NCBI RefSeq assembly: GCF_019968605.1
Contig: NZ_CP082966.1
Span: 1,165,001-1,229,000 of the forward strand
DNA: 64,000 nucleotides
Source of the DNA: Polaribacter litorisediminis
GTDB lineage: Bacteria > Bacteroidota > Bacteroidia > Flavobacteriales > Flavobacteriaceae
Direction of reading: 5' to 3'
Below, piece after piece: positions 1-64,000 of the stretch. The notes below the pieces were generated by a model, which saw nothing but the letters and a program-made list of their open reading frames with translations, searched no databases and was not told where the DNA came from. The translations under genes and the position numbers were made by a program. Each line of letters starts with the position of its first letter. The first letter of the stretch is position 1.

Positions 1-1
1 T

Positions 2-1222
2 GATGCTGCAGCATCTTTAGTAGCTGATCCAGAAACTGGTGGATCAAGAGGAACTGTTGCAATGTTATCTTCAAATCCAAATGGTACAGTTTGGCAAGGT
101 ATCAACATTTCTTTAACAAAAAATGTTGATTTAACAAGCGAATTAACAATGACTATGGATGTTTACTCAACTGTTGCCATCACAATTGCACCAAAAGTAG
201 TAAATGGTAGTGGAGCTCCAGATTCTACTACATCAGTTTCTCACACAGGTTCTGGTTGGGAGACTTTAACGATGACTTTTGATCAAGGTTTAGACGCAAC
301 TGGTCCTGCAAATGGAAAGTATTCAGGTTTTGTAATTTATTACAACTGGAATTCGGGTACTAACGGTTTTGGAGCGCAAGATAGTAGAGTTTTTTATGTT
401 GATAATATTTCCGGTATTGGAGCCGATCCTGTGGTTTCGGCAGCTCCTACGGATGCACCACCAACTCCACCAAGTTATGACGCAGAAAATGTGATTTCTT
501 TATTTAGTGATGCTTATGCAGATGTGAGTAATATTACTTGGGGAACTTCTTGGGATACAGCAGATATTGATGATGAAGTAGCCGCTGGCAATAATGTGAA
601 AAAAGTTAATATTAGTGGTTTTTTAGGTGTTGATTTTAGCTCAACTCCATTAAATTTAAATGATTTCACGCATTTTCACATAGATGTTTGGACTGAGGCT
701 GAAACATTAGATAAAAGTCTTAATCATAAATTATCTAACCACGCTGCAGGTGCAGGGGAAACTAGTGCTATAGAGTTTACAACAACAAATGTAAGTACCC
801 CAGCTTTGCCAGATCCTAATCCTGGTACTTGGATCTCTTATGATATTCCTTTAGCAAGTTTTACTATTGCTGGTGCTAGCTTGGATAGAGAGGCAATTGC
901 ACAATACCTTTTAACTTCTAATTTAGGTATAGTTTACATAGATAATGTATATTTTTATAAAGAAGGTACTGCAAGTGTAGCAAACAATGAATTATTAGGG
1001 TTCTCTATGTATCCAAACCCAACAAAAAATTTATTAAATATTTCTGCTAAGGAAACTATTCAAAAAGCAGATATCTTTAACGTATTGGGTAAAAAAGTAA
1101 TGAGTGTTAATGTAAATGATACTCAAGCTTCTGTAGACGTTTCTAATTTATCATCTGGTATTTACTTAATTAAATACAACGTAAATGATGCAGTAGGTAC
1201 TGCAAAATTTGTAAAAGAATAA
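2..1222 (+). CDS. T9SS type A sorting domain protein, C-terminal part (partial at window edge)
   Basis: The reading frame is already open at base 2, so the gene begins before the window. Two beta-rich modules are visible: the first ends near the phrase VFYVDNISGIGA, the second starts at ENVISLFSDAYADV and ends at IVYIDNVYFYKEG. Both resemble jelly-roll carbohydrate-binding modules of flavobacterial polysaccharide-utilisation proteins. The last ~80 residues (GFSMYPNPTKN, then DVSNLSSGIYLIKYN) are a type IX secretion type A sorting domain, so the product should be exported and anchored or released at the cell surface. A terminator follows. The glycan-binding role is inferred from module style; no catalytic motif is visible in the part present. 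The Met at 62 is an internal residue. Confidence 0.85.
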   Translation, partial: DAAASLVADPETGGSRGTVAMLSSNPNGTVWQGINISLTKNVDLTSELTMTMDVYSTVAITIAPKVVNGSGAPDSTTSVSHTGSGWETLTMTFDQGLDATGPANGKYSGFVIYYNWNSGTNGFGAQDSRVFYVDNISGIGADPVVSAAPTDAPPTPPSYDAENVISLFSDAYADVSNITWGTSWDTADIDDEVAAGNNVKKVNISGFLGVDFSSTPLNLNDFTHFHIDVWTEAETLDKSLNHKLSNHAAGAGETSAIEFTTTNVSTPALPDPNPGTWISYDIPLASFTIAGASLDREAIAQYLLTSNLGIVYIDNVYFYKEGTASVANNELLGFSMYPNPTKNLLNISAKETIQKADIFNVLGKKVMSVNVNDTQASVDVSNLSSGIYLIKYNVNDAVGTAKFVKE

Positions 1223-1255
1223 GTTTAAAAATAGTTTAAACGAATTCCATAATAT

Positions 1256-1287
1256 AAAGAACCGAACAGCAATGTTCGGTTCTTTTT
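1256..1287 (+). terminator. Rho-independent terminator of the T9SS gene
   Basis: The arms AAAGAACCGAACA and TGTTCGGTTCTTT flank a short loop and are followed by T residues, 34 bases after the stop codon. Confidence 0.85.
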
Positions 1288-1415
1288 TGTGGTTATAATT
1301 CCTGTAATTCTTTAGTGTAGGATGAACTATGAATTATCTTTATAGAGGTCAGTAGATAAACACTTATAAATTTAATTTTTAGGTAATTTTAAGTCAGTTG
1401 TTAATAAAGTGTTGG

Positions 1416-1573
1416 TTGTCAGTTCGAGACCCAAGAAAAAAATTTTTACAAGCGTAGAAGATGACGTAAATTTGTTTTAAATATACTGAATTGCAAAATA
1501 ATTGTAAAAATACAAGTAACTTTAATCGATCTTTAAATCACTGAAAAACAATTATTTAATAAAGACGTCAATG
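1416..1573. repeat. 158-bp direct repeat, copy 1
   Basis: Near-identical to 2325-2482, with the same length and only scattered substitutions. It begins with the REP-like head TTGTCAGTTCGAGACC and ends at GTCAATG. No open reading frame is conserved in it. Confidence 0.9.
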
Positions 1574-1575
1574 AT

Positions 1576-1674
1576 AATCCAGGTGTCAGTTCGAGTGATT
1601 TCAATTTTTCATTGAAATTGTATCGAGAACTCATTGAAATTGTATCGAGAACTCATTGAAATTGTATCGAGAAC
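1576..1674. repeat. REP-like element with three tandem 22-bp tails
   Basis: The head TGTCAGTTCGAGTG is followed by a hairpin (ATTTCAAT / ATTGAAAT) and then the tail TTGTATCGAGAAC. The 22-bp unit starting TCATTGAAATTG and ending ATCGAGAAC is repeated exactly three times at 1609-1630, 1631-1652 and 1653-1674. The same head and hairpin recur at 2138-2214. Confidence 0.85.
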
Positions 1675-2137
1675 CTATATACCAAAAAACAATCTTTTGA
1701 TTTAGCATATCCAAAAAAGAGATAGCTTCGTTATTAGCAATGACGGTTCTAGGGACAGCACGTCATTGCGAAAGATGCACGATTGAAGCAATCTTTTAGT
1801 TTAAAAAACCCTAATAATGTTTTTACATAAACTAGTTAAAAGTATATTTTTCTTTTATTCTTCTTTTCTTTTCCATTGATGAATACTGAATCCAGTTCAG
1901 CACAGGCTTCACCAAAAATCTAGACTTACTTTTTCGCTATGCGAGTTACCTACAACCAAAATATATTTTGGTTTTGGTAGTCTTGAATTCTACAAGCGAT
2001 TTCACTTTCGTGTCCAGACTCATTATTGAGTTCCCCAATCAAGTTGAGGACAAGCTTTGGACACTTAGCCGTTGCATCCCTTTTCAATTCCTACGAAAAA
2101 TAAAATAGGTCGAGTTTAGATTTCGATTTTTAAAGTA

Positions 2138-2214
2138 AATCCAGGTGTCAGTTCGAGTGATTTCAATTTTTCATTGAAATTGTATCGAGAACTCATTCAA
2201 ATTGTATCGAGAAC
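2138..2214. repeat. REP-like element with two tandem 22-bp tails
   Basis: Same head and hairpin as the element at 1576, but with two tail units (2171-2192 and 2193-2214). The second has one change (CATTCAAATT). Tail number therefore differs between copies. Confidence 0.85.
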
Positions 2215-2250
2215 ATTTTAGAAGTAAAGAAGTAAATAGAAATTAAAAGC

Positions 2251-2296
2251 TTCTCGATACAAAATTTCTGAAAAATAAATTTCACTCGAAGTGACA
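2251..2296 (-). repeat. REP-like element, inverted copy
   Basis: Read on the minus strand this stretch runs from TTGTCACTTCGAGTGAAATT to TTTTGTATCGAGAAG, the head and tail of the element at 1576. The centre differs but can still fold. Confidence 0.7.
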
Positions 2297-2324
2297 ATCG
2301 GTTTATTAAGAATGATCATATTCT

Positions 2325-2482
2325 TTGTCAGTTCGAGACCCAAGAAAAAAATTTTTACAAGCGTAGAAGATGACGTAAATTGGTTTTAAATATACTGAAT
2401 TGCAAAATAATCGTAAAAATACAAGTAACTTTAACCCACCTTTAAATCACTGAAAAACAATTATTTAATAAAAATGTCAATG
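2325..2482. repeat. 158-bp direct repeat, copy 2
   Basis: Second copy of 1416-1573. Here the repeat is followed at once by GCGCAGTCGAGAACC, which resembles the tail of the short REP-like element. The 158-bp unit may therefore be the inside of a longer element bounded by REP-like ends. Confidence 0.9.
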
Positions 2483-2840
2483 GTAGCGCAGTCGAGAACC
2501 ATTTGAGCACTTTCAATAGGTTCCGATTATGCTCAAGTTGACATTTTTTAAACGAGTATGTTTAGTTCTTATGAACTAACTACTGGCTACTTATAATATT
2601 TATTTGACAAGTCATTGAATCGCTTAAAACATTTGGTTATGTCAGTGTGTGTCTATATTAATCTTCTGTAAAACATTTTCCACAAGTCAAGGTTGACATA
2701 TTAATTTTTTTAATTTGGGAATATTATCGATTACCTTAATAAAATATAAAATTCCTAAACATCGACTAGGTTACTATCCGCTAAAGCTAATACCAAATTA
2801 TTCTTGGGAATTAAAAAAAAATAGATAAACCTTCGTTACT

Positions 2841-3010
2841 GTCATTCCCGTGAAAATGGGAATCTAAATAATAGAATTTTGGTTTTTGACCTTTTTAGTT
2901 CAAAGCTTGTGCTCAACTTGATTGGTTATGAAACGATTGAAACCTGCCTGGCGGTAGGCAGATACCTCTATGGCTCTGCCGCGAGGATAGTTCGTTTCAA
3001 GAAATTCTTT
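2841..3010. repeat. Dispersed three-hairpin repeat, copy A
   Basis: The module order is GTCATTCCCGTGAAAA (hairpin with GGGAATC), then GACCTTTTTAGtTC (degenerate hairpin), then CAAAGCTTGTGCTCAACTTG, and an outer pair GAAACGA / TCGTTTC enclosing a TATGGCTCTGC segment. It matches copies at 17887-18106 and 40631-40834. Copy A has an extra hairpin, CTGCC..GGTAGGCAG, near 2945. Confidence 0.85.
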
Positions 3011-3080
3011 AATTAAAAGTAAGTAAGCCTAAAAGAAACGATTTATTCCGGTATTTTAGTTCTAAAATGGTCATAGAAAA

Positions 3081-3111
3081 AAAGGACCTAATTAAAATTA
3101 AGTCCTTTATT
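3081..3111 (-). terminator. Terminator after the DUF4369 lipoprotein gene
   Basis: Arms AAAGGAC and GTCCTTT flank an AT-rich loop between a run of A and the stop codon of the minus-strand gene at 3138. Confidence 0.6.
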
Positions 3112-3137
3112 CGTATTATGGTAATCTTTTAGAATCT

Positions 3138-3851
3138 TTATTCTTTTACTTCAGCTTCAGCTTTCTTAATATTATCTAGATACTCTTGAAAGCGTTTTCC
3201 GTAAAAAGAATTTTTAGCTCTTGGAGACAAAGAGTTGTTTACAGTATCTAACATTTTTAAACTTGCATCGTACATTTCTGTTAAAGCAATGTAAGGAGCC
3301 ACTTCTAAATCTGCATTTGTAATGGCAAAATTTGTTGTAAATAAAACTCTTCTTCTAACCATTTTTTTATAATCGTTCTCTAGTTGTTGCACCAAATCGT
3401 CATCTTTTGCTCTTTTCGCATCAAAGTCTTTTTTAATAAAATCTAAACGGTCATTCTGAAATCTTCTACCAATAACATTGTATTTATCTAAAACCTCTTG
3501 ATTTTTAGAACCGGTAATTATAGGTTGGTTTCCAAATTTATCAACATGATCGTTGATGGTAATAATTCCTTCTTCACCAAAAAATAAAATTCTTTTATCC
3601 GTTGTATTTCCATCAAAAGTTAAATAATAAAGAACAGGCGAATCTACATTATCCGTTAAAGTAAAAGTATCATTTCCTAATAGCGCAATAGAATCTACTG
3701 AAACTAGAACAGTATCTACCATTTTTTGAAGATATAATTTTCCTTTTTTCAAGCCTTTAATTTGTCCTTGAACAATCATATTGCCTTCTTTTTTAGAGGA
3801 ACAAGAATGTAGAACTACGGCGAGTAGGAGTATTGAAAGAATTTTTTTCAT
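3138..3851 (-). CDS. DUF4369 domain lipoprotein
   Basis: 237 aa. A signal peptide ends in a lipobox (LHSC, Cys17) followed by SSKKEGN, so the protein should be lipid-anchored outside the inner membrane. Residues ~25-125 have the beta-rich DUF4369 pattern (GQIKGLKKGKLYLQK, DSPVLYYLTFDG). That domain usually precedes a thioredoxin-like domain in Bacteroidota. Here the second half is helical and charged with no CxxC motif, so it is not a thiol oxidoreductase. The gene is separated by 67 bp from the DUF819 operon upstream and has its own terminator. Function unknown. Confidence 0.85.
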   Translation of the reverse strand: MKKILSILLLAVVLHSCSSKKEGNMIVQGQIKGLKKGKLYLQKMVDTVLVSVDSIALLGNDTFTLTDNVDSPVLYYLTFDGNTTDKRILFFGEEGIITINDHVDKFGNQPIITGSKNQEVLDKYNVIGRRFQNDRLDFIKKDFDAKRAKDDDLVQQLENDYKKMVRRRVLFTTNFAITNADLEVAPYIALTEMYDASLKMLDTVNNSLSPRAKNSFYGKRFQEYLDNIKKAEAEVKE

Positions 3852-3918
3852 TTTGACTAAAATTTAAGTGTGCAAATATGCATTTTTATTAAGATAAAGG
3901 CTACAAAAAGTTTTAAAA

Positions 3919-5313
3919 TTAACTGACCCATTTCATCATTAAAGCGCAAAAGAATGCGCCATAAGTTCCTACGGCATAACCTAAAACTGCCAATAAAACA
4001 CCCACCGGAGCTAAAGAAGGATGAAAGGCACCAGCAACCACAGGAGCAGAGGCAGCACCTCCAATATTTGCCTTAGAACCAACGGCTAAAAAGAAATAGG
4101 GAGCTTTTATAATTTTGGCAACTAAAAATAATAAACCGACATGAATAATCATCCAAACAAAACCGATAGCAAATAAACTGATGTTTTCTACGATAGCATT
4201 TAAATTCATTTTCATTCCAATAGAGGCTACTAGAATATAAATAAAAACAGTTCCTATTTTACTAGCGCCAGCCCCTTCATAACTTTTAATTTTTGTAAAT
4301 GATAAAAAGATACCCACGGTTGTAGTGGTAATAATCAACCAAAAGAAAGAGCTTCCTAAACCAAAATCAACTAAAAAAGGAACATTATGGGTAATATAAC
4401 TTCCAAGATAATCGCCTATAATATGCCCTACGGAAGTAACGCCAAAACCAATTCCTAATAGCATAATTAAATCATTAAAAGATGGAATTCTTGCCGTTTC
4501 TAATGTAAACTTTTCCATCTTGTTTTTAAGTTCTGTGATCGATGAATTATCAGCTTTAAACCATTTATCTATGGCATCAGATTTTGCTACACCAATTAGT
4601 AAAAATGCCATCCAAACTTCGGCAACTAAAACATCAACTACCGCCATAATACTAAATAAACTATCGGAAACTTCCCATTGTTCTTTCATCGCTAATTGAT
4701 TGGCTCCGCCGCCAATCCAACTTCCCGCAACGGTAGAGAGTCCTTTCCAAAGTTCGGTTCCTTCTACTTGCGTTAAAATATCTGGAGCCACATATTTAAA
4801 GAAAATAATAGCTAACGGTCCTCCGATCATAACGCCAATAGTCGCGGTAAAAAACATAATTAATGCTTTGGGACCTAGTTTAAAAACACCTTTTAGATCG
4901 ATGCTTAAGGTTAATAGAACCAATGAAGCTGGAAGTAAAAAACGAGACGAAATATAATATAATTTACTGCCTCCGGTAAATTGAGCATAGATAGTACTGT
5001 CAATATTATTCGTGGAAATATAGGCTTTTAAAGAAGCTAAATTTGTGACATTTTCTAAATTTCCATAAAGTGATTGCAAATGTGTTATGGTTGCGTTTAC
5101 ATCAATCCATTTATCAGCAATAATTCCCAAGGAACTAAAAATAGAAGGGATAAAATAGCAGAGTAGAAGTGCAGGGACAATTTTATAAAATTTAGAGAAA
5201 GCTTCTTTTTTTGAAGTGTAAAAAATTCCTGCAAGAATTACACATAAGATTCCGAATATTACGGTATCATTTGGAAATAAAGGAATGTCATTGTTAATTT
5301 CTGAAATACTCAT
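3919..5313 (-). CDS. DUF819 family integral membrane protein
   Basis: 464 aa with many hydrophobic helices. The glycine-rich segments WIGGGANQLAMKE and GSKANIGGAASAPVVAGAF are hallmarks of the DUF819 (YjcL-like) family, an inner-membrane family with a transporter-like fold of unknown substrate. The length is normal for the family. It is the last gene of a three-gene minus-strand operon, 19 bp after the DUF2490 gene. A role in transport is inference from topology only. Confidence 0.9.
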   Translation of the reverse strand: MSISEINNDIPLFPNDTVIFGILCVILAGIFYTSKKEAFSKFYKIVPALLLCYFIPSIFSSLGIIADKWIDVNATITHLQSLYGNLENVTNLASLKAYISTNNIDSTIYAQFTGGSKLYYISSRFLLPASLVLLTLSIDLKGVFKLGPKALIMFFTATIGVMIGGPLAIIFFKYVAPDILTQVEGTELWKGLSTVAGSWIGGGANQLAMKEQWEVSDSLFSIMAVVDVLVAEVWMAFLLIGVAKSDAIDKWFKADNSSITELKNKMEKFTLETARIPSFNDLIMLLGIGFGVTSVGHIIGDYLGSYITHNVPFLVDFGLGSSFFWLIITTTTVGIFLSFTKIKSYEGAGASKIGTVFIYILVASIGMKMNLNAIVENISLFAIGFVWMIIHVGLLFLVAKIIKAPYFFLAVGSKANIGGAASAPVVAGAFHPSLAPVGVLLAVLGYAVGTYGAFFCALMMKWVS

Positions 5314-5332
5314 AAGTATTTAATATTTTATT

Positions 5333-5995
5333 TTATGAATGATTTGTGTTGATTATGATTCCTAATTGAATTCTATGAAGCTCCAAATTCGTAAATTGGT
5401 TGTAAAAGTAGCCTAAACGAAGTTTTAAAGTCCTATCGATTTTTTTCAGAATGCCTGTGCCTATTCTATTTTGTTCAAAAACTTGCGATTTAAATCGTAA
5501 AAACACTTCGTTGAAAGCATAAAGTTCCAAGTTTTTTTTTAGAGGATATTTTAGAAACAAACCATATCTAATTCTATGTTGAATTTCATTAGTAAAGTTT
5601 GGTCTTTTAAATCTTTGTGCCAAACGTATTCGATGTTTAAACCTAATTTTATTCCAATATTTTTCTAAATGTAAATCCTGATAAAATCGATATTCATATA
5701 AATTGGGGACCACTTTTTTGTAGGATGTGTCTGTAATTGAATAAACAAAACCTGTTGTAAAATTTATATTTTTAGTAAAAGCATAGTTGAAACCCAATCT
5801 ATATATTTCTTGCTGATATTCCGAAGCTAATTCAAAATACCTAACATGCGCACTCGTCATTATTTTAATTTTTTCTGATAATCGATGCGTACCGTTATAC
5901 ATATACCAGGCTCCAACTTGGTTTTCAGCCAATTCTTGTCCTTGAGTTTTTAAAAAGATAAAGCTCAAGCATAAAAAGAAAATTTTTTTCTTCAT
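5333..5995 (-). CDS. DUF2490 outer-membrane-like protein
   Basis: 220 aa. A Sec signal peptide (MKKKIFFLCLSFIFLKTQG) is followed by alternating aromatic and polar beta strands typical of DUF2490 (VGAWYMYNG, FNYAFTKNINFTTGFVYS, KHRIRLAQRFKR, ELHRIQLGIIINTN). Such proteins are predicted outer-membrane beta barrels of unknown function. It lies 7 bp downstream of the sortilin-like gene and 19 bp before the DUF819 gene, which suggests cotranscription. Confidence 0.85.
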   Translation of the reverse strand: MKKKIFFLCLSFIFLKTQGQELAENQVGAWYMYNGTHRLSEKIKIMTSAHVRYFELASEYQQEIYRLGFNYAFTKNINFTTGFVYSITDTSYKKVVPNLYEYRFYQDLHLEKYWNKIRFKHRIRLAQRFKRPNFTNEIQHRIRYGLFLKYPLKKNLELYAFNEVFLRFKSQVFEQNRIGTGILKKIDRTLKLRLGYFYNQFTNLELHRIQLGIIINTNHS

Positions 5996-6002
5996 TTAAT
6001 TT

Positions 6003-9000
6003 TTACTCCACAGCATATATTTTAGTTTGCTTAAAAGGAGAAATTTGAATGTTTTCCACCAACTTTTTATAAGCAAGCCAATCGTTATTAAAGAAGGTAT
6101 TCGTTTCAGCAACCACTTTTTTGAATTCTTCTTTAAATTGATTCATTAATGTTTTTTCTGTATCAGTTTGTTTTCCGAATCGTGATCGAATATAACGACT
6201 CGCTAAACCAAAACGTTGATTTACCGTAATTTCTGGATTTCTTGTAATTCCTTGTCTTTTATCGATTGAACCTAAGTACTTGGCAATTAAACTATCAATT
6301 TTTTTGTTAGTTTCCGTAGATGCTTTTATTTCGGTTTTATATTTTTCTTTATCTTCTTTAGATAAATTTTCTTTAATTTTAGTTACTGCATTTTTACTTT
6401 CAACCAATTGTTTTACAATGTTTGCAATTTTCTCTTGATAGGTTTCAAGCACTTTACTTGCCTTGTATTTCTGATTGATGGCATCCTCTGAAATTTGTAA
6501 TCTTGGGTCGAACTCCACTTTTATAGTTTGTTCAGAAACGGCATCTCCAAAAGTCATTTTTAATTGATAAATTCCTGGTTTAACAGTAACACCAGAGGGT
6601 TCTCTTGACGATTTTCTAATGCTTCTAGAGGCTCTGTCTACACCTTTTTCTCTTAAATACCAAGTAGTTTTGTGCACGCCATTTTCTTTTGGGGTTTTAA
6701 ACTTTAAAGTTCTTATGTGTCTTTCTCCATCAAAAATTTCTAGTTTTATAGAATCATATTGAACCATATTTTTCTTTTGATCCTTAACTTTTTCGGAAGT
6801 CTTGCTTTCTTCTTTCTTTTTTTCTTCTGGTTTGTTGATGTAGTAAGAAATTAAAGCGCCGCTTCTTCTGTTTTCTCCTTGGTATAAAGCATCAGCACCA
6901 AATCGACTTCCTGTAGGTTGTTGGGTAGCTGTTTGATAGGCAGTTGGTGGTGCAAATAATACTAGTTTTTCTTCAACTACATTTTTGGCAGCCATGGTTC
7001 TTAGCGGACGAATATCATCTAAAACCCAAGCAGCACGACCAAAAGTTCCAATAATTAAATCATGTTCTCTTGGGTGAATCACCAAATCCTTTACCGGAAC
7101 TGTTGGGAAACCTTCGGTCCATTTGGTCCATTTTCCTCCAGCATCGATCGAAATGTAGAGACCATCATCGGTTCCTAAAAATAATAGATTCGCATTTTCA
7201 GGATCTTCTATAATACACAACGTATAACTTTGCACATCATTTTCATCAACAATACGTTCCCAAGATTTTCCGTAATTTTTGGTTCTATAGGCATATGGAG
7301 TGTAGTTGAAACGTCTATAATCATTGGCAATTAATAAAGCTTCTCCTTTATTTTTATTGGATGCTTTAATTTGTGTAATCCAACTATTTTCTGGTAAACC
7401 TTTTATGTTTTTCGCAACATTAGTCCAAGTTTCGCCACCATTTTTGGTGATATGAACTTGGCCATCATCTGTAGCAGCCCATAAAACATCTTTTTCTAAA
7501 GAAGTTGGTTCTACGACCAAAACTGTACAATGATTTTCTGCACCCGTTGCATCCATGGTTAAACCACCACTTTCAGATTGTTTCAATTTTTCAGGATTAT
7601 TGGTTGATAAATCGGGTGAAATAACTTCCCATGTTAATCCTTTATCGGTTGATTTATGAACAAACTGACTTCCGAAATACAAGGTATTTGTATCAAAAGG
7701 ATCTATATTAATTGCCGCATTCCAATTAAAACGTAATTTTACATTCGGGTCTTTATGCGTTGGTTTTACAGAATAATTATTCCCAGTAATATAATCATAT
7801 CTTAACACAGAACCTTGCTGACTCATAGACCATCCATAGCGAGAATCTTCTTTATCTGGCACCACATCAAAACCATCGCCAAAACTAATTTCTTGCCAAT
7901 AAGAGTTTCTGATTCCTTGTGCTTTCCATACATAAGCAGGTCCTCTCCACGAACCATTGTCTTGCATTCCGCCATAAACATTATACGGGAATTCGTTATC
8001 AACATTAATATGATAAAATTGTGCAACAGGAATGTTGCCTATAAATCGCCATGATTTTCCGCCGTCTCTTGTGATATTTAAACCACCATCATTTCCATCA
8101 ATCATAAATTTTCCATTGGTTGGATGAATCCACCAAGCATGATGATCTGGATGCACTCCATTATCAACACCATAAGCTGGCATTAATTCCGTAAAGTTTT
8201 TTCCACCATCTTGAGAAACATTGATATAGGTAAAAACGGTATACAGTCTGTTTTCATTCTGTGGATCTACATAAATTTCTGAATAATAGAAAGGACGATT
8301 TCCAATACCTGGTTTGTCATTTACTTTTTTCCATTTAAAACCACCATCTTCACTTTTGTATAAAGCGTTCTTTTTTGCTTCAACTAACGCATAAATAACA
8401 TTCGGTTCACTTGGTGCAATTGCAACACCAATTCTACCTAATTCTCCTTTTGGGAAACCTTCTTTTTCTGTGATTTCTTTCCAATTTTCTCCTCCATCAT
8501 GGGTAATGTATAAACCACTTCCTTCTCCACCAGATTTAAAAAACCAAGGATCACGTTTGTGTTCCCACATTGCCGCAATAATTTTATTAGGATTTGTAGG
8601 ATCCATAATTAAATCGGCAGCGCCTGTTTTGTTATTATTATATAAAATTTGTTTCCAAGTTTTACCGCCATCAATAGTTTTATAAACACCGCGTTCTTTG
8701 TGTTCTCCCCAAGGCGAACCAATGGCACCAACATAAACGATATCAGGATTTGTAGGATGAACAAGTATTCTATGAATATGTCTTGTTTTTTCTAAACCCA
8801 TCGCTTTCCAAGTTTTTCCAGCATCTAAAGATTTGTAAATTCCGAAGCCACCATTTAAACTATTTCTTGGATTTCCTTCTCCGGTGCCTGCCCAAATTAC
8901 ACTTGGATTCGATTGTTGAATGGCAACTGCACCAATAGAAGCAGTCAATTCTTTTTCGAAAATTGGTTCCCATTTAACACCTCCAGAAGTAGATTTCCAA

Positions 9001-9194
9001 ATTCCACCAGAAGCAGTACCTACATACATTATTTCTGGGTTGCTTTCTACAACATCAATGGACGTTACACGTCCAGACATGCCTCCAGGACCAATATTTC
9101 GTGGTTTCATGTTTTTTACCAAATCCATAGAAAATTCCTGTGAAAAGACTAGGGTAGAAGTACATAAAAAAAGTAAGGTGAGTAATTTTTTCAT
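6003..9194 (-). CDS. Secreted sortilin/VPS10-like BNR-repeat beta-propeller protein
   Basis: 1063 aa. Signal peptide 1-18 (MKKLLTLLFLCTSTLVFS). The next ~720 residues carry many Asp-box/BNR repeats (DAGKTWKAMG, DGGKTWKQI, DGGENWKEI, DGGFKWKKV, NGGETWTNV, DAGGKWTKW), the signature of sortilin/VPS10 and exo-sialidase-like propellers. These are often labelled glycosyl hydrolase, although no catalytic residue can be assigned here. A Lys/Glu-rich linker near residue 790 leads to a beta domain (VTVKPGIYQLKMTFGD) and a helical C-terminus. There is no T9SS sorting domain, so a periplasmic location is likely. First gene of the operon with DUF2490 and DUF819. Confidence 0.9.
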   Translation of the reverse strand: MKKLLTLLFLCTSTLVFSQEFSMDLVKNMKPRNIGPGGMSGRVTSIDVVESNPEIMYVGTASGGIWKSTSGGVKWEPIFEKELTASIGAVAIQQSNPSVIWAGTGEGNPRNSLNGGFGIYKSLDAGKTWKAMGLEKTRHIHRILVHPTNPDIVYVGAIGSPWGEHKERGVYKTIDGGKTWKQILYNNNKTGAADLIMDPTNPNKIIAAMWEHKRDPWFFKSGGEGSGLYITHDGGENWKEITEKEGFPKGELGRIGVAIAPSEPNVIYALVEAKKNALYKSEDGGFKWKKVNDKPGIGNRPFYYSEIYVDPQNENRLYTVFTYINVSQDGGKNFTELMPAYGVDNGVHPDHHAWWIHPTNGKFMIDGNDGGLNITRDGGKSWRFIGNIPVAQFYHINVDNEFPYNVYGGMQDNGSWRGPAYVWKAQGIRNSYWQEISFGDGFDVVPDKEDSRYGWSMSQQGSVLRYDYITGNNYSVKPTHKDPNVKLRFNWNAAINIDPFDTNTLYFGSQFVHKSTDKGLTWEVISPDLSTNNPEKLKQSESGGLTMDATGAENHCTVLVVEPTSLEKDVLWAATDDGQVHITKNGGETWTNVAKNIKGLPENSWITQIKASNKNKGEALLIANDYRRFNYTPYAYRTKNYGKSWERIVDENDVQSYTLCIIEDPENANLLFLGTDDGLYISIDAGGKWTKWTEGFPTVPVKDLVIHPREHDLIIGTFGRAAWVLDDIRPLRTMAAKNVVEEKLVLFAPPTAYQTATQQPTGSRFGADALYQGENRRSGALISYYINKPEEKKKEESKTSEKVKDQKKNMVQYDSIKLEIFDGERHIRTLKFKTPKENGVHKTTWYLREKGVDRASRSIRKSSREPSGVTVKPGIYQLKMTFGDAVSEQTIKVEFDPRLQISEDAINQKYKASKVLETYQEKIANIVKQLVESKNAVTKIKENLSKEDKEKYKTEIKASTETNKKIDSLIAKYLGSIDKRQGITRNPEITVNQRFGLASRYIRSRFGKQTDTEKTLMNQFKEEFKKVVAETNTFFNNDWLAYKKLVENIQISPFKQTKIYAVE

Positions 9195-9242
9195 TTTATG
9201 TGTTTTGAATATTTGAATTTACAGCCACCAATATACAAAATA

Positions 9243-9272
9243 GAAAACGCTCAATAAAAATTGAGCGTTTTT
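9243..9272 (-). terminator. Bidirectional-looking terminator hairpin
   Basis: Arms AAAACGCTCAA and TTGAGCGTTTT enclose TAAAA, with U-tract potential on both strands. It ends the minus-strand 9327-12296 gene group before the sortilin-like gene. Confidence 0.75.
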
Positions 9273-9326
9273 TTAACAATATTATTTTTGTTTTATAGTA
9301 AGGGAGCATGCTCCCTTGCAAAAAAA

Positions 9327-9491
9327 TTATTCTTCTTTCTTTTTAGGTTCGCGTTTAGCATCTTTTAAAGCCTGCATGAGCATCCATTCTATTTGCCCGT
9401 TTGTAGAGCGAAATTCATCAGCAGCCCATTTTTCAATAGCTTTGATCATATCTTCATTAACTCGCAACGCGAAAGCTTTTTTCTTCGCCAT
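9327..9491 (-). CDS. Small Arc-family (ribbon-helix-helix-like) DNA-binding protein
   Basis: 54 aa, starting MAKKKAFALRVNED and ending KREPKKKEE. The N-terminal strand (KKKAFALRVNED), a helix (MIKAIEKWAADEF) and a second helix (TNGQIEWMLMQALKDAKR) fit the Arc/MetJ ribbon-helix-helix layout. The basic, lysine-rich ends are typical of DNA-binding proteins. The start is only 5 bp beyond the stop of the alpha/beta hydrolase gene, so it is the last gene of that operon. It could regulate this operon or a distant target; nothing here tells which. Confidence 0.85.
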   Translation of the reverse strand: MAKKKAFALRVNEDMIKAIEKWAADEFRSTNGQIEWMLMQALKDAKREPKKKEE

Positions 9492-9496
9492 TTCTT

Positions 9497-10423
9497 CTAC
9501 TTTTTTACAAATGAAACAATAGTTTCTGTAAGTTTTGTGGATAAAGGATATTCTGCAGAGAAGTATGATTTTAAATTGTCTTCCTCTTTTTGAATATCTT
9601 TTAATACATGATTCATATTTTCTATAATTACCAATTCTGATGTTGGTTTTGCTGCATGCAAGGCTTTAGCATCATCAACTTTTACTTGCATGTCTTTCGT
9701 TCCGTTAATAATCAAAATAGGAATATTTATTTTTTTTATTTCTTCTAGCGGGTTTAGCGCCATCCACGAAGCAAAAAAAGGTTGATTTGGTTTTGATAGA
9801 AGAGCTAATAAATTTGGATTTACTTCTTTAATATCTCCTGTTTCTTTTAGTTCTTTAAATTGCTCTTCAGCAATTTTACCAATCTCAATACTTTGTTTGT
9901 TTATTTGTTTTACTAAGGTTTTATTTACACTTTCTCCTGCACCAGCAATAGAAATGTATTTGTCTACATTTTCTATAGCCAACATTGCAATTAAAGAACC
10001 TTGACTGTGACCGACTAAAATAATTTCAGAAAAGCGCTCATCATTTTTAAAATAATTGACCACTTCTTTGGCATCTAGAATGAAATCTGTAATTAAAATA
10101 CCATCGCTTAAAAAAGGAGTATTTTTTGAATTTGCAGTTCTCTTATCATAACTAAAAAAAGCAATTCCTTCATTATTTACAGCATCTCTAAATTGCTTAA
10201 TATAATTGGCTTTTACATTTTGTGCAGGTTGATTTCCATTTCTATCAACAGGACCAGAGCCATGTACCCAAATTATTAAAGGTTGATTTTCTGATGAATA
10301 GGTTAAAGTTCCTGGCAACTGAATTGCCATATTATTGATATTGATTTCTTCGGATTTTACTTGTGCAAAAGTAATTGCAATGCTAAAAATTGATAAACAT
10401 AAAGAAGTTAAAATACGTATCAT
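9497..10423 (-). CDS. Secreted alpha/beta hydrolase (serine aminopeptidase / S33-like)
   Basis: 308 aa. Signal peptide MIRILTSLCLSIFSIAITFAQ. The alpha/beta-hydrolase core shows IIWVHGSGPVDRNG (oxyanion region), GHSQGSL (nucleophile elbow, Ser), INGTKDMQV (acid region, Asp) and ENMNHVLKD (catalytic His). The triad is therefore complete. The substrate is unknown; an esterase or peptidase acting in the periplasm is the family expectation. It begins 1 bp after the stop of the upstream 174-aa gene, so the two are probably translationally coupled. Confidence 0.88.
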   Translation of the reverse strand: MIRILTSLCLSIFSIAITFAQVKSEEININNMAIQLPGTLTYSSENQPLIIWVHGSGPVDRNGNQPAQNVKANYIKQFRDAVNNEGIAFFSYDKRTANSKNTPFLSDGILITDFILDAKEVVNYFKNDERFSEIILVGHSQGSLIAMLAIENVDKYISIAGAGESVNKTLVKQINKQSIEIGKIAEEQFKELKETGDIKEVNPNLLALLSKPNQPFFASWMALNPLEEIKKINIPILIINGTKDMQVKVDDAKALHAAKPTSELVIIENMNHVLKDIQKEEDNLKSYFSAEYPLSTKLTETIVSFVKK

Positions 10424-10424
10424 T

Positions 10425-10949
10425 TTAGTTAATTTTTGATTTATAGGTTTCTAAAACACTTTTTGCTTCATTTTCTTTTTGAGTACCAATTAATAATTTC
10501 TTTCCACTTTTAAGAATTAATTGAATACCAATATTTCCAGAAATATTTACCGCTTCTTCTTTGCCTTTATTAAAAAAAAAGCCACCTCTTAATCCCCAGC
10601 CACCAAATTCACTAATAGGTAAATAAGTTCTAACACCTACTTTTTCAATTTTATCCCAAGAGATTTTTTTCATAGAAAAATGAAACGGATAAAATTGATA
10701 TTGAATACCTTCTTGATCAATTCTGGTGGAAAGTTTCATAAAGAAAATAAGAAGTGTTAACAAGAACATACTGACTGTAAAAATTATCAATCCTACATCT
10801 GACATTGGTTTCTGTCCTAAAGGTATTTTATAAATGACCTGTTGAATAATTCCATAAACACCAAACAAGAACGGAACACCAATGGCAACTATTAGAATAA
10901 TAATTAGCCAAGATTGTGTAAAACGTTGTTCTTCTTTAAAAACTTTCAT
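10425..10949 (-). CDS. Small membrane protein with two predicted helices
   Basis: 174 aa. Two hydrophobic segments (WLIIILIVAIGVPFLFG and VGLIIFTVSMFLLTLLIFFM) precede a soluble beta-rich C-terminal half (DQEGIQYQFYPFHFSMKKISWDKIEKVGVRTY, GIQLILKSGKKLLIGTQ) that looks like a PH-like domain behind a membrane anchor. I do not recognise a named family with certainty. It lies between the DUF4177-like pair and the hydrolase in the same operon. Confidence 0.8.
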   Translation of the reverse strand: MKVFKEEQRFTQSWLIIILIVAIGVPFLFGVYGIIQQVIYKIPLGQKPMSDVGLIIFTVSMFLLTLLIFFMKLSTRIDQEGIQYQFYPFHFSMKKISWDKIEKVGVRTYLPISEFGGWGLRGGFFFNKGKEEAVNISGNIGIQLILKSGKKLLIGTQKENEAKSVLETYKSKIN

Positions 10950-10951
10950 AA

Positions 10952-11119
10952 TTATCGGTTTTTATCTTTTTCTAAAAGAGCGTAAACACCACCATTCGTA
11001 TTACAGTATACATTTATGACACGCCAACCTTGTTTTGCATGGGAATTGATTTCATCTTCAAAATTATTTTGACTATTGGACCAGCTCATTTTTTGTTTCA
11101 AAAATTTATATTCTTTCAT
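10952..11119 (-). CDS. DUF4177-like small protein, copy 1
   Basis: 55 aa, starting MKEYKFLKQKMSWSNSQNNF and ending LLEKDKNR. The pattern of a short strand, a helix (FEDEINSHAKQGW) and strands ending in a hydrophobic LLEK is that of DUF4177 (MxYK...ln.l...GWel). It is clearly paralogous to the next gene (same MKEYK start, HA[KR][QE]GW core and EK(D)KNR end). The stop is 2 bp before the start of the 174-aa membrane protein gene. Confidence 0.8.
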   Translation of the reverse strand: MKEYKFLKQKMSWSNSQNNFEDEINSHAKQGWRVINVYCNTNGGVYALLEKDKNR

Positions 11120-11121
11120 TC

Positions 11122-11280
11122 TTATCGGTTTTTCTCTCTTTCTAAAATCATACTATTCCAACCATGAGGAATTTCTTTAAAAATCCAACCTTCTCTGGCA
11201 TGCAGATTTAGTAAGTCTTCAAAATTTTGTGATCTATTTCTAAACCCTAGTTTTAATTCAACTATTTTATATTCTTTCAT
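11122..11280 (-). CDS. DUF4177-like small protein, copy 2
   Basis: 52 aa, starting MKEYKIVELKLGFRNRSQNF and ending LEREKNR. It has the same fold pattern as its neighbour (FEDLLNLHAREGW), so the two form a tandem duplicate separated by 2 bp. Function unknown. The operon runs from the SPFH gene upstream, after a 155-bp gap in which I see no gene. Confidence 0.8.
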   Translation of the reverse strand: MKEYKIVELKLGFRNRSQNFEDLLNLHAREGWIFKEIPHGWNSMILEREKNR

Positions 11281-11435
11281 ATGAATTGATATGCTTAATT
11301 TTTATTCTTGAATTTCTTTTTTTTAGATTCTCCAAAACTCCGTTTTCCAATTGATATTTTTTAAGAGTATTCAACTTGATATTTTATTTTATGAACCTTG
11401 AGTTTCTTCCCTTAGGCAAGATTAAGATGGGTTAA

Positions 11436-12296
11436 TTAATGACTTAATGTACCGGCATTTACCACAGGACTCGCTTCTTTATCACCACATAAAATAACCA
11501 ATAAGTTGCTAACCATTGCTGCTTTTCGCTCATCATCTAACTCAACAATTTGTTTTCTATTTAGTTCATTCAAAGCCATTTCTACCATTTCAACTGCACC
11601 TTGTACAATTTTATGTCTTGCTGCTACAATAGCTGTAGCTTGCTGTCTTTTTAACATTGCAGAAGCAATTTCTTGTGCATAAGCTAAATATCCAATTCTA
11701 GCTTCTAAAACCTCTATACCCGCAATGGATAAACGTTCTTCTATTTCTTTTTCTAAAGCTTCAGAAACTTCATTAACACTAGAACGTAATGTAATATCTT
11801 CATCATGGCCTTCATCCGCAAAATTGTCATAAGGATACATACTTGCTAACTTTCTAACCGCTGCATCCGTTTGTACACGGACAAAATTTTCATAATTATC
11901 AACATCAAAAGCAGCTTTGTAGGTATTGGTTACTCGCCAAACCAAAATGGTCGAAATCATAATTGGGTTTCCTAGTTTGTCATTTACCTTTAAACGCTCA
12001 CTGTCAAAGTTACTAGCTCTTAAAGAAATTTTCTTTTTCGTAAAAAATGGATTTGCCCAATACAAACCGTTTTCTTTGATAGTACCTACATACTTACCAA
12101 AAAGTAGAATAACTTTAGAAGTATTGGGGTTCACTAAAATAAAACCAAAAAATCCGATAAAACCAAGCAATATTGCTGGTATATACATAGGAGTTTGTTG
12201 TATAAAGGACATGGCTATGCCTCCAAAAAATAATACTAAAACAACTACTAACATTAGGTAACCATTTGCTAGCTTAATAATTTTTTCTGCTTTCAT
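11436..12296 (-). CDS. SPFH / Band 7 domain membrane protein
   Basis: 286 aa. Two N-terminal hydrophobic segments (LMLVVVLVLFFGGIAMSF, IPAILLGFIGFFGFILV) are followed by a Band 7 domain (GLYWANPFFTKKKISLRASNFDSERLKVNDKLGNP, VLEARIGYLAYAQEIASAMLKRQQATAIVAARHKIV). Such proteins oligomerise on the membrane and act as scaffolds for proteases or lipid domains. The length fits the short SPFH subgroup of Bacteroidota. It heads the minus-strand group that runs down to the Arc-like gene. Confidence 0.92.
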   Translation of the reverse strand: MKAEKIIKLANGYLMLVVVLVLFFGGIAMSFIQQTPMYIPAILLGFIGFFGFILVNPNTSKVILLFGKYVGTIKENGLYWANPFFTKKKISLRASNFDSERLKVNDKLGNPIMISTILVWRVTNTYKAAFDVDNYENFVRVQTDAAVRKLASMYPYDNFADEGHDEDITLRSSVNEVSEALEKEIEERLSIAGIEVLEARIGYLAYAQEIASAMLKRQQATAIVAARHKIVQGAVEMVEMALNELNRKQIVELDDERKAAMVSNLLVILCGDKEASPVVNAGTLSH

Positions 12297-12333
12297 TTTT
12301 ATTTGTTTTTATTATGATATTAAATTGATATCA

Positions 12334-12366
12334 CAAATATATCAAATTATTTTCTTGTTTTCCAAA
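12334..12366 (-). promoter_or_regulatory. Putative promoter of the SPFH operon
   Basis: On the minus strand TTTGG is followed after about 21 bp by TATATTTG (12334-12341), matching the Bacteroidota consensus TTTG-N-TAnnTTTG. TTGATA and TATCAA half-sites flank the -7 box (12325-12346) and could be an operator. The distance to the SPFH start at 12296 is suitable. Confidence 0.5.
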
Positions 12367-12386
12367 TTTCTTGGTAAATATTTTCT

Positions 12387-12394
12387 TAAATTTG
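12387..12394 (+). promoter_or_regulatory. Putative -7 box for the S1/P1 nuclease gene
   Basis: TAAATTTG lies 26 bp before the ATG at 12421. No convincing -33 TTTG is seen at the expected spacing. It faces away from the SPFH promoter. Confidence 0.4.
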
Positions 12395-12420
12395 CCCGAA
12401 CCTAAATTTATAAGCTACAC

Positions 12421-13203
12421 ATGAAAATTAAATTATTGTTATTAATTCCTTTCTTTTTCTTTGCAAAATCTTCTGAAGAGGATGCTATTTTTTGGGGACA
12501 GAATGGACATAGAGTTACTGGAAAAATTGCAGAGAAACATTTAACAAAAAAAGCTAAAAGAAATATTGATAAAATTTTAAAAGGTGAAAGTTTGGCTTTT
12601 GTGTCTACGTTTGCTGATGAAATAAAGTCGGAGAGAAAGTATAGAGAATTTTCTCCTTGGCATTATGTAAACATGAAATTAGATCAAACCTATGCAGAGG
12701 CAGAAAAAAATCCAAAAGGAGATTTAGTTACCGCAATTGATAAATGCATCACCGTATTAAAAGACGAGAATAGTAGTGAAGAAGACCGTGTTTTTTATCT
12801 AAAATTATTGATTCATTTTGTGGGTGATTTGCATCAACCTATGCATATCGGACAAAAAGAAGACAAAGGAGGAAATGATTTTCAGGTGCAATGGTTTGGA
12901 GAAGGAACAAATATGCATTCAGTTTGGGACACCAAAATGATTGAAGCATGGAATATGAGTTATATAGAACTAGCGGATAATGCCAAATACTTATCAAAAA
13001 AACAGATAGAAAGTATTGAAAAAGGTTCTGTTTTAGATTGGGTTGAAGAAATACATCAGATCACAAAAAAAGTATATGCATCTGCAAAAAGTGGCGAAAA
13101 TTTGAGATATAGATATTCTTATGATCACTTTGCTATTGTAAGATCGCAGTTGCAAAAAGGAGGAATTCGTTTGGCTAAAATTCTAAATGATATTTACGGA
13201 TAA
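12421..13203 (+). CDS. S1/P1-type zinc-dependent nuclease (phospholipase C/P1 nuclease fold)
   Basis: 260 aa. After a short signal peptide the mature protein begins with W (WGQNGHRVTG), whose N-terminal Trp normally ligates zinc in this family. Further family ligands are visible: AD (STFADEIKSE), H (SPWHYVNM), HFVGDLHQPMH and the GGND..H segment (KGGNDFQVQWFGEGTNMHSVWD). The enzyme should hydrolyse single-stranded DNA/RNA and 3'-phosphates in the periplasm or outside the cell, supplying phosphate or nucleosides. Length and motif order are normal. It has its own terminator. Confidence 0.93.
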   Translation: MKIKLLLLIPFFFFAKSSEEDAIFWGQNGHRVTGKIAEKHLTKKAKRNIDKILKGESLAFVSTFADEIKSERKYREFSPWHYVNMKLDQTYAEAEKNPKGDLVTAIDKCITVLKDENSSEEDRVFYLKLLIHFVGDLHQPMHIGQKEDKGGNDFQVQWFGEGTNMHSVWDTKMIEAWNMSYIELADNAKYLSKKQIESIEKGSVLDWVEEIHQITKKVYASAKSGENLRYRYSYDHFAIVRSQLQKGGIRLAKILNDIYG

Positions 13204-13226
13204 TTAGTTCAATCTTTTCATAGCAT

Positions 13227-13261
13227 AAAGCTCCACAAGTATTTACTTTTGGAGCTTTTTT
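13227..13261 (+). terminator. Terminator after the S1/P1 nuclease gene
   Basis: Perfect arms AAAGCTCCA and TGGAGCTTT with a 15-base loop and a following T-run. Confidence 0.85.
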
Positions 13262-13318
13262 GTTAATAATGAGTTAATTATTTTATCGCATCTTTTTATT
13301 GATGTAATTTTATAACTT

Positions 13319-13852
13319 ATGAAAACTCAATATTATTTTATTTTACTTGCTTGTTTTTTACTTGCCTGTAATAAGCAAACAAAGAATACTAATTCAACAG
13401 GTAAAAAAGTAGAAACTTCCCTGAATATTACTACTGTAAAATCTTACAATTACAATCAGTTAAAACCTTTATTAGAAAAAGAAGATGATCAAATTTATGT
13501 TGTTAATTTTTGGGCAACTTGGTGTGCACCTTGCGTTAAAGAATTACCTTATTTTGAAAGAATTAAAAAAGAGTATGCTTCTAAAAATGTAAATGTGTTA
13601 TTAGTAAGTTTAGATTTTCCGAAACAAGTAGAAAAAAAATTGATTCCTTTTATAAATAAGAAAAACATACAATCTGAAGTAGTCTTGTTAGATGATATAA
13701 ACGAAGATTTTTGGATAAAAGCGATCGATAAAGAGTGGAGTGGAGCCTTGCCTGCAACCTTAATTTACAACAAGAATAAAAGAAAATTTTACGAAAAATC
13801 CTTTGATTTTGAAACTTTAGAAAATGAATTAAAAACCTTTTTAAATCCATAA
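13319..13852 (+). CDS. TlpA-like thioredoxin-fold lipoprotein
   Basis: 177 aa. The signal peptide ends in a lipobox (LLAC, Cys17). The thioredoxin fold carries the redox motif WCAPC (Cys69/Cys72) after VVNFWAT, and a cis-Pro segment ALPATLIYN. This is a TlpA/ResA-type periplasmic disulfide reductase, anchored by lipid. Its stop is 3 bp before the next thioredoxin-like gene, so the two are cotranscribed and probably work on the same extracytoplasmic targets. Confidence 0.92.
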   Translation: MKTQYYFILLACFLLACNKQTKNTNSTGKKVETSLNITTVKSYNYNQLKPLLEKEDDQIYVVNFWATWCAPCVKELPYFERIKKEYASKNVNVLLVSLDFPKQVEKKLIPFINKKNIQSEVVLLDDINEDFWIKAIDKEWSGALPATLIYNKNKRKFYEKSFDFETLENELKTFLNP

Positions 13853-13855
13853 ATT

Positions 13856-14464
13856 ATGAAAACAATCAAACGAATTTTATTAATGGCAGTTGTTTTAATA
13901 GCTACAGCAGCCTTTACAACCAAATCAGAGAATGGTTATGCTGTTGGAGATACAGTAGAAGATTTTAGTTTAAAAAACATAGATGACCGTATGGTATCTT
14001 TATCAGATTACAAAGATGCCAAAGGTTTTATCGTGGTGTTTACGTGTAATATGTGTCCGTATTCAGTTGCGAATGAAGATAGAATCATCGCTTTAGACAA
14101 TAAATACAAGGCAAAAGGATACCCTGTGATTGCTATCAACCCAAATGACCCAGCGGCATCAAAAGGAGATGGTTTTGAAGACATGAAAGTAAGAGCTACT
14201 GAAAAAGGTTTTACTTTTCCTTATTTGTTTGATGAAGGGCAAAATGTGTATCCAAAATTCGGAGCATCAAAAACGCCTCATGTCTATATCATTACAAAAA
14301 ATGACATGAAAGTGCAATATATAGGGGCTATTGATAATAGTTCTAGAAACCCGGATGCCGTTACAGAAAAATATGTTGAAAATGCAGTGGATGCTTTGTT
14401 ATCCGGAAAAAAGATACAGAAAACCGAAACTAGAGCAATAGGCTGTTCTATTAAAGTGATCTAA
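13856..14464 (+). CDS. Exported thioredoxin/peroxiredoxin-like protein with CNMC motif
   Basis: 202 aa. Signal peptide (KRILLMAVVLIATAAFT). The AhpC/TSA-like domain (AVGDTVEDFSLKNIDDRMVSLSDYK) has the motif FTCNMCPYS (Cys64, Cys67) in place of the classic WCxxC. A second-half segment (GASKTPHVYIITKN) supplies the cis-Pro. Such proteins are common next to TlpA-like proteins in Flavobacteriia and are predicted thiol oxidoreductases in the periplasm; the exact reaction is not known. Confidence 0.9.
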   Translation: MKTIKRILLMAVVLIATAAFTTKSENGYAVGDTVEDFSLKNIDDRMVSLSDYKDAKGFIVVFTCNMCPYSVANEDRIIALDNKYKAKGYPVIAINPNDPAASKGDGFEDMKVRATEKGFTFPYLFDEGQNVYPKFGASKTPHVYIITKNDMKVQYIGAIDNSSRNPDAVTEKYVENAVDALLSGKKIQKTETRAIGCSIKVI

Positions 14465-14497
14465 TGGTATGCTATTTATTTCAATTTTTTTGCAAAT

Positions 14498-14534
14498 ATA
14501 AAACCCCAATTTTTTAATTTGGGGTTTTATATTT
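14498..14534 (+). terminator. Terminator shared by convergent genes
   Basis: Arms ATAAAACCCCAA and TTGGGGTTTTAT around a T-rich loop lie between the converging thioredoxin-like gene and the acyl-CoA synthetase gene. The hairpin can serve both strands. Confidence 0.8.
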
Positions 14535-14555
14535 TATTACGTTTAATTTAAAAAT

Positions 14556-16334
14556 TTAACCATATATTTTGGTATACAAATCTTGGTATATCTTCTTAAT
14601 AACTGCTCGTTTCATTTTCATGGTTGGGGTTAAATGTCCGCCATCTATAGACCATTCATCTGGAGTTAATTCAAAACGTTTAATTTGTTCCCATTTTCCA
14701 AATTGAAGATTACAATCGTTTATTGCTTCTTGAATTTTTGCAATTACTTTTTCGTTAGTTGTTAAATCTTTATTTGAACTAAAAGCAATGTCATGATCTT
14801 TTGCCCAATCTCTTAAATATTCAAAATTTGGCTGAATAATAGCTGCAGGCATTTTTTCATTCTCACCAACGACCATTACTTGTTCTATAAATAAAGATTG
14901 TTTTAGTTCTCCTTCTAGTAAAGGTGGAATTACATATTTACCTCCAGAAGTTTTAAACATTTCTTTGGTTCTACCCGTAATTTTTAGGAAGCCATCTTTA
15001 TCCAATTCCCCTTTATCTCCGGTATGAAAATAACCATCTTTGATAACTTCGGCTGTTTTTTTAGCATCTTTATAGTAACCTTGCATTACATTAGGTCCTT
15101 TTACTAAAATCTCTCCATTATCTGCAATTTTCACTTCAACATTACTAATAACTCGACCAACAGTTCCCACTCTAAATCCTCTTTTACCATTTTGTTCAAC
15201 AAAATTTACAGAAGTTACTGGCGATGTTTCCGTTAAACCATAACCTTCCATAATGGGCATTCCTGCTGCTGCAAAAATTCGTGTTAACCTTTGCTGTAAA
15301 GCAGAAGCTCCAGAAACCATCAGTTTAAGTTCTCCTCCTAGAGCAGCTTGCCATTTAGAAAAAATAAGCTTCCGTGCTACACCTAGTTGCTTTTCATACC
15401 ACCAACCATTTGCACCATAAGGTTCATATCGTAACCCCAAGTTTACAGCCCAGAAAAATAATTTCTTTTTTATTCCTGTTAGATCTTCTCCTTTTAAAAT
15501 AATTTTGTCATAAATTTTTTCATACAAACGCGGAACAGCCGTCATCACATTTGGTTTAATGTCCTGAGCATTTTCGGTTAATTTATCAAGACCTTCAGCA
15601 AAGTAAATTTCTGTTCCACAATATTGATACAAATACAAAATCATACGTTCAAAAACATGACAAACAGGTAAGAAGCTTAACGCTTTATCTTTTCCTTTCT
15701 CTAAAGGAACACTTTCTTCACTTGTAATAACATTAGAAACAATGTTTCCATGAGATAACATTACTCCTTTTGGTTTTCCAGTAGTTCCGGAAGTATAAAT
15801 TAAAGTAGCTAAATCTCCTGATTTTACAGCTTTTTTTCTAATTTCTACTTCCTTTTGATTCTGAGTATCTTTTCCTAATTCTAGAATTTCTTTCCAACTT
15901 TTTTCTCCAGCAATATCATCAAAAGTATAAATTCCTTTAAGTTTTGTGTTTCCTTTAATCTGGTTTAACTTTTCTATGATGGTAATGTCCGATACAAAAC
16001 AATAAATAGCTTCAGAATGATTCAATACATATTCATAATCTTCTTTAGAAATTGTTGGGTAAATGGGCACTGTTTGTGCACCTGTTTGCAGCGCACCAAT
16101 ATCACAAATATTCCATTCTGTTCTATTGGTAGTAGAAATTATTGCAATTTTATCATTGGGTTGAATACCAAGTTTTAGCAAACCTCTACTTAATTGATTG
16201 GACTTATCTACATATTCTTGAGAAGAAATAGATTCCCATGTACCATTATATTTGGTTGTAAAAGCTTTTTTAAGGTTATACTTTTCTAATTGATAATATG
16301 GAAAGTCAAATAACCTCGTAATTTCTGTTGGCAT
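14556..16334 (-). CDS. Long-chain fatty acid--CoA ligase (AMP-forming)
   Basis: 592 aa, the usual length for flavobacterial FadD/FAA-type ligases. The AMP-binding motif is LIYTSGTTGKPKGVMLSHGN; the A5 and A8 regions are GYGLTETSPVTSVN and YFHTGDKGELDKDGFLKITGRTKE. It activates fatty acids with ATP and CoA in the cytoplasm or at the inner membrane. Monocistronic. A perfect 9-3-9 palindrome (16362-16382) lies 28 bp upstream of the start codon and is a candidate operator. Confidence 0.92.
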   Translation of the reverse strand: MPTEITRLFDFPYYQLEKYNLKKAFTTKYNGTWESISSQEYVDKSNQLSRGLLKLGIQPNDKIAIISTTNRTEWNICDIGALQTGAQTVPIYPTISKEDYEYVLNHSEAIYCFVSDITIIEKLNQIKGNTKLKGIYTFDDIAGEKSWKEILELGKDTQNQKEVEIRKKAVKSGDLATLIYTSGTTGKPKGVMLSHGNIVSNVITSEESVPLEKGKDKALSFLPVCHVFERMILYLYQYCGTEIYFAEGLDKLTENAQDIKPNVMTAVPRLYEKIYDKIILKGEDLTGIKKKLFFWAVNLGLRYEPYGANGWWYEKQLGVARKLIFSKWQAALGGELKLMVSGASALQQRLTRIFAAAGMPIMEGYGLTETSPVTSVNFVEQNGKRGFRVGTVGRVISNVEVKIADNGEILVKGPNVMQGYYKDAKKTAEVIKDGYFHTGDKGELDKDGFLKITGRTKEMFKTSGGKYVIPPLLEGELKQSLFIEQVMVVGENEKMPAAIIQPNFEYLRDWAKDHDIAFSSNKDLTTNEKVIAKIQEAINDCNLQFGKWEQIKRFELTPDEWSIDGGHLTPTMKMKRAVIKKIYQDLYTKIYG

Positions 16335-16361
16335 ATTGTCTGTTTTTGTGTTTGCAAAATA

Positions 16362-16382
16362 GTGAAATTACTTTAATTTCAC
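16362..16382. promoter_or_regulatory. Candidate operator upstream of the acyl-CoA ligase gene
   Basis: Perfect inverted repeat GTGAAATTA-CTT-TAATTTCAC. On the minus strand it is followed by TATTTTGC, a near -7 box, 28-50 bp before the start codon of the ligase gene. Its size and position suit a dimeric repressor of fatty-acid genes. Which regulator binds is unknown. Confidence 0.5.
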
Positions 16383-16636
16383 AAATACTTATGAATAGAC
16401 TTTATATTTTATGAATTAGATATTTATTGGTCTTATTTTTTGTGTTTTTCTTTAGATGGCTGTCTTTTTAATTTAATAACCACAACTGATTTTAAGCTTT
16501 CCTAGATCCTTATTAAAGTTTGATTTTCAATTGTTTTTTTAGGGATTTTTATAAATATTGTGGTGTAAGAATTTAGTAAAAAGATTTAGCTTAATTGACT
16601 GTTTTTTAAAAATAACATACTTTTTTGAACAAAAAA
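16383..16636. other. Intergenic stretch without recognised features
   Basis: AT-rich sequence between the ligase operator and the terminator of the next minus-strand gene. I see no gene, repeat or RNA in it. Confidence 0.5.
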
Positions 16637-16662
16637 AAGGTTGATATAAAATCAACCTTGAT
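16637..16662 (-). terminator. Terminator after the pentapeptide-like gene
   Basis: Arms AAGGTTGAT and ATCAACCTT around ATAAA, with an A-run to the left that becomes a U-tract on the minus strand. Confidence 0.8.
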
Positions 16663-16682
16663 GAAACCATGTGTAATTCCTT

Positions 16683-17471
16683 TTAGTCGAAATCTTTTAA
16701 CAAATATTTATTAAAACTTCTACCATTTATTTTGGTGTATTTTGAATCGATGTCAAACCCGACTTTCATACCAGTGATATTAAAATTTCCAGAAACCTCC
16801 ATGTACTTAATATTTAAATCTTCTTTAAAATTGGTATTTTCAAAAGAAACACCATCATTAAATTTGGTGTATTTAAATACAGCTGAATCTTCAAAAACGG
16901 CATCAGCAAAACTTACATATTTTTTAAAAGTAGCGTATTTAAAAGTGGAAATTTCAGTAAAACGAGTATTAGAAAACCCAATTTCTTTATCAAACTTGGC
17001 ATATTTAAAGGTACTGTCATCCTCAAAATTAGTGCCAGTGAAGTCTGTATTTCTCTCAAAACGAGAGTACTTAAACATCGCTTTTCCCTCAAAATTACAG
17101 TTCTTAAAAATCACTTCATCTTTAAAACTAGCGGTAAAAGTATAACCAGAATCTTCATCCGGAATATATGCTAAAACATCATCTTTAAATGTGCAGTTTA
17201 CAAAAGAAATTTTTTCTTCGATTAATTTTTTTATGGTATTACCGGAGTCTCCCATATTCCACCAGCTATTTTTTTTCTTTCTTGGTAATTTCTCTAAAGC
17301 CTCCTCCATAAACGTAAAATCGAGAATTCCAACAATTGTTGCATTCTTATAAGATACGGTTTTGCCTGCTTTTAGATCTTTCATGATATTGGAAGCTTCA
17401 ATATTTTTTTGTGAATAAGATAGTGTTGAAGCAAAAATAAAAAAGAGTAGTGAAGTAATTTTAAGTTTCAT
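16683..17471 (-). CDS. Secreted pentapeptide-repeat-like protein with 20-residue FKY periodicity
   Basis: 262 aa. Signal peptide MKLKITSLLFFIFASTLSYSQ. From about residue 110 a ~20-residue unit recurs: a phrase like FE.(N/D)..F followed by (M/T)FKY..F (SMFKYSRF-type phrases at AMFKYSRF, STFKYAKF, STFKYATF, AVFKYTKF), consistent with pentapeptide-repeat right-handed beta-helix coils. The first ~100 residues contain the DLKAGKTVSYKNATIVGILDF start common to flavobacterial members. Function unknown. Its own terminator and no close partner imply single-gene transcription. Confidence 0.85.
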   Translation of the reverse strand: MKLKITSLLFFIFASTLSYSQKNIEASNIMKDLKAGKTVSYKNATIVGILDFTFMEEALEKLPRKKKNSWWNMGDSGNTIKKLIEEKISFVNCTFKDDVLAYIPDEDSGYTFTASFKDEVIFKNCNFEGKAMFKYSRFERNTDFTGTNFEDDSTFKYAKFDKEIGFSNTRFTEISTFKYATFKKYVSFADAVFEDSAVFKYTKFNDGVSFENTNFKEDLNIKYMEVSGNFNITGMKVGFDIDSKYTKINGRSFNKYLLKDFD

Positions 17472-17539
17472 TTTAGTAAGAGTTTATATGTTTTTATTTA
17501 AAGACAAAAGGAAAGTTAAAATGTGACAGTTAGAAACAG

Positions 17540-17571
17540 AAAAAGGCCAATTTAAAAAAATTAGCCTTTTG
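17540..17571. terminator. Hairpin of uncertain role upstream of the pentapeptide-like gene
   Basis: Arms AAAAGGC and GCCTTTT enclose AATTT..AAATT. It has terminator form but there is no gene on the plus strand to end, so it may be a relic. Confidence 0.4.
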
Positions 17572-17886
17572 TATATTAATTATTAGTTTCCCCCAAAACC
17601 ATGAATATAATTAACTGCGCAAATATACAAAATTTAATTAAAATTTAATTAAAACTTACTATGTTTTTAATTCGTTTAACATATAAATGACAACGCTATT
17701 TAAACTTCCTAGTAATTTTGTTACTAATTTTCTTAAGTCGCTTTGTTAAAAATTCCTTTTAATTTTAATTCCATTTCTAAAAAGGTTAAATACTTTAAAG
17801 AAGAGTGTCATCTTTCAGTATTATACCAATCAATATGGTCTTCAATCGGTTTATATAATTGAGTGTAAGAAATAAATTCTCCATAA

Positions 17887-18106
17887 TTTAATCGAAAAGA
17901 ATTCCTCGATGGGCTGCGTAGGGTTTCCGTTGAAATTGTCATTCCCGTGAAAACAGAAATCTAAATAATAGAATTTTGGTTTTTGACCTTTCTAGGTCAA
18001 AGCTTGTACTCAACTTGATTGAGTATGAAACGAGCGAAACATGCCTACCGTTAGAGTACCTTTATGGGGCTGCCTCGAGGATAGTTGGTTTCAAGAAATT
18101 CTTTAT
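17887..18106. repeat. Dispersed three-hairpin repeat, copy B
   Basis: Matches copies A (2841-3010) and C (40631-40834). With C it shares an extra ~50-bp leader, TTTAATCGAAAAGAATTCC to GGTTTCCGTTGAAATT. The first hairpin has decayed (AAAACAGAAATC in place of the GGGAATC arm). Confidence 0.85.
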
Positions 18107-18205
18107 TTTGATGAAAAAAACCAGAAGTGTAATGATTTTGGATTTTATTTTTTACAAGAAAGCTTTTTAAACAATAACCATTAATTTCTTTAATGATGTA
18201 AAAAT

Positions 18206-18237
18206 AAAAAGATCAAATAATTAAATTTGATCTTTTT
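18206..18237 (-). terminator. Probable terminator of the AraC-family gene
   Basis: Perfect 13-base arms AAAAAGATCAAAT and ATTTGATCTTTTT, about 135 bp past the stop of the minus-strand gene at 18373. Confidence 0.6.
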
Positions 18238-18372
18238 AAACTTCATAGCAAATAATATAATTATTATTAATAACAATATCAAGCCCCCCAACTCAATGCA
18301 ATTATATCTTAATTATAATACTGCAAATGTAATTGTGCTACAAATAAAAATGTTGTAAAAAAACGTAAAAAT

Positions 18373-19176
18373 TTACTTTTTTAAGTATTTCTTTATTAAC
18401 GGGTAATCCTGTTTAAAAAATGATTTGAAATCTTGATTCATAAACAATCTAAAATCTTTATAAAAATGAGAAGAATCATAATAGTTGTAATTATAGATTA
18501 AATCAGATAGTTCAATCTCATTAAAAAAGTATTTTCTCATTAAATTAAGAAAACGAAATTGTCTAATATACCTTCCTGGGGTTAAACCTACTATTTTTTT
18601 AAAATGTATTTCTAATGATTTTTGTGAAATCGATATTTCATTTACGATGTCTAATACAGTCAATAATCCATCTTTTTCTCTAATTAAGGAAATAGCGTGG
18701 TCAATTTGTTTCGTGTTTTTATCAATATGTAGCGGTATGTTAAAAAAAAACGAATTTAAATTAAGAATCAATTCATTAAAATCTTTAGATTCTTCGAAAA
18801 TTGGTAAAAGTTTATGATGAAAAGTATTATTAATTTGTGCTAAAGGGGTGTGTATATTTTCTAATTCTGAAACATCAATATTTAATAATTTATGAAGCGC
18901 TGTTGGATGTAAATTAGCACCTATTGAAGTTGTAATAGAATTGGTTGTAAACTTAAATGACCTAAAGTATTGACCAGAAACCATTAGACCTTTTAACAAT
19001 GTTTCATCACCATTAACAAAAACTTTTTGTGTGCCAGTTCCGATATAAAATATATGTGCTAATCCAATAGGTAAAATGGCGGATTTAAATGGGATATCTT
19101 CTTCATCAAAAGAAAGGTAAAAATATCCTTCAATTAAATGAGGTACTTCAGTGCCGGAAAAATATGTGTAATGCAT
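18373..19176 (-). CDS. AraC family transcriptional regulator
   Basis: 267 aa. The N-terminal half is a beta-rich sensor-like domain (PHLIEGYFYLSFDEEDIPF, ILPIGLAHIFYIG). The C-terminal ~100 residues are an AraC double HTH: LLTVLDIVNEISISQKSLEIHFKKIVGLTPGRYIRQFRFL and the second HTH IELSDLIYNYNYYDSSHFYKDFRLFMNQDFKSF. The first HTH follows the consensus well; the second has YNYNYYDSSHFY in the conserved G(Y/F)xdxSHF position. It is divergent from the DUF2807 gene at 19510, a possible target. Ligand unknown. Confidence 0.9.
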   Translation of the reverse strand: MHYTYFSGTEVPHLIEGYFYLSFDEEDIPFKSAILPIGLAHIFYIGTGTQKVFVNGDETLLKGLMVSGQYFRSFKFTTNSITTSIGANLHPTALHKLLNIDVSELENIHTPLAQINNTFHHKLLPIFEESKDFNELILNLNSFFFNIPLHIDKNTKQIDHAISLIREKDGLLTVLDIVNEISISQKSLEIHFKKIVGLTPGRYIRQFRFLNLMRKYFFNEIELSDLIYNYNYYDSSHFYKDFRLFMNQDFKSFFKQDYPLIKKYLKK

Positions 19177-19434
19177 AGCGAGCCAAATATAGCGCTGATA
19201 TCATCTAATTAATTGTAAAAAATCGTAAATGATTCGTTTTCACCCTTTATTATTAAGAACTTTAGATCATAAACATTTTGTGATTTACTCGCTAAAATTG
19301 CTCTTTAAATTTTTATTAGGTAAATAATTACATGTGGAGTTTAATAACTCAGAAACACAAATATTTTGTTGAAATCGCTATTTGCTGCTCCGAAAAACAT
19401 TTTTATTAGAAAACTGTAACAAACAGAAAACCTG
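19177..19434. other. Intergenic region between divergent genes
   Basis: AT-rich sequence upstream of both the AraC gene and the DUF2807 gene. I see no gene here. The plus-strand promoter is listed separately. Confidence 0.5.
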
Positions 19435-19435
19435 C

Positions 19436-19465
19436 TTGTCTTTATAACAGTTCTCAATATCTTTG
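19436..19465 (+). promoter_or_regulatory. Putative promoter of the DUF2807 gene
   Basis: TTG (19436-19438), a 19-bp spacer and TATCTTTG (19458-19465) fit the Bacteroidota housekeeping consensus. The ATG is 45 bp further on. Confidence 0.6.
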
Positions 19466-19509
19466 AAACAAGATGCTATGCATACACACTAACTTAAAAC
19501 AACATTATT

Positions 19510-20256
19510 ATGAAATTTAAAAGTATTATTTTCTTGATGTCTTTACTCTTTTTAAATAGTAACCTAAATGCACAAAAAACAATAAAGTTAGAGGCAGACT
19601 TTGATAAAATCATTGTAAGTCCGCACATAGAGGTGATTTTTAAGAAAGGAGACAAACCAGCTATTGAAATTATGGATATAAATATACCCATTGAAAAGTT
19701 TCATTATGAATTAAACAAAGGTACATTACAAGTATATTTGGAAGGTGCCAAAACCTACACTAAAAACAAAAAAATAGTCCTTAGAGAAACTGAAAGAAAG
19801 GTGCCTTTATATAAGGGTACGGTGGCTAAGATAATTATGACGTATACAGATGTAAAAATATTTTCTTTAAGAGGTGAAGAAAAAATTATGTTTCAAACGC
19901 CTTTAATTCATAGAGAATGTGTTCTACGTATTTACGGAAAATCTGAAGTTACCATGAATACTATTAAGTTGGATGGATTAGATGTTTCAATTTATGGTGA
20001 TAGTTTTTTAAATTTAGAAAAAGGTAGTATAAAAAAGCTAAAAGTAACCGCCTATGGAGCAAGTAAAGTAATGGCTTCGGATGTTATTACAGAAGAAATA
20101 AAATTAACAGCTTATGGAGATGGAATCTTTAAATTTAATGTGTCTGACAGAATTAAAGTAAGCTCTTATGGTGAAGCCACAGTTTTATATAAAGGTGATG
20201 CTACATTAAAAAAAGGAATTGTGATAGGAGAATCGACCATAAAAAAGATGATGTAG
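19510..20256 (+). CDS. DUF2807 / GIN-domain-like secreted protein
   Basis: 248 aa. Signal peptide MKFKSIIFLMSLLFLNSNLNAQ. The body is a run of short beta strands with recurring YG turns (RIYGKSEV, SIYGDSFLNL, TAYGASKVMASDV, TAYGDGIFKFN, SSYGEATVLYKGD), as in the putative auto-transporter adhesin head GIN domain (DUF2807), a beta-helix. The family is usually about this size in Bacteroidota. Role unknown, probably envelope-associated. It faces away from the AraC gene and has its own promoter and terminator. Confidence 0.85.
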   Translation: MKFKSIIFLMSLLFLNSNLNAQKTIKLEADFDKIIVSPHIEVIFKKGDKPAIEIMDINIPIEKFHYELNKGTLQVYLEGAKTYTKNKKIVLRETERKVPLYKGTVAKIIMTYTDVKIFSLRGEEKIMFQTPLIHRECVLRIYGKSEVTMNTIKLDGLDVSIYGDSFLNLEKGSIKKLKVTAYGASKVMASDVITEEIKLTAYGDGIFKFNVSDRIKVSSYGEATVLYKGDATLKKGIVIGESTIKKMM

Positions 20257-20378
20257 ATTCTAAAAGATTGCTGGTCAAAGCAGCATTTTTTGGAGAGATT
20301 TCGCCATAGTATATCTTTTTGTATAAAAATCAAAAAGAATAAACATTTGATTTTTTGACCATAATTTAAACTAAAAAT

Positions 20379-20413
20379 AAACCTCACAGATTTTGAAATT
20401 TGTGAGGTTTTTT
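20379..20413. terminator. Terminator shared by convergent genes
   Basis: Arms AAACCTCACA and TGTGAGGTTT with a T-run, between the DUF2807 gene and the convergent purL gene. Confidence 0.8.
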
Positions 20414-20425
20414 AGAGGAATAATG

Positions 20426-23400
20426 TTACTCTTTTTTGTCTATCCAATTTTTTGCATTTACAAAAGCTTCTAACCATGGAGAAACTTCGTCTTTTCGTCC
20501 TGCAGGATAATTTGCCCAATTCCATTGAAAAGTAGAACGTTCTATATGGGGCATGGTTACTAAATGTCGACCAGTGGCATCACATAGCATTGCTGTATTA
20601 AAGTCGGAACCGTTAGGGTTGTTAGGATAGCCTTCAAAACCGTATTTTGCAACAATATGATAGTTTTCCTCGGTTTCTGGTAAATTAAACTTTCCTTCTC
20701 CGTGAGAAATCCAAACCCCCAATTCTGTTCCTGCTAAAGAAGAAAGCATTACGGAATTATTTTCTTGAATTTTTACCGAGGTAAATGAACTTTCATGCTT
20801 TTTAGAATCATTATGAATCAATTTACCATGCACTTTATGTTTTGGGTTGATTAAATCTAATTCCATCCACAATTGTGCACCATTACAAATACCAACAGAT
20901 AAAGTATCTTCTCTTTTAAAGAAGTTTTTTAGTGCTTTTTTTGCTTTTGCATTGTATAAAAATGCACCTGCCCAGCCTTTTGCAGAGCCTAATACATCAG
21001 AATTAGAAAAACCACCAACAGCACCAATAAACTGAATATCTTCAAGTGTTTCACGTCCAGAAATTAAATCGGTCATGTGCACATCTTTCACGTCAAAACC
21101 AGCTAAATACATGGCATTTGCCATTTCACGTTCAGAATTTGAACCTTTTTCGCGGATAATAGCTGCTTTAGGACGAGGTTGTTTCTTATCATTGGTAATC
21201 ACAGGAAGTTTACCTGTAAAATTTTCTGGAAATTTATAAGTTAAAGGTTGCTTTTTATAATTATCAAATCGGTCTTGTGCCAAACCATTTGCAGTTTGTT
21301 TTTGATCTAATAAAAAAGAAGTTTTATACCAAACATCTCTCATTTCAGCAACATTAAAAGAGAAGTTATCTTCATTATTTTTAATGTTTACCGTTCCTGA
21401 ATTGTTGGCAGTACCAATAGTAAAAAACTCAATATTATTTTCTGATAAAATAGTTTCTACAGCAGCATCTGCTTGAAAAACAATTCCTGAATTTTCAGCA
21501 AACAACACTTTTATAGTATCTTCCTCGTTTAGAGAGGTGATGTTAAAATCTGCACCTAAACCTACATCTGCAAAACACATTTCTAACAAAGTAGTAATCA
21601 AACCCCCAGAAGCAACATCATGTCCTGCAGTAATTTTATCAGCTTTAATTAATTCCTGAATGGTATTAAAAGTATTCTTTACAAAGTCACTATTTTTTAC
21701 ATCGGGCGCTTCATTTCCAATGGCATTTAAAACTTGATTGAAAGAGCTTCCTCCTAATTTAAAATTGTCTTGAGAAATGTTAATATAATAGATGTTTCCG
21801 CAATCAATTTGTAAAAGAGGTTCTACAACTTTAGAAATTGCATTGCAATTTCCGGCTGCAGAAATAATGACCGTTCCAGGAGCTATTACTTCATCATCTT
21901 TGTATTTCTGTTTCATGGATAAAGAATCTTTTCCTGTCGGAACATTGATTCCTAAACGCATCGAAAACTCTGAAACTGCTTTTACAGCGTTATATAAACG
22001 AGCATCTTCACCTTCATTTTTACAAGGCCACATCCAATTTGCAGACAAAGAAACACTCTTTAAATTGTCCTTTAAAGGTGCCCAAATTAAGTTTGTCAAA
22101 GATTCTGTAATCGCATTTCTACTTCCTGCTGCTGAATTAATTAAACCAGCAATAGGAGCGTGGCCAATAGAAGTTGCAACGCCTTCTTTGCCATGATAAT
22201 CTAGCGCCATGACGCCAACATTGTTCAACGGAATTTGTAAAGGTCCAACACATTGTTGTTTGGCAACTTTTCCGCCAACACATCGATCTACTTTATTTGT
22301 TAACCAATCTTTACACGCCACAGCTTCTAACTGTAAAACTTGTTCTAAATAGATTTTTAAATTTTTGGTTTTATACCGTGGGTTTTTATAATTTCTTACC
22401 ACCGTTTTGTCGGTCATTACCGTTTTTGGGGAGGAACCAAACATGTCTTCTAGCGCTAAATCCATTGGTTTTTTGCCTGAAGATTTAGATTCAAAAGTAA
22501 AACGGTTATCTCCTGTAACTTCACCCACATCATAAATAGGAGAACGTTCTCTATCAGCAATTTTATGCAAAGTTTCTAAATGCTTTTCAGCAATGACTAA
22601 GCCCATTCTTTCTTGAGATTCGTTCCCAATAATTTCTTTTGCTGATAAGGTTGGGTCTCCGACAGGTAATTTATCCAAATCAATTTTTCCTCCTGTATCT
22701 TCTACTAATTCAGATAAACAATTTAAATGACCACCAGCACCATGATCGTGAATAGAGACAATAAAGTTTTCGTCACTTTCTACCATGCCACGCACTGCAT
22801 TTGCGGCACGTTTTTGCATTTCTGGATTAGAACGTTGTACTGCGTTTAATTCGATTCCAGAAGCAAATTCACCCGTATCTGAGGATGAAACTGCTGCGCC
22901 ACCCATTCCGATTCTATAATTTTCTCCACCTAGAATCACAATTTTATCGCCTTCTTTCGGAGTATCTTTTAATGCTTGTGAGGCTTTTCCATAGCCAATT
23001 CCGCCAGCTTGCATAATCACCTTATCATATCCTAATTTTCTAGGTTTTGAAGCACTGGAAGCAGCGTTTTCTTCATGCTCAAAGGTAAGTACAGAACCTG
23101 CAATTAAGGGTTGACCAAATTTGTTTCCAAAATCAGAAGCTCCGTTGGATGCTTTTATTAAAATATCCATTGGTGTTTGATACAGCCAATCTCTAGCTTC
23201 AAATTTATTTTCCCAATATCTTGTGTTTTTAACAGCATCGATAGCAGCTTCTAAACGAGAGTAAGAAGTCATATAAACCGCTGTTCCGGCCAAAGGCAAA
23301 GAACCTTTTCCGCCTGCTAATCGGTCTCTAATTTCTCCTCCAGAACCTGTTGCAGCGCCATTAAAAGGTTCTACAGTGGTTGGAAAATTGTGTGTTTCTG

Positions 23401-24136
23401 CTTTTAAAGAAATGACAGATTCAAATTCTTTTGTTTCGTAAAAGTCGGGTTTGTCTGCTGTTTTAGGAGCAAACTGTACTACGTTAGGTCCTTTAATGAA
23501 GGCAACATTATCTTTATATGCTGATACAATATCGTTTGGAAATTGTTTTGAAGTTTCTTTGATCATTTTAAATAGGGAAGTAGGTTGCTCTTCGCCATCA
23601 ATCACAAAAGTTCCGTTAAAGATTTTATGTCTACAGTGTTCTGAATTTACTTGACTGAATCCAAATACTTCAGAATCTGTTAATTTTCTTCCTATTTTAG
23701 TTGCTACGCTTTCTAGGTATTGCACTTCTTCATCACTCAAAGACAAACCTTCTTGTTGGTTGTAAGCAGCAATGTCATCAATATTTAAAATAGCTTCTGG
23801 CTGCATATTGATTGTAAATGATTCTTGATGTAAACCCTTAAATTTCTCGGAAATCATAGGATCAAAATCTGTAAAATCTTCAGAAACAGCTTTAAATTCC
23901 TCAATTCTGATGATGTCTTTAATCCCCATATTCTGAGTAATTTCAACAGCATTTGTGCTCCAAGGAGTAATCATTGCGGCTCTTGGTCCGACAAAATTGG
24001 CTTTAATAGATACATCTTCTATTTTTGGTTGATTCCCAAATAACCAAGTCAATTTATCAGTCGTAGTTTTTGTTAATTTCTTAGTTGTTTGAACAGCAAA
24101 TATTTTACTTTTTATATCTCCGAAAAAATGAATCAT
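20426..24136 (-). CDS. purL: Phosphoribosylformylglycinamidine synthase, large type
   Basis: 1236 aa, the length of the single-chain PurL of proteobacteria and Bacteroidota, which converts FGAR, glutamine and ATP to FGAM in purine synthesis. Visible parts: the synthetase halves (SEHCRHKIFNGTF, KAETHNFPTTVEPFNGAATG, SIHDHGAGGHLNCLSE, GHDVASGGLITTLLEM) and the C-terminal class I glutaminase (AAIIREKGSNSERE, VGICNGAQLWMEL with the nucleophile Cys, WISHGEGKF, and the PHIERSTFQWNW end). Cytoplasmic. A possible -7 box TAAATTTG lies on the minus strand at 24168-24175. No other purine gene is adjacent; purA and guaB are elsewhere in the window. Confidence 0.97.
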   Translation of the reverse strand: MIHFFGDIKSKIFAVQTTKKLTKTTTDKLTWLFGNQPKIEDVSIKANFVGPRAAMITPWSTNAVEITQNMGIKDIIRIEEFKAVSEDFTDFDPMISEKFKGLHQESFTINMQPEAILNIDDIAAYNQQEGLSLSDEEVQYLESVATKIGRKLTDSEVFGFSQVNSEHCRHKIFNGTFVIDGEEQPTSLFKMIKETSKQFPNDIVSAYKDNVAFIKGPNVVQFAPKTADKPDFYETKEFESVISLKAETHNFPTTVEPFNGAATGSGGEIRDRLAGGKGSLPLAGTAVYMTSYSRLEAAIDAVKNTRYWENKFEARDWLYQTPMDILIKASNGASDFGNKFGQPLIAGSVLTFEHEENAASSASKPRKLGYDKVIMQAGGIGYGKASQALKDTPKEGDKIVILGGENYRIGMGGAAVSSSDTGEFASGIELNAVQRSNPEMQKRAANAVRGMVESDENFIVSIHDHGAGGHLNCLSELVEDTGGKIDLDKLPVGDPTLSAKEIIGNESQERMGLVIAEKHLETLHKIADRERSPIYDVGEVTGDNRFTFESKSSGKKPMDLALEDMFGSSPKTVMTDKTVVRNYKNPRYKTKNLKIYLEQVLQLEAVACKDWLTNKVDRCVGGKVAKQQCVGPLQIPLNNVGVMALDYHGKEGVATSIGHAPIAGLINSAAGSRNAITESLTNLIWAPLKDNLKSVSLSANWMWPCKNEGEDARLYNAVKAVSEFSMRLGINVPTGKDSLSMKQKYKDDEVIAPGTVIISAAGNCNAISKVVEPLLQIDCGNIYYINISQDNFKLGGSSFNQVLNAIGNEAPDVKNSDFVKNTFNTIQELIKADKITAGHDVASGGLITTLLEMCFADVGLGADFNITSLNEEDTIKVLFAENSGIVFQADAAVETILSENNIEFFTIGTANNSGTVNIKNNEDNFSFNVAEMRDVWYKTSFLLDQKQTANGLAQDRFDNYKKQPLTYKFPENFTGKLPVITNDKKQPRPKAAIIREKGSNSEREMANAMYLAGFDVKDVHMTDLISGRETLEDIQFIGAVGGFSNSDVLGSAKGWAGAFLYNAKAKKALKNFFKREDTLSVGICNGAQLWMELDLINPKHKVHGKLIHNDSKKHESSFTSVKIQENNSVMLSSLAGTELGVWISHGEGKFNLPETEENYHIVAKYGFEGYPNNPNGSDFNTAMLCDATGRHLVTMPHIERSTFQWNWANYPAGRKDEVSPWLEAFVNAKNWIDKKE

Positions 24137-24247
24137 TATCGTGTTTTTGGTATGTTGTTGTAAAATGCAAATTTACTTTTTTTCAATTGAATACGAATAA
24201 TTAATTTAGGTGAAGTTAAGGAGTTATTCACTTGTTTATGAACCCCA

Positions 24248-24281
24248 AAAAAAAGACTACCTCATAAAGGCAGTCTTTTTT
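24248..24281 (-). terminator. Terminator after the endonuclease gene
   Basis: Arms AAAAAGACT and AGTCTTTTT with inner ACCT/AGG pairing, just downstream of the minus-strand gene at 24305. Confidence 0.8.
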
Positions 24282-24304
24282 AATATATTATTTAAAAAAA
24301 TCTA

Positions 24305-26491
24305 TTAATTTTTAATCAATTTTTGAGTTATTGATTTTTGATCAATTTTTAACTTTACAAAATACACACCTTTTGATAAATTAGAGATGTCAATACTATT
24401 TTTATTGGCAGTTACAAGAGTAGTTTTTACGACTTTTCCTAAAGTATTGTAGATTGTAACATTGGTATTTGATGTTGTTTTGATCGTTATAAAATTTCCA
24501 TTTGTTGGGTTTGGATACATTTTAAAAGTGTCTAAAAGATTATTTTCTGTACTTAAACTACTCGTAAAAAAACCAATTCCGTCAAATTTATCAGCATCAA
24601 AGAATGTCCATTCTGCTTGTTCATTATAAGTTGTACTTGGTCCAGTTACATTGGCATTTCTTCTTAGGGTAATATTTTGTATAAAGTTATATGAACTTCC
24701 TTGATTCACTTCACCAACCACATCAATTAAAACATCATTTTTAAACAAACCAATTGGGTCATTTCCATTAAAGTTTAAAGGAGAACCAAATCGATTAGGG
24801 TTGGTATCAATATTTGGTGGTCCTACTAAATCAGATTCAGCAACTAGAATAGGGTCTGCAGCATCAATATGTGTAATTACAAATACATCACCTGGAATAA
24901 TAGTATTAACGGATCCGTTTGAGATATCAAAAACATCTACCCAAGGGCCACTACCATCAGATTGTTTTTTAATAGAATAGCCAGCTAAACTAACTGTACT
25001 TCCTGTTAGATTTACAATTTCTAAGGCTTTATTATTACCTGTTGCAGGTTCTACATATTCAGAGAAAAATAATTCTGATGCAACACCTGAACTAGCCACT
25101 GTAGTTGCATTCACTGTTGCTGATTGCGCTGATGAATTACCAGCCGCATCTTTAGCAATTACGTATGCACTATAACTTGTACCAACTACTAAGCCTGTAA
25201 AAGTATGTGTTAAATTAATCGTGTTTGTATTTAAACTTCCATCTAAATATACATCATATGAAGCTACTTCTGAATTATCTGTTGCAGCTGACCAACTAAT
25301 AGTAAAAGCGGTATCAGAAATATTATTAACGACTATTTCTGCAGGTGTAGTAGGTGCTTCTGTATCTTCTAATGTAGTAACTTCTAGCGGAGTACTTAAA
25401 GCAGATTGGTTATTTGCAATATCTTTTGCTAAAACTGTAATGGTGTATGTTGTATTAGAAGATAAACCACTTATGGTTACAGTGGTATTCGAAGTTTGTT
25501 CTGTTAAAACTCCATCAACATAAACATTGTATCCTGTAACAGCTTCATTATCATCAGAGGCAGTCCAAGAAACTGTAAAATTGGTTATATTGACACTACT
25601 TGCAACTAAATTAGTTGGTGCTGTTGGTGCTTCCGTATCGCTACTTGTATAAATTCCCCAAAGATCTTGGGCAGAATCTCCACCCCAAATTCTTGTTGCT
25701 AAATAAGGGTTGTCTATAAACGGATTTCTATTTCCTTGAGCGTACGTATTGTTTGTATTTTCATGAAAAGGGTTTCTTTGTTTTTCAAAGTCAGATACTG
25801 GGTCTTCTATATTCCAAACTAGAAATAAATCAATCATTTCATCTGGAGTAAATTGAGTGCTACCAACCCCAACGGCAGTAGGCAAACAAACGGATCCGTA
25901 GCGAACATACATATACATCATCATTCTTGCAACATCACCTTTCCATTCATCACCAGGATACCAAGCAGCAGTATTTGGTCCATCTAAACCATCATGAAAA
26001 TCGACTGTTGAAAAACCAGAGTTTCCAGTGCCTCTACCAAATTTTCTATTATTTCTTGAAGAATTTCTACCTGGGTCAGAAGGTCTTAAATGATGCGCAT
26101 CTGCACCAGGACCCGTAGTTCCCAGATTCGGATTTCCTAAAGATCTCGCAAAAACATGTTCTCTATTCCAATCGCTATTTCCACCACCATTATTATTAAT
26201 ACCTCTTTCTCTATCATTGTCTATACTGCCATCAGAGCCATTTTCATAGCCGTAGATTAATAGTATTTCAGAAGAATTTGTTGGGTTAACATCGGTAACT
26301 TTAGATGCCTCCCAAACTCCTGGAGTATATACTAAAAAATTAGTGTGTGTTGCAGTAATTTTAGTTGCTAAGGCGTCTTTTAAAGCAATTCCGGTTAGCG
26401 TTAAGTCTACATCATTATAATACGTTTCTTGTGAAAAAGTAACGGTAAATGAAAGTAAAGTAATTGTAAGTGTAAGTAATTTTTTAATCAT
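24305..26491 (-). CDS. Secreted endonuclease I family protein with FN3, lamin-tail and T9SS sorting domains
   Basis: 728 aa. Signal peptide MIKKLLTLTITLLSFTVTFSQ. Residues ~30-265 are an endonuclease I domain with the HNH-like signature WNREHVFARSLG and the GADAHHLRPSD and RNNRKFGRG segments. Two fibronectin type III domains follow (each opens DTEAPT), then a lamin-tail domain (ELFFSEYVEPATGNNKALEIVNLTG, ~475-590) and a type A sorting domain (FKMYPNPTNGNFITI, DISNLSKGVYFVKLK). It should degrade extracellular DNA after export by T9SS. It starts 4 bp after the stop of the rsmB-like gene, so the two form an operon. Confidence 0.93.
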   Translation of the reverse strand: MIKKLLTLTITLLSFTVTFSQETYYNDVDLTLTGIALKDALATKITATHTNFLVYTPGVWEASKVTDVNPTNSSEILLIYGYENGSDGSIDNDRERGINNNGGGNSDWNREHVFARSLGNPNLGTTGPGADAHHLRPSDPGRNSSRNNRKFGRGTGNSGFSTVDFHDGLDGPNTAAWYPGDEWKGDVARMMMYMYVRYGSVCLPTAVGVGSTQFTPDEMIDLFLVWNIEDPVSDFEKQRNPFHENTNNTYAQGNRNPFIDNPYLATRIWGGDSAQDLWGIYTSSDTEAPTAPTNLVASSVNITNFTVSWTASDDNEAVTGYNVYVDGVLTEQTSNTTVTISGLSSNTTYTITVLAKDIANNQSALSTPLEVTTLEDTEAPTTPAEIVVNNISDTAFTISWSAATDNSEVASYDVYLDGSLNTNTINLTHTFTGLVVGTSYSAYVIAKDAAGNSSAQSATVNATTVASSGVASELFFSEYVEPATGNNKALEIVNLTGSTVSLAGYSIKKQSDGSGPWVDVFDISNGSVNTIIPGDVFVITHIDAADPILVAESDLVGPPNIDTNPNRFGSPLNFNGNDPIGLFKNDVLIDVVGEVNQGSSYNFIQNITLRRNANVTGPSTTYNEQAEWTFFDADKFDGIGFFTSSLSTENNLLDTFKMYPNPTNGNFITIKTTSNTNVTIYNTLGKVVKTTLVTANKNSIDISNLSKGVYFVKLKIDQKSITQKLIKN

Positions 26492-26495
26492 AATA

Positions 26496-27710
26496 TTATT
26501 GTTTTTTTTCTAAAAGAGCCATATAAAATCCGTCGAAACCAGAAATATGAGCAAATACTTTTTTATCAGAAACAAAAGTAAAATCTTTTCCGGATTCTGA
26601 TGTTAAGAAAGTGTGAACTTGCTCTTGATTTTCTGAAGGTAAAATAGAGCAGGTTGCATACACCATTTTTCCACCAGGTTTTACGATTTTAGCATAGCTT
26701 TGTAAAATTTCTTGTTGTACTTTTTTGATATTCTCAATAAATTCGGGTTGCAGCTTCCATTTAGAATCCGGGTTTCTTCGGATAACACCCAAGCCAGAAC
26801 AAGGAGCATCAATTAAAACTCTATCTGCTTTGCCATATAGCTTTTTAATCGGTTTTGTAGAATCGATCACACGCATGTCTATATTATGTGCTTTATTTCT
26901 TTTAGCCCTTACTTTTAATTTTCGGAGTTTACTTTCGTAAATATCCATGGCAATAATTTGACCTTTATTTTCCATTAAAGATGCTAAATGCAGCGTTTTT
27001 CCGCCCGCACCAGCACAGGTATCTACCACTTTCATTCCTGGTTTTACATCTAAATAGGCTGCCACCAATTGAGAAGAAGCATCTTGTACTTCAAAAAAAC
27101 CGTTATGAAAAGCTTCTGTTTTAAAAACATTCGCTCTTTCTGGCAATACTAAAGCATCTGGGTGATGCGGCACAAATTCGGTTGCTACGCCTTCTGCTTT
27201 TAATTTTTTTTGGAGTATCTCTTTAGAAATATTTAATGTATTTGTTCTTAAAATTACACTCGCTTGTTCGTTTAAAGCGGCTATTTCTTTGGTCCATAGT
27301 GCTTCACCTAATTCAGAAAGGCACATTTCATCCATCCAATCAGGAATGGATTCTCGGTATTTTCTGGTTTTAGAAAGTTCGGCAAAACGACCTTTAATTC
27401 TTCGTTCAGGAACGTCTCCAATCTGATTCCAATCTGGTAATGCAATTCCACGTAAAATACACCAAACAGAGAACAATCTCCAAATATTATCTCGGTCATA
27501 AGGTGCTTTTACTTCTGCAATTTCTGCATATAAACGATTCCAACGAACAATATCATAAATGGTTTCTGCCACAAATTTTCGATCTCTTGCTCCCCAACGT
27601 TTATCCCTTTTAAGCGCTTTTTCTACTGCTTTGTCTGCGTAAACGCCCTCGTTAAATATATCTCTAATGCTGTCTATGACAGCAAAGGTTAAATTTCTAT
27701 GTAATCTCAT
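26496..27710 (-). CDS. rsmB: 16S rRNA (cytosine-C5)-methyltransferase, RsmB/NOP2-Sun family
   Basis: 404 aa. An N-terminal NusB-like helical part (VYADKAVEKALKRDKRWGARDRKFVAETIYDIVRWN) precedes an RNA m5C methyltransferase fold: SAM site VVDTCAGAGGKTLHLA, motif IV DAPCSGLGVIRRNPDSKW and motif VI YATCSILPSENQEQV, with the two catalytic cysteines present. It methylates cytosine in rRNA using SAM. The symbol is by family likeness; the exact rRNA site cannot be read from sequence. A possible -7 box TACATTTG is on the minus strand at 27733-27740. Confidence 0.9.
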   Translation of the reverse strand: MRLHRNLTFAVIDSIRDIFNEGVYADKAVEKALKRDKRWGARDRKFVAETIYDIVRWNRLYAEIAEVKAPYDRDNIWRLFSVWCILRGIALPDWNQIGDVPERRIKGRFAELSKTRKYRESIPDWMDEMCLSELGEALWTKEIAALNEQASVILRTNTLNISKEILQKKLKAEGVATEFVPHHPDALVLPERANVFKTEAFHNGFFEVQDASSQLVAAYLDVKPGMKVVDTCAGAGGKTLHLASLMENKGQIIAMDIYESKLRKLKVRAKRNKAHNIDMRVIDSTKPIKKLYGKADRVLIDAPCSGLGVIRRNPDSKWKLQPEFIENIKKVQQEILQSYAKIVKPGGKMVYATCSILPSENQEQVHTFLTSESGKDFTFVSDKKVFAHISGFDGFYMALLEKKQ

Positions 27711-27775
27711 TTTTTTGTTTGATAATAATTTGCAAATGTACGAGAAATAAAAGAAGATTTACGTTAAATATATAG

Positions 27776-27804
27776 CACAAAAAAAGTCCTACCTAAGCAG
27801 GACT
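27776..27804 (-). terminator. Orphan minus-strand terminator
   Basis: On the minus strand AGTCCTGCTTAGGTAGGACT is followed by a T-run. It lies upstream of the rsmB-like gene, and no minus-strand gene remains to its right for it to end. Confidence 0.55.
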
Positions 27805-27873
27805 AAAGATTTTGGAGTGTCTACCTTTGATGTGACTATTTTTTAGAGTCCCTAAATATTTATACATTAGATT

Positions 27874-28140
27874 ATGGCAAAAAAACGTGATAACGAGTTT
27901 AAGGTTATGCTAGTAGAACTATTAAAATCTGGAAGTAAACCAAAGGAACTAGGAGAGGAATATGGTTTAAACCCAGGTATGATTAGTCGCTGGAAACGAG
28001 AGTTTGCAGCAAGGTCTGGTGATTTTTCTAAAAAGAAAGTACTATCTGCAGAAGCGCAAGAATTAAAAGCCTTAAAAAAGGAATTTAGGGTATTGAACCC
28101 CTTTAGAAATGGAATTAAAATTAAAAGGAATTTTTAACAA
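27874..28140 (+). pseudogene. IS3-family transposase OrfA fragment
   Basis: The 87-aa frame begins MAKKRDNEFKVMLVELLKSG and has the HTH of IS3-type OrfA proteins (KELGEEYGLNPGMISRWKREF), then the start of the leucine-zipper part (EAQELKALKKEF). After ~28095 the usual continuation is lost: the zipper end reads better in another frame (EMELKLKGIFNKAA-like), and no OrfB (DDE integrase) follows. It is a remnant of an insertion sequence. No terminal inverted repeats could be identified. Confidence 0.8.
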
Positions 28141-28174
28141 AGCGGCCTAAGAAAATTAGTCACAAAATTACTAG

Positions 28175-28387
28175 GAAGTCCACCTGTTATTATTCAGTGA
28201 AACAGATACAGAAGCTACGGTAACCTTATCAGACATTACAGGAAAGGTAATTTATAGAGGCAAAGCACAATTAACAGCGGGTAAAAACGAATTAGAGTTT
28301 GACTTTAAAGTGAAAACAGGTGTCATAGTATTACAAGTAAACAGTGCTGAAGTAAATTACGGAACTTCTAAAGTTGTTTTTAGATAG
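28175..28387 (+). pseudogene. Orphan T9SS type A sorting domain tail
   Basis: This frame has no start codon. It reads SETDTEATVTLSDITGK, then VIYRGKAQLTAGKNELEFD and ends SAEVNYGTSKVVFR before the stop at 28385. That is the second half of a type IX secretion type A sorting domain. The 5' part of the gene is missing and the IS fragment stands where it should be, so an exported protein gene was probably truncated by insertion and deletion. Confidence 0.8.
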
Positions 28388-28443
28388 TAGAATTCATAAA
28401 GAAGGAATAGAATTTATATCAATTAGAATTTATTAATGATATT

Positions 28444-28482
28444 TAAAGTCTCTTATAATCAATGATTATAAGGGACTTTTTT
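28444..28482 (+). terminator. Terminator of the truncated T9SS gene
   Basis: Arms AGTCTCTTATAATCA and TGATTATAAGGGACT with a T-run, 57 bases after the stop of the truncated gene. Confidence 0.75.
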
Positions 28483-28615
28483 AATTTATTTAATACCAGT
28501 TCTGTTTTCAAATTACTGAAAAATAAAATGATGATTTTTTTCTTTCAAATAGCGACTACTACGACAAAAAATTTACTCCGAATTTAGTATTTTCGTTCTT
28601 TATATTCATAGCAAA

Positions 28616-30712
28616 TTGATTTTAAACAAACCCATTACATATATTCCTGGCATTAGTGGGCAAAGAGCGGGTCTTATATATTCTGAATTAGGTATAAAAA
28701 CATGCAACGATTTACTCAATTTTTTTCCGTTTCGGTATATCGATAAAACACAATTTTATCAAATTAAAGATTTACAACCCAGTGCTTCCGAAGTTCAGAT
28801 TGTTGGAAAAATAACACGAGTAAATGAGATCGCACAAAAAAGAGGAAGTAGGTTAGTAGCTACTTTTCAAGATGCTACCGGAACGATGGAGTTGGTTTGG
28901 TTTCGGGGTCAAAAATGGATTAAAGATTCCTTAAAAGTAAATGAACCTTATGTGGTGTATGGAAAATTAAATCATTACAACGGTAGTTTTAGCATTCCAC
29001 ACCCAGAAATGGAGTTGGTGAAGGAATATAAAAAAAAGTTGCAGTCTAAAATGCAACCGGTTTATCCATCCACAGAAAAATTAACAAACTCTGGTGTCTC
29101 CAATAAATTGATGCAGGGCTATGTTCTAAAGTTACTGCAAATCGTTTATGATACCATTCAAGAAAGTCTATCCCCAGAAATTATAGGCGATTTTAGTTTG
29201 ATGCCTAAAAAAGAAGCTTTATTAAATGTTCATTTTCCGAAAAGTCAAGAGAATTTGGCGAAAGCTCAATACCGTTTAAAATTTGAAGAATTATTCTTTA
29301 TTCAATTGCAGTTGGTAAGAAAAAAGCTCATCAACAAAACAAAAATAAAAGGGTTTATCTTTGAAAATGTAGGTGCTATTTTTAATGAATTTTATGCGGA
29401 TAAATTACCTTTTAATTTAACGAATGCTCAAAAAAGAGTGTTAAAAGAAATCAGAAAAGACGTGGCATCGGGAGCGCATATGAATCGTCTTTTGCAGGGC
29501 GATGTGGGTTCTGGAAAAACAATCGTTGCTCTATTATCGATGCTCTTAGCTATTGATAATGGTTTTCAAGCTACAATCATGGCACCCACAGAAATTTTAG
29601 CAAATCAACATTATATCGCCGTTTCAGAACTTTTACAAGGCATGAATATTAAGGTTGATATTTTAACGGGGTCAGTAAGAGCAAAGAAAAGAAGAGAAAT
29701 TCATGCTCATTTAGAAGACGGAACTTTACATATTTTAATTGGCACACATGCTTTATTAGAAGATAAAGTACAATTTAATAATTTAGGAATTGCAATTATT
29801 GATGAACAACACAGATTTGGAGTAGCGCAACGCTCCAAACTTTGGATGAAAAATAAGATGCCACCACATATTTTGGTCATGACGGCTACACCAATACCAA
29901 GAACATTAGCAATGTCCGTCTATGGCGATTTAGATATTTCTGTGATCGATGAATTGCCTCCTGGAAGAAAAGAAGTTAAAACAGTGCATCGCTTTGATAG
30001 CAATCGCTTGTCTGTTTTTAAATTTATGAGAGATGAAATCGCTAAAGGCAGACAAATTTATATTGTTTATCCATTAATTCAAGAATCTGAAGCTATGGAT
30101 TATAAGGATTTAATGGATGGTTATGAAAGTGTTTCTAGAGAGTTTCCAACGCCTAAATATCAAATAAGTATTGTGCACGGGCAGATGAAACCTGCCGATA
30201 AAGAGCATGAAATGCAACGTTTTGTAAAGCATGAAACTCAAATTATGGTGGCAACAACTGTTATTGAAGTGGGGGTTAATGTACCTAATGCAAGTGTTAT
30301 GATTATTGAAAGTTCAGAACGTTTTGGACTTTCTCAATTACATCAATTACGCGGAAGAGTTGGGCGAGGAGCAGACCAAAGTTATTGTATTTTATTATCG
30401 AGTTTTAAATTATCCGCAGAAGCAAAAACGCGTTTAAAAACCATGGTAGAAACTACAGACGGATTTAAAATAGCCGAAGTAGATTTAAAACTTCGGGGAC
30501 CCGGAAATTTAATGGGAACACAACAAAGTGGTGTTTTAAATTTAAAAATTGCCGATGTGGTTAAAGATTCTAAAATTTTAGTTGCTGCCAGAAATACGGC
30601 AATCTCAGTTTTACAAGAGGATGCTAATTTATCCAAACCAGAAAATATAAACATTAAAAACACGTTCATCCAAATCTCTAAAAGTTCAAAAATTTGGAGT
30701 AATATTAGTTGA
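28616..30712 (+). CDS. recG: ATP-dependent DNA helicase RecG
   Basis: 698 aa, full length for RecG, which remodels stalled forks and branched DNA in the cytoplasm. The wedge domain (FRYIDKTQFYQIKDLQ, VQIVGKITRVNE) precedes the helicase motor: Walker A LLQGDVGSGKTIVA, AIIDEQHRFGVAQR, VMTATPIPRTLAMS and the motif VI region LRGRVGRGADQSYC. The start is a TTG (28616), since no in-frame ATG precedes the conserved PITYIPGISGQRAG segment. The last ~300 bp are duplicated at 31643-31942. Confidence 0.95.
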   Translation: MILNKPITYIPGISGQRAGLIYSELGIKTCNDLLNFFPFRYIDKTQFYQIKDLQPSASEVQIVGKITRVNEIAQKRGSRLVATFQDATGTMELVWFRGQKWIKDSLKVNEPYVVYGKLNHYNGSFSIPHPEMELVKEYKKKLQSKMQPVYPSTEKLTNSGVSNKLMQGYVLKLLQIVYDTIQESLSPEIIGDFSLMPKKEALLNVHFPKSQENLAKAQYRLKFEELFFIQLQLVRKKLINKTKIKGFIFENVGAIFNEFYADKLPFNLTNAQKRVLKEIRKDVASGAHMNRLLQGDVGSGKTIVALLSMLLAIDNGFQATIMAPTEILANQHYIAVSELLQGMNIKVDILTGSVRAKKRREIHAHLEDGTLHILIGTHALLEDKVQFNNLGIAIIDEQHRFGVAQRSKLWMKNKMPPHILVMTATPIPRTLAMSVYGDLDISVIDELPPGRKEVKTVHRFDSNRLSVFKFMRDEIAKGRQIYIVYPLIQESEAMDYKDLMDGYESVSREFPTPKYQISIVHGQMKPADKEHEMQRFVKHETQIMVATTVIEVGVNVPNASVMIIESSERFGLSQLHQLRGRVGRGADQSYCILLSSFKLSAEAKTRLKTMVETTDGFKIAEVDLKLRGPGNLMGTQQSGVLNLKIADVVKDSKILVAARNTAISVLQEDANLSKPENINIKNTFIQISKSSKIWSNIS

Positions 30713-31153
30713 AGATTAAGATTTAATAACATGTTTGTGTTCGGTTATTTACCAGGTTAAATACTAAGTTTAACAAATAGAAAATCTGAGGGAATTTTTG
30801 AAAGTAAGCTCGAAGCATTGCAATTAATTATACACGTCTTAAGTTATCCTTTCGTTATTTTCTATCTTATAGATATGAGTTTGTCTTTATAATCTTTTTT
30901 TTGAGGTCAAATTACATTCCCAATTTTTTTTATTTACCCAGCAAATAGAAATCAATTTTGGTATAATTAAAATATTTATATTATTGGTTAAGTCATACTT
31001 GTTGTGTCGTGGATCACTGTAATTTAGGTTTTTAATTTTTTAAATAAAGGTAATAAATTATTTTGCTCCAGTTATGTTGTATCTTGCCCAATCAATCTTT
31101 CAACGGATCGTAATATTTCCGTTAACGAATACATTAACAAACCAATCATTAAG
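30713..31153. other. Intergenic part of the insert between the two recG 3' ends
   Basis: About 440 AT-rich bases between the recG stop and the small lipoprotein gene. I see no gene, terminator or known repeat. It belongs to the ~0.9-kb stretch bracketed by the recG duplication. Confidence 0.5.
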
Positions 31154-31537
31154 ATGACTTTTATTAAAAATCGTATTTATTGTAGACTTTTCAATCTAAC
31201 ATTTCTAATTGCTATATTTTTTTCAGTTACATCATGTGAATTAGAAGACTCCAATATCTCATCATCAGACCTAGAAGTTTATGTTTCTGGCACCTTATCT
31301 GGAAACCCAAGAAGTGGTCTTAGAGTTACAGTGTTTGGTTCAAGGAGTGATGCAAAGGATGAAGTTAATGCAGTTACTTTAACCCAAATTACTGATAATA
31401 ATGGATTGGTTTTTTTTAAAAACCTAGATTCTGGATTTAGTTATTGGGTTAGGGTAGATGCAATATTGATACGTAATATTATAAGTACAGATAATCTTGA
31501 TGAAGGATTTAACGAAATGAGTATTAAAATTCTATAA
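31154..31537 (+). CDS. Small lipoprotein of unknown function
   Basis: 127 aa. A long signal peptide ends in a lipobox (SVTSC, Cys28) followed by ELEDSN. The rest is a small beta-sandwich-like domain (LEVYVSGTLSGNPRSGLRVTVFGS, ITDNNGLVFFKNLDSGFSYWVRVDAI), similar in pattern to carboxypeptidase-regulatory or Ig-like folds. It is the only gene in the segment between the two recG 3' copies and may be cargo of whatever inserted there. Confidence 0.7.
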   Translation: MTFIKNRIYCRLFNLTFLIAIFFSVTSCELEDSNISSSDLEVYVSGTLSGNPRSGLRVTVFGSRSDAKDEVNAVTLTQITDNNGLVFFKNLDSGFSYWVRVDAILIRNIISTDNLDEGFNEMSIKIL

Positions 31538-31621
31538 TCCCTCAATTTAATTAAGAGTAAATTTGCTTAGTGAATTAGTGTCTTTTATCAAATTACAAAA
31601 TAATTTGTCATTATTCTATAG

Positions 31622-31942
31622 TTGGTGATTACTTATAAAGTATCACTAGAAACTAAAACGCGTTTAAAAACCATGGTAGAAACTACAGACGGATTTAAAA
31701 TTGCAGAAGTAGATTTAAAATTAAGGGGACCTGGCAATTTAATGGGAACACAACAAAGTGGTGTTTTAAATTTAAAAATTGCCGATGTGGTTAAAGATTC
31801 TAAAATTTTAGTTGCTGCCAGAAATACGGCAATCTCAGTTTTACAAGAGGATGCTAATTTATCCAAACCAGAAAATATAAACATTAAAAACACGTTCATC
31901 CAAATCTCCAAAAGTTCAAAAATTTGGAGTACTATTAGTTGA
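31622..31942 (+). pseudogene. Truncated duplicate of the recG 3' end
   Basis: In-frame C-terminal ~100 residues of RecG (YKVSLETKTRLKTMVE onward, ending IWSTIS). Relative to 30413-30712 (offset 1230 bp) the first ~95 bp differ mostly at synonymous positions (ATA GCC / ATT GCA, CTT CGG / TTA AGG). The next 173 bp (30506-30678 and 31736-31908) are identical, and homology ends at the stop codon. It lacks all helicase motifs. Confidence 0.92.
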
Positions 31943-32076
31943 TCGCAATTTTATAAACTCAATTTATTCTAATTTTCATGATACTCTTAAGGCATCGCCA
32001 ATTAAAAGATACTTTTAAAATACAAGCGTTCGTCTTATGACATATTTAGTGGACTCTTGTCTGCTATTAAAAGCTA

Positions 32077-33069
32077 TTAATAGGTAAACAATATTGCGCC
32101 AATAGAGAAACCAGCAGAAGTTCCGATCAAAAAGCAAGTTTGACCTCTTTTTAGTTTTTTTTGTTGAATCGCATCATGAAGCGCCATCGGAATGGAAGCA
32201 GCAATACAATTGCCATTTTTATAAAGATTGTCTATAATTTGTGCTTTAGGAAATAACTTTGCTCTTTTCATCATTGCTAAACCCGCTCGAGAAGCTTGAT
32301 GCGGAATGACTAGATCTATATCTTCCATGGAGCTGTCTATATCGCTAAAAAAAGTGTTTACAAATGGTGAAATTTTATATTTGGCAAGCTTTAGCAGTTT
32401 TTTACCATCCATTTTAAAAGAATATAAGGCTTTGTCATGTGGTAAATCTTCATAAAAATGAACACTGCCACCACCTCTAATAATCGAATAATAAGCACCT
32501 TCCGAGAATGTTTTTTGCTGGCTTTTCAACACAGTAGAGTTGCCTGTTGGATCGTATGCTAGAACAGCGGCAGCAGCGCCATCACCAAATAAGGTAACCG
32601 TTTCCCAGTTTGTCGGGTCTAAGCCTTTTGAAGCAATCTCTGAAGAAACAATTAGGATTCGTTTATAAATTTTCCCGTCTAAAATTCTAGAGGCAATCTC
32701 CATCGCGGTTACAAAACTTAAACAAGTGCTATCAATGTCTATGGCAGGGAAATCAAAATCATCACCACGTGTTAGCGCATGTTTTATGATACTGGCTTGG
32801 TTGGGCAAAGGATAGTCATAAGTGCCTCCTGCAGAAATTAGCATGTCAATATTTTCTAAGGAAATACCTGCCGCTTTCATGGCATCTTCCGCTGCCCGAG
32901 CGCCCATATATCCGTTGGTTTCATCGGTTACATGATGCCGATTCTGTACCCCAGAATATTTTAGACTCCAGCCTAGCGGGATGCCGTTTTTAGTTTCTAT
33001 TTCTCCTGAAGAGACTACTTTTGGCAGATAAACACCGGTTCCTTCAATTTTAACTTTTAGTCCACTCAT
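32077..33069 (-). CDS. Beta-ketoacyl-ACP synthase III-like condensing enzyme
   Basis: 330 aa from the MSGLKVKIEGTGVYLPK start (33069). A longer frame to 33138 exists, but its extra 23 residues lack family similarity and lie inside the preceding gene. The thiolase-fold triad is complete: Cys116 (DIDSTCLSF), His257 (IPHQASRAG) and Asn287 (NGNCIAAS). It should condense an acyl-CoA or acyl-ACP with a second acyl unit. It overlaps the adenylate-forming gene by 20 bp and is the last gene of the seven-gene cluster. Its setting with an adenylating enzyme and a 3beta-HSD-like reductase recalls OleA rather than housekeeping FabH; this is inference. Confidence 0.9.
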   Translation of the reverse strand: MSGLKVKIEGTGVYLPKVVSSGEIETKNGIPLGWSLKYSGVQNRHHVTDETNGYMGARAAEDAMKAAGISLENIDMLISAGGTYDYPLPNQASIIKHALTRGDDFDFPAIDIDSTCLSFVTAMEIASRILDGKIYKRILIVSSEIASKGLDPTNWETVTLFGDGAAAAVLAYDPTGNSTVLKSQQKTFSEGAYYSIIRGGGSVHFYEDLPHDKALYSFKMDGKKLLKLAKYKISPFVNTFFSDIDSSMEDIDLVIPHQASRAGLAMMKRAKLFPKAQIIDNLYKNGNCIAASIPMALHDAIQQKKLKRGQTCFLIGTSAGFSIGAILFTY

Positions 33070-34333
33070 TTTGTATTCTTCTAAATTTATTGCCTTGTGA
33101 ATAATTTTTTTTGAAAGCACGCTGAATTTCAACCTCATAAATTCCTTGTGCTTTTAAAAACATTTGCAGTTTATTTTTTGCCAATTCGTAGTAGGCACTT
33201 TCTCCTATAAACAGTTCTAGTAAGGACTCGTTTTTTTGCACAACCGTGTAATTTGTAATAAGCGCATGAGCGCCAATTATTTCTCGTCTTATGAAATCTG
33301 GATATACTTTTATTTGTTTATTTTGGTAGGATGTAAAAGAGAGAACATCATCAGATCTGCCTTCAATTTTATGTATTACTTGAAATTTACTTCCACAAGC
33401 GCAAGCAGATTTTTCATGTAAAATATCATTGAGTTCATAGCGAATGATGGGTTGCGTGGTTCGGAACAGATCTGTAATAATGGGATGAAAACGTTTTTTT
33501 TCTGCATCAATATATTTTTTTTCAATGATAAGAAAGTCTTCATTAAAGTGCAGATGGCCATATTGGCAGGTGGTAGCAAGCATCCCCTCGGTGCATTGAT
33601 ACACCTGATGTATTTTTTGACGAAAAACACTTTGTAGGTATTCAGCATCTTCAGGTTCTAATACTTCGGCTACAGAAATAACTTTTAGGGGTGTAATCGA
33701 TAAGCTACCGTTTTCTATAAAAGAAGCAAGTTCCATGAGCACACTAGGTTGTGCAACCAAAATGGTAGGCTGCAAATTATGTAACTGAGGTATGTAAAGC
33801 TGTAATTGTTTTAAAATGTCAAAAAACTCAAAATGTATTCGTTTTGATTTTACGGAGCTGTATAAATTACTATTTGCTCTTAGAAAGAAAGCGATGTTCG
33901 TTTTTTTTGTTGAGATTCCAATGACCCGATCAAGAACACAAGCTACCCAATAGGCACGCTCTTTCTGACTGGCCATAAATATACTTCTATTACCGCTGGT
34001 GCCCGATGATAAACCCACTGTAATACCCTTTATGGTAGGTGAAAAATTACGTAAATGTTCTGCTTTAGAGGCTACATCCATGGCTTCTTTTAAAGAGATG
34101 CCTTGGGTGTTTATCTCATTAAAATTTGCCATAAATTTTGCTTTATTCATGATGGGGTAGTTTTCCAAAGGGATTTTTTTGAGAACTTTTTCTTTATAAA
34201 AAGGAGATTTTAATAGATTTTGTTGCATTTTTTTCCACCGTTTTTGTTGCAATTTATGCGGCTTATTTGCAAACAACCATTTGCTTATTCTTATCCGAAT
34301 TAGTGCAAATAAAATTTGAGTTTTAAAGGTCAT
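33050..34333 (-). CDS. Adenylate-forming enzyme, phenylacetate-CoA ligase / F390 synthetase-like
   Basis: 427 aa. The nucleotide-binding loop is GLSSGTSGNRSIFMASQKER. The later segments YQCTEGMLATTCQ and IIRYELNDILHEKSACACGS, then VIHKIEGRSDDVLSF, match the PaaK-like subfamily called F390 synthetase-related or putative adenylate-forming enzyme. It should activate a carboxylic acid as an acyl-adenylate. Its substrate is unknown. It overlaps the upstream hydrolase gene by 11 bp and the KAS III gene by 20 bp, so all three are likely translated together. Confidence 0.85.
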   Translation of the reverse strand: MTFKTQILFALIRIRISKWLFANKPHKLQQKRWKKMQQNLLKSPFYKEKVLKKIPLENYPIMNKAKFMANFNEINTQGISLKEAMDVASKAEHLRNFSPTIKGITVGLSSGTSGNRSIFMASQKERAYWVACVLDRVIGISTKKTNIAFFLRANSNLYSSVKSKRIHFEFFDILKQLQLYIPQLHNLQPTILVAQPSVLMELASFIENGSLSITPLKVISVAEVLEPEDAEYLQSVFRQKIHQVYQCTEGMLATTCQYGHLHFNEDFLIIEKKYIDAEKKRFHPIITDLFRTTQPIIRYELNDILHEKSACACGSKFQVIHKIEGRSDDVLSFTSYQNKQIKVYPDFIRREIIGAHALITNYTVVQKNESLLELFIGESAYYELAKNKLQMFLKAQGIYEVEIQRAFKKNYSQGNKFRRIQNEWTKS

Positions 34334-35168
34334 TCATGTTGATTTTTGATTGCACCAATGGGTTTGTAGTTTTCTCACAATGGGTGGGAACAATAATGGT
34401 TTCTGGGTGGTTAAGATGATAATCTGTAATCTTTTTTAAGCTTGATTTAAATTGCTTCCATGAATAAAAGAATAGCCGAACCATGGATGAGGGAAGTACC
34501 CCTTTTTTATAAGATTCTTGCAACCAACAACTATCCGCAATTAAAAAATAAGAGCGTTTAGCGGTAGCTACTAACAACCCAATTTGCCCAGCAGCATGAC
34601 CGGTTAAAGGAACTGTTATAAGATGTCCATCTCCAAATACATCGAAGCATTCTCCTAAGATTGGCAATTTAACCTTAGTCTTGTCATTAACCAATGAAAT
34701 CCTTTCCATAAAATTATCTGGGACTAATTCCTTAAGAATTCCTTTCGTAAAGCCAAGAATTTTAGGAATTTTATTGAATTGCTCTACTGCTTCTTGGGAG
34801 GCATGAAAGGTGGCATTCGGAAAATCTTTAAGACCTCCGATATGATCGGCATGAAAATGACTTATCACAATATGTTTGATACTTTCTGAAGCAATTCCAG
34901 CCGCTTTCAATTGCGCTTGTACTTCTTCATTCGCTGTAATGAAAACTTTTGTTATTTGTGCATAAATTTTATCAGGATAGTGTTTTGTTGCTTTGTAAAA
35001 CCGCTTAGAATATCCGGTGTCATACAAAATATAGCCTTCATTTGGGTGTTCAATCAAGCCCCACAATGCATTAAAAACAATGTCTTTTTTGCGCCCTCCA
35101 GAAATGGCATGATGCTCTTTAGACAAACAATATCCTGCGTAACCTAAATACATTTTACTATTGTTCAT
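34323..35168 (-). CDS. Metallo-beta-lactamase-fold hydrolase, lactonase-like
   Basis: 281 aa, no signal peptide. Zinc ligands are present: His104-x-His106-x-Asp108-His109 (ISHFHADHIGG), a later His (LTGHAAGQIG), the bridging Asp (LIADSCW) and the final His (VPTHCEK). Size and the N-terminal YDTGY phrase resemble N-acyl-homoserine lactonases and other lactone or thioester hydrolases. In this cluster it could open a lactone or release an acyl intermediate. It overlaps both neighbours by 11 bp. Confidence 0.87.
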   Translation of the reverse strand: MNNSKMYLGYAGYCLSKEHHAISGGRKKDIVFNALWGLIEHPNEGYILYDTGYSKRFYKATKHYPDKIYAQITKVFITANEEVQAQLKAAGIASESIKHIVISHFHADHIGGLKDFPNATFHASQEAVEQFNKIPKILGFTKGILKELVPDNFMERISLVNDKTKVKLPILGECFDVFGDGHLITVPLTGHAAGQIGLLVATAKRSYFLIADSCWLQESYKKGVLPSSMVRLFFYSWKQFKSSLKKITDYHLNHPETIIVPTHCEKTTNPLVQSKINMNDL

Positions 35169-36144
35169 CTTGCTGGGTCCATTTTACGAATTCATGAATG
35201 GCTTCTTTGGTTGTTACTTTTGGTTCATACCCCAATAAGTTTTTTGCTTTTGAAATATCTAAGGTCATAGAGATAGCTAAAGTTCCTACGCCATATTGTG
35301 TTAATGTGGGCTCGGAACTGTTTGTTATCCTTGATTTTAATTCTAGCAGTTTAGCAAGTGTTTTTACGATTTTAAAAGGTACTTTTTTAACGGGTGGCTT
35401 TTTGCCTAATTGTTGCAGTACATCACGGATGACTTTCCATAGCATTATTGGTTTTCCGTTTGTGATATGATAGATTTCATTCACAGCAGCACCTTTAGCT
35501 TTAACGGCTAATACAATTGCATTTGCGGCATTCTCTACTGAAGTAAGGTCTGCCATGTTCTTACCATTTCCAATGATTTTTAACTTTCCTTCGGTATTCG
35601 CTTTTATCAGCCTTGGCATGATTACCGTATCGCCTCGGCCAATAAGTGCTCGAGGTCTTAAAATTATAAAAGGTATACCAGAATCGATTAAAAGTAATTC
35701 GGCTTTTCGCTTGGTTTTTGCATATTCATTGACAAATTTTTTAGGCAGTGGATCTTCTTCTTTTACATTAAAAGCATCTTTATATTCGAAATACAGACTC
35801 GGTGTTGAAATAAAAATAAAGCGCTTAACTCCATGTTTTTTTGCATTTTCAATCAAATTTATTTGTGTCTTTACATTGGCACTTTCAAATTGCTTTTTAT
35901 CACCCCATGGTGATGATAGTGCAGCAGCATGAATAACGCAATCAATTTTCTCAAAGAGTTCATCAACGAAAGATTTGTTTTCTAAATCACCCAAAACATA
36001 CGTTACTTTTTCATGCCGAATAGTATGGGTTGGTTTTAAAGTTCTGCCCGATGCAGTGATGTGTTTTATGGTCGGATCTTGAACCAAAACCTCTAAGGTT
36101 CGCCAACCTAAAAAACCAGTGGCTCCTGTGAGTAATATATGCAT
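35158..36144 (-). CDS. NAD(P)-dependent epimerase / 3beta-hydroxysteroid dehydrogenase-like reductase
   Basis: 328 aa. The Rossmann start is LLTGATGFLGWRTLEVL and the catalytic YxxxK is YAKTKRKAE. The extended short-chain dehydrogenase layout continues with LRPRALIGRGD and YHITNGKPIMLWKVI. The 3beta-HSD-like subgroup includes OleD, which reduces 2-alkyl-3-keto acids. Such a role would fit after the KAS III step, but the substrate is not known. Its start is 4 bp from the Rieske gene's stop and its end overlaps the hydrolase gene by 11 bp. Confidence 0.88.
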   Translation of the reverse strand: MHILLTGATGFLGWRTLEVLVQDPTIKHITASGRTLKPTHTIRHEKVTYVLGDLENKSFVDELFEKIDCVIHAAALSSPWGDKKQFESANVKTQINLIENAKKHGVKRFIFISTPSLYFEYKDAFNVKEEDPLPKKFVNEYAKTKRKAELLLIDSGIPFIILRPRALIGRGDTVIMPRLIKANTEGKLKIIGNGKNMADLTSVENAANAIVLAVKAKGAAVNEIYHITNGKPIMLWKVIRDVLQQLGKKPPVKKVPFKIVKTLAKLLELKSRITNSSEPTLTQYGVGTLAISMTLDISKAKNLLGYEPKVTTKEAIHEFVKWTQQDEQ

Positions 36145-36148
36145 AGTT

Positions 36149-37129
36149 TTAGATATAAAGTTCTAAATCTTTTTCGATTACACTCCATGCTTCTCCGGCG
36201 AGCATTCTGTCTATGTATGGTCTCATAAGATCTAAATAGGTGTTTTTAATTTTGGGAGATTGAAAAAGAAGGTTATTGTTAAATTGATGTTTGATTGCTT
36301 TTTTATCTTGACGAAGCGCCAACAGAAATAAAGGACTTACTATCCAAACTTTAAGCCATGGCGGAACCCATCTTTTGCTTGCAGTAATTTGAGAAAAGAA
36401 ATAGTTTTCGTTGCCTTTTCCAGGCACAATGATAAAACGATTGGTCATTTCTAAACCTTTCTTTGAATAGAATTCAAGATCAATGATATTGCCATCAGAC
36501 AGTCTGCCATAACTATGGGTAATAAATCGGCCAAACATAGTTCCTATAATACCTGATTGGTGCGATTCTTCGGTATATTTTATTTCTACCCCGTGAGGTA
36601 TAGCCCGCACTTCCGCAGTTGTTTTATGGGGTTTAGCAGCACTTCTTATAAGTCCGTTGTGCAGAAATGAAGTGTGCATAGGATCTAAAAAATTTTCTAA
36701 AATATCGGCAGTTTTACCAATAATGATGGTCTGGTAAGAAAATATTTTTCTATCGGGTAATGGCTTAGATTTCAAATAAAAAGGGCTGTTATGAGCCAAA
36801 CAAACCCAAAGTAATCCATTGTGCTCATGAGTACTATAGGTTGTAAGAATGCAGGTTTTTTCTTTGTATTGTTTTTTTAGTCCTGGTATGTTTGTAACGT
36901 TCCCCGTGTAATCAAACTGCCAACCATGATAACCACACTGCAATTTTCCTCGAACGATTTTGCCTTTCGATAAAGGGTAATTTCTATGCGGACAGCAGTC
37001 TTTCTGTGCAATCCATCCTTGTTCTCCTTTATACACAACAATAGGTTGCTCAAAGAACATAAAACACTTAGGTTTTGCACTCAATTTTTTTAGAATTGCA
37101 ATCGGGTACCATTGGGGTTGTGTATTCAT
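36149..37129 (-). CDS. Rieske non-heme iron oxygenase (aromatic ring-hydroxylating type alpha subunit)
   Basis: 326 aa. Rieske [2Fe-2S] ligands are Cys46/His48 (DCCPHRN) and Cys65/His68 (QCGYHGW). The mononuclear iron site is ENFLDPMHTSFLH, with Asn146, Asp149, His152 and His157. Length and order resemble monooxygenases of the VanA / pheophorbide-oxygenase group. It would hydroxylate, demethylate or desaturate an intermediate. No dedicated reductase or ferredoxin is encoded nearby, so electrons must come from elsewhere. Confidence 0.9.
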   Translation of the reverse strand: MNTQPQWYPIAILKKLSAKPKCFMFFEQPIVVYKGEQGWIAQKDCCPHRNYPLSKGKIVRGKLQCGYHGWQFDYTGNVTNIPGLKKQYKEKTCILTTYSTHEHNGLLWVCLAHNSPFYLKSKPLPDRKIFSYQTIIIGKTADILENFLDPMHTSFLHNGLIRSAAKPHKTTAEVRAIPHGVEIKYTEESHQSGIIGTMFGRFITHSYGRLSDGNIIDLEFYSKKGLEMTNRFIIVPGKGNENYFFSQITASKRWVPPWLKVWIVSPLFLLALRQDKKAIKHQFNNNLLFQSPKIKNTYLDLMRPYIDRMLAGEAWSVIEKDLELYI

Positions 37130-37146
37130 AGAACTCTTTTGTATCC

Positions 37147-38259
37147 TTATAATTTATACTTTTTAATGAGGGGAACGCCAATTTTATTAGAAATAAATTG
37201 TAAAACTTTCCAAGGTAAACGTCTTTTTAAAGGTAAGTGCTTTAGATAAATAGCTGAATATTCGATCGAAGCTTGCCCACCTCTCATTCTTTTAAAACTG
37301 GGAGCACCCGAACTTAAATTCAGTAAAAGTCCTTGATCGAACTTATTCAAAAGAGCCAACTGTGCTGCATGAATATATAAACCCTCTTTTTGGGGAGCAC
37401 TAACATCATACCCAACAATGGGAGAGGTGATGGTTTTATCAAGTGTAAATTGCCCTGAAAATGCTTTCAATATTTTGTTTTTGTCGATGTAGCCATGAAA
37501 ATTAATAATTCCTGTTTGATGAACTTCTTTAAAATATTTTAATGTGAGTTGCGGATTTAATACAGAATATTTTTTTAAGTACAAGTCGCGATAGAGTTCA
37601 AGTGCTTGGGGAAGGTAAGCTTTCATTTCTTGATGATTGATAAAATGCAGCCCTTTTTTCTCAATTAGCTTGTTATCATGTTTATTATTGCGATGCTTAA
37701 GCCAAGCTTTTTTGGTAAGATCGAAAATATACACTTGTCTGCTACCCACGTTTTCATACTTATTTTTTTGAAATAATTGTAATAAGTGTCTGTGCTGATA
37801 GTCATTTAAGGATCTAAAAATAATAGCGTGTTGAGGGTATTGGGTTTTTATAAAAGATGTGATTTCGGCAATTTCTTTCCCGTTCCATTCTGGATATGGG
37901 TTGGTAGTCATGAGAAAATTATTCACATGCACATTTTTGTTGAGCATGCCTCTTTTTAACCAACCTGAGATTGCATTGACAAGAAGAATTAAAATAGCAC
38001 GTACTGTTTTATGATTGATGTTCCATTTAATTTCTTCTTTGGCATAGGCTGTATAAGCGGCGTAAGGTGCACAAACAAAAGAGTTCTCCCATTCTGTATG
38101 GTTTATGGTAACAGGGAAAAACACTTCTTTACCCACGCGAAGTACTCTATATTCTGTGCGTACGTTTTCAATGAGCAATTGCGAATTGTGTGCAATCATT
38201 TTACTGAAATCACGTACTATGCCCGTTAATTCTTCTTGTTTAGCCCATCTAATCTTCAT
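37147..38259 (-). CDS. GNAT/FemAB-like acyltransferase family protein
   Basis: 370 aa from MKIRWAKQEEL. The frame continues to an ATG at 38280, but the start at 38259 gives an 11-bp overlap with the ATP-grasp gene, the same overlap seen twice more in this cluster. It has a two-part fold with strands and helices as in FemAB/GNAT tandem domains (NFLMTTNPYPEWNGKEI, QVYIFDLTKKAWLKHR, GLYIHAAQLALLNKF, LNLSSGAPSFKRMRGG). No catalytic residue can be assigned. It may transfer an acyl or aminoacyl group to the product. Confidence 0.7.
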   Translation of the reverse strand: MKIRWAKQEELTGIVRDFSKMIAHNSQLLIENVRTEYRVLRVGKEVFFPVTINHTEWENSFVCAPYAAYTAYAKEEIKWNINHKTVRAILILLVNAISGWLKRGMLNKNVHVNNFLMTTNPYPEWNGKEIAEITSFIKTQYPQHAIIFRSLNDYQHRHLLQLFQKNKYENVGSRQVYIFDLTKKAWLKHRNNKHDNKLIEKKGLHFINHQEMKAYLPQALELYRDLYLKKYSVLNPQLTLKYFKEVHQTGIINFHGYIDKNKILKAFSGQFTLDKTITSPIVGYDVSAPQKEGLYIHAAQLALLNKFDQGLLLNLSSGAPSFKRMRGGQASIEYSAIYLKHLPLKRRLPWKVLQFISNKIGVPLIKKYKL

Positions 38260-39337
38260 GCCCGTTCCATTCAATATCATAAGTAGTTGCTTGTGTTAAA
38301 CTAATACCTTTTGATAATTTAATATAGATTAATTCTAGCACACTAATAAGTTGTAAAAAAGAAGGTACAGGGTCTTGCCAACTAAAAATAACTCCTTTGG
38401 CACTTTGAACTTTTTTGGAAAGAAATACGAATGGTTTTGTAAACAAAAGAACACTTGTTAACATGTAATCATTTTTGTCTGTGATTGTGTTTACAACATC
38501 ATTATAAAAGGAACCAGCTAAACTGTGACGCAATAAATGAGCTCCACTAGTACCTCTGGGGTTGCACTCTAGAAACCAAAAGGTGTTATCAGAAATAATG
38601 ACATCAAAACTTAGTTGACCGCTGTATAGGTAATACTCGCCAAATTTCTTAATTTTTTCTTTTAGTTGGCTGTTTTCAAAATGTTCAAAGTAAATAGCCG
38701 CTCCTTTTTTTACTCGGTATAAAGGTACATAGCAAGAATAGCCTTTTAATTTTCCAGAATCCCAAATAGTGTAAACGCAGACCTCTATTCCGGTTACTTT
38801 TTTTTGAGCAATCCAATTTTCAGGATCATTTATGGTATTAGAATGTATCAAAGTGTTTAAAATTGTACTACTTGCAAAACGCGAATATTTGGGTTTAAAA
38901 ACATAGGTATCACTTTGCGACCAATTTGAAAATTTCTCTAAGGAAATGGTTTCTGGTATGGTTAAAAAGTCTTTGAATTCTCTTGCAAAAGTTTCCTTAT
39001 TATGCAATAAATTCATAAGTTTTATATCAGATGTCCACACTTTACAATTCCAATTATTCTTATGTTTGGCAATGTAAAATACTTCTTCACAGCAAGGTAT
39101 TATATCCGTAATTGAGTATTTTATGATTAGTTTTGAAATGGTTTCCACAAATTCCATTGTGTTTTGTCTCGCCTTTGGGAGTCGCTCAAAGTGTGCAATA
39201 CTATTTGACCAACGACCAATTGGAAATCTTAGAGAATCTGCAAGGATTACTTTTAAACCTTGCGCATGAAAGCTGCGAGACAGTTCTAAAGCGATGGGAG
39301 CTCTAGCGCCTAAAATCAGAAAAATAGGTGCTTTCAA
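38249..39337 (-). CDS. ATP-grasp carboxylate-amine ligase-like protein
   Basis: 362 aa. The N-terminal part (FLILGARAPIALELSRSFHAQGLKVILAD) is a pre-ATP-grasp Rossmann-like domain. The ATP-grasp core includes DTYVFKPKYSRFASS and the metal-binding end WFLECNPRGTSGAHLLRHSL. Such enzymes join a carboxylate to an amine through an acyl-phosphate. It is the first gene of the cluster, preceded by ~500 bp without genes in which the promoter must lie. No clear TAnnTTTG box was found there. Confidence 0.85.
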   Translation of the reverse strand: MKAPIFLILGARAPIALELSRSFHAQGLKVILADSLRFPIGRWSNSIAHFERLPKARQNTMEFVETISKLIIKYSITDIIPCCEEVFYIAKHKNNWNCKVWTSDIKLMNLLHNKETFAREFKDFLTIPETISLEKFSNWSQSDTYVFKPKYSRFASSTILNTLIHSNTINDPENWIAQKKVTGIEVCVYTIWDSGKLKGYSCYVPLYRVKKGAAIYFEHFENSQLKEKIKKFGEYYLYSGQLSFDVIISDNTFWFLECNPRGTSGAHLLRHSLAGSFYNDVVNTITDKNDYMLTSVLLFTKPFVFLSKKVQSAKGVIFSWQDPVPSFLQLISVLELIYIKLSKGISLTQATTYDIEWNGHED

Positions 39338-39833
39338 ATTGAATGTTTTTTGTTGAAAAAACTATTTAGTTGTTTTTAGCTATGTGGGCTTCAAAGTAGT
39401 AAAATGATTTTTTTATTTGATGGAAAGATACTGAATTATTCCTAGTAAAAATGAAATCAATTATGAATGAATATATCTCATGTTAAGGTTTAAAACAGGT
39501 CGAAGGCAAAATTGAATCTTTTTGTATTACTTTTGTGAAACTTCTGGAATGATTTCTTTCCTACGCTAAATTTCTCTTTTTATAGAAGTATACAGGGATA
39601 GGAATGGTTATTGTATAAAATTCAAAATTTAAAAAATGACTTTTTTAGACAAACAAAATTTGTAAAAACTTTTAGCTAATGTAGTTATAAGGAAACTGCA
39701 TTCGCAAGTAACTTGTTTTCTAAAACTAAGTTTGGTTTACAAAAAGCCTTTTTTCATATGTTTTGAAATGTCAACAACCACAAAAAGTTTATCAGCTAAT
39801 TACATGGGAGCTCGCTTTGGAATTTGTTTTGTT
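39338..39833. other. Gene-free leader of the biosynthetic cluster
   Basis: 496 AT-rich bases upstream of the ATP-grasp gene. I see no gene, repeat family member or clear terminator. The promoter of the seven-gene cluster should be near its left end. Confidence 0.5.
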
Positions 39834-40559
39834 TTAATTTCTAACAAAAACCATGCAATGCTGAATCGGTAAATTATCAATGTTTTTGTCGAGTTTAAAA
39901 CCAGCAGCCTTCATTTCTTTTATGGCTTGTTTTTCAGACATTTTATGAATTTCTTTAATAGGAATTAAAGGGTCTTCACTTCTATATTCAATTAAATATA
40001 TTTTTCCTGTTTTCTTTAGAGATTTTTTTATCGATAAAACCATTTCTTTCGGAAAATTAAATTCGTGATACACGTCAACCATTAAAACTTTATCAAATTT
40101 ATTTTCAGGAAGATTTACGCTTTTTTCATCACCCAAAACAAGTTCGATGTTTTTGTTCGTTTCATATTTTTTATTGATTAGCATTGCTTGTAACATTTCT
40201 GGTTGAATGTCTACCGCATAAATGGTTCCTTTGTTAGCAATAGGAGCCATCTTAAAAGTATGATACCCAGAACCTGCACCAATATCAGCAATGACATCTG
40301 TTGGTTTGATCTCCATATTTTTAATAAGTTTCGAGGTGTTTTCTTCTTTTTCTCTATTAGATCGCTCTAACCAATTGATTCCTTGATACCCCATTACATA
40401 GGCAATTTCTCGTCCTAAATACCATTTGCCAATACCGTTTTGATCTCCTTTTTTAAACGTATATGTTTTTTGATTAAGGGCAGTGCTATTTTGAGATTTA
40501 CAAGAAGTAGTCGTAAAAATTAAAAGTAGAACGATTTTAAAAATATAGGATTTTATCAT
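39834..40559 (-). CDS. Class I SAM-dependent methyltransferase with lipoprotein signal
   Basis: 241 aa. The SAM site is VIADIGAGSGYHTFKMA, with the acidic strand IYAVDIQPEMLQ and the later segment DKVLMVDVYHEF. It ends FVRN. Oddly, the N-terminus is a classic lipoprotein signal (MIKSYIFKIVLLLIF then TTTSC, Cys20, KSQN), which would place the enzyme outside the inner membrane, where SAM is not expected. The substrate is unknown. It lies upstream of the seven-gene cluster on the same strand but is separated by ~500 bp, so common transcription is doubtful. Confidence 0.88.
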   Translation of the reverse strand: MIKSYIFKIVLLLIFTTTSCKSQNSTALNQKTYTFKKGDQNGIGKWYLGREIAYVMGYQGINWLERSNREKEENTSKLIKNMEIKPTDVIADIGAGSGYHTFKMAPIANKGTIYAVDIQPEMLQAMLINKKYETNKNIELVLGDEKSVNLPENKFDKVLMVDVYHEFNFPKEMVLSIKKSLKKTGKIYLIEYRSEDPLIPIKEIHKMSEKQAIKEMKAAGFKLDKNIDNLPIQHCMVFVRN

Positions 40560-41048
40560 ACCGATAAAAGTAGCAATAGTTTTCTGATTTATAAAATTCT
40601 ATAGTTCGTTAAAATTTAAATTCTAAATGGTTTAATCGAAAAGAATTCCTCGATGCTCTGCTTCGGGGTTTCCGTTGAAATTGTCATTCCCGTGAAAACG
40701 GGAATCTAAATAATAGAATTTTTTTTTTGACCTTTTTAGGTCAAAGCTTGTGCTCAACTTGATTGCGTATAAAACGAACGAAACCTACCTCTATGGCTCT
40801 GCTTCGAGTATAGTTCGTTTCAAGAAATTATTTATTTCAACAACCAAGGAATTTACTCGTTTTTTTATAAATTAAGACAGCTGAATTTAGTTTACAAAAT
40901 GTGTATTGTATTTAAACAATTACTATAGCTAGTCATGACGAAGCCTTTTTTGAGAATATTTTATATTGCGAAATTTCATTTTTAAGAATACGTTTTTAGA
41001 AAAATGTATTTTTAAATATCTTAAAATCAATACCTTGCTTTTCTATTT
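40560..41048. other. Intergenic region with a dispersed repeat
   Basis: Divergent interval between the methyltransferase gene and the iron-uptake-like locus. It holds copy C of the three-hairpin repeat (40631-40834); the rest is AT-rich with no gene seen. Confidence 0.6.
40631..40834. repeat. Dispersed three-hairpin repeat, copy C
   Basis: Best-preserved copy: leader TTTAATCGAAAAGAATTCC, hairpin TTCCCGTGAAAACGGGAA, hairpin GACCTTTTTAGGTC, CAAAGCTTGTGCTCAACTTG and the AAACGAACGAAAC to GTTCGTTTC outer pair. It matches 2841-3010 and 17887-18106. Confidence 0.87.
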
Positions 41049-41065
41049 TTATTTATTCTAAATAA
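41049..41065. promoter_or_regulatory. Palindromic candidate metal-regulator box upstream of the DUF4856 gene
   Basis: Perfect inverted repeat TTATTTA-TTC-TAAATAA. The same arms with spacer GAA occur at 42382-42398 before the imelysin gene. The box sits just upstream of, or over, the -33 region of the promoter, as expected for a repressor. Fur is the obvious candidate because the locus looks iron-related; this is inference. Confidence 0.6.
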
Positions 41066-41066
41066 G

Positions 41067-41099
41067 TTTTGTTAAAATTACTTTTGTGTTCTATCTTTG
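41067..41099 (+). promoter_or_regulatory. Putative promoter of the DUF4856 gene
   Basis: TTTTG (41067-41071), about 20 bp, then TATCTTTG (41092-41099). A second possible -7 box, TACTTTTG, is at 41079-41086 and also occurs before the imelysin gene (42369-42376). Confidence 0.6.
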
Positions 41100-41140
41100 T
41101 GGCGAAATACGAACATTATTTATAATTAATCTTAATAAAA

Positions 41141-42319
41141 ATGAAAAAAGTAATTTTAGCCTTTGCAATTGTAGCTTCATTAATGTCTTGCAGTTCTTCA
41201 GATAATCCTTTAATTGTGGAAGTTCCAAATACCTACTCCTTTTCAAGAAACGGAAGCTCTACCATAGCGTTTCCTGATCAAACTACAGAAATACAGATGG
41301 GAGATGAACTAGCAGCAGCTTTATTAAATCCATTAACAACAGTGTCAGATTTAGATGGAATGTTTACAAACTCAGGTAACAAATTTTCTGATGCCACATT
41401 AAATGCATCTTCTAAGAGCATAAGAAGTAAAACAGCCGCATCAAAAGATTTTTTTGAAATGAATTCTTCGGATGCAATTCAAATTAAAGCCGATTTTGAT
41501 ACATGGATTACTGCTCAAGCAGAAGAAGTTTTTCCGAATTGGAATAACAACGCTGCACAAGGAGTCGCAGGACAACTTCAAGAAGCTGGTGGTGGTCCGA
41601 TAAGATGGGTGAATGCAAAAGGCTTAGAATATGATCAAGCAATAGTTAAAGGACTAATTGGCGCTTTAATGGTTGATCAGATTCTAAATAATTACTTAAG
41701 CACTAGTGTTTTAGATGCCGGTAATAATATAAACGATAATACTAATGATGTTTTAGTTCCTGGTGAAAATTATACCAATATGGAGCATGCGTGGGATAGC
41801 GCTTTTGGTTATGTATATGGTAATGAGCAAGATATTACAGCGCCAGTTTTAAATGTAGATCAATATTTAAATAAATATGTAAACAGATTAAAAGGAGACC
41901 CTGATTTCGCAATGATACCAGACGAAATTTATGAGGCTTTTAAGTTGGGTAGGGCTGCAATTGTAAACAAAGATTACATGGCTAGAGATGCACAAATACA
42001 AATTTTAAGAGAAAAAATATCTGAAATTATAGGGATAAGAGCTGTCTATTATTTACAAGTTGCCAAGGCTACTTTAGCGAATGATAAAGGATCTGCTTTT
42101 CATGATTTAGCCGAAGGTTTTGGTTTTATTTATAGTTTACAGTTTACAAGAAAACCTAATTCTACGGAACCATACTTCACAAAATCAGAAGTAGACGGTT
42201 TTATAAATACCTTAATGCAAGGCGACGGTTTTTGGGATATCACCACAACAACTTTAGATGAAATGTCAGAGACAATTGCTGCTAAATTCAATTTTACAGT
42301 AGCACAAGCTGGTAGCTAA
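41141..42319 (+). CDS. DUF4856 lipoprotein of the iron-uptake-like locus
   Basis: 392 aa. Lipobox LMSC (Cys17). The mature part is helical, with phrases typical of DUF4856 (NTYSFSRNGSSTIAFPDQTTEIQMGDEL, GGGPIRWVNAKGLEYDQAIVKGLIGALMVDQIL, YTNMEHAWDSAFGYVYGN). The AHDLAEGFGF-like segment FHDLAEGFGFIYSLQF recalls imelysin-type helical folds. The family is found beside imelysin and TonB receptor genes in Flavobacteriia, so a role in envelope iron binding is likely but unproven. First gene of the locus, 89 bp before the imelysin gene. Confidence 0.88.
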   Translation: MKKVILAFAIVASLMSCSSSDNPLIVEVPNTYSFSRNGSSTIAFPDQTTEIQMGDELAAALLNPLTTVSDLDGMFTNSGNKFSDATLNASSKSIRSKTAASKDFFEMNSSDAIQIKADFDTWITAQAEEVFPNWNNNAAQGVAGQLQEAGGGPIRWVNAKGLEYDQAIVKGLIGALMVDQILNNYLSTSVLDAGNNINDNTNDVLVPGENYTNMEHAWDSAFGYVYGNEQDITAPVLNVDQYLNKYVNRLKGDPDFAMIPDEIYEAFKLGRAAIVNKDYMARDAQIQILREKISEIIGIRAVYYLQVAKATLANDKGSAFHDLAEGFGFIYSLQFTRKPNSTEPYFTKSEVDGFINTLMQGDGFWDITTTTLDEMSETIAAKFNFTVAQAGS

Positions 42320-42381
42320 TTTTAACAATTATTGTGGCAAAAAGGATTTTTAATTGATCGCTTTTTGTTACTTTTGTATCT

Positions 42382-42398
42382 TTATTTAGAATAAATAA
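42382..42398. promoter_or_regulatory. Palindromic candidate metal-regulator box upstream of the imelysin gene
   Basis: Perfect inverted repeat TTATTTA-GAA-TAAATAA, the same arms as at 41049-41065. It lies downstream of the possible -7 boxes TACTTTTG (42369-42376) and TATCTTTA (42377-42384), 10 bp before the ATG, so binding would block transcription start. Confidence 0.6.
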
Positions 42399-42408
42399 AA
42401 ACTATAAA

Positions 42409-43509
42409 ATGAAAAGATTTCTATTATTTTTTTTAACAATATGCCTGATATATGCGTGTACTTCATCAGGAGAAGAAGACCCACTAACTGCAGATAATTT
42501 CGATAGAAAAGTAATGTTAACCCATATTGCAGACAATATTATTGTTCCTTCTTATGAGGATTTTGCTAGCAAAATGGAGTCATTAAATTCAGTTGGAACA
42601 GCATTTTCTAACAATCCGACACAGACCACTTTAGAAGATTTAAGAGGTTCTTGGTTAGAAGCTTACAAATCATGGCAACATATAGAAATGTTCAATATTG
42701 GTAGCGCAGAAGAATTAGGTTTTAATTTCTTTATGAATATTTATCCGCTTACGGTTTCAGATGTTGAACAAAATATTACGAATGGAACTTATGATTTAAA
42801 TAGTCCAAACAATCATGATGCACAAGGTTTTCCTGCTTTAGATTATTTGTTATTTGGTTTAGGAACTGGAGATGAAGAAATTTTATCAAAATATACAACA
42901 GCTACAAATAGCAACAATTACAAAAATTATTTGACTGATGTTTTACAACAAATGAATACACTTACTAAAGAGGTTGTTGCGCAGTTTAAAGCTAATAGAG
43001 ATACTTTTGTAAACAGTACAGAAAATACTGCTACCAGTTCAGTAAATAAATTGATTAATGACTACATTTTTTATTACGAAAAAGGATTAAGAAGAAATAA
43101 AATAGGAATTCCTGCAGGATTCTTTTCTAACACTCCTTTTCCTGATAAAGTAGAAGCGTATTTTAGAAAAGATATTTCCAAAATTTTGGCTTTAGAGGCG
43201 CTAACAGCAGTGCAAGATGTATTTGTTGGTTATTATTCAGGAACTGCTAATGCCAATAGAAGTGGTTTTAAAGACTATTTAATTGCACTAAATAGAGAAG
43301 ATTTGGCAACTGCCATTGAAAACCAATTTGAAGTAGCCAAAACACAAATCAATATTTTAAATGACGATTTTTCAGCTCAAATTATATCAGATAATTCGCA
43401 AATGCTGAAAACACGTGATGAATTACAAAAAGCAGTCATTTTATTAAAAGTGGATATGTTACAAGCATTTAATATTAGTGTGGATTATGTTGATGCAGAT
43501 GGCGATTAA
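42409..43509 (+). CDS. Imelysin family (IrpA-like) lipoprotein
   Basis: 366 aa. Lipobox IYAC (Cys17). The helical imelysin domain includes LRGSWLEAYKSWQHIEMFNIGSAEELGF and the signature NNHDAQGFPALDYLLFG (the HxxxG..ALDYLLFG motif), then a second helical repeat (RRNKIGIPAGFFSNTPFPDKVEAYFRKDISK). Imelysin proteins are surface or periplasmic and are linked to iron uptake. It sits between the DUF4856 gene and the HTTM gene, with an operator-like palindrome in front and a hairpin behind. Confidence 0.92.
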   Translation: MKRFLLFFLTICLIYACTSSGEEDPLTADNFDRKVMLTHIADNIIVPSYEDFASKMESLNSVGTAFSNNPTQTTLEDLRGSWLEAYKSWQHIEMFNIGSAEELGFNFFMNIYPLTVSDVEQNITNGTYDLNSPNNHDAQGFPALDYLLFGLGTGDEEILSKYTTATNSNNYKNYLTDVLQQMNTLTKEVVAQFKANRDTFVNSTENTATSSVNKLINDYIFYYEKGLRRNKIGIPAGFFSNTPFPDKVEAYFRKDISKILALEALTAVQDVFVGYYSGTANANRSGFKDYLIALNREDLATAIENQFEVAKTQINILNDDFSAQIISDNSQMLKTRDELQKAVILLKVDMLQAFNISVDYVDADGD

Positions 43510-43534
43510 AACAAACATTATTTTATAAAAAAAT

Positions 43535-43579
43535 AAACTTGAACATTTATTGAGCAATTGCTAAAATGTTCAGGTTTTT
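43535..43579 (+). terminator. Hairpin between the imelysin and HTTM genes
   Basis: Arms AAACTTGAACATTT and AAATGTTCAGGTTT (one mismatch) followed by T residues, ending 6 bp before the HTTM start codon. It may reduce transcription into the downstream genes rather than stop it fully. Confidence 0.65.
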
Positions 43580-43585
43580 ATTTTA

Positions 43586-44989
43586 ATGATACTACTAAAA
43601 AAATATCTAAACCAACAAACAAATGCTGCTCCTTTAGCAGTTTTTCGCATATGTTTTGGTTTGATGATGTTCATGAGTATCATCCGTTTTTGGACAAATG
43701 GTTGGATTGAAAAACTATATATTGCGCCAAAATTTCATTTTTCGTATGATGGTTTTGAGTGGGTAAAACCTTTAGGAATTTACACCTATCTATTATTTAT
43801 AATTTGTGGTTTAGCAGCTTTGTGTATTGCAATCGGGTATAAATACAGAATGGCAATACTCATTTTTTTTCTGTCATTTACCTATATAGAATTGATGGAT
43901 AAAACCACCTATTTAAACCATTATTATTTTATATCGATTGTAAGTTTTTTATTGATTTTTTTACCCGCAAATAAGTATTTTTCTTTGGATGCTTATCAAC
44001 AGAAAAAAGAATATTTGAACATTCCAAAATGGACAATAGATAGCATAAAACTCCTTTTAGGAATTGTCTATTTTTATGCGGGTTTGGCAAAACTGAATTC
44101 TGATTGGTTGTTGAGAGCTCAACCACTAAAAATTTGGCTGCCATCAAAATATGACATTCCATTTATTGGACAAAACCTAATACAACAAGAATGGTTTCAT
44201 TTTGCCATGAGTTGGGGTGGAATGTTGTACGATTTAACAATTCCGTTTTTATTACTCTACAAACGAACACGTGTTTTTGCTTTTATTTTAGTGGTGTTTT
44301 TCCACGTATTTACGAGAGTTTTATTCCCTATTGGGATGTTTCCTTTTATTATGATTATCGCAACTTTAATCTTTTTTGATGCCAATTTTCATCAGAAAAT
44401 AATTGATTTTATTAAAAAATATATCCTGAATGTCAGTTCGAGTGATTTAGAGGCACGAAAAGTTGTATCGAGAACTCCTATTGAAGTTAAAAAAAACGAC
44501 CATTTCATAACAATCAAAAGAAAAATAACACTAGCAATTATTGCTATTTTTTTTACGGTTCAAATCTTAGTACCTTTCAGATATCTACTATATTCAGGCG
44601 AATTATTTTGGACAGAAGAAGGGTATCGTTTTTCTTGGCGTGTAATGTTAATGGAAAAAGCAGGTAGTACCAACTTTAAAATCGTTGATAAAAAAACAGG
44701 AAGTTTTTTTATGGTCGATAATACTGATTTTTTAACCTCATTTCAAGAAAAACAAATGAGTTTTCAACCTGATTTTATTTTAGAATATGCCCATTATTTA
44801 GGCGATCATTTTAAAAGTCAAGGGCATCAAAATATTGGAGTGTTTGCAGAAAGTTATGTGGCTTTAAATGGGCGATTAAGTACAAAGTTTATAGACTCAA
44901 CTATTGATTTATATCAGGAAAAAGAATCATATCAGCATAAAGAATGGATCATTCCGTTTTCATCAACAATAAAAATTAAAGGAATTTAG
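43586..44989 (+). CDS. HTTM / vitamin K-dependent gamma-carboxylase-like membrane protein
   Basis: 467 aa. Several transmembrane helices fill residues ~15-275 (VFRICFGLMMFMSIIRFW, TYLLFIICGLAALCIAIGY, FFLSFTYIELMDKTTYLNHYYF). The DKTTYLNHYYF segment matches the DKxxxxNH motif of the gamma-carboxylase family. A soluble domain follows (FWTEEGYRFSWRVMLMEKAGSTNFKI). Members are common next to imelysin and TonB genes in Flavobacteriia; whether they carboxylate anything is not known. Residues ~282-297 are encoded by DNA that matches the REP-like element, apparently inserted in frame. Confidence 0.88.
   Translation: MILLKKYLNQQTNAAPLAVFRICFGLMMFMSIIRFWTNGWIEKLYIAPKFHFSYDGFEWVKPLGIYTYLLFIICGLAALCIAIGYKYRMAILIFFLSFTYIELMDKTTYLNHYYFISIVSFLLIFLPANKYFSLDAYQQKKEYLNIPKWTIDSIKLLLGIVYFYAGLAKLNSDWLLRAQPLKIWLPSKYDIPFIGQNLIQQEWFHFAMSWGGMLYDLTIPFLLLYKRTRVFAFILVVFFHVFTRVLFPIGMFPFIMIIATLIFFDANFHQKIIDFIKKYILNVSSSDLEARKVVSRTPIEVKKNDHFITIKRKITLAIIAIFFTVQILVPFRYLLYSGELFWTEEGYRFSWRVMLMEKAGSTNFKIVDKKTGSFFMVDNTDFLTSFQEKQMSFQPDFILEYAHYLGDHFKSQGHQNIGVFAESYVALNGRLSTKFIDSTIDLYQEKESYQHKEWIIPFSSTIKIKGI
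44431..44475. repeat. REP-like element inside the HTTM coding region
   Basis: TGTCAGTTCGAGTGATTT at 44431 and TTGTATCGAGAAC ending at 44475 match the head and tail of the intergenic REP-like element at 1576. The piece is 45 bp (15 codons), so the frame is kept. It encodes a hydrophilic stretch, NVSSSDLEARKVVSRT. Confidence 0.8.
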
Positions 44990-44993
44990 AAGC

Positions 44994-47393
44994 ATGAAAT
45001 TTAGGATATTCGTTGTTATTTTTAGTCTGTTTCAAACTGTAATTTACAGCCAGTATCAAGTATCTGGAAAGGTGGTTTCTGAGAAAAATACAGGAATTGA
45101 TAAGGTAGAAATTTATAATGAATCTGGTGGTTTGTTGGCAAAGACAAATGTGTCTGGAGAATTTCAATTCAATACTAATTTAGAAACATTACTCTTAGTT
45201 GTTTATACTGAAAATTATAAGGTTAAAAACGTTGTGTTATCCTCAGAAAATTATCAAAATACAACCATTGTTTTAAACTCTTTTACAGAAGAATTATCAG
45301 AAATACAAATAAGATCCAGAAAAGAAAAAGTCTTCGAATTAAAACGCTTAAAAGATGTTGAAGGTACTGCAATTTATGCAGGAAAAAAGACAGAAGTAGT
45401 TTTGGTAAATCAATCAGCAGCAGCGTTATCTACCAATAATGCACGTCAAATTTTTAATCAAGTGGCTGGTTTAAACATTTATCAAAATGATGATGCAGGT
45501 TTGCAGTTAAATATTGGGGGTAGAGGCTTAGATCCTAACAGAACTGCCAATTTTAATACGCGTCAAAATGGCTACGACATTAGCGCAGATGTTTTGGGGT
45601 ATCCAGAAAGTTATTATACTCCAGCATCAGAAGGTTTAGACGAAATTCAAGTAATTCGTGGTGCAGCATCCTTGCAATACGGAACGCAGTTTGGTGGTTT
45701 AGTAAATTTTATCACTAAAAAGCCGACCGAAGATTTCAAGATTACGTTTAGAAATACGGCGGGTAATTTTGGTTTATTTACCAACTTTACAAGTATCAGT
45801 GATACAGAGGGTAAGTTTAGCTATTATGCCTATATCAATTATAAAAAAGGAGACGGTTTTAGACCGAATTCTGAATTTGAATCCAAAAATGCTTTTGCAT
45901 ATTTAGGATATCAAATGAATGATAAAAGCAAATTATCTGCAGAATTTACAGGTTTAAAATATTTGGCGCAACAAGCAGGAGGTTTAACCGATCAAATGTT
46001 TGCAGAAAACCCGTATCAAAGTAATAGGGCAAGAAACTGGTTTCAAGTAAACTGGTTTTTGTACAATATAAAATGGGAACATCAATTTTCTGAGGATACC
46101 AATTTTTCGTTTAATTTCTTTGGATTAGATGCCTCAAGAGATGCTTTAGGTTTTAGAACCAATAGAGTAAATCAGGTAGATGCAAATAGCGAAAGAGATT
46201 TAATTAAAGGTACCTTTAAAAATTACGGTTTTGAATCTCGATTGGTAAGCAAGTATACTTTTTTTGATATAAAATCAACGTTTTTAATCGGTTCTAAATT
46301 CTACAAAGCCAATAACACTAATATGCAAGGCCCAGGTTCTGATGGTTTTGATGCTGATTTTGAATTAAGAATAAACGAATTTCCCAATTATTCAAGACAA
46401 TCAGATAGTAGATTCCCAAATTTAAATGCAGCACTTTTTGGAGAGAATATTTTTTACATCAATGATAAAATTTCTATAACACCCGGTTTTAGATTGGAAT
46501 ATATCAACACAAAAAGAGATGAAATTATCAAAGACATTATTACGGATGCAGCAGGCAATGTCATTAATGAAAATAGGAGGGATGAGCAAGATACCAATGA
46601 GCGAACCTTTGTTTTATTAGGATTAGGAAGTAGTTACAAACTAAGTAAATCAACAGAGTTTTATGGAAATATTTCTCAAAATTATCGTTCCGTAACTTTT
46701 TCAGATATTAGCACCGCAAACCCTGCTTTTGAAATTTCTGAAGATATTACCGATGAAAAAGGATTTACAATAGATGCAGGAATACGAGGGAATTACAATA
46801 ATTTTTTCTCCTATGATGCCAATGTTTTTGGGTTGTTTTATAACGATAGAATTAATATTTATACCCGATCAGATGGCAAAGCAGAAAGAGACAATATTGG
46901 AGATGCACGAATTTTAGGAATTGAGAGCTTAATCGATTTTAATATCAAAAAATTATTTACAAATAGCTCAGAATATGTTTTAAATTATTTTATCAATTCT
47001 TCTTTTATCACATCCGAGTATACAAAATCAGACATTAATGGGGTGGTTGGGAATGAAGTAGAGTTTATTCCGAATATCAACATTAAAACAGGAGCAAGAT
47101 TTGGCTATAAAAACTTTTTAGCAAGTATTCAATATACCTATTTATCGCGTCAGTTTTCTGATGCAACAAATGCAGTTGGAGGAAGCATCAGTGGTGTTAC
47201 AGGAGAAATACCAGCCTACGATATTTTAGATTTTTCTGCATCTTATAAATACAAATTTTTAAAATTAGAGGCGGGTGTCAATAATATTTTAGATACTAGT
47301 TATTTTACGAGAAGAGCAACGGGGTATCCAGGTCCAGGAATTATACCTTCTGCTCCTAGAAATTTTTATAGTACACTTCAAATCAGTATTTAA
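44994..47393 (+). CDS. TonB-dependent outer-membrane receptor (FecA-like siderophore type)
   Basis: 799 aa. Signal peptide MKFRIFVVIFSLFQTVIYSQ. An N-terminal carboxypeptidase-regulatory-like domain (YQVSGKVVSEKNTGIDKVEIYNESG) precedes the plug (QIFNQVAGLNIYQNDDAGLQLNIGGRGLDPNRTANFN, EIQVIRGAASLQYGTQFGGLVNF) and a 22-strand-type beta barrel that ends with a terminal aromatic-rich strand (NFYSTLQISI). It should import an iron chelate or similar ligand using TonB energy. The gene starts 4 bp after the HTTM stop, so they are cotranscribed. Iron specificity is inferred from its neighbours. Confidence 0.93.
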   Translation: MKFRIFVVIFSLFQTVIYSQYQVSGKVVSEKNTGIDKVEIYNESGGLLAKTNVSGEFQFNTNLETLLLVVYTENYKVKNVVLSSENYQNTTIVLNSFTEELSEIQIRSRKEKVFELKRLKDVEGTAIYAGKKTEVVLVNQSAAALSTNNARQIFNQVAGLNIYQNDDAGLQLNIGGRGLDPNRTANFNTRQNGYDISADVLGYPESYYTPASEGLDEIQVIRGAASLQYGTQFGGLVNFITKKPTEDFKITFRNTAGNFGLFTNFTSISDTEGKFSYYAYINYKKGDGFRPNSEFESKNAFAYLGYQMNDKSKLSAEFTGLKYLAQQAGGLTDQMFAENPYQSNRARNWFQVNWFLYNIKWEHQFSEDTNFSFNFFGLDASRDALGFRTNRVNQVDANSERDLIKGTFKNYGFESRLVSKYTFFDIKSTFLIGSKFYKANNTNMQGPGSDGFDADFELRINEFPNYSRQSDSRFPNLNAALFGENIFYINDKISITPGFRLEYINTKRDEIIKDIITDAAGNVINENRRDEQDTNERTFVLLGLGSSYKLSKSTEFYGNISQNYRSVTFSDISTANPAFEISEDITDEKGFTIDAGIRGNYNNFFSYDANVFGLFYNDRINIYTRSDGKAERDNIGDARILGIESLIDFNIKKLFTNSSEYVLNYFINSSFITSEYTKSDINGVVGNEVEFIPNINIKTGARFGYKNFLASIQYTYLSRQFSDATNAVGGSISGVTGEIPAYDILDFSASYKYKFLKLEAGVNNILDTSYFTRRATGYPGPGIIPSAPRNFYSTLQISI

Positions 47394-47427
47394 AACAATT
47401 TTAAATAGTTAAAATTTAAAAAATTAC

Positions 47428-47458
47428 TTTTAGAAAACCAAGTTAATGTCTAACTTTA
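47428..47458 (+). promoter_or_regulatory. Possible promoter of the 239-aa protein gene
   Basis: TTTT (47428-47431), a 19-bp spacer and TAACTTTA (47451-47458) resemble the Bacteroidota consensus, 18 bp before the ATG. Confidence 0.4.
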
Positions 47459-47476
47459 CGTCATAAACTGTAAACA

Positions 47477-48196
47477 ATGCTAAGCAAAATAGATATTCAA
47501 AATAAATTAGAACGTCAAAGAGAAAAAACTTTTAGTGCTGAGGTATTATTAGCATCATTTAAAAAAATATTAGAAAATGATGAAGTTCAAAGGGCAGAAA
47601 CGCTAACAAAGTTGAATGCCTCAAGCAATGAAGTTGTAAATAATTTTAATATTGATAAAATAGATAGTAGCGCTATTTTTCATATTTCTCAGATCAAAAG
47701 TATTTGTGCAAACTACAGGTTACGTTTTTTAAGTTCAAAACATTTTAAAGAGCAATATCCTGCAGAGGCCATTAGCAAGATTCACGAGGTTGAAAAAATA
47801 CACGATACTACCTTAGGTGGCTTTAAAATTATTGCACCTTTAGAAGCGTTTAAGTTAAAAAAAGCAGATGATCCTTTATTATTTGCTCCTATGGGAAATG
47901 GCTACTATTATTTGATACACAAATGGGGTACAGACTTGCATCCGCTTAGAAAATTAAAATATTGGTCTTTTAAAAATGTCGAAAATTTATTAGTAGTACT
48001 TACAATTATGAGTATTGTTTTTACTGCTTTAACACATCCTTTTTTCCTACCAAAAGAACCTTCATTTGGTTATTTATTAATGTTGTTTATGTTTTATTTT
48101 AAAGGAGTAGTGGCTATGTTTTTTATGTTTTTTGGAGGTTCAGGTAAAAATTTTAGCGAATATTCTTGGCAAAGTCAATATGATAAAATTAGCTAA
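47477..48196 (+). CDS. Membrane-anchored protein of unknown function
   Basis: 239 aa. A soluble helical N-terminal part (~1-165) begins MLSKIDIQNKLERQREKTF and includes HISQIKSICANYRLRFLSSKHFK. It is followed by two hydrophobic helices (NLLVVLTIMSIVFTALTH and YLLMLFMFYFKGVVAMFFMFF). No signal peptide at the N-terminus, so the soluble part is probably cytoplasmic. I do not recognise the family. It stands alone with its own promoter-like sequence and terminator. Confidence 0.75.
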   Translation: MLSKIDIQNKLERQREKTFSAEVLLASFKKILENDEVQRAETLTKLNASSNEVVNNFNIDKIDSSAIFHISQIKSICANYRLRFLSSKHFKEQYPAEAISKIHEVEKIHDTTLGGFKIIAPLEAFKLKKADDPLLFAPMGNGYYYLIHKWGTDLHPLRKLKYWSFKNVENLLVVLTIMSIVFTALTHPFFLPKEPSFGYLLMLFMFYFKGVVAMFFMFFGGSGKNFSEYSWQSQYDKIS

Positions 48197-48224
48197 GTTT
48201 TAAAAGTGATATTCCCTAGACTCG

Positions 48225-48263
48225 CAAATGCTTTAAATTCTTCATGATATTTAAAGCATTTGT
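48225..48263 (+). terminator. Terminator after the 239-aa protein gene
   Basis: Perfect arms CAAATGCTTTAAAT and ATTTAAAGCATTTG around a 10-base loop. Confidence 0.75.
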
Positions 48264-48396
48264 TCGTTATATTTTATAATGTATTCTAAACGTTATTTTA
48301 TTTAAAATTACGATAATAAGTGTAATGGATTCCTAGATTGAATTATATTTTTCATCAATTAAATGAGTAATATTCCCAAAAATCAATTATTAGTCT

Positions 48397-48404
48397 TAAA
48401 TTTG
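48397..48404 (+). promoter_or_regulatory. Putative -7 box of guaB
   Basis: TAAATTTG, followed by TTCGCAA, lies 25 bp before the ATG at 48430. No clear -33 TTTG is visible. Confidence 0.45.
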
Positions 48405-48429
48405 TTCGCAATTATATCTTAATTGCACC

Positions 48430-49905
48430 ATGATAGCACACAATCAAAAAATTATAGGAGAAGGTTTAACGTATGATGACGTTCTTTTAGTCCCAGCCTT
48501 TTCTCAAGTACTACCTAGAGAAGTAAGTATTCAAACAAAATTTACAAGAAATATCACTATCAACGTGCCAATAGCCTCTGCAGCTATGGATACAGTTACA
48601 GAAGCTGCATTGGCAATCGCTATGGCGAGAGAAGGTGGTATTGGTGTTTTGCACAAAAATATGTCGATTGAGCAACAAGCGCAAGAAGTAAGAAAAGTAA
48701 AGCGTGCAGAAAGCGGGATGATTATAGACCCTGTTACACTGCCTTTAACAGCGGTTGTTTTAGATGCGAAAAGAAACATGAAAGAGCATAGTATTGGTGG
48801 TATTCCTATTGTTGATGATCAAGGAATTCTTAAAGGAATTGTAACCAATAGAGATTTGCGTTTTGAGCATGACAATAGCAGACCGATTACAGAGGTTATG
48901 ACGCATAAAAATTTAATTACAGCTGCGGTAGGTACTTCATTAAAAGGAGCAGAAGCAATTCTTCAAAAAAATAAAATAGAAAAATTATTAATTGTTGATG
49001 ATGCCTATAAGTTAAAGGGATTAATCACTTTTAGAGATATTACAAAGGTTACTCAAAAACCAATTGCCAATAAAGATACTTTTGGTAGATTAAGAGTTGC
49101 TGCAGCTTTAGGAGTTACAAATGATGCTGTTGAAAGAGCAGAAGCATTGGTAAACGCAGGGGTAGATGCTGTGATTATAGACACTGCTCATGGGCACACC
49201 GAAGGCGTTGTAAAGGTTTTAAAAGCTGTAAAAGCAAAATTCCCAGATTTAGATGTAGTGGTTGGTAATATTGCCACACCAGAAGCGGCAAGATTTTTAG
49301 TGGATGCGGGTGCTGATGCCGTTAAAGTAGGAATTGGTCCAGGTTCTATTTGTACCACCAGAGTGGTAGCAGGAGTCGGTTTTCCACAATTTTCTGCGGT
49401 TTTAGAAGTAGCACATGCTATTAAAGGTAGTGGAGTTCCTGTAATTGCAGATGGTGGAATTCGGTATACAGGCGATATTCCGAAAGCCATTGCAGCGGGT
49501 GCAGATTGTGTAATGCTCGGATCATTATTAGCAGGTACAAAAGAATCTCCAGGCGAAACTATTATTTACGAAGGAAGAAAATTCAAATCATACCGAGGTA
49601 TGGGGTCTGTAGAAGCGATGAAAAAAGGCTCTAAAGACCGTTATTTTCAGGATGTTGAAGATGATATTAAAAAGCTAGTTCCAGAAGGAATTGTAGGACG
49701 CGTGCCTTATAAAGGAGATTTAGATGAAAGTATTCACCAGTTTATTGGAGGATTGCGAGCGGGAATGGGCTATTGCGGTGCAAAAGATATTGAGACTTTA
49801 AAGGAAACAGGTAAATTTGTAAGAATTACTGCAAGTGGTATTAATGAAAGCCATCCTCATGATGTGGCCATTACAAAAGAATCACCTAATTACAGCAGAA
49901 GATAA
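48430..49905 (+). CDS. guaB: Inosine-5'-monophosphate dehydrogenase
   Basis: 491 aa, full length. The TIM-barrel catalytic domain shows [14 protein letters not shown], the two CBS domains lie at ~95-210 ([33 protein letters not shown]), and the catalytic cysteine loop is [15 protein letters not shown]. The flap [10 protein letters not shown] and active-site Arg-Tyr region (SKDRYF) are present. It oxidises IMP to XMP with NAD, the committed step of GTP synthesis. Monocistronic or weakly linked to the next gene, 43 bp away. Confidence 0.97.
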
Positions 49906-49948
49906 TTTTCTAACACAATTAGCGAAAGCCTAGCGCATACCAAATAGA

Positions 49949-50827
49949 ATGGACGATCAAAATTTTATAAATTTCAAGAAGAAAAGAGATTTAGGCGCGA
50001 TGCTTTCTGATACTTTTCAGTTTTTAAATACAGAATGGAAACCCTTTTTTGGGGCTATTTTAAAAACAGCAATCATACCTATTTTAATTGCTATTTGCGC
50101 GATAATGTATTATATGATTTCTTCAGTATCTTTAATGAGTAGTCTTTCTGAAGATACTAATTACGATGTATTTAATCTTAATTTTTCAGATTTATTAGTG
50201 CCTATTTTAGCATTTATATCGTCTTATATTATTGCATATGCCTTAATTACGATTACGGCTCTAGGGTATATAAAATCATACATAGAGCATAAAGGAGATG
50301 TAAATTATCAAGAGGTACAAAATGAAATCCAGCAAAAATTTTGGACTTATGCTAGGCTATTTTTTACAGTGGGTGTCATCGTGTTTTTTGGCGCCTTATT
50401 TTGTGTTTTACCAGGTATCTATTTAGGAGTTGTTTTATCGGTATCTTTTTGCTTGGTTATTTTTCAGAATAAAGGTGTTTTTGATGCTATCGGTGATTCT
50501 TTTAGTTTTATAAAAAACCATTGGTGGGAAACTTTCGGAATTTTAATTGTGGTGCAACTAATTGTTATGGCCGTGGGCGTAGTCGTAGATTTACCAGCTA
50601 GTTTATATCAGACAGCAGATTTAGCATCAATTTTTAATGGTGAAGACAATATTGATGTATTAAGTTCATTTTCAGACCCTATATATCTCGGGTTTCTTGC
50701 AATTTCTTATTTTGTTAGATTCATTTTATATATTGTATCCATTGTCATTTCTGTTTTTATTTATTTTGATATTAAAGAACAAAAAAATCCGTCAACAGAT
50801 ATTATTGACGAAATTGGCGTGAATTAG
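49949..50827 (+). CDS. Polytopic membrane protein, GPDase membrane-domain-like
   Basis: 292 aa. About six hydrophobic helices (TAIIPILIAICAIMYYMI, DLLVPILAFISSYIIAYALITI, VIVFFGALFCVLPGIYLGVVLSVSFC, GILIVVQLIVMAVGVVVDL). The phrase LPGIYLGV in the fourth helix and the overall pattern are seen in glycerophosphoryl diester phosphodiesterase membrane-domain proteins, which lack the enzymatic part. Function unknown. Confidence 0.8.
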   Translation: MDDQNFINFKKKRDLGAMLSDTFQFLNTEWKPFFGAILKTAIIPILIAICAIMYYMISSVSLMSSLSEDTNYDVFNLNFSDLLVPILAFISSYIIAYALITITALGYIKSYIEHKGDVNYQEVQNEIQQKFWTYARLFFTVGVIVFFGALFCVLPGIYLGVVLSVSFCLVIFQNKGVFDAIGDSFSFIKNHWWETFGILIVVQLIVMAVGVVVDLPASLYQTADLASIFNGEDNIDVLSSFSDPIYLGFLAISYFVRFILYIVSIVISVFIYFDIKEQKNPSTDIIDEIGVN

Positions 50828-50974
50828 AGTGTTTTTTTCTTTTATTTTAATTGGAATCTATAGGAGGTTGCTTTTGTTACTGGTTGTATCAAGGCAAAAT
50901 TCAGCCACATATTTTAGCACTTATGTTTTTTTCTAGTGCGAAAAACCAACTACAAAAAACCAAAAGTGCTGTTT

Positions 50975-51005
50975 TTTGCCATCGCTTAGATAATGACTAA
51001 CTTTG
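50975..51005 (+). promoter_or_regulatory. Putative promoter of the type IIG enzyme gene
   Basis: TTTG (50975-50978), a 19-bp spacer and TAACTTTG (50998-51005), close to the consensus. The ATG is 16 bp on. Confidence 0.65.
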
Positions 51006-51021
51006 ACAAAAAAGAAAAACT

Positions 51022-54000
51022 ATGAGCCTATTTCAAAATTCTGTGTTAAACAAATATTTGAAAGGACTAGCGCCTGAAAAAGTTGAGAAAGCATACCAAA
51101 CATTTACCAATCATTTTCATAACAAAACCATACAAGAAAACATCCGTAATTCGAAAGAAGAACAATATCAGGGTGAATTTTTAATTGACATTTTTGTAAA
51201 TGTTTTAGGCTATACCAAAAACCCAACCCCAAACTTTAACCTTACCACCGAATTAAAAAATATAAAAGGCTCTAAAAAAACAGACGGAGCAATCCTTAAA
51301 GGCGCAAAAGCCCTAGGGGTTATTGAATTGAAAGGAACCAATACAACCGATTTAAGCAAAGTAGAAACCCAAGCATTTGGATATAAAAACAACCAACCAG
51401 GTTGTAATTACGTTATTACTTCCAACTTTGAGAAATTACGTTTTTACATTGACAACGCGGTAGATTTTGAGGAATTCAATCTCTTTCAACTCACAAAAGA
51501 ACGTTTTAATATACTGTGGCTTTGCCTATCATCAGAATATCTTTTAAAAGACATTCCTAAAAAAATTAAGGATGAGTCGTTAACGCAAGAGGAAAACGTT
51601 ACTAAAAAATTATACAAAGATTACGCTTCATTCAGAAACGAAATTTTTGATGCAATCCAAAAAGAAAATCCTCAATACGACAAACTAACTTTATTCAAGA
51701 AAACACAAAAACTACTTGACCGTTTTCTATTTATCTTTTTTGCAGAAGATAGATTGTTATTACCACCAAACTCAATTCGTTCTATTGTAAATCAATGGAC
51801 AGATTTACGAGATAAATATGATGAGTATTTCCCATTATACGACCGATTTAAAAAGTACTTCGGCTATATGAATACAGGACACAAAGGGCAACAACACGAC
51901 ATTTTTGCGTACAATGGTGGTTTGTTTGCACCCGATGATATTTTAGACAATATCATTATCAATGACGATTTACTCCACAAACACACCGTTAATTTAAGTA
52001 ATTACGATTTTGAAAGCGAAGTAAGTGTAAACATTCTCGGTCATATTTTTGAACATTCGTTAAACGATATTGACGAAATTCAAGCAGAAATACAAGGCAT
52101 TACAACCGACCAAAGCAAAACCAAACGGAAAAAAGATGGCGTTTTTTACACCCCAAAATACATTACCAAATACATTGTAGACAATACCGTAGGCAAGCTC
52201 TGTGAAGAAAAGAAAACCGAACTAGACATACAAGAAGCCGAATACGAAAAAGAACGCAAAGGAAGAAAAAAAGCTACGCTAAAAATACTTACTCAAAAAT
52301 TAGAGAATTACAGAAAATGGTTGCTACAAATTACCATTTGTGATCCTGCCTGTGGCTCAGGTGCATTTTTAATCCAAGCCCTAGATTTTCTTATTAAAGA
52401 ACATCAATACATTGACGAACTACAAGCCAAACTTTTTGGTGATGCAATGGTATTAAGCGAAGTTGAAAACTCAATTTTAGAACACAATTTATTTGGGGTA
52501 GATATTAACGATGAAAGTGTAGAAATTGCCAAACTTTCGCTTTGGTTGCGTACCGCCCAAAAAGGCAGAAAACTAACAGCTTTAAACAATAACATTAAAT
52601 GTGGCAATAGTTTAATTGACGACCCAACTGTTGCAGGAGACAAAGCCTTTCATTGGCAAAACGAATTTAAAGAAGTATTTGCCAAAGGAGGTTTTGATGT
52701 GATTATTGGGAATCCGCCTTATGTAAGGCAAGAACTGTTCAAAGACATAAAACCTTATTTACAAGAAAACTACAAATGTTATAATAGTGTTGCCGATTTA
52801 TATACTTATTTTATTGAACAAGGAATTAATTTAATGAATAAAAAAGGTTTATTCTCATTTATCCTACCAAATAAATTTTTAAAGGCAACTTATGGTAAAA
52901 CCGTACGAAAGTTAATTAAAGAACAGTCCAATTTAGAATTATTATTAGATTTTGATGATTACCCAGTTTTTGCTGATGCTACAACTTATCCAATTATCTA
53001 TGTGCTAAATAAAAAATCAGAATTGAAAGAAGATTCCTTTCTGTATGCTGAAATTAATAAAAGGGATAACACGGTTGACCCAATTAATTTATTAGAATCA
53101 AGAAAACACAAAGTACCTTTTGCTTCTTTAACAGAGGATATGTGGAACTTCATTGATGTGAATTCATTTGAAATTTTAAATAAACTAGAAGATAATTCTA
53201 AAGAATTAGGAACAGTTGTTAATAAAAAAATATATCGAGGTATAACAACAGGTAGGAATGAAGCATTTGTAATCGATAGTCAAATACGTCAAGAATTGAT
53301 TTCTAAACACAATAAAAATTCAGAAATAATAAAGGTTTTAGCAACGGGTAAAGAAGTCAAAAGAAATACTTTTGATTTTCAAGATAAATACTTGTTATTT
53401 ACTGGTTTTGATAATGATATTCCAAATGAATATCCAGATATCCAAAAAGAACTTGATAAATATAAAGAAGCCCTTATTAAAAGATATGACCAAGGAGAAA
53501 ATTATTGGAACTTAAGAGCTTGTGCATATTATGAAGAAATGCAACAACCAAAAATAATTTACCCAAGAATTAATAATAGAGGTAATTTTTATTTGGATGA
53601 AAAAGGGGAGGTGTTTTTATTAGATAATAATTTCTTTATTTCAACGGACTCAAAAGCATTTTTAGCACTTTTGAACTCAAAACTTGTGTATTTCTACCTC
53701 AAGAATGTTTGTACAACTCTACAAGGCGGATTTTATGATTTTAGAAGGGATAAAATCAAAACAATCCCTATCAACAACAATTTCGAATTAATAGATAATA
53801 AATTATCAGTAGTATCTGATATATTAATTGATTTAACTAGTAAATTTAATAAAACTGAAGCCAATTTTGTTTCATTATTCGAATCAAAATTTAGTATCGC
53901 AAAACCCTCAAAAAAACTTCAAAACTGGCACGACTTAGAATTTGGTGATTTTTTAAAAGAATTGAAAAAACAAAAAGTACAATTAAGTTTATCCGAAGAA

Positions 54001-54156
54001 GCAGAATGGATGCAATATTTTAATGAGCAAAAAGAAAAAGCGCAAACACTAAAAGCTACAATCAATAAAACAGACAATGAAATCGACCAAATGGTGTATC
54101 AATTATATGGTTTATCAGAAGAAGAAATAAAAATTGTTGAAGAAGCTACCGCATAA
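51022..54156 (+). CDS. Type IIG restriction-modification enzyme (Eco57I-like)
   Basis: 1044 aa, one polypeptide with nuclease, methyltransferase and specificity parts. The N-terminal nuclease shows the PD-(D/E)xK pattern Asp88 ... Glu102-Leu-Lys104 (DGAILKGAKALGVIELKGT). A helical linker leads to a gamma-type N6-adenine methyltransferase with motif I DPACGSGAF (from 441) and motif IV NPPYV (from 564). The target-recognition region ends the protein (QQPKIIYPRINNRGNFYLDE, the TaqI-like specificity domain). No separate methylase or restriction subunit is adjacent. The recognition site is unknown. It has its own consensus promoter. Confidence 0.93.
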   Translation: MSLFQNSVLNKYLKGLAPEKVEKAYQTFTNHFHNKTIQENIRNSKEEQYQGEFLIDIFVNVLGYTKNPTPNFNLTTELKNIKGSKKTDGAILKGAKALGVIELKGTNTTDLSKVETQAFGYKNNQPGCNYVITSNFEKLRFYIDNAVDFEEFNLFQLTKERFNILWLCLSSEYLLKDIPKKIKDESLTQEENVTKKLYKDYASFRNEIFDAIQKENPQYDKLTLFKKTQKLLDRFLFIFFAEDRLLLPPNSIRSIVNQWTDLRDKYDEYFPLYDRFKKYFGYMNTGHKGQQHDIFAYNGGLFAPDDILDNIIINDDLLHKHTVNLSNYDFESEVSVNILGHIFEHSLNDIDEIQAEIQGITTDQSKTKRKKDGVFYTPKYITKYIVDNTVGKLCEEKKTELDIQEAEYEKERKGRKKATLKILTQKLENYRKWLLQITICDPACGSGAFLIQALDFLIKEHQYIDELQAKLFGDAMVLSEVENSILEHNLFGVDINDESVEIAKLSLWLRTAQKGRKLTALNNNIKCGNSLIDDPTVAGDKAFHWQNEFKEVFAKGGFDVIIGNPPYVRQELFKDIKPYLQENYKCYNSVADLYTYFIEQGINLMNKKGLFSFILPNKFLKATYGKTVRKLIKEQSNLELLLDFDDYPVFADATTYPIIYVLNKKSELKEDSFLYAEINKRDNTVDPINLLESRKHKVPFASLTEDMWNFIDVNSFEILNKLEDNSKELGTVVNKKIYRGITTGRNEAFVIDSQIRQELISKHNKNSEIIKVLATGKEVKRNTFDFQDKYLLFTGFDNDIPNEYPDIQKELDKYKEALIKRYDQGENYWNLRACAYYEEMQQPKIIYPRINNRGNFYLDEKGEVFLLDNNFFISTDSKAFLALLNSKLVYFYLKNVCTTLQGGFYDFRRDKIKTIPINNNFELIDNKLSVVSDILIDLTSKFNKTEANFVSLFESKFSIAKPSKKLQNWHDLEFGDFLKELKKQKVQLSLSEEAEWMQYFNEQKEKAQTLKATINKTDNEIDQMVYQLYGLSEEEIKIVEEATA

Positions 54157-54442
54157 GCCATTTAGTGGTTGCTATTGCCATGGTTTCTCCATATTTTAAC
54201 ATTTACTGACATATCTGCGCATTTTTATCATTTTATTTTTAAATAATTTTTTTTCGTTTACTTTGAGTTATAACAAGGAGTATCGCTTAATTTCTTGTAT
54301 TTTAAACGGGTGAATTATCAAGTTTACGATAGTTTTTTATTTTTCGGCAGGATTTTCGCTGATATATAGGTTATGTTTAAATTAAAATATGGTCTGGATA
54401 AGAATTATGCAAAACATATTTTTAAAAATGAAATAGTATCTT

Positions 54443-54871
54443 ATGAATGTAGTAAAAGAGCACAACACAGTAAAAGTAAATTACACAGGTAAATTAGCTG
54501 ACGGACAAGTTTTTGACACTTCTGAAGGTAAAGAACCGATTGAGTTCACTTTGGGGCAAGGACAAATTATTCCTGGTTTTGAGAAAGGACTGATTGATAT
54601 GAAAGTAAAAGAGAAAAAAACAATTACCATTGCAAAGGAAGAAGCGTATGGAGATATAAATGCTGCTTTAATTCAAGAGGTGGAAAAAACAGCACTTCCG
54701 CAAGATATGACTCCAGAAGTTGGTATGGGTTTAGTTTCTAAATCTCCGGATGGTCAAGAAATGAATTTGGTAGTCGTTGAGGTAAAAGATGAAAGTATCG
54801 TCATCGATGGCAATCATCCTTTAGCAGGAAAAGACCTAATTTTTGACCTTGAAGTTGTAGAAATTATATAA
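54443..54871 (+). CDS. SlyD-like FKBP-type peptidyl-prolyl cis-trans isomerase
   Basis: 142 aa. The FKBP fold is split by an insert-in-flap domain, as in SlyD: KVNYTGKLADGQVFDTSEGKEPIEFTLGQGQIIPGFEKGL, then MTPEVGMGLVSKSPDGQEMNLVVVEVKDESIVIDGNHPLAGKDLIFDLEVVEI. The conserved DGNHPLAGK is present. It lacks the histidine-rich metal-binding tail of E. coli SlyD. No signal peptide, so it is a cytoplasmic foldase. Confidence 0.93.
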   Translation: MNVVKEHNTVKVNYTGKLADGQVFDTSEGKEPIEFTLGQGQIIPGFEKGLIDMKVKEKKTITIAKEEAYGDINAALIQEVEKTALPQDMTPEVGMGLVSKSPDGQEMNLVVVEVKDESIVIDGNHPLAGKDLIFDLEVVEII

Positions 54872-54908
54872 CTACCGAATTAAAAATAATAGTTATTTTT
54901 TTAAATTA

Positions 54909-54948
54909 AAAAGCAACCTTTGTGATTCGTTCATAAAGGTTGCTTTTT
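54909..54948. terminator. Terminator shared by convergent genes
   Basis: Arms AAAGCAACCTTT and AAAGGTTGCTTT with a T-run, between the FKBP gene and the convergent hydrolase gene. Confidence 0.88.
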
Positions 54949-54991
54949 TACTTGCATTTAGCAGATTAAGTTTTATCCTAAATGATGTTTC

Positions 54992-55936
54992 TTATTGCAT
55001 CAAAATTGTCAACATATCATCAAAAACTTGTTGTTGTATTTCTCTATCTTTTTGAGTAACATTTTCACGCCCTTCTAATCTCGTTACCACGTGAAGTTGT
55101 GAGTCTAACATTTCAACATTGATAGGGGTTCCGTCAGAGTTCTTTAATCCTTTATAGATTAAAACAGCACTCACAGCATCCGCAGTATCATCTTTTATAG
55201 ATTTATAAACCTTCATGTTGGTATTTGTTGGAAGTAGATATCCTTTTTGTAAATCTTTACGAACTTTATCAATTAAATCTAACAATTCGTTTAAGGTTTC
55301 TTGGGGTCTAAAACGATAATAATACAAATCTTCTACGGCGGTATTGGTACTTTCAAAATATCCTAACATGGGGCCAACCAAGCCCACAAGCGTAAGAAGT
55401 TTATCCGAAGGAATTACGATTGGATCAATTAGAAAGATGTTTTTCATGCCATTTTCGCCGATTTTCCCTTCCTTAATTAAATCTAACACCAAAGGACATG
55501 CGGTAGACGAACCAGCAAAGTTAATGTTTGTATATCCTTTACTCCGAAGTGCATTGTATTCTGCCAAAATAGGGTTTTGCCAATCTTTCCAAGTAGATTC
55601 TTTGAAGGCTTCGTACGTGCGCCCATGACCACCCAAAAGCACTTGTGAAATTAAAATATTGGCATTGATTGTACTATACTCTCTAAATTCATCCCATTCA
55701 AAAGTCGAAGCGGAGTACCCATGAACCGTAATAAGAACTGGGGTGTTTTTTTGAATTTCAGTCGGATTTTCAACGGATAGAGACACCAAGTAATCCTCAG
55801 GATTATAGAGCGATGGATCAAAAATTTGATCGCCATCTAGCATTGTTTCATTGTTAATTTCTGGCGCTTCTGAACAGGCAGCAAAGAACAGCACAAAAAG
55901 GACTGTAAGTTTGAAATATGATTTTTTGTAATTCAT
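54992..55936 (-). CDS. Alpha/beta hydrolase-fold lipoprotein
   Basis: 314 aa. Lipobox FAAC (Cys21). The alpha/beta-hydrolase core has PVLITVHGYSASTFEWDEF (oxyanion HG), then GGHGRTYEAF and the elbow AGSSTACPLVLDL, in which the usual GxSxG ends in Ala (GSSTA). The acid and His at the C-terminus are less clear (EMLDSQLHVVTRLEGRENV). It is likely an exported esterase or lipase of unknown substrate. It starts 7 bp after the stop of the upstream barrel gene and is cotranscribed with it. Confidence 0.82.
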   Translation of the reverse strand: MNYKKSYFKLTVLFVLFFAACSEAPEINNETMLDGDQIFDPSLYNPEDYLVSLSVENPTEIQKNTPVLITVHGYSASTFEWDEFREYSTINANILISQVLLGGHGRTYEAFKESTWKDWQNPILAEYNALRSKGYTNINFAGSSTACPLVLDLIKEGKIGENGMKNIFLIDPIVIPSDKLLTLVGLVGPMLGYFESTNTAVEDLYYYRFRPQETLNELLDLIDKVRKDLQKGYLLPTNTNMKVYKSIKDDTADAVSAVLIYKGLKNSDGTPINVEMLDSQLHVVTRLEGRENVTQKDREIQQQVFDDMLTILMQ

Positions 55937-55943
55937 CTTATTT

Positions 55944-56501
55944 TTATTTAAATAGGGTATAATATAGGCTTAATTGATAAAAAACAGGAAATAAAGTTCC
56001 TGGACCGGCAGAGCCAGTTCCTGTGTTTAAATTATAACCAGTGCTTATTTGTAAGGTAATTGGGGCATCAAACTGATACGAAAATCCAGCATCTAAAGAG
56101 AGTAGTAATGCTGTGTTTGGTAATACATCAAAAATTTCAGATTCGTAATCGGCATAGAAAAACCCTGTGTTTAATCGGCCGAAAGGCTGTAATTTTTTCT
56201 GATGACGAAAAAAATATCCTGCATTGATCAAAAAGTTATCTTGTTTAATGGCGTTACTACCCATAGCGCTTCCAAATCGAGAGGAGACATAACTAAGCCC
56301 TAAATGAAGTCTATTTTTTAAGATTTTAGGACTTGTAAAATCTACTGTCAAACCATTTTCCCAATATAATTTTTGAGTTTTTTGAACCCTGACGCCTACT
56401 TTAAATTCTCCAAGCCAATCATTTTGTGTTTTTCTGTTTTGGCTTTGAATGCACATAAAAGAGGTGATAAAAAGAAGGAATAAGTAATGTTTTTTTTTCA
56501 T
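55944..56501 (-). CDS. Predicted outer-membrane beta-barrel protein
   Basis: 185 aa. Signal peptide MKKKHYLFLLFITSFMCIQSQ. The rest is a run of amphipathic strands (TQKLYWENGLTVDFT, NRLHLGLSYVSSRFGSAM, NFLINAGYFFRH, TLQISTGYNLNTG) ending in an aromatic residue (YYTLFK). The shape suggests a small barrel of 8-10 strands with no catalytic motif I can name. It precedes the hydrolase gene in a two-gene operon. Confidence 0.8.
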   Translation of the reverse strand: MKKKHYLFLLFITSFMCIQSQNRKTQNDWLGEFKVGVRVQKTQKLYWENGLTVDFTSPKILKNRLHLGLSYVSSRFGSAMGSNAIKQDNFLINAGYFFRHQKKLQPFGRLNTGFFYADYESEIFDVLPNTALLLSLDAGFSYQFDAPITLQISTGYNLNTGTGSAGPGTLFPVFYQLSLYYTLFK

Positions 56502-56841
56502 ACTAATAATTTTGTAATTTAAATTAATTGGGTCGTTGGGTTGGGGTAAAAAGTTTTAAATACTCTCTATACCATTGATAAAAAACAAGTGCTGTACCAT
56601 TTATCATTTTAAATTACTGAAGTAAAATGTACCTTTTCCTTTTCTATTTCAACTAAAAAAAGACAGTACTTAAGTCGATGCTTTAATTTGATATAAAGAA
56701 AAAAACCATCATTTTCTTTTAGAAGAATTTTGAAATAACAACGGGAATTACCTTTTTTTTATTTTTAGAAAGATACATCATTTGGTCAATATAGTTTTAA
56801 CTAAAAGGAAAATTATAGTATATTTTAATCAAGACCATCAA
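56502..56841. other. Intergenic region without recognised features
   Basis: 340 AT-rich bases. I see no gene, terminator or repeat; the promoter of the barrel-hydrolase operon should lie here. Confidence 0.5.
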
Positions 56842-58020
56842 TTAAACTATTTCTTCAATAGTTTCTATAATGAGCGCGCAACCATGTACTAATTCTTTAT
56901 CAGAAATGGTTAGGGGAGGTGTTATGCGCATTGCTTTTCCTTCAAATAATAAAAAGAACAAAATGAGGCCTTTATCAAGGCACTTCAAGATAATTTTGCT
57001 AGCTAATTCAGGCGAATCAACAATAGCACTTAACATCAAACCTTTTCCTCTAATTTCCTTAATAACAGGATGTTGTAGATGTTTTCTAATTATTTTTTCT
57101 TTTCGTAAACTTTCAGAAAGATAATTTTTATCAAGGATTTCTGTTACAGTTGCGAGTGCAGCAGCAGCAATTACAGGATGGCCTGCAAAGGTAGAAATAT
57201 GGCCCAATTTCGGATTATTTTGCAACAAACTCATGTGCTTATAAGAAGCAATAAAAGCACCAATTGGCATTCCTCCACCTAAACCTTTGCCTGTGATAAT
57301 CATATCAGGAACTACATTGTAATTTTCAAATCCCCAGAAAGTTCCTGTTCTGCCAATTCCTGTTTGAATTTCATCCAAAATTAGTAAGGCTCCAACTTCT
57401 TCACAGCGTTTTTTTACTTTTGATAAATAATGATCTTGAGGTTGTATAAAACCTGCGCCACCTTGAATGGTTTCTAGAATAACGGCAGCCGTTTTTGTGG
57501 TTATCTTTTGAAGACAATACTCACAATTAAAGGCAATAAATTTAATACCAGGAATTAAAGGTCTAAAAGCCGCGTTTTGTCGTTCCACTCCAGAAACACT
57601 CATAGCACCTTGAGTATTACCATGATAAGAATTTTTAGCAGCAATAATTTCTGATCTGTTCGTAACTCTTTTCGCTAATTTTAAAGCGCCTTCTGTGGCT
57701 TCTGTTCCAGAGTTTGTAATGTAAACAGCTGTTGAATTTCCGGGTAGGGTAGTCGCTAATAATTTGCAAAGTGCTACTTGAGGTTGCTGAATAAACTCGC
57801 CATACACCATAACATGAGTATAACTATCAACCTGATTTTTTATAGCTTCAGAAACTTTTGGATGATTATGCCCCAAACTATTTGCGGAAACACCTGCAAC
57901 AAAATCTAAATATTTTTTGCCTTTTGTGTCATAAATATAACTTCCTTTTGCATGTGAGATTTCTATAGCAAGTGGATGAGGTGAAGTTTGAGCTTGATAT
58001 GTATAAAAATCTTCTTTCAA
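56842..58020 (-). CDS. Class III pyridoxal-phosphate aminotransferase
   Basis: 392 aa. The fold of acetylornithine/ornithine-type aminotransferases is clear: GVSANSLGHNHPKV, YITNSGTEATEGALKLAKR, LILDEIQTGIGRTGTFWG and the PLP-lysine region IITGKGLGGGMPIGAF. Substrate cannot be fixed from sequence; an omega- or acetylornithine-type amine donor is likely. It begins 1 bp from the stop of the LptA/OstA-like gene, so it is coupled to it. Confidence 0.9.
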   Translation of the reverse strand: MKEDFYTYQAQTSPHPLAIEISHAKGSYIYDTKGKKYLDFVAGVSANSLGHNHPKVSEAIKNQVDSYTHVMVYGEFIQQPQVALCKLLATTLPGNSTAVYITNSGTEATEGALKLAKRVTNRSEIIAAKNSYHGNTQGAMSVSGVERQNAAFRPLIPGIKFIAFNCEYCLQKITTKTAAVILETIQGGAGFIQPQDHYLSKVKKRCEEVGALLILDEIQTGIGRTGTFWGFENYNVVPDMIITGKGLGGGMPIGAFIASYKHMSLLQNNPKLGHISTFAGHPVIAAAALATVTEILDKNYLSESLRKEKIIRKHLQHPVIKEIRGKGLMLSAIVDSPELASKIILKCLDKGLILFFLLFEGKAMRITPPLTISDKELVHGCALIIETIEEIV

Positions 58021-58021
58021 G

Positions 58022-59650
58022 TTATTGCCCTATTTTAGAAACTGAAGATTTATTTTTCTTGTTTTTAATTTTCTTTGGGTCTGAAATTAAAACTGGTTTT
58101 TCTAAGGTCTTCTTTTTTGTAGGAAGTTTCTTTTGATTTGTGTCTCTTATAAAAATATCTTCCATTTTTTTAGGTTGCTCATCTTCGCGCCAAATAAAGC
58201 CCTTTAATTTTTTGATGTCTTCTGGCAATAAAGAAGGCGGATATGTTTTACCATCCGTAGCTTTTAAATATTTTATGGATGTGATAATACCATTTTCAAA
58301 AGTGAATTCGATATCACTAGAAATTTCTTTAGTAATCGTTTCTAAAATCTGTGTTTCTTCATTTCTGTTGAAATAGACCGATTCTGCATTTCCTTTTACC
58401 AATAAAGTTTTTAATTTGTTGTTTTCAAATTTACCCAACATATTACGACCTTTAATTTGATTAAAATCGTTTTCTGATAAGGAATCTTTAGAGATAATAA
58501 AAGCATTATTAAACACTTTAAGAGAATCTAGTTTTTCAGTTGCTACATTAGATTGTAAGTAAATGCTATCGCCTGTAATCTGATTGCTGTCAGACCAAAT
58601 TACAGGATCTCTATACATTTTGGTATAACCTGTTGCTTGATTGGTGTGAATAGAATCGCATTTTCCTTGCAAATCTGATTTGAATATTTTTACGTTATGG
58701 TAGGTTCTGACGATTCTTTTATTCGGTTTTCCTGTTACTAAAAGCGTATCACCATGAATAAACATAGAGTCCTTTTCGATAATAGAAATGGCAACTGCCT
58801 TTTTAATAATGTACAAAGAATCTTTTAATTCGAACAATTCTGCATAATTTCCTTTTGTAATAAAATTCTGAACAGTGTCGATAACCTTAATATTGTTAGT
58901 TGCCGAGGCAAAACCAATATTTTTATTGTAATATAAGCTATCACCCTCAATGGTTCTTTCTTTTAAAAAAAGTTTGGCATTTTTGGTAAAATGAGAAATA
59001 TTTGTTTTTGTATTGTAAAAACCTTTTTCGCAATAAATTTTATTTTCGTTTTCCGTATTTGTAATTGTCGATGGCCCATATAAATAGGTAACACCAGAAG
59101 TTGTGTAATAGTCTAAATGGTTAGACGCCAATTTATGTTCAGGGTTTACAACAGTTACTCTTGTAGTGGCTATAAATTTTTTATTTTCTAAGTAGTAGTT
59201 TCCATATTTACTTTTTAACGTATTTGTGGTATCTTTTATAGTTGCATAACTTTTATAATATAACTTCTGATTGATTCTGTCAAATTGCAAAGTATCTGTA
59301 GTAAGGGTCATGGTTGGGTCTTTTAAAACCACATTACCCCAAGAGAGCGCTTGCTTTGCATTGGCATCATAATCTGCGTAATCACTAGTTTGCGTAATGG
59401 TATCTCCTTGTTTTATGAGAACGTTTCCTATAGCTTTAAAAAAATTTTGCTTTTTGTAATAAAGTGCTTGTTGGCAAGTGAGTATAATTCCATCTTGGGT
59501 CATTTTTACTTTACCTAAAAGCATTGTAGCTCCGGGGTATTTTTCTTCATCAGTATCTTGCTGTTCAGCATAATATTCTAATTTTTTTTTCTCTTGAGAA
59601 AAAGAAATTAGGGACGAAAAAATGATTAACAAAAAAAATATTCTTTTCAA
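58022..59650 (-). CDS. LptA/OstA-like lipopolysaccharide-transport family protein
   Basis: 542 aa from TTG at 59650, giving MKRIFFLLIIFSSLISFSQ, a clean signal peptide. An in-frame ATG at 59692 adds 14 residues, but the -7-like TATTTTTG (minus strand 59667-59674) would lie inside that extension. The body is OstA-type beta-jelly-roll repeats (KYPGATMLLGKVKMTQDGIILTCQQALYYKK, GDTITQTSDYADYDANAKQALSWGNVVLKD), followed by a Lys-rich tail. Such proteins carry lipopolysaccharide across the periplasm. Length is greater than E. coli LptA, as usual in Bacteroidota. Confidence 0.87.
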   Translation of the reverse strand: MKRIFFLLIIFSSLISFSQEKKKLEYYAEQQDTDEEKYPGATMLLGKVKMTQDGIILTCQQALYYKKQNFFKAIGNVLIKQGDTITQTSDYADYDANAKQALSWGNVVLKDPTMTLTTDTLQFDRINQKLYYKSYATIKDTTNTLKSKYGNYYLENKKFIATTRVTVVNPEHKLASNHLDYYTTSGVTYLYGPSTITNTENENKIYCEKGFYNTKTNISHFTKNAKLFLKERTIEGDSLYYNKNIGFASATNNIKVIDTVQNFITKGNYAELFELKDSLYIIKKAVAISIIEKDSMFIHGDTLLVTGKPNKRIVRTYHNVKIFKSDLQGKCDSIHTNQATGYTKMYRDPVIWSDSNQITGDSIYLQSNVATEKLDSLKVFNNAFIISKDSLSENDFNQIKGRNMLGKFENNKLKTLLVKGNAESVYFNRNEETQILETITKEISSDIEFTFENGIITSIKYLKATDGKTYPPSLLPEDIKKLKGFIWREDEQPKKMEDIFIRDTNQKKLPTKKKTLEKPVLISDPKKIKNKKNKSSVSKIGQ

Positions 59651-59714
59651 GATGCTTGTTTTGCTACAAAAATAAAGAAAAGAATATTTCAAGTGTCTTA
59701 ATATTAAGGTAAAA

Positions 59715-60986
59715 CTATCTATTAATAGTTTGTTTTCTATCTGGACCCACAGAAACTATTTTTACAGGCACTCCTGTTTCTTTTTCAATAAAAGTAACAT
59801 AGTCTAGTAAGTTTTGCGGCAATTGATCTGCAGCAGTCATTTTTGTTAAATCTTCGTTCCAACCTTTAAATTCGGTATAATTTACAGAAACGTTTTCAGG
59901 CTCAATATTATAGGGTAAGTGTGTAATTTTTTTTCCTTTATAATTGTAAGAAGTACAAACTTTTAGAGTGTTAAAACCAGAAAGTACATCTCCTTTCATC
60001 ATCATTAGTTGCGTGACTCCATTTACATCTACAGCATATTTTAGGGCTACTAAATCTAACCATCCACAACGCCTTGGTCTTCCGGTAGTTGCTCCAAATT
60101 CGTGACCAACACTCGCCATTGTTTCTCCATCTTTGTCAAACAATTCTGTAGGAAAAGGACCTGAACCCACCCGAGTCGTGTAGGCTTTAAAGATGCCGAA
60201 AACATCGCCAATTCTATTTGGTGCAACGCCTAAACCCGTACAGGCACCTGCTGCAGTTGTGTTAGAAGAAGTTACAAAAGGATAGGTTCCGAAATCAATA
60301 TCTAACAAAGAACCTTGAGCGCCTTCAGCTAAAATTGTTTTTTTATTTTTAATTGCTTGATTTAAAAACTCTTCGCTATCAATAAATTCTAATGTTTTTA
60401 ATTTCTCAATTCCTTTTCTAAATTCAGCTTCTAATTCAGTTAAATTGTACTCAACCTGAACATCAAAAAACGCTAACATTTTGATATGCTTTTCTGTCAA
60501 AGCATCATATTTTTCTTTCCAGTTTTCTAACTCTAAATCTCCAACACGCATTCCGTTTCTACCTGTTTTGTCCATATAAGTTGGACCAATTCCTTTTAAT
60601 GTAGAACCAATTTTTGCTTTTCCTTTAGAAGTTTCAGAAGCTGCATCTAGCAATCTATGTGTTGGTAAAATTAAATGTGCTTTTCTAGAAATTAATAACC
60701 TAGAAGTATAATTAATAGTATGCTTGTCTAAGTTTTCTAGTTCTTTTTTAAAGATTACAGGGTCTATTACAACACCATTTCCAACGACATTTAAAGCTGT
60801 TTTATGAAAAATACCTGAAGGAATTGTGTGTAAAACATGTTTAAAACCATCAAAAATTAAGGTATGTCCGGCATTTGGACCTCCTTGAAAACGTGCAATA
60901 ATATCATAATTCTTGGTTAAAACATCTACAATTTTACCTTTTCCTTCATCTCCCCATTGCAATCCTAGTAATAAATCTACAGCCAT
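59715..60986 (-). CDS. purA: Adenylosuccinate synthase
   Basis: 423 aa. The GTP-binding start is LLLGLQWGDEGKGKIVDVL, with GPNAGHT, GIGPTYMDKTGRNGMRVGDL, EGAQGSLLDIDFGTYPFVTSSNT and the C-terminal SVGPDRKQTI. It condenses IMP and aspartate using GTP to adenylosuccinate, the first step to AMP. It follows fur by 61 bp and precedes the LptA/OstA-like gene on the same strand. Confidence 0.97.
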   Translation of the reverse strand: MAVDLLLGLQWGDEGKGKIVDVLTKNYDIIARFQGGPNAGHTLIFDGFKHVLHTIPSGIFHKTALNVVGNGVVIDPVIFKKELENLDKHTINYTSRLLISRKAHLILPTHRLLDAASETSKGKAKIGSTLKGIGPTYMDKTGRNGMRVGDLELENWKEKYDALTEKHIKMLAFFDVQVEYNLTELEAEFRKGIEKLKTLEFIDSEEFLNQAIKNKKTILAEGAQGSLLDIDFGTYPFVTSSNTTAAGACTGLGVAPNRIGDVFGIFKAYTTRVGSGPFPTELFDKDGETMASVGHEFGATTGRPRRCGWLDLVALKYAVDVNGVTQLMMMKGDVLSGFNTLKVCTSYNYKGKKITHLPYNIEPENVSVNYTEFKGWNEDLTKMTAADQLPQNLLDYVTFIEKETGVPVKIVSVGPDRKQTINR

Positions 60987-61047
60987 CCGTTGTATTAATT
61001 TGTTGTTTTTTTGTTTGGTATTTTAGCAAGGTAGTGTGCTTCCTTGT

Positions 61048-61497
61048 TTATGATTTTTTCTTTGTAGTTCCGTAAAAATAAAGTGAATGACTGTGAATGT
61101 CTATATCAAAAATATCTTCTATCGTTTTTTTGATTACCTGAATTCTAGGGTCACAGAATTCTTTTACATCACCTGTATCTGAAAAAATAACATGATCATG
61201 ATTTTTATCAAAATAACTTTTTTCATAACGCGCCATCGATTGACCATCAAATTGATGTTTTCGAACCAAATTACAGTCAATTAACAAATCTATGGTATTA
61301 TATAAAGTAGCTCTGCTTACGCGATAATTTTTGTTTTTCATTTTAACATATAAAGATTCTATATCAAAATGTTCTTCAGATTCATAAATTTCTTGAAGTA
61401 TAGCGTAGCGTTCAGGTGTTTTTCTGTGCTTATTTTCTCGTAAGTAGGCGGTAAAAACTTTTTTAACTACTTCTTGATTTTCAAGAGAATTACTCAT
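61048..61497 (-). CDS. fur: Fur family metal-responsive transcriptional repressor
   Basis: 149 aa. The winged-helix part is [58 protein letters not shown]. The metal-binding part is the [22 protein letters not shown] segment with its His and Cys ligands. It lacks the CxxC pairs of zinc-structural Fur proteins except the EFC motif, so Fur versus Zur/PerR cannot be settled. It lies between relA/spoT and purA. A -7-like TAAATTTG is on the minus strand at 61520-61527. A TTATTTCTGAATAAATA sequence near 61531 weakly resembles the palindrome of the iron locus. Confidence 0.9.
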
Positions 61498-61569
61498 GAT
61501 TTTAAATTTTTACAAAGAGCAAATTTAATGTTATTTCTGAATAAATATGTGTTTTTTACAAAATGATAT

Positions 61570-63792
61570 TTACATTTTGTTAACACGTTCTACCTTTTTT
61601 ACACCTTCTACTTTTTGAATTCGCTTTATTAACTTATTTAATTGTGTAATATTTTTTACACTTAACGATAATTTACCTTCAAAAACACCTTCATCACCAG
61701 AAATATTTATGCTGTGAATAAAGACCCCCACATTACTTGAAATTATACGAGTTACATTATTTACAATGCCACTATTATCTACCCCGCTAATGTACAAAAC
61801 TATTTTAAAATCTTGCTTTGTAGAATCAATCCATTTAGCAAGCATTACTCGATAAGCATAATTAGATTGCAAGGAAATTGCATTTGGACAATTTCTTTTA
61901 TGCACTTTAATACCATCATTGATGGTTAAAAAACCAAAAACTTTATCTCCCGGAATCGGATTACAACATTTAGAGAGTTTGTAATCTAATTTTTCTTCTT
62001 CTTTACCAAAAACTAAAGCATCGTATTTATTGGTAATTTCTTCAGTATTTTCTGCAGTCTCTTTTTTAGACGGACTTCTTCTTAATTTGGTTTTAAAGAA
62101 ATTTAAAATAGTACTATTTCGTTGTGATACAAATGCCTTTAATTGCGTGTTGTCTATTGCACCATTGCCAAACCTATAAAACAAATCGAAACTTGTTCTT
62201 AATTTAAAATAAACGACTAATTCATTTATTGATTTTTCGTTAAAAGGAATTTTTAAATGACGTAATTTTCTAATCAGAATTCCTTTTCCTTCTTCGGCAA
62301 TTAGTTTTTCTTCGTCTTTTAAAGCAGCTCTAATTTTGGTTTTTGCCCGAGCTGTAATTACAAAATCTAACCATCTAGAGTTCGGTTTGTTTGTAGAGCT
62401 GGTAATTACTTCTATTTGATCTCCACTTTTTAACGTGTAACTTAAAGGAACTAGTTTACCATTTACTTTTGCACCACGACACTTTAAACCCACGTCTGTA
62501 TGAATTGAAAACGCAAAATCTAATGCAGAAGCATCTTTTGGTAAGGATTTTAATTCACCTTTTGGTGTAAATACATAAATTTCTTTTGCATATAAATTTA
62601 GTTTAAAATCTTCCACAAAATCTACAGCATTAATGCTATGATTTTCTAAGGTTTCTTTTAGTTTATTTAACCAACCCTCTAAACCACTTTCGTTTTCATC
62701 GCCTTGTTTGTATTTAAAGTGCGCTGCATAGCCTTTCTCTGCAATTTCATTCATGCGTTCTGAACGAATTTGAACCTCTACCCATTGTGCATCTGGACCC
62801 ACAACGGTAATATGTAAAGCTTCATAACCCGTAGATTTTGGTTGCGAAATCCAATCTCGTAAACGTGCAGGGTTGGGGCGAAAGTTATCAGTTACGATGG
62901 AATAAATTTTCCAAGCATCGTGTTTTTCGTCTTCTGAAATAGGTTTGAAAATAATTCGAATTGCATATTTATCAAAGACTTCATCAAACGTTACATTTTG
63001 CTTTAACATTTTTCTTTTGATAGAGTAAATGGATTTAAATCTACCTTTTATTTCAAAAGAAAACTTTTCTTTATCTAAGTCACTTTTCAGTGTATTAGTA
63101 AAACGTTCTAAGTAATTTTGCTGTTCTTCTTTGCTTGCTTTTAATTTTGCAACAATGCTATTATAAACTTCAGGCTCTGTATATTTTAATCCTAAATCTT
63201 CTAATTCCGTTTTAATATTATACAAACCTAATCTATGCGCTAAAGGAGCATAAATATATAAAGTTTCTGAAGCAATTTTTACTTGTTTATGACTAGGCAT
63301 GGCATCCATAGTTTGCATGTTGTGCAACCTGTCTGCAATCTTTATTAGAATAACTCTTACATCATCATGCAAGGTTAAGAGCATTTTTCTGAAATTTTCT
63401 GCTTGTATAGAAGCGTCTTGTTCTTTGTTTAGACGCGATATTTTGGTTAATCCGTTTACAATTCTTGCAATCGTTTCGCCAAATAAATGCTCCATATCGT
63501 CAATGGTATAGTCTGTATCTTCTACAACATCATGCAAAAGTGCCGCCGCAATAGAAGTAGCTCCTAAACCAATTTCCATTGCTACAATTTTTGCTACAGC
63601 AATAGGGTGATAAATATAAGGTTCTCCCGTTTTTCTGCGCTGATTATAATGGGCATCTACAGCAACTTCAAAAGCCTTTCTAATAAGTTCTTTATCTTCT
63701 TTTGATAAAACTTCATAGGTACCTTTTAACAAATCTTTGTAACGATTTGCAATTTCCTTATTTTCCTCTTCTATACTTACGTTGTATGGCAT
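61570..63792 (-). CDS. Bifunctional (p)ppGpp synthetase/hydrolase, RelA/SpoT family
   Basis: 740 aa, the usual long RSH length. The HD hydrolase domain is intact (YIYHPIAVAKIVAMEIG, AALLHDVVEDTDYT). The synthetase domain (KYAIRIIFKPISEDE, RLRDWISQPKSTGYEALHITV), TGS (VFTPKGELKSLPKDASALDFAFSIHTDVG) and ACT (FKIVLYISGVDNSGIVNNVTRIIS) domains follow. It makes and removes ppGpp in the stringent response. The first ATG is followed by PYNVSIEEENKEI, a good start. It heads the relA-fur-purA-LptA-aminotransferase series. Confidence 0.95.
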   Translation of the reverse strand: MPYNVSIEEENKEIANRYKDLLKGTYEVLSKEDKELIRKAFEVAVDAHYNQRRKTGEPYIYHPIAVAKIVAMEIGLGATSIAAALLHDVVEDTDYTIDDMEHLFGETIARIVNGLTKISRLNKEQDASIQAENFRKMLLTLHDDVRVILIKIADRLHNMQTMDAMPSHKQVKIASETLYIYAPLAHRLGLYNIKTELEDLGLKYTEPEVYNSIVAKLKASKEEQQNYLERFTNTLKSDLDKEKFSFEIKGRFKSIYSIKRKMLKQNVTFDEVFDKYAIRIIFKPISEDEKHDAWKIYSIVTDNFRPNPARLRDWISQPKSTGYEALHITVVGPDAQWVEVQIRSERMNEIAEKGYAAHFKYKQGDENESGLEGWLNKLKETLENHSINAVDFVEDFKLNLYAKEIYVFTPKGELKSLPKDASALDFAFSIHTDVGLKCRGAKVNGKLVPLSYTLKSGDQIEVITSSTNKPNSRWLDFVITARAKTKIRAALKDEEKLIAEEGKGILIRKLRHLKIPFNEKSINELVVYFKLRTSFDLFYRFGNGAIDNTQLKAFVSQRNSTILNFFKTKLRRSPSKKETAENTEEITNKYDALVFGKEEEKLDYKLSKCCNPIPGDKVFGFLTINDGIKVHKRNCPNAISLQSNYAYRVMLAKWIDSTKQDFKIVLYISGVDNSGIVNNVTRIISSNVGVFIHSINISGDEGVFEGKLSLSVKNITQLNKLIKRIQKVEGVKKVERVNKM

Positions 63793-64000
63793 AGTTACAA
63801 TCTGAAATTTGTTTTAAATGTAAAGTGAATTTATGAATAACTATTTTAATAACCAAGGGTTAAGGATTGTAAATTTGATGTACAATCATTAAAATTATAG
63901 AAGTTAAAAATAAATATGTTAAAAAAAGAAGCTATTTACAAAGATTATATTAAAACTTAACTTTTTACAGTAGTGTTTCTTTTGATGAAAATAAATCAAT
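63793..64000. other. Upstream region at the window edge
   Basis: 208 AT-rich bases left of the relA/spoT start, with no gene or clear promoter. The next gene lies outside the window. Confidence 0.5.

What the first reader, a model, noticed from the sequence alone, without database searches (positions are those of the whole stretch)
32077..39337. Seven-gene cluster of unknown pathway: KAS III, adenylating enzyme, MBL-fold hydrolase, 3beta-HSD-like reductase, Rieske oxygenase, GNAT-like protein, ATP-grasp
Seen: seven minus-strand genes with gaps of at most 17 bp or overlaps (11, 11, 11 and 20 bp), complete KAS III Cys-His-Asn, Zn, Rieske and ATP-grasp motifs. Established: OleA (thiolase-fold condensation), OleC (adenylating beta-lactone synthetase) and OleD (3beta-HSD-like reductase) form one pathway, ended by OleB, an alpha/beta hydrolase. 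Inference: this cluster has an OleA-, OleC- and OleD-like trio with an MBL-fold hydrolase in the OleB place, plus oxidation (Rieske), acyl or aminoacyl transfer (GNAT) and amide ligation (ATP-grasp). It may make an unknown acyl-derived amide or lactone product. The adenylating enzyme is of the PaaK/F390-like branch, not the classical OleC branch, so the pathway is not simply Ole.
Basis: partly seen in the sequence, partly recalled or inferred. Interest (0 to 1): 0.85.

Follow-up and report, generated by a model that had tools for sequence, protein, structure and literature searches.

The report
Modular KAS III biosynthetic gene cassette
Seven adjacent genes look like one assembly line for an unknown fatty-acid-derived compound: four core genes recur together in distant bacteria, and different finishing genes are plugged in, here a pair that may attach an amino acid.

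The parts
38249..39337 (-). T: ATP-grasp ligase (PRK06849-like), first gene of the operon
37147..38259 (-). G: double-GNAT-fold protein, candidate aminoacyl-tRNA-dependent aminoacyl transferase; Phe329-Lys330 (numbered from the longer ORF start at 38280)
36149..37129 (-). R: Rieske non-haem iron oxygenase
   Evidence: PF00355 68 bits; ligands conserved in 11 of 11 rows
35158..36144 (-). S: OleD-like NAD(P)-dependent reductase (3beta-HSD/SDR fold); core
   Evidence: NF042422 OleD best curated family, 175 bits; YxxxK 71 of 71
34323..35168 (-). M: metallo-beta-lactamase-fold hydrolase, AHL-lactonase-like; core
   Evidence: PF00753 50 bits; AttM 85 bits, cut-off 390; metal ligands 73 of 73
33050..34333 (-). 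A: adenylate-forming enzyme of TIGR02304 (F390 synthetase-related); core
   Evidence: TIGR02304 454 bits, cut-off 252
32077..33069 (-). K: KAS III-type condensing enzyme, MxnB/CorB-like, no OleA glutamate; core; last gene
   Evidence: PDB 4v2p MxnB E 2e-62 and CorB 6e-60; triad 74 of 74, Ile/Leu/Val at the Glu position 74 of 74; tree

Best explanation
A horizontally moving biosynthetic system in two parts. Core S-M-A-K: K joins acyl units to a beta-keto product (inferred; without the Glu base it more likely uses malonyl or beta-ketoacyl thioesters than two unactivated acyl chains). S reduces the ketone to a hydroxyl (inferred from OleD similarity). M hydrolyses a thioester or lactone (inferred). 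A adenylates the carboxyl group (inferred from intact motifs). The core product is then capped by one of several interchangeable finishing modules. In the window this is T-G-R: G transfers an amino acid from aminoacyl-tRNA (inferred from fold and motif), T makes an amide with ATP, and R oxidises the product. In relatives a sulfotransferase or a DUF3419/BtaA-like protein takes that place. The likely product is an amphiphilic lipid or lipid-like metabolite with an amino-acid polar group. Shown: one co-inherited system, its core, and alternation of modules. Not shown: any reaction.
For: Core: A 80, K 76, M 74, S 74 of 80 loci; S-M-A contiguous in 67, S-M-A-K in 40, K-T-S-M-A in 20, K-T-S-M-A-G in 8. 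Co-occurrence in one sample of the phylum: A over cut-off in 6 of 395, G in 6 of 395 at E 1e-10, T at 394 bits or more in 6 of 395, next hit 88 bits, all the same six genomes, four genera. If independent, A-G identity has probability 2e-13 by genome, 3e-8 by genus. T-G-R lies apart from the core in L149, L151, L152 and L155, T-G in L153; L150 holds G-R with T at another contig end. Alternation: T and/or G in 34, sulfotransferase type in 17, DUF3419 type in 8 of 80 loci, no two together. T and G absent from 22 of 22 whole genomes whose core sits beside a sulfotransferase (13), DUF3419 (6) or fatty acid hydroxylase (3) gene. At least 4 changes among the three modules on the K tree, where 2 is the least possible. 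G fold: Sbb17, FemX, MprF. Lys330 is invariant and Phe329 in at least 90% of 46 rows, like Phe328-Lys329 of DhpH-C and Lys305 of FemXWv (PMC12945691, passages).
Confidence: 0.5

Rival explanations
1. Beta-lactone pathway of the Ole/lipstatin kind: K fuses two acyl chains, S reduces the 2-alkyl-3-keto acid, A closes a beta-lactone as OleC does, and T/G add an amino acid ester or amide as the NRPS does for leucine in lipstatin (LstE recalled); M would be a lactonase or editing enzyme.
For: S is closest to OleD; same KAS III + 3beta-HSD-like + adenylating set; oleACD clusters without oleB make beta-lactones (PMC7064751, passages).
Against: The OleA Glu117-Pro position holds Ile, Leu or Val, no Glu in 74 of 74 rows; A belongs to TIGR02304 and not clearly to the OleC branch.
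Confidence: 0.2
2. Alpha-pyrone or related ring: K joins two beta-ketoacyl thioesters like MxnB, giving a pyrone that S and R modify and M opens.
For: MxnB and CorB are the closest solved relatives and join the cassette K proteins at 100/100; MxnB condenses two beta-ketoacyl chains (PMC5724707, abstract and passages).
Against: No polyketide synthase or carrier protein in the window operon; a finished pyrone leaves no clear role for A; MxnB/CorB sit on a long separate branch.
Confidence: 0.12
3. Catabolic operon for a steroid- or lactone-like compound: Rieske oxygenase, 3beta-HSD-like dehydrogenase, hydrolase and ligase break a substrate down.
For: R and S have weak matches to sterol demethylation proteins SdmA (55 bits) and SdmB (51 bits).
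Against: Both cut-offs are 600 bits; R is absent from most core loci (10 of 80 have it); a condensing KAS III and an ATP-grasp ligase point to biosynthesis. Not all neighbour clusters were annotated, so a conserved transporter is not excluded.
Confidence: 0.06
4. Decarboxylative olefin formation in the sulfotransferase variants: the beta-hydroxyl is sulfated and a hydrolase releases the acid, which loses CO2 and sulfate as in the curacin CurM mechanism (recalled); the window variant would then be a side branch.
For: An alpha/beta hydrolase lies next to the sulfotransferase in L058, L059, L062 and L067 and near it in L050; genes resembling CysD, CysN (L065) and CysC (L073) by eye.
Against: Does not explain T-G or DUF3419 variants; 12 of 17 sulfotransferase-type loci show no alpha/beta hydrolase of this kind on the core strand.
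Confidence: 0.05

Closest known systems
OleABCD olefin and oleACD beta-lactone pathways, including lipstatin (lst)
   Same: KAS III-type condensing enzyme, OleD-like reductase and adenylating enzyme in one operon; in lipstatin an amino acid is attached (recalled)
   Different: K lacks the OleA Glu117; A is TIGR02304 (PaaK/F390-like); an MBL hydrolase is core; T and a Fem-fold protein instead of an NRPS (recalled for lipstatin); modules are exchangeable
MxnB and CorB, chain-joining ketosynthases of myxopyronin and corallopyronin
   Same: closest solved relatives of K; same triad; non-acidic residue at the OleA Glu position
   Different: they serve PKS systems with carrier proteins; none in the window operon; deep separate branch
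FemABX / MprF / streptothricin-type Sbb17 and DhpH-C aminoacyl-tRNA-dependent transferases
   Same: double-GNAT fold of G; conserved Phe-Lys at the catalytic Lys motif
   Different: no detectable sequence relation; substrate and tRNA use untested
NCBI families PRK07204 (KAS III) and PRK06849 (ATP-grasp)
   Same: K and T of Brevibacillus (L084) score over both cut-offs, so the families are catalogued
   Different: window K and T score under the cut-offs; the models are described only as beta-ketoacyl-ACP synthase III and hypothetical protein
BtaA-type DUF3419 proteins
   Same: the protein beside the core in 8 loci is of this family (Pfam run on L052; also G497 and G501; others by BLAST)
   Different: whether it transfers a 3-amino-3-carboxypropyl group here is not tested; not in the window or its genome

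Membership tests
Ole pathway | OleA catalytic Glu117 followed by Pro | tested here: not met
   Ile 42, Leu 31, Val 1 of 74 cassette K rows at the MxnB V94 / PpyS E105 column; no OleA sequence was in the alignment, the column is set through MxnB
Ole pathway | OleD reductase | tested here: inconclusive
   best curated family but 175 bits (window) and 251 bits (L084) against cut-off 580
Ole pathway | OleC-branch adenylating enzyme | tested here: inconclusive
   A is over the TIGR02304 cut-off (454 against 252) and under the PF00501 cut-off (20 against 30), which speaks against OleC; whether the library holds an OleC model was not checked
Ole pathway | OleB alpha/beta hydrolase beside it | tested here: not met
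   none among the window genes; an MBL-fold protein instead
MxnB/CorB ketosynthases | Cys-His-Asn triad and no Glu base | tested here: met
   74 of 74
MxnB/CorB ketosynthases | joins two beta-ketoacyl chains into a pyrone | not testable with these tools
   needs an in vitro assay
TIGR02304 | score over the curated cut-off | tested here: met
   454.3 against 251.9 bits
PRK07204 and PRK06849 | score over the curated cut-offs | tested here: not met
   window K 325 against 402, T 274 against 406; Brevibacillus K 519 and T 442 pass
FemABX aminoacyl transferases | PF02388 sequence match | tested here: not met
   no Pfam family at E 0.01; no profile match to an alignment of two FemAB sequences
FemABX aminoacyl transferases | double-GNAT fold | tested here: met
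FemABX aminoacyl transferases | catalytic Lys after Phe | tested here: inconclusive
   Phe329-Lys330, Lys invariant in 46 rows; matched by motif and not by superposition
FemABX aminoacyl transferases | uses aminoacyl-tRNA | not testable with these tools
   needs an assay
Rieske oxygenases | CxH, CxxH and mononuclear iron ligands | tested here: met
   11 of 11 rows

The most novel reading that the evidence does not exclude
A previously undescribed class of bacterial amphiphiles made by a cross-phylum cassette: a KAS III / OleD-like / MBL / PaaK-like core builds one scaffold, and interchangeable modules attach different polar groups to it: amino acids by a new tRNA-dependent transferase family with an ATP-grasp ligase, sulfate, or an aminocarboxypropyl group.
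Probability: 0.35. Interest if true: 0.82.

Novelty: new variant of a known kind. Interest (0 to 1): 0.62.

Why it matters
Most of the protein families are catalogued, G is not. Seven searches of the open-access library for the family names or for combinations of the enzymes listed two papers in all, neither on such a cluster by title and abstract; subscription papers are mostly not held. If the reading holds, a widespread and horizontally spread lipid-like product family is unknown, its core and finishing steps are now separable and testable, and G would be a new family of aminoacyl-tRNA-dependent enzymes outside FemABX and MprF sequence space. The natural variants (T-G-R, sulfotransferase, DUF3419) give a built-in comparison for finding the product by mass spectrometry.

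Tried and rejected
Housekeeping FabH: rejected. The five other KAS III proteins of this genome are 21-27% identical to K and lie outside the branch that holds the cassette K proteins with MxnB and CorB; the tree tool warns of long branches among them.

G as a FemAB member by sequence: no support; only fold and motif remain. Foldseek and VIA rows also show other GNATs, so a CoA-dependent acyltransferase is not excluded.

Generic ATP-grasp: 18 other genomes of the 395 have T matches at E of 1e-10 or better, the best of them 88 bits, far below the six at 394 or more.

Distant A paralogues (270, 252 and 236 bits) in the three g60 genomes sit in another gene context without S, M or K in about 20 kb and were not counted as cassettes.

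Exclusiveness at genome level for DUF3419 is not absolute. A sulfotransferase query found none in 11 genomes with T or G and none in 9 DUF3419- or hydroxylase-type genomes, but it also missed one of three positive controls, G489, so it is weak.

Empty-site test: in about 10 kb downstream of recG in 8 same-genus genomes no cassette gene was found; the exact ends of the insertion are not settled. Promoter- and terminator-like sites are no more frequent than in shuffles (28 against 32.1; 3 against 5.8).

Literature: no held paper contains TIGR02304, 'F390 synthetase-related protein' or PRK06849; combination searches listed one paper each (listing only, not on this topic) and none. The lipstatin operon paper was not held, so lst details beyond PMC7064751 are recalled, as are the BtaA and CurM mechanisms and the names of motifs such as A10 and the P-loop.
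Full report
Observation. The seven minus-strand genes are there, in the order T-G-R-S-M-A-K of transcription, with overlaps of 11, 11, 11 and 20 bp and gaps of 17 and 4 bp. The next gene upstream, a methyltransferase-like ORF at 39834-40559, is about 500 bp away and is not seen beside the related loci. The host is a Bacteroidota genome of 4.34 Mb; one partial G homologue at 93% identity over 67% of G is labelled Polaribacter sp., so a Polaribacter-like flavobacterium is likely (inference).

Families. K: NF005541 (PRK07204) 325 bits, under its cut-off; closest solved proteins MxnB (E 2e-62) and CorB. A: TIGR02304, 454 bits, over its cut-off. M: MBL fold, AttM-like lactonase model 85 bits. S: best curated family OleD, 175 bits. 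R: Rieske. T: NF005315 (PRK06849) 274 bits, ATP-grasp_3. G: no family.

Recurrence. A profile of A found 338 encoding loci in the species-level genome collection; the best 80 were kept: 43 Bacteroidota, 32 Bacillota, 2 Balneolota, one each Pseudomonadota and Cyanobacteriota and one unassigned. By tblastn K is present in 76, M in 74, S in 74, T in 34, G in 18 and R in 10 of the 80. Eight loci lack one or more of K, M and S: L064, L067, L068, L089 and L106 are cut by a contig end on one side; L086 is a short contig cut inside A with no S or M in the 2.5 kb before it; L101 and L118 look like real absences. S-M-A is contiguous on one strand in 67, S-M-A-K in 40, K-T-S-M-A in 20, K-T-S-M-A-G in 8, and the window's own order T-G-R-S-M-A-K in 3: Aestuariivivens, Aquimarina and Flavivirga. 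A Balneolota locus (L047) lies inside the flavobacterial clade of the K tree and has T-G-S-M-A-K, which points to horizontal transfer. In the window's genus 3 of 97 genomes have A, the window's own included; the two others have a different version at 52% identity, with S-M-A-K and no T or G in the one locus that is not cut (L130). The cluster has 35.5% G+C against 31.6% in the rest of the window.

Catalytic residues. K keeps Cys-His-Asn in 74 of 74 rows; the column of MxnB Val94 and PpyS Glu105 holds Ile, Leu or Val in 74 of 74 (no OleA or PpyS sequence was in the alignment). PMC4578411 (parts 1 and 2 of 3 read) reports that PpyS loses its product when Glu105 is changed, and that MxnB/CorB have Val94 there. 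PMC7064751 (passages) says Glu117 followed by Pro marks all but two of its OleA proteins and is essential in OleA. Window K has Leu-Pro at this place. The cassette K proteins with MxnB and CorB form one side of a branch at 100/100 in a tree with five other KAS III of this genome and Aquifex FabH; the cassette proteins alone have 90/79. Motifs of A, M, S, T and R are conserved.

Phylogenetic profile. In one sample of the phylum, 133 of 395 genomes have some TIGR02304 match at E 0.001 and 6 of 395 have one over the cut-off. G is found in 6 of 395 at E 1e-10. T is found at 394 bits or more in 6 of 395, with matches of 88 bits or less in 18 others. The three sets are the same six genomes, from four genera (three of the six are one genus). 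In the window and in G046, T and G adjoin the core. In G034 and G013 they sit in a T-G-R operon on another contig (L149, L151); in G190 T-G-R is on the same contig, about 29 kb from A (L152); in G131 G-R is on one contig and T at the end of another. The window thus shows both parts fused.

Alternation. Near the other cores, on the core strand and within six ORFs of A, lie a sulfotransferase-type gene (17 of 80), sometimes with a fatty acid desaturase, an alpha/beta hydrolase or genes that resemble sulfate-activation genes by eye; a DUF3419-type gene (8 of 80), with a Rieske gene in 7; or a fatty acid hydroxylase-type gene (8 of 80, some beside a sulfotransferase). Pfam was run on one representative of each (PF13469, PF11899, PF04116); the rest are linked to them by BLAST. 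No locus has two of T/G, sulfotransferase and DUF3419; 17 of 80 have none of the four modules. Whole-genome searches of 31 genomes behind such loci (32 asked for, one not held) found neither T (E 1e-20) nor G (E 1e-10) in 22 of 22 genomes of the sulfotransferase (13), DUF3419 (6) and hydroxylase (3) types. Two Runella genomes and Xanthocytophaga, whose core loci have no module, carry T-G-R or T-G elsewhere, and Paenibacillus taichungensis carries G elsewhere. Three of the 31 (G512, G513, G514) have neither T nor G, and two (G518, G519) have T only. The K tree needs at least four changes among the three modules, two being the least possible. DUF3419 proteins also occur away from the core in some genomes, so that family has other jobs too.

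Interpretation. What is shown is one co-inherited system with a conserved core and alternating finishing modules. What is inferred is the chemistry: K forms a beta-keto product, S reduces it, M hydrolyses, A adenylates, and the modules add a polar group. A hydroxyl made by S would be a natural acceptor for sulfation, aminoacylation or aminocarboxypropyl transfer, which is why a shared hydroxylated scaffold is my preferred reading. It works like the Ole/lipstatin logic but fails the OleA test and uses another adenylating branch, so I do not file it there.

Noticed in passing
window 30403-30712 and 31633-31942: The last 310 bp of recG are duplicated (94.8% identity) just beyond the 3' end of the cluster, flanking a small lipoprotein-like ORF (31154-31537); suggests integration at the recG 3' end.
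   Followed up: partly
G395, G403, G414, G422, G430: RecG in 5 of 16 same-genus genomes matches in two pieces split near residue 414 within one open frame of 847-869 aa, as an in-frame insert such as an intein would give; the window's RecG lacks it.
   Followed up: no
window 27874-28137: Short transposase-OrfA-like ORF (by eye) before recG, apparently a remnant.
   Followed up: no
L042, L043, L044: More distant TIGR02304-like paralogues (236-270 bits) in three genomes of one genus, in another gene context without S, M or K.
   Followed up: no
L115:3563-11263: Candidatus Sericytochromatia locus with an acyl-AMP-ligase-like ORF (by eye), a small carrier protein (PF00550), an S homologue and a 705-aa ORF holding A; a possible carrier-protein-linked variant.
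   Followed up: partly
L099:6820-9744: In Paenibacillus sp. OVF10, T is split over two ORFs and M is short, from a real frameshift or sequencing error.
   Followed up: no
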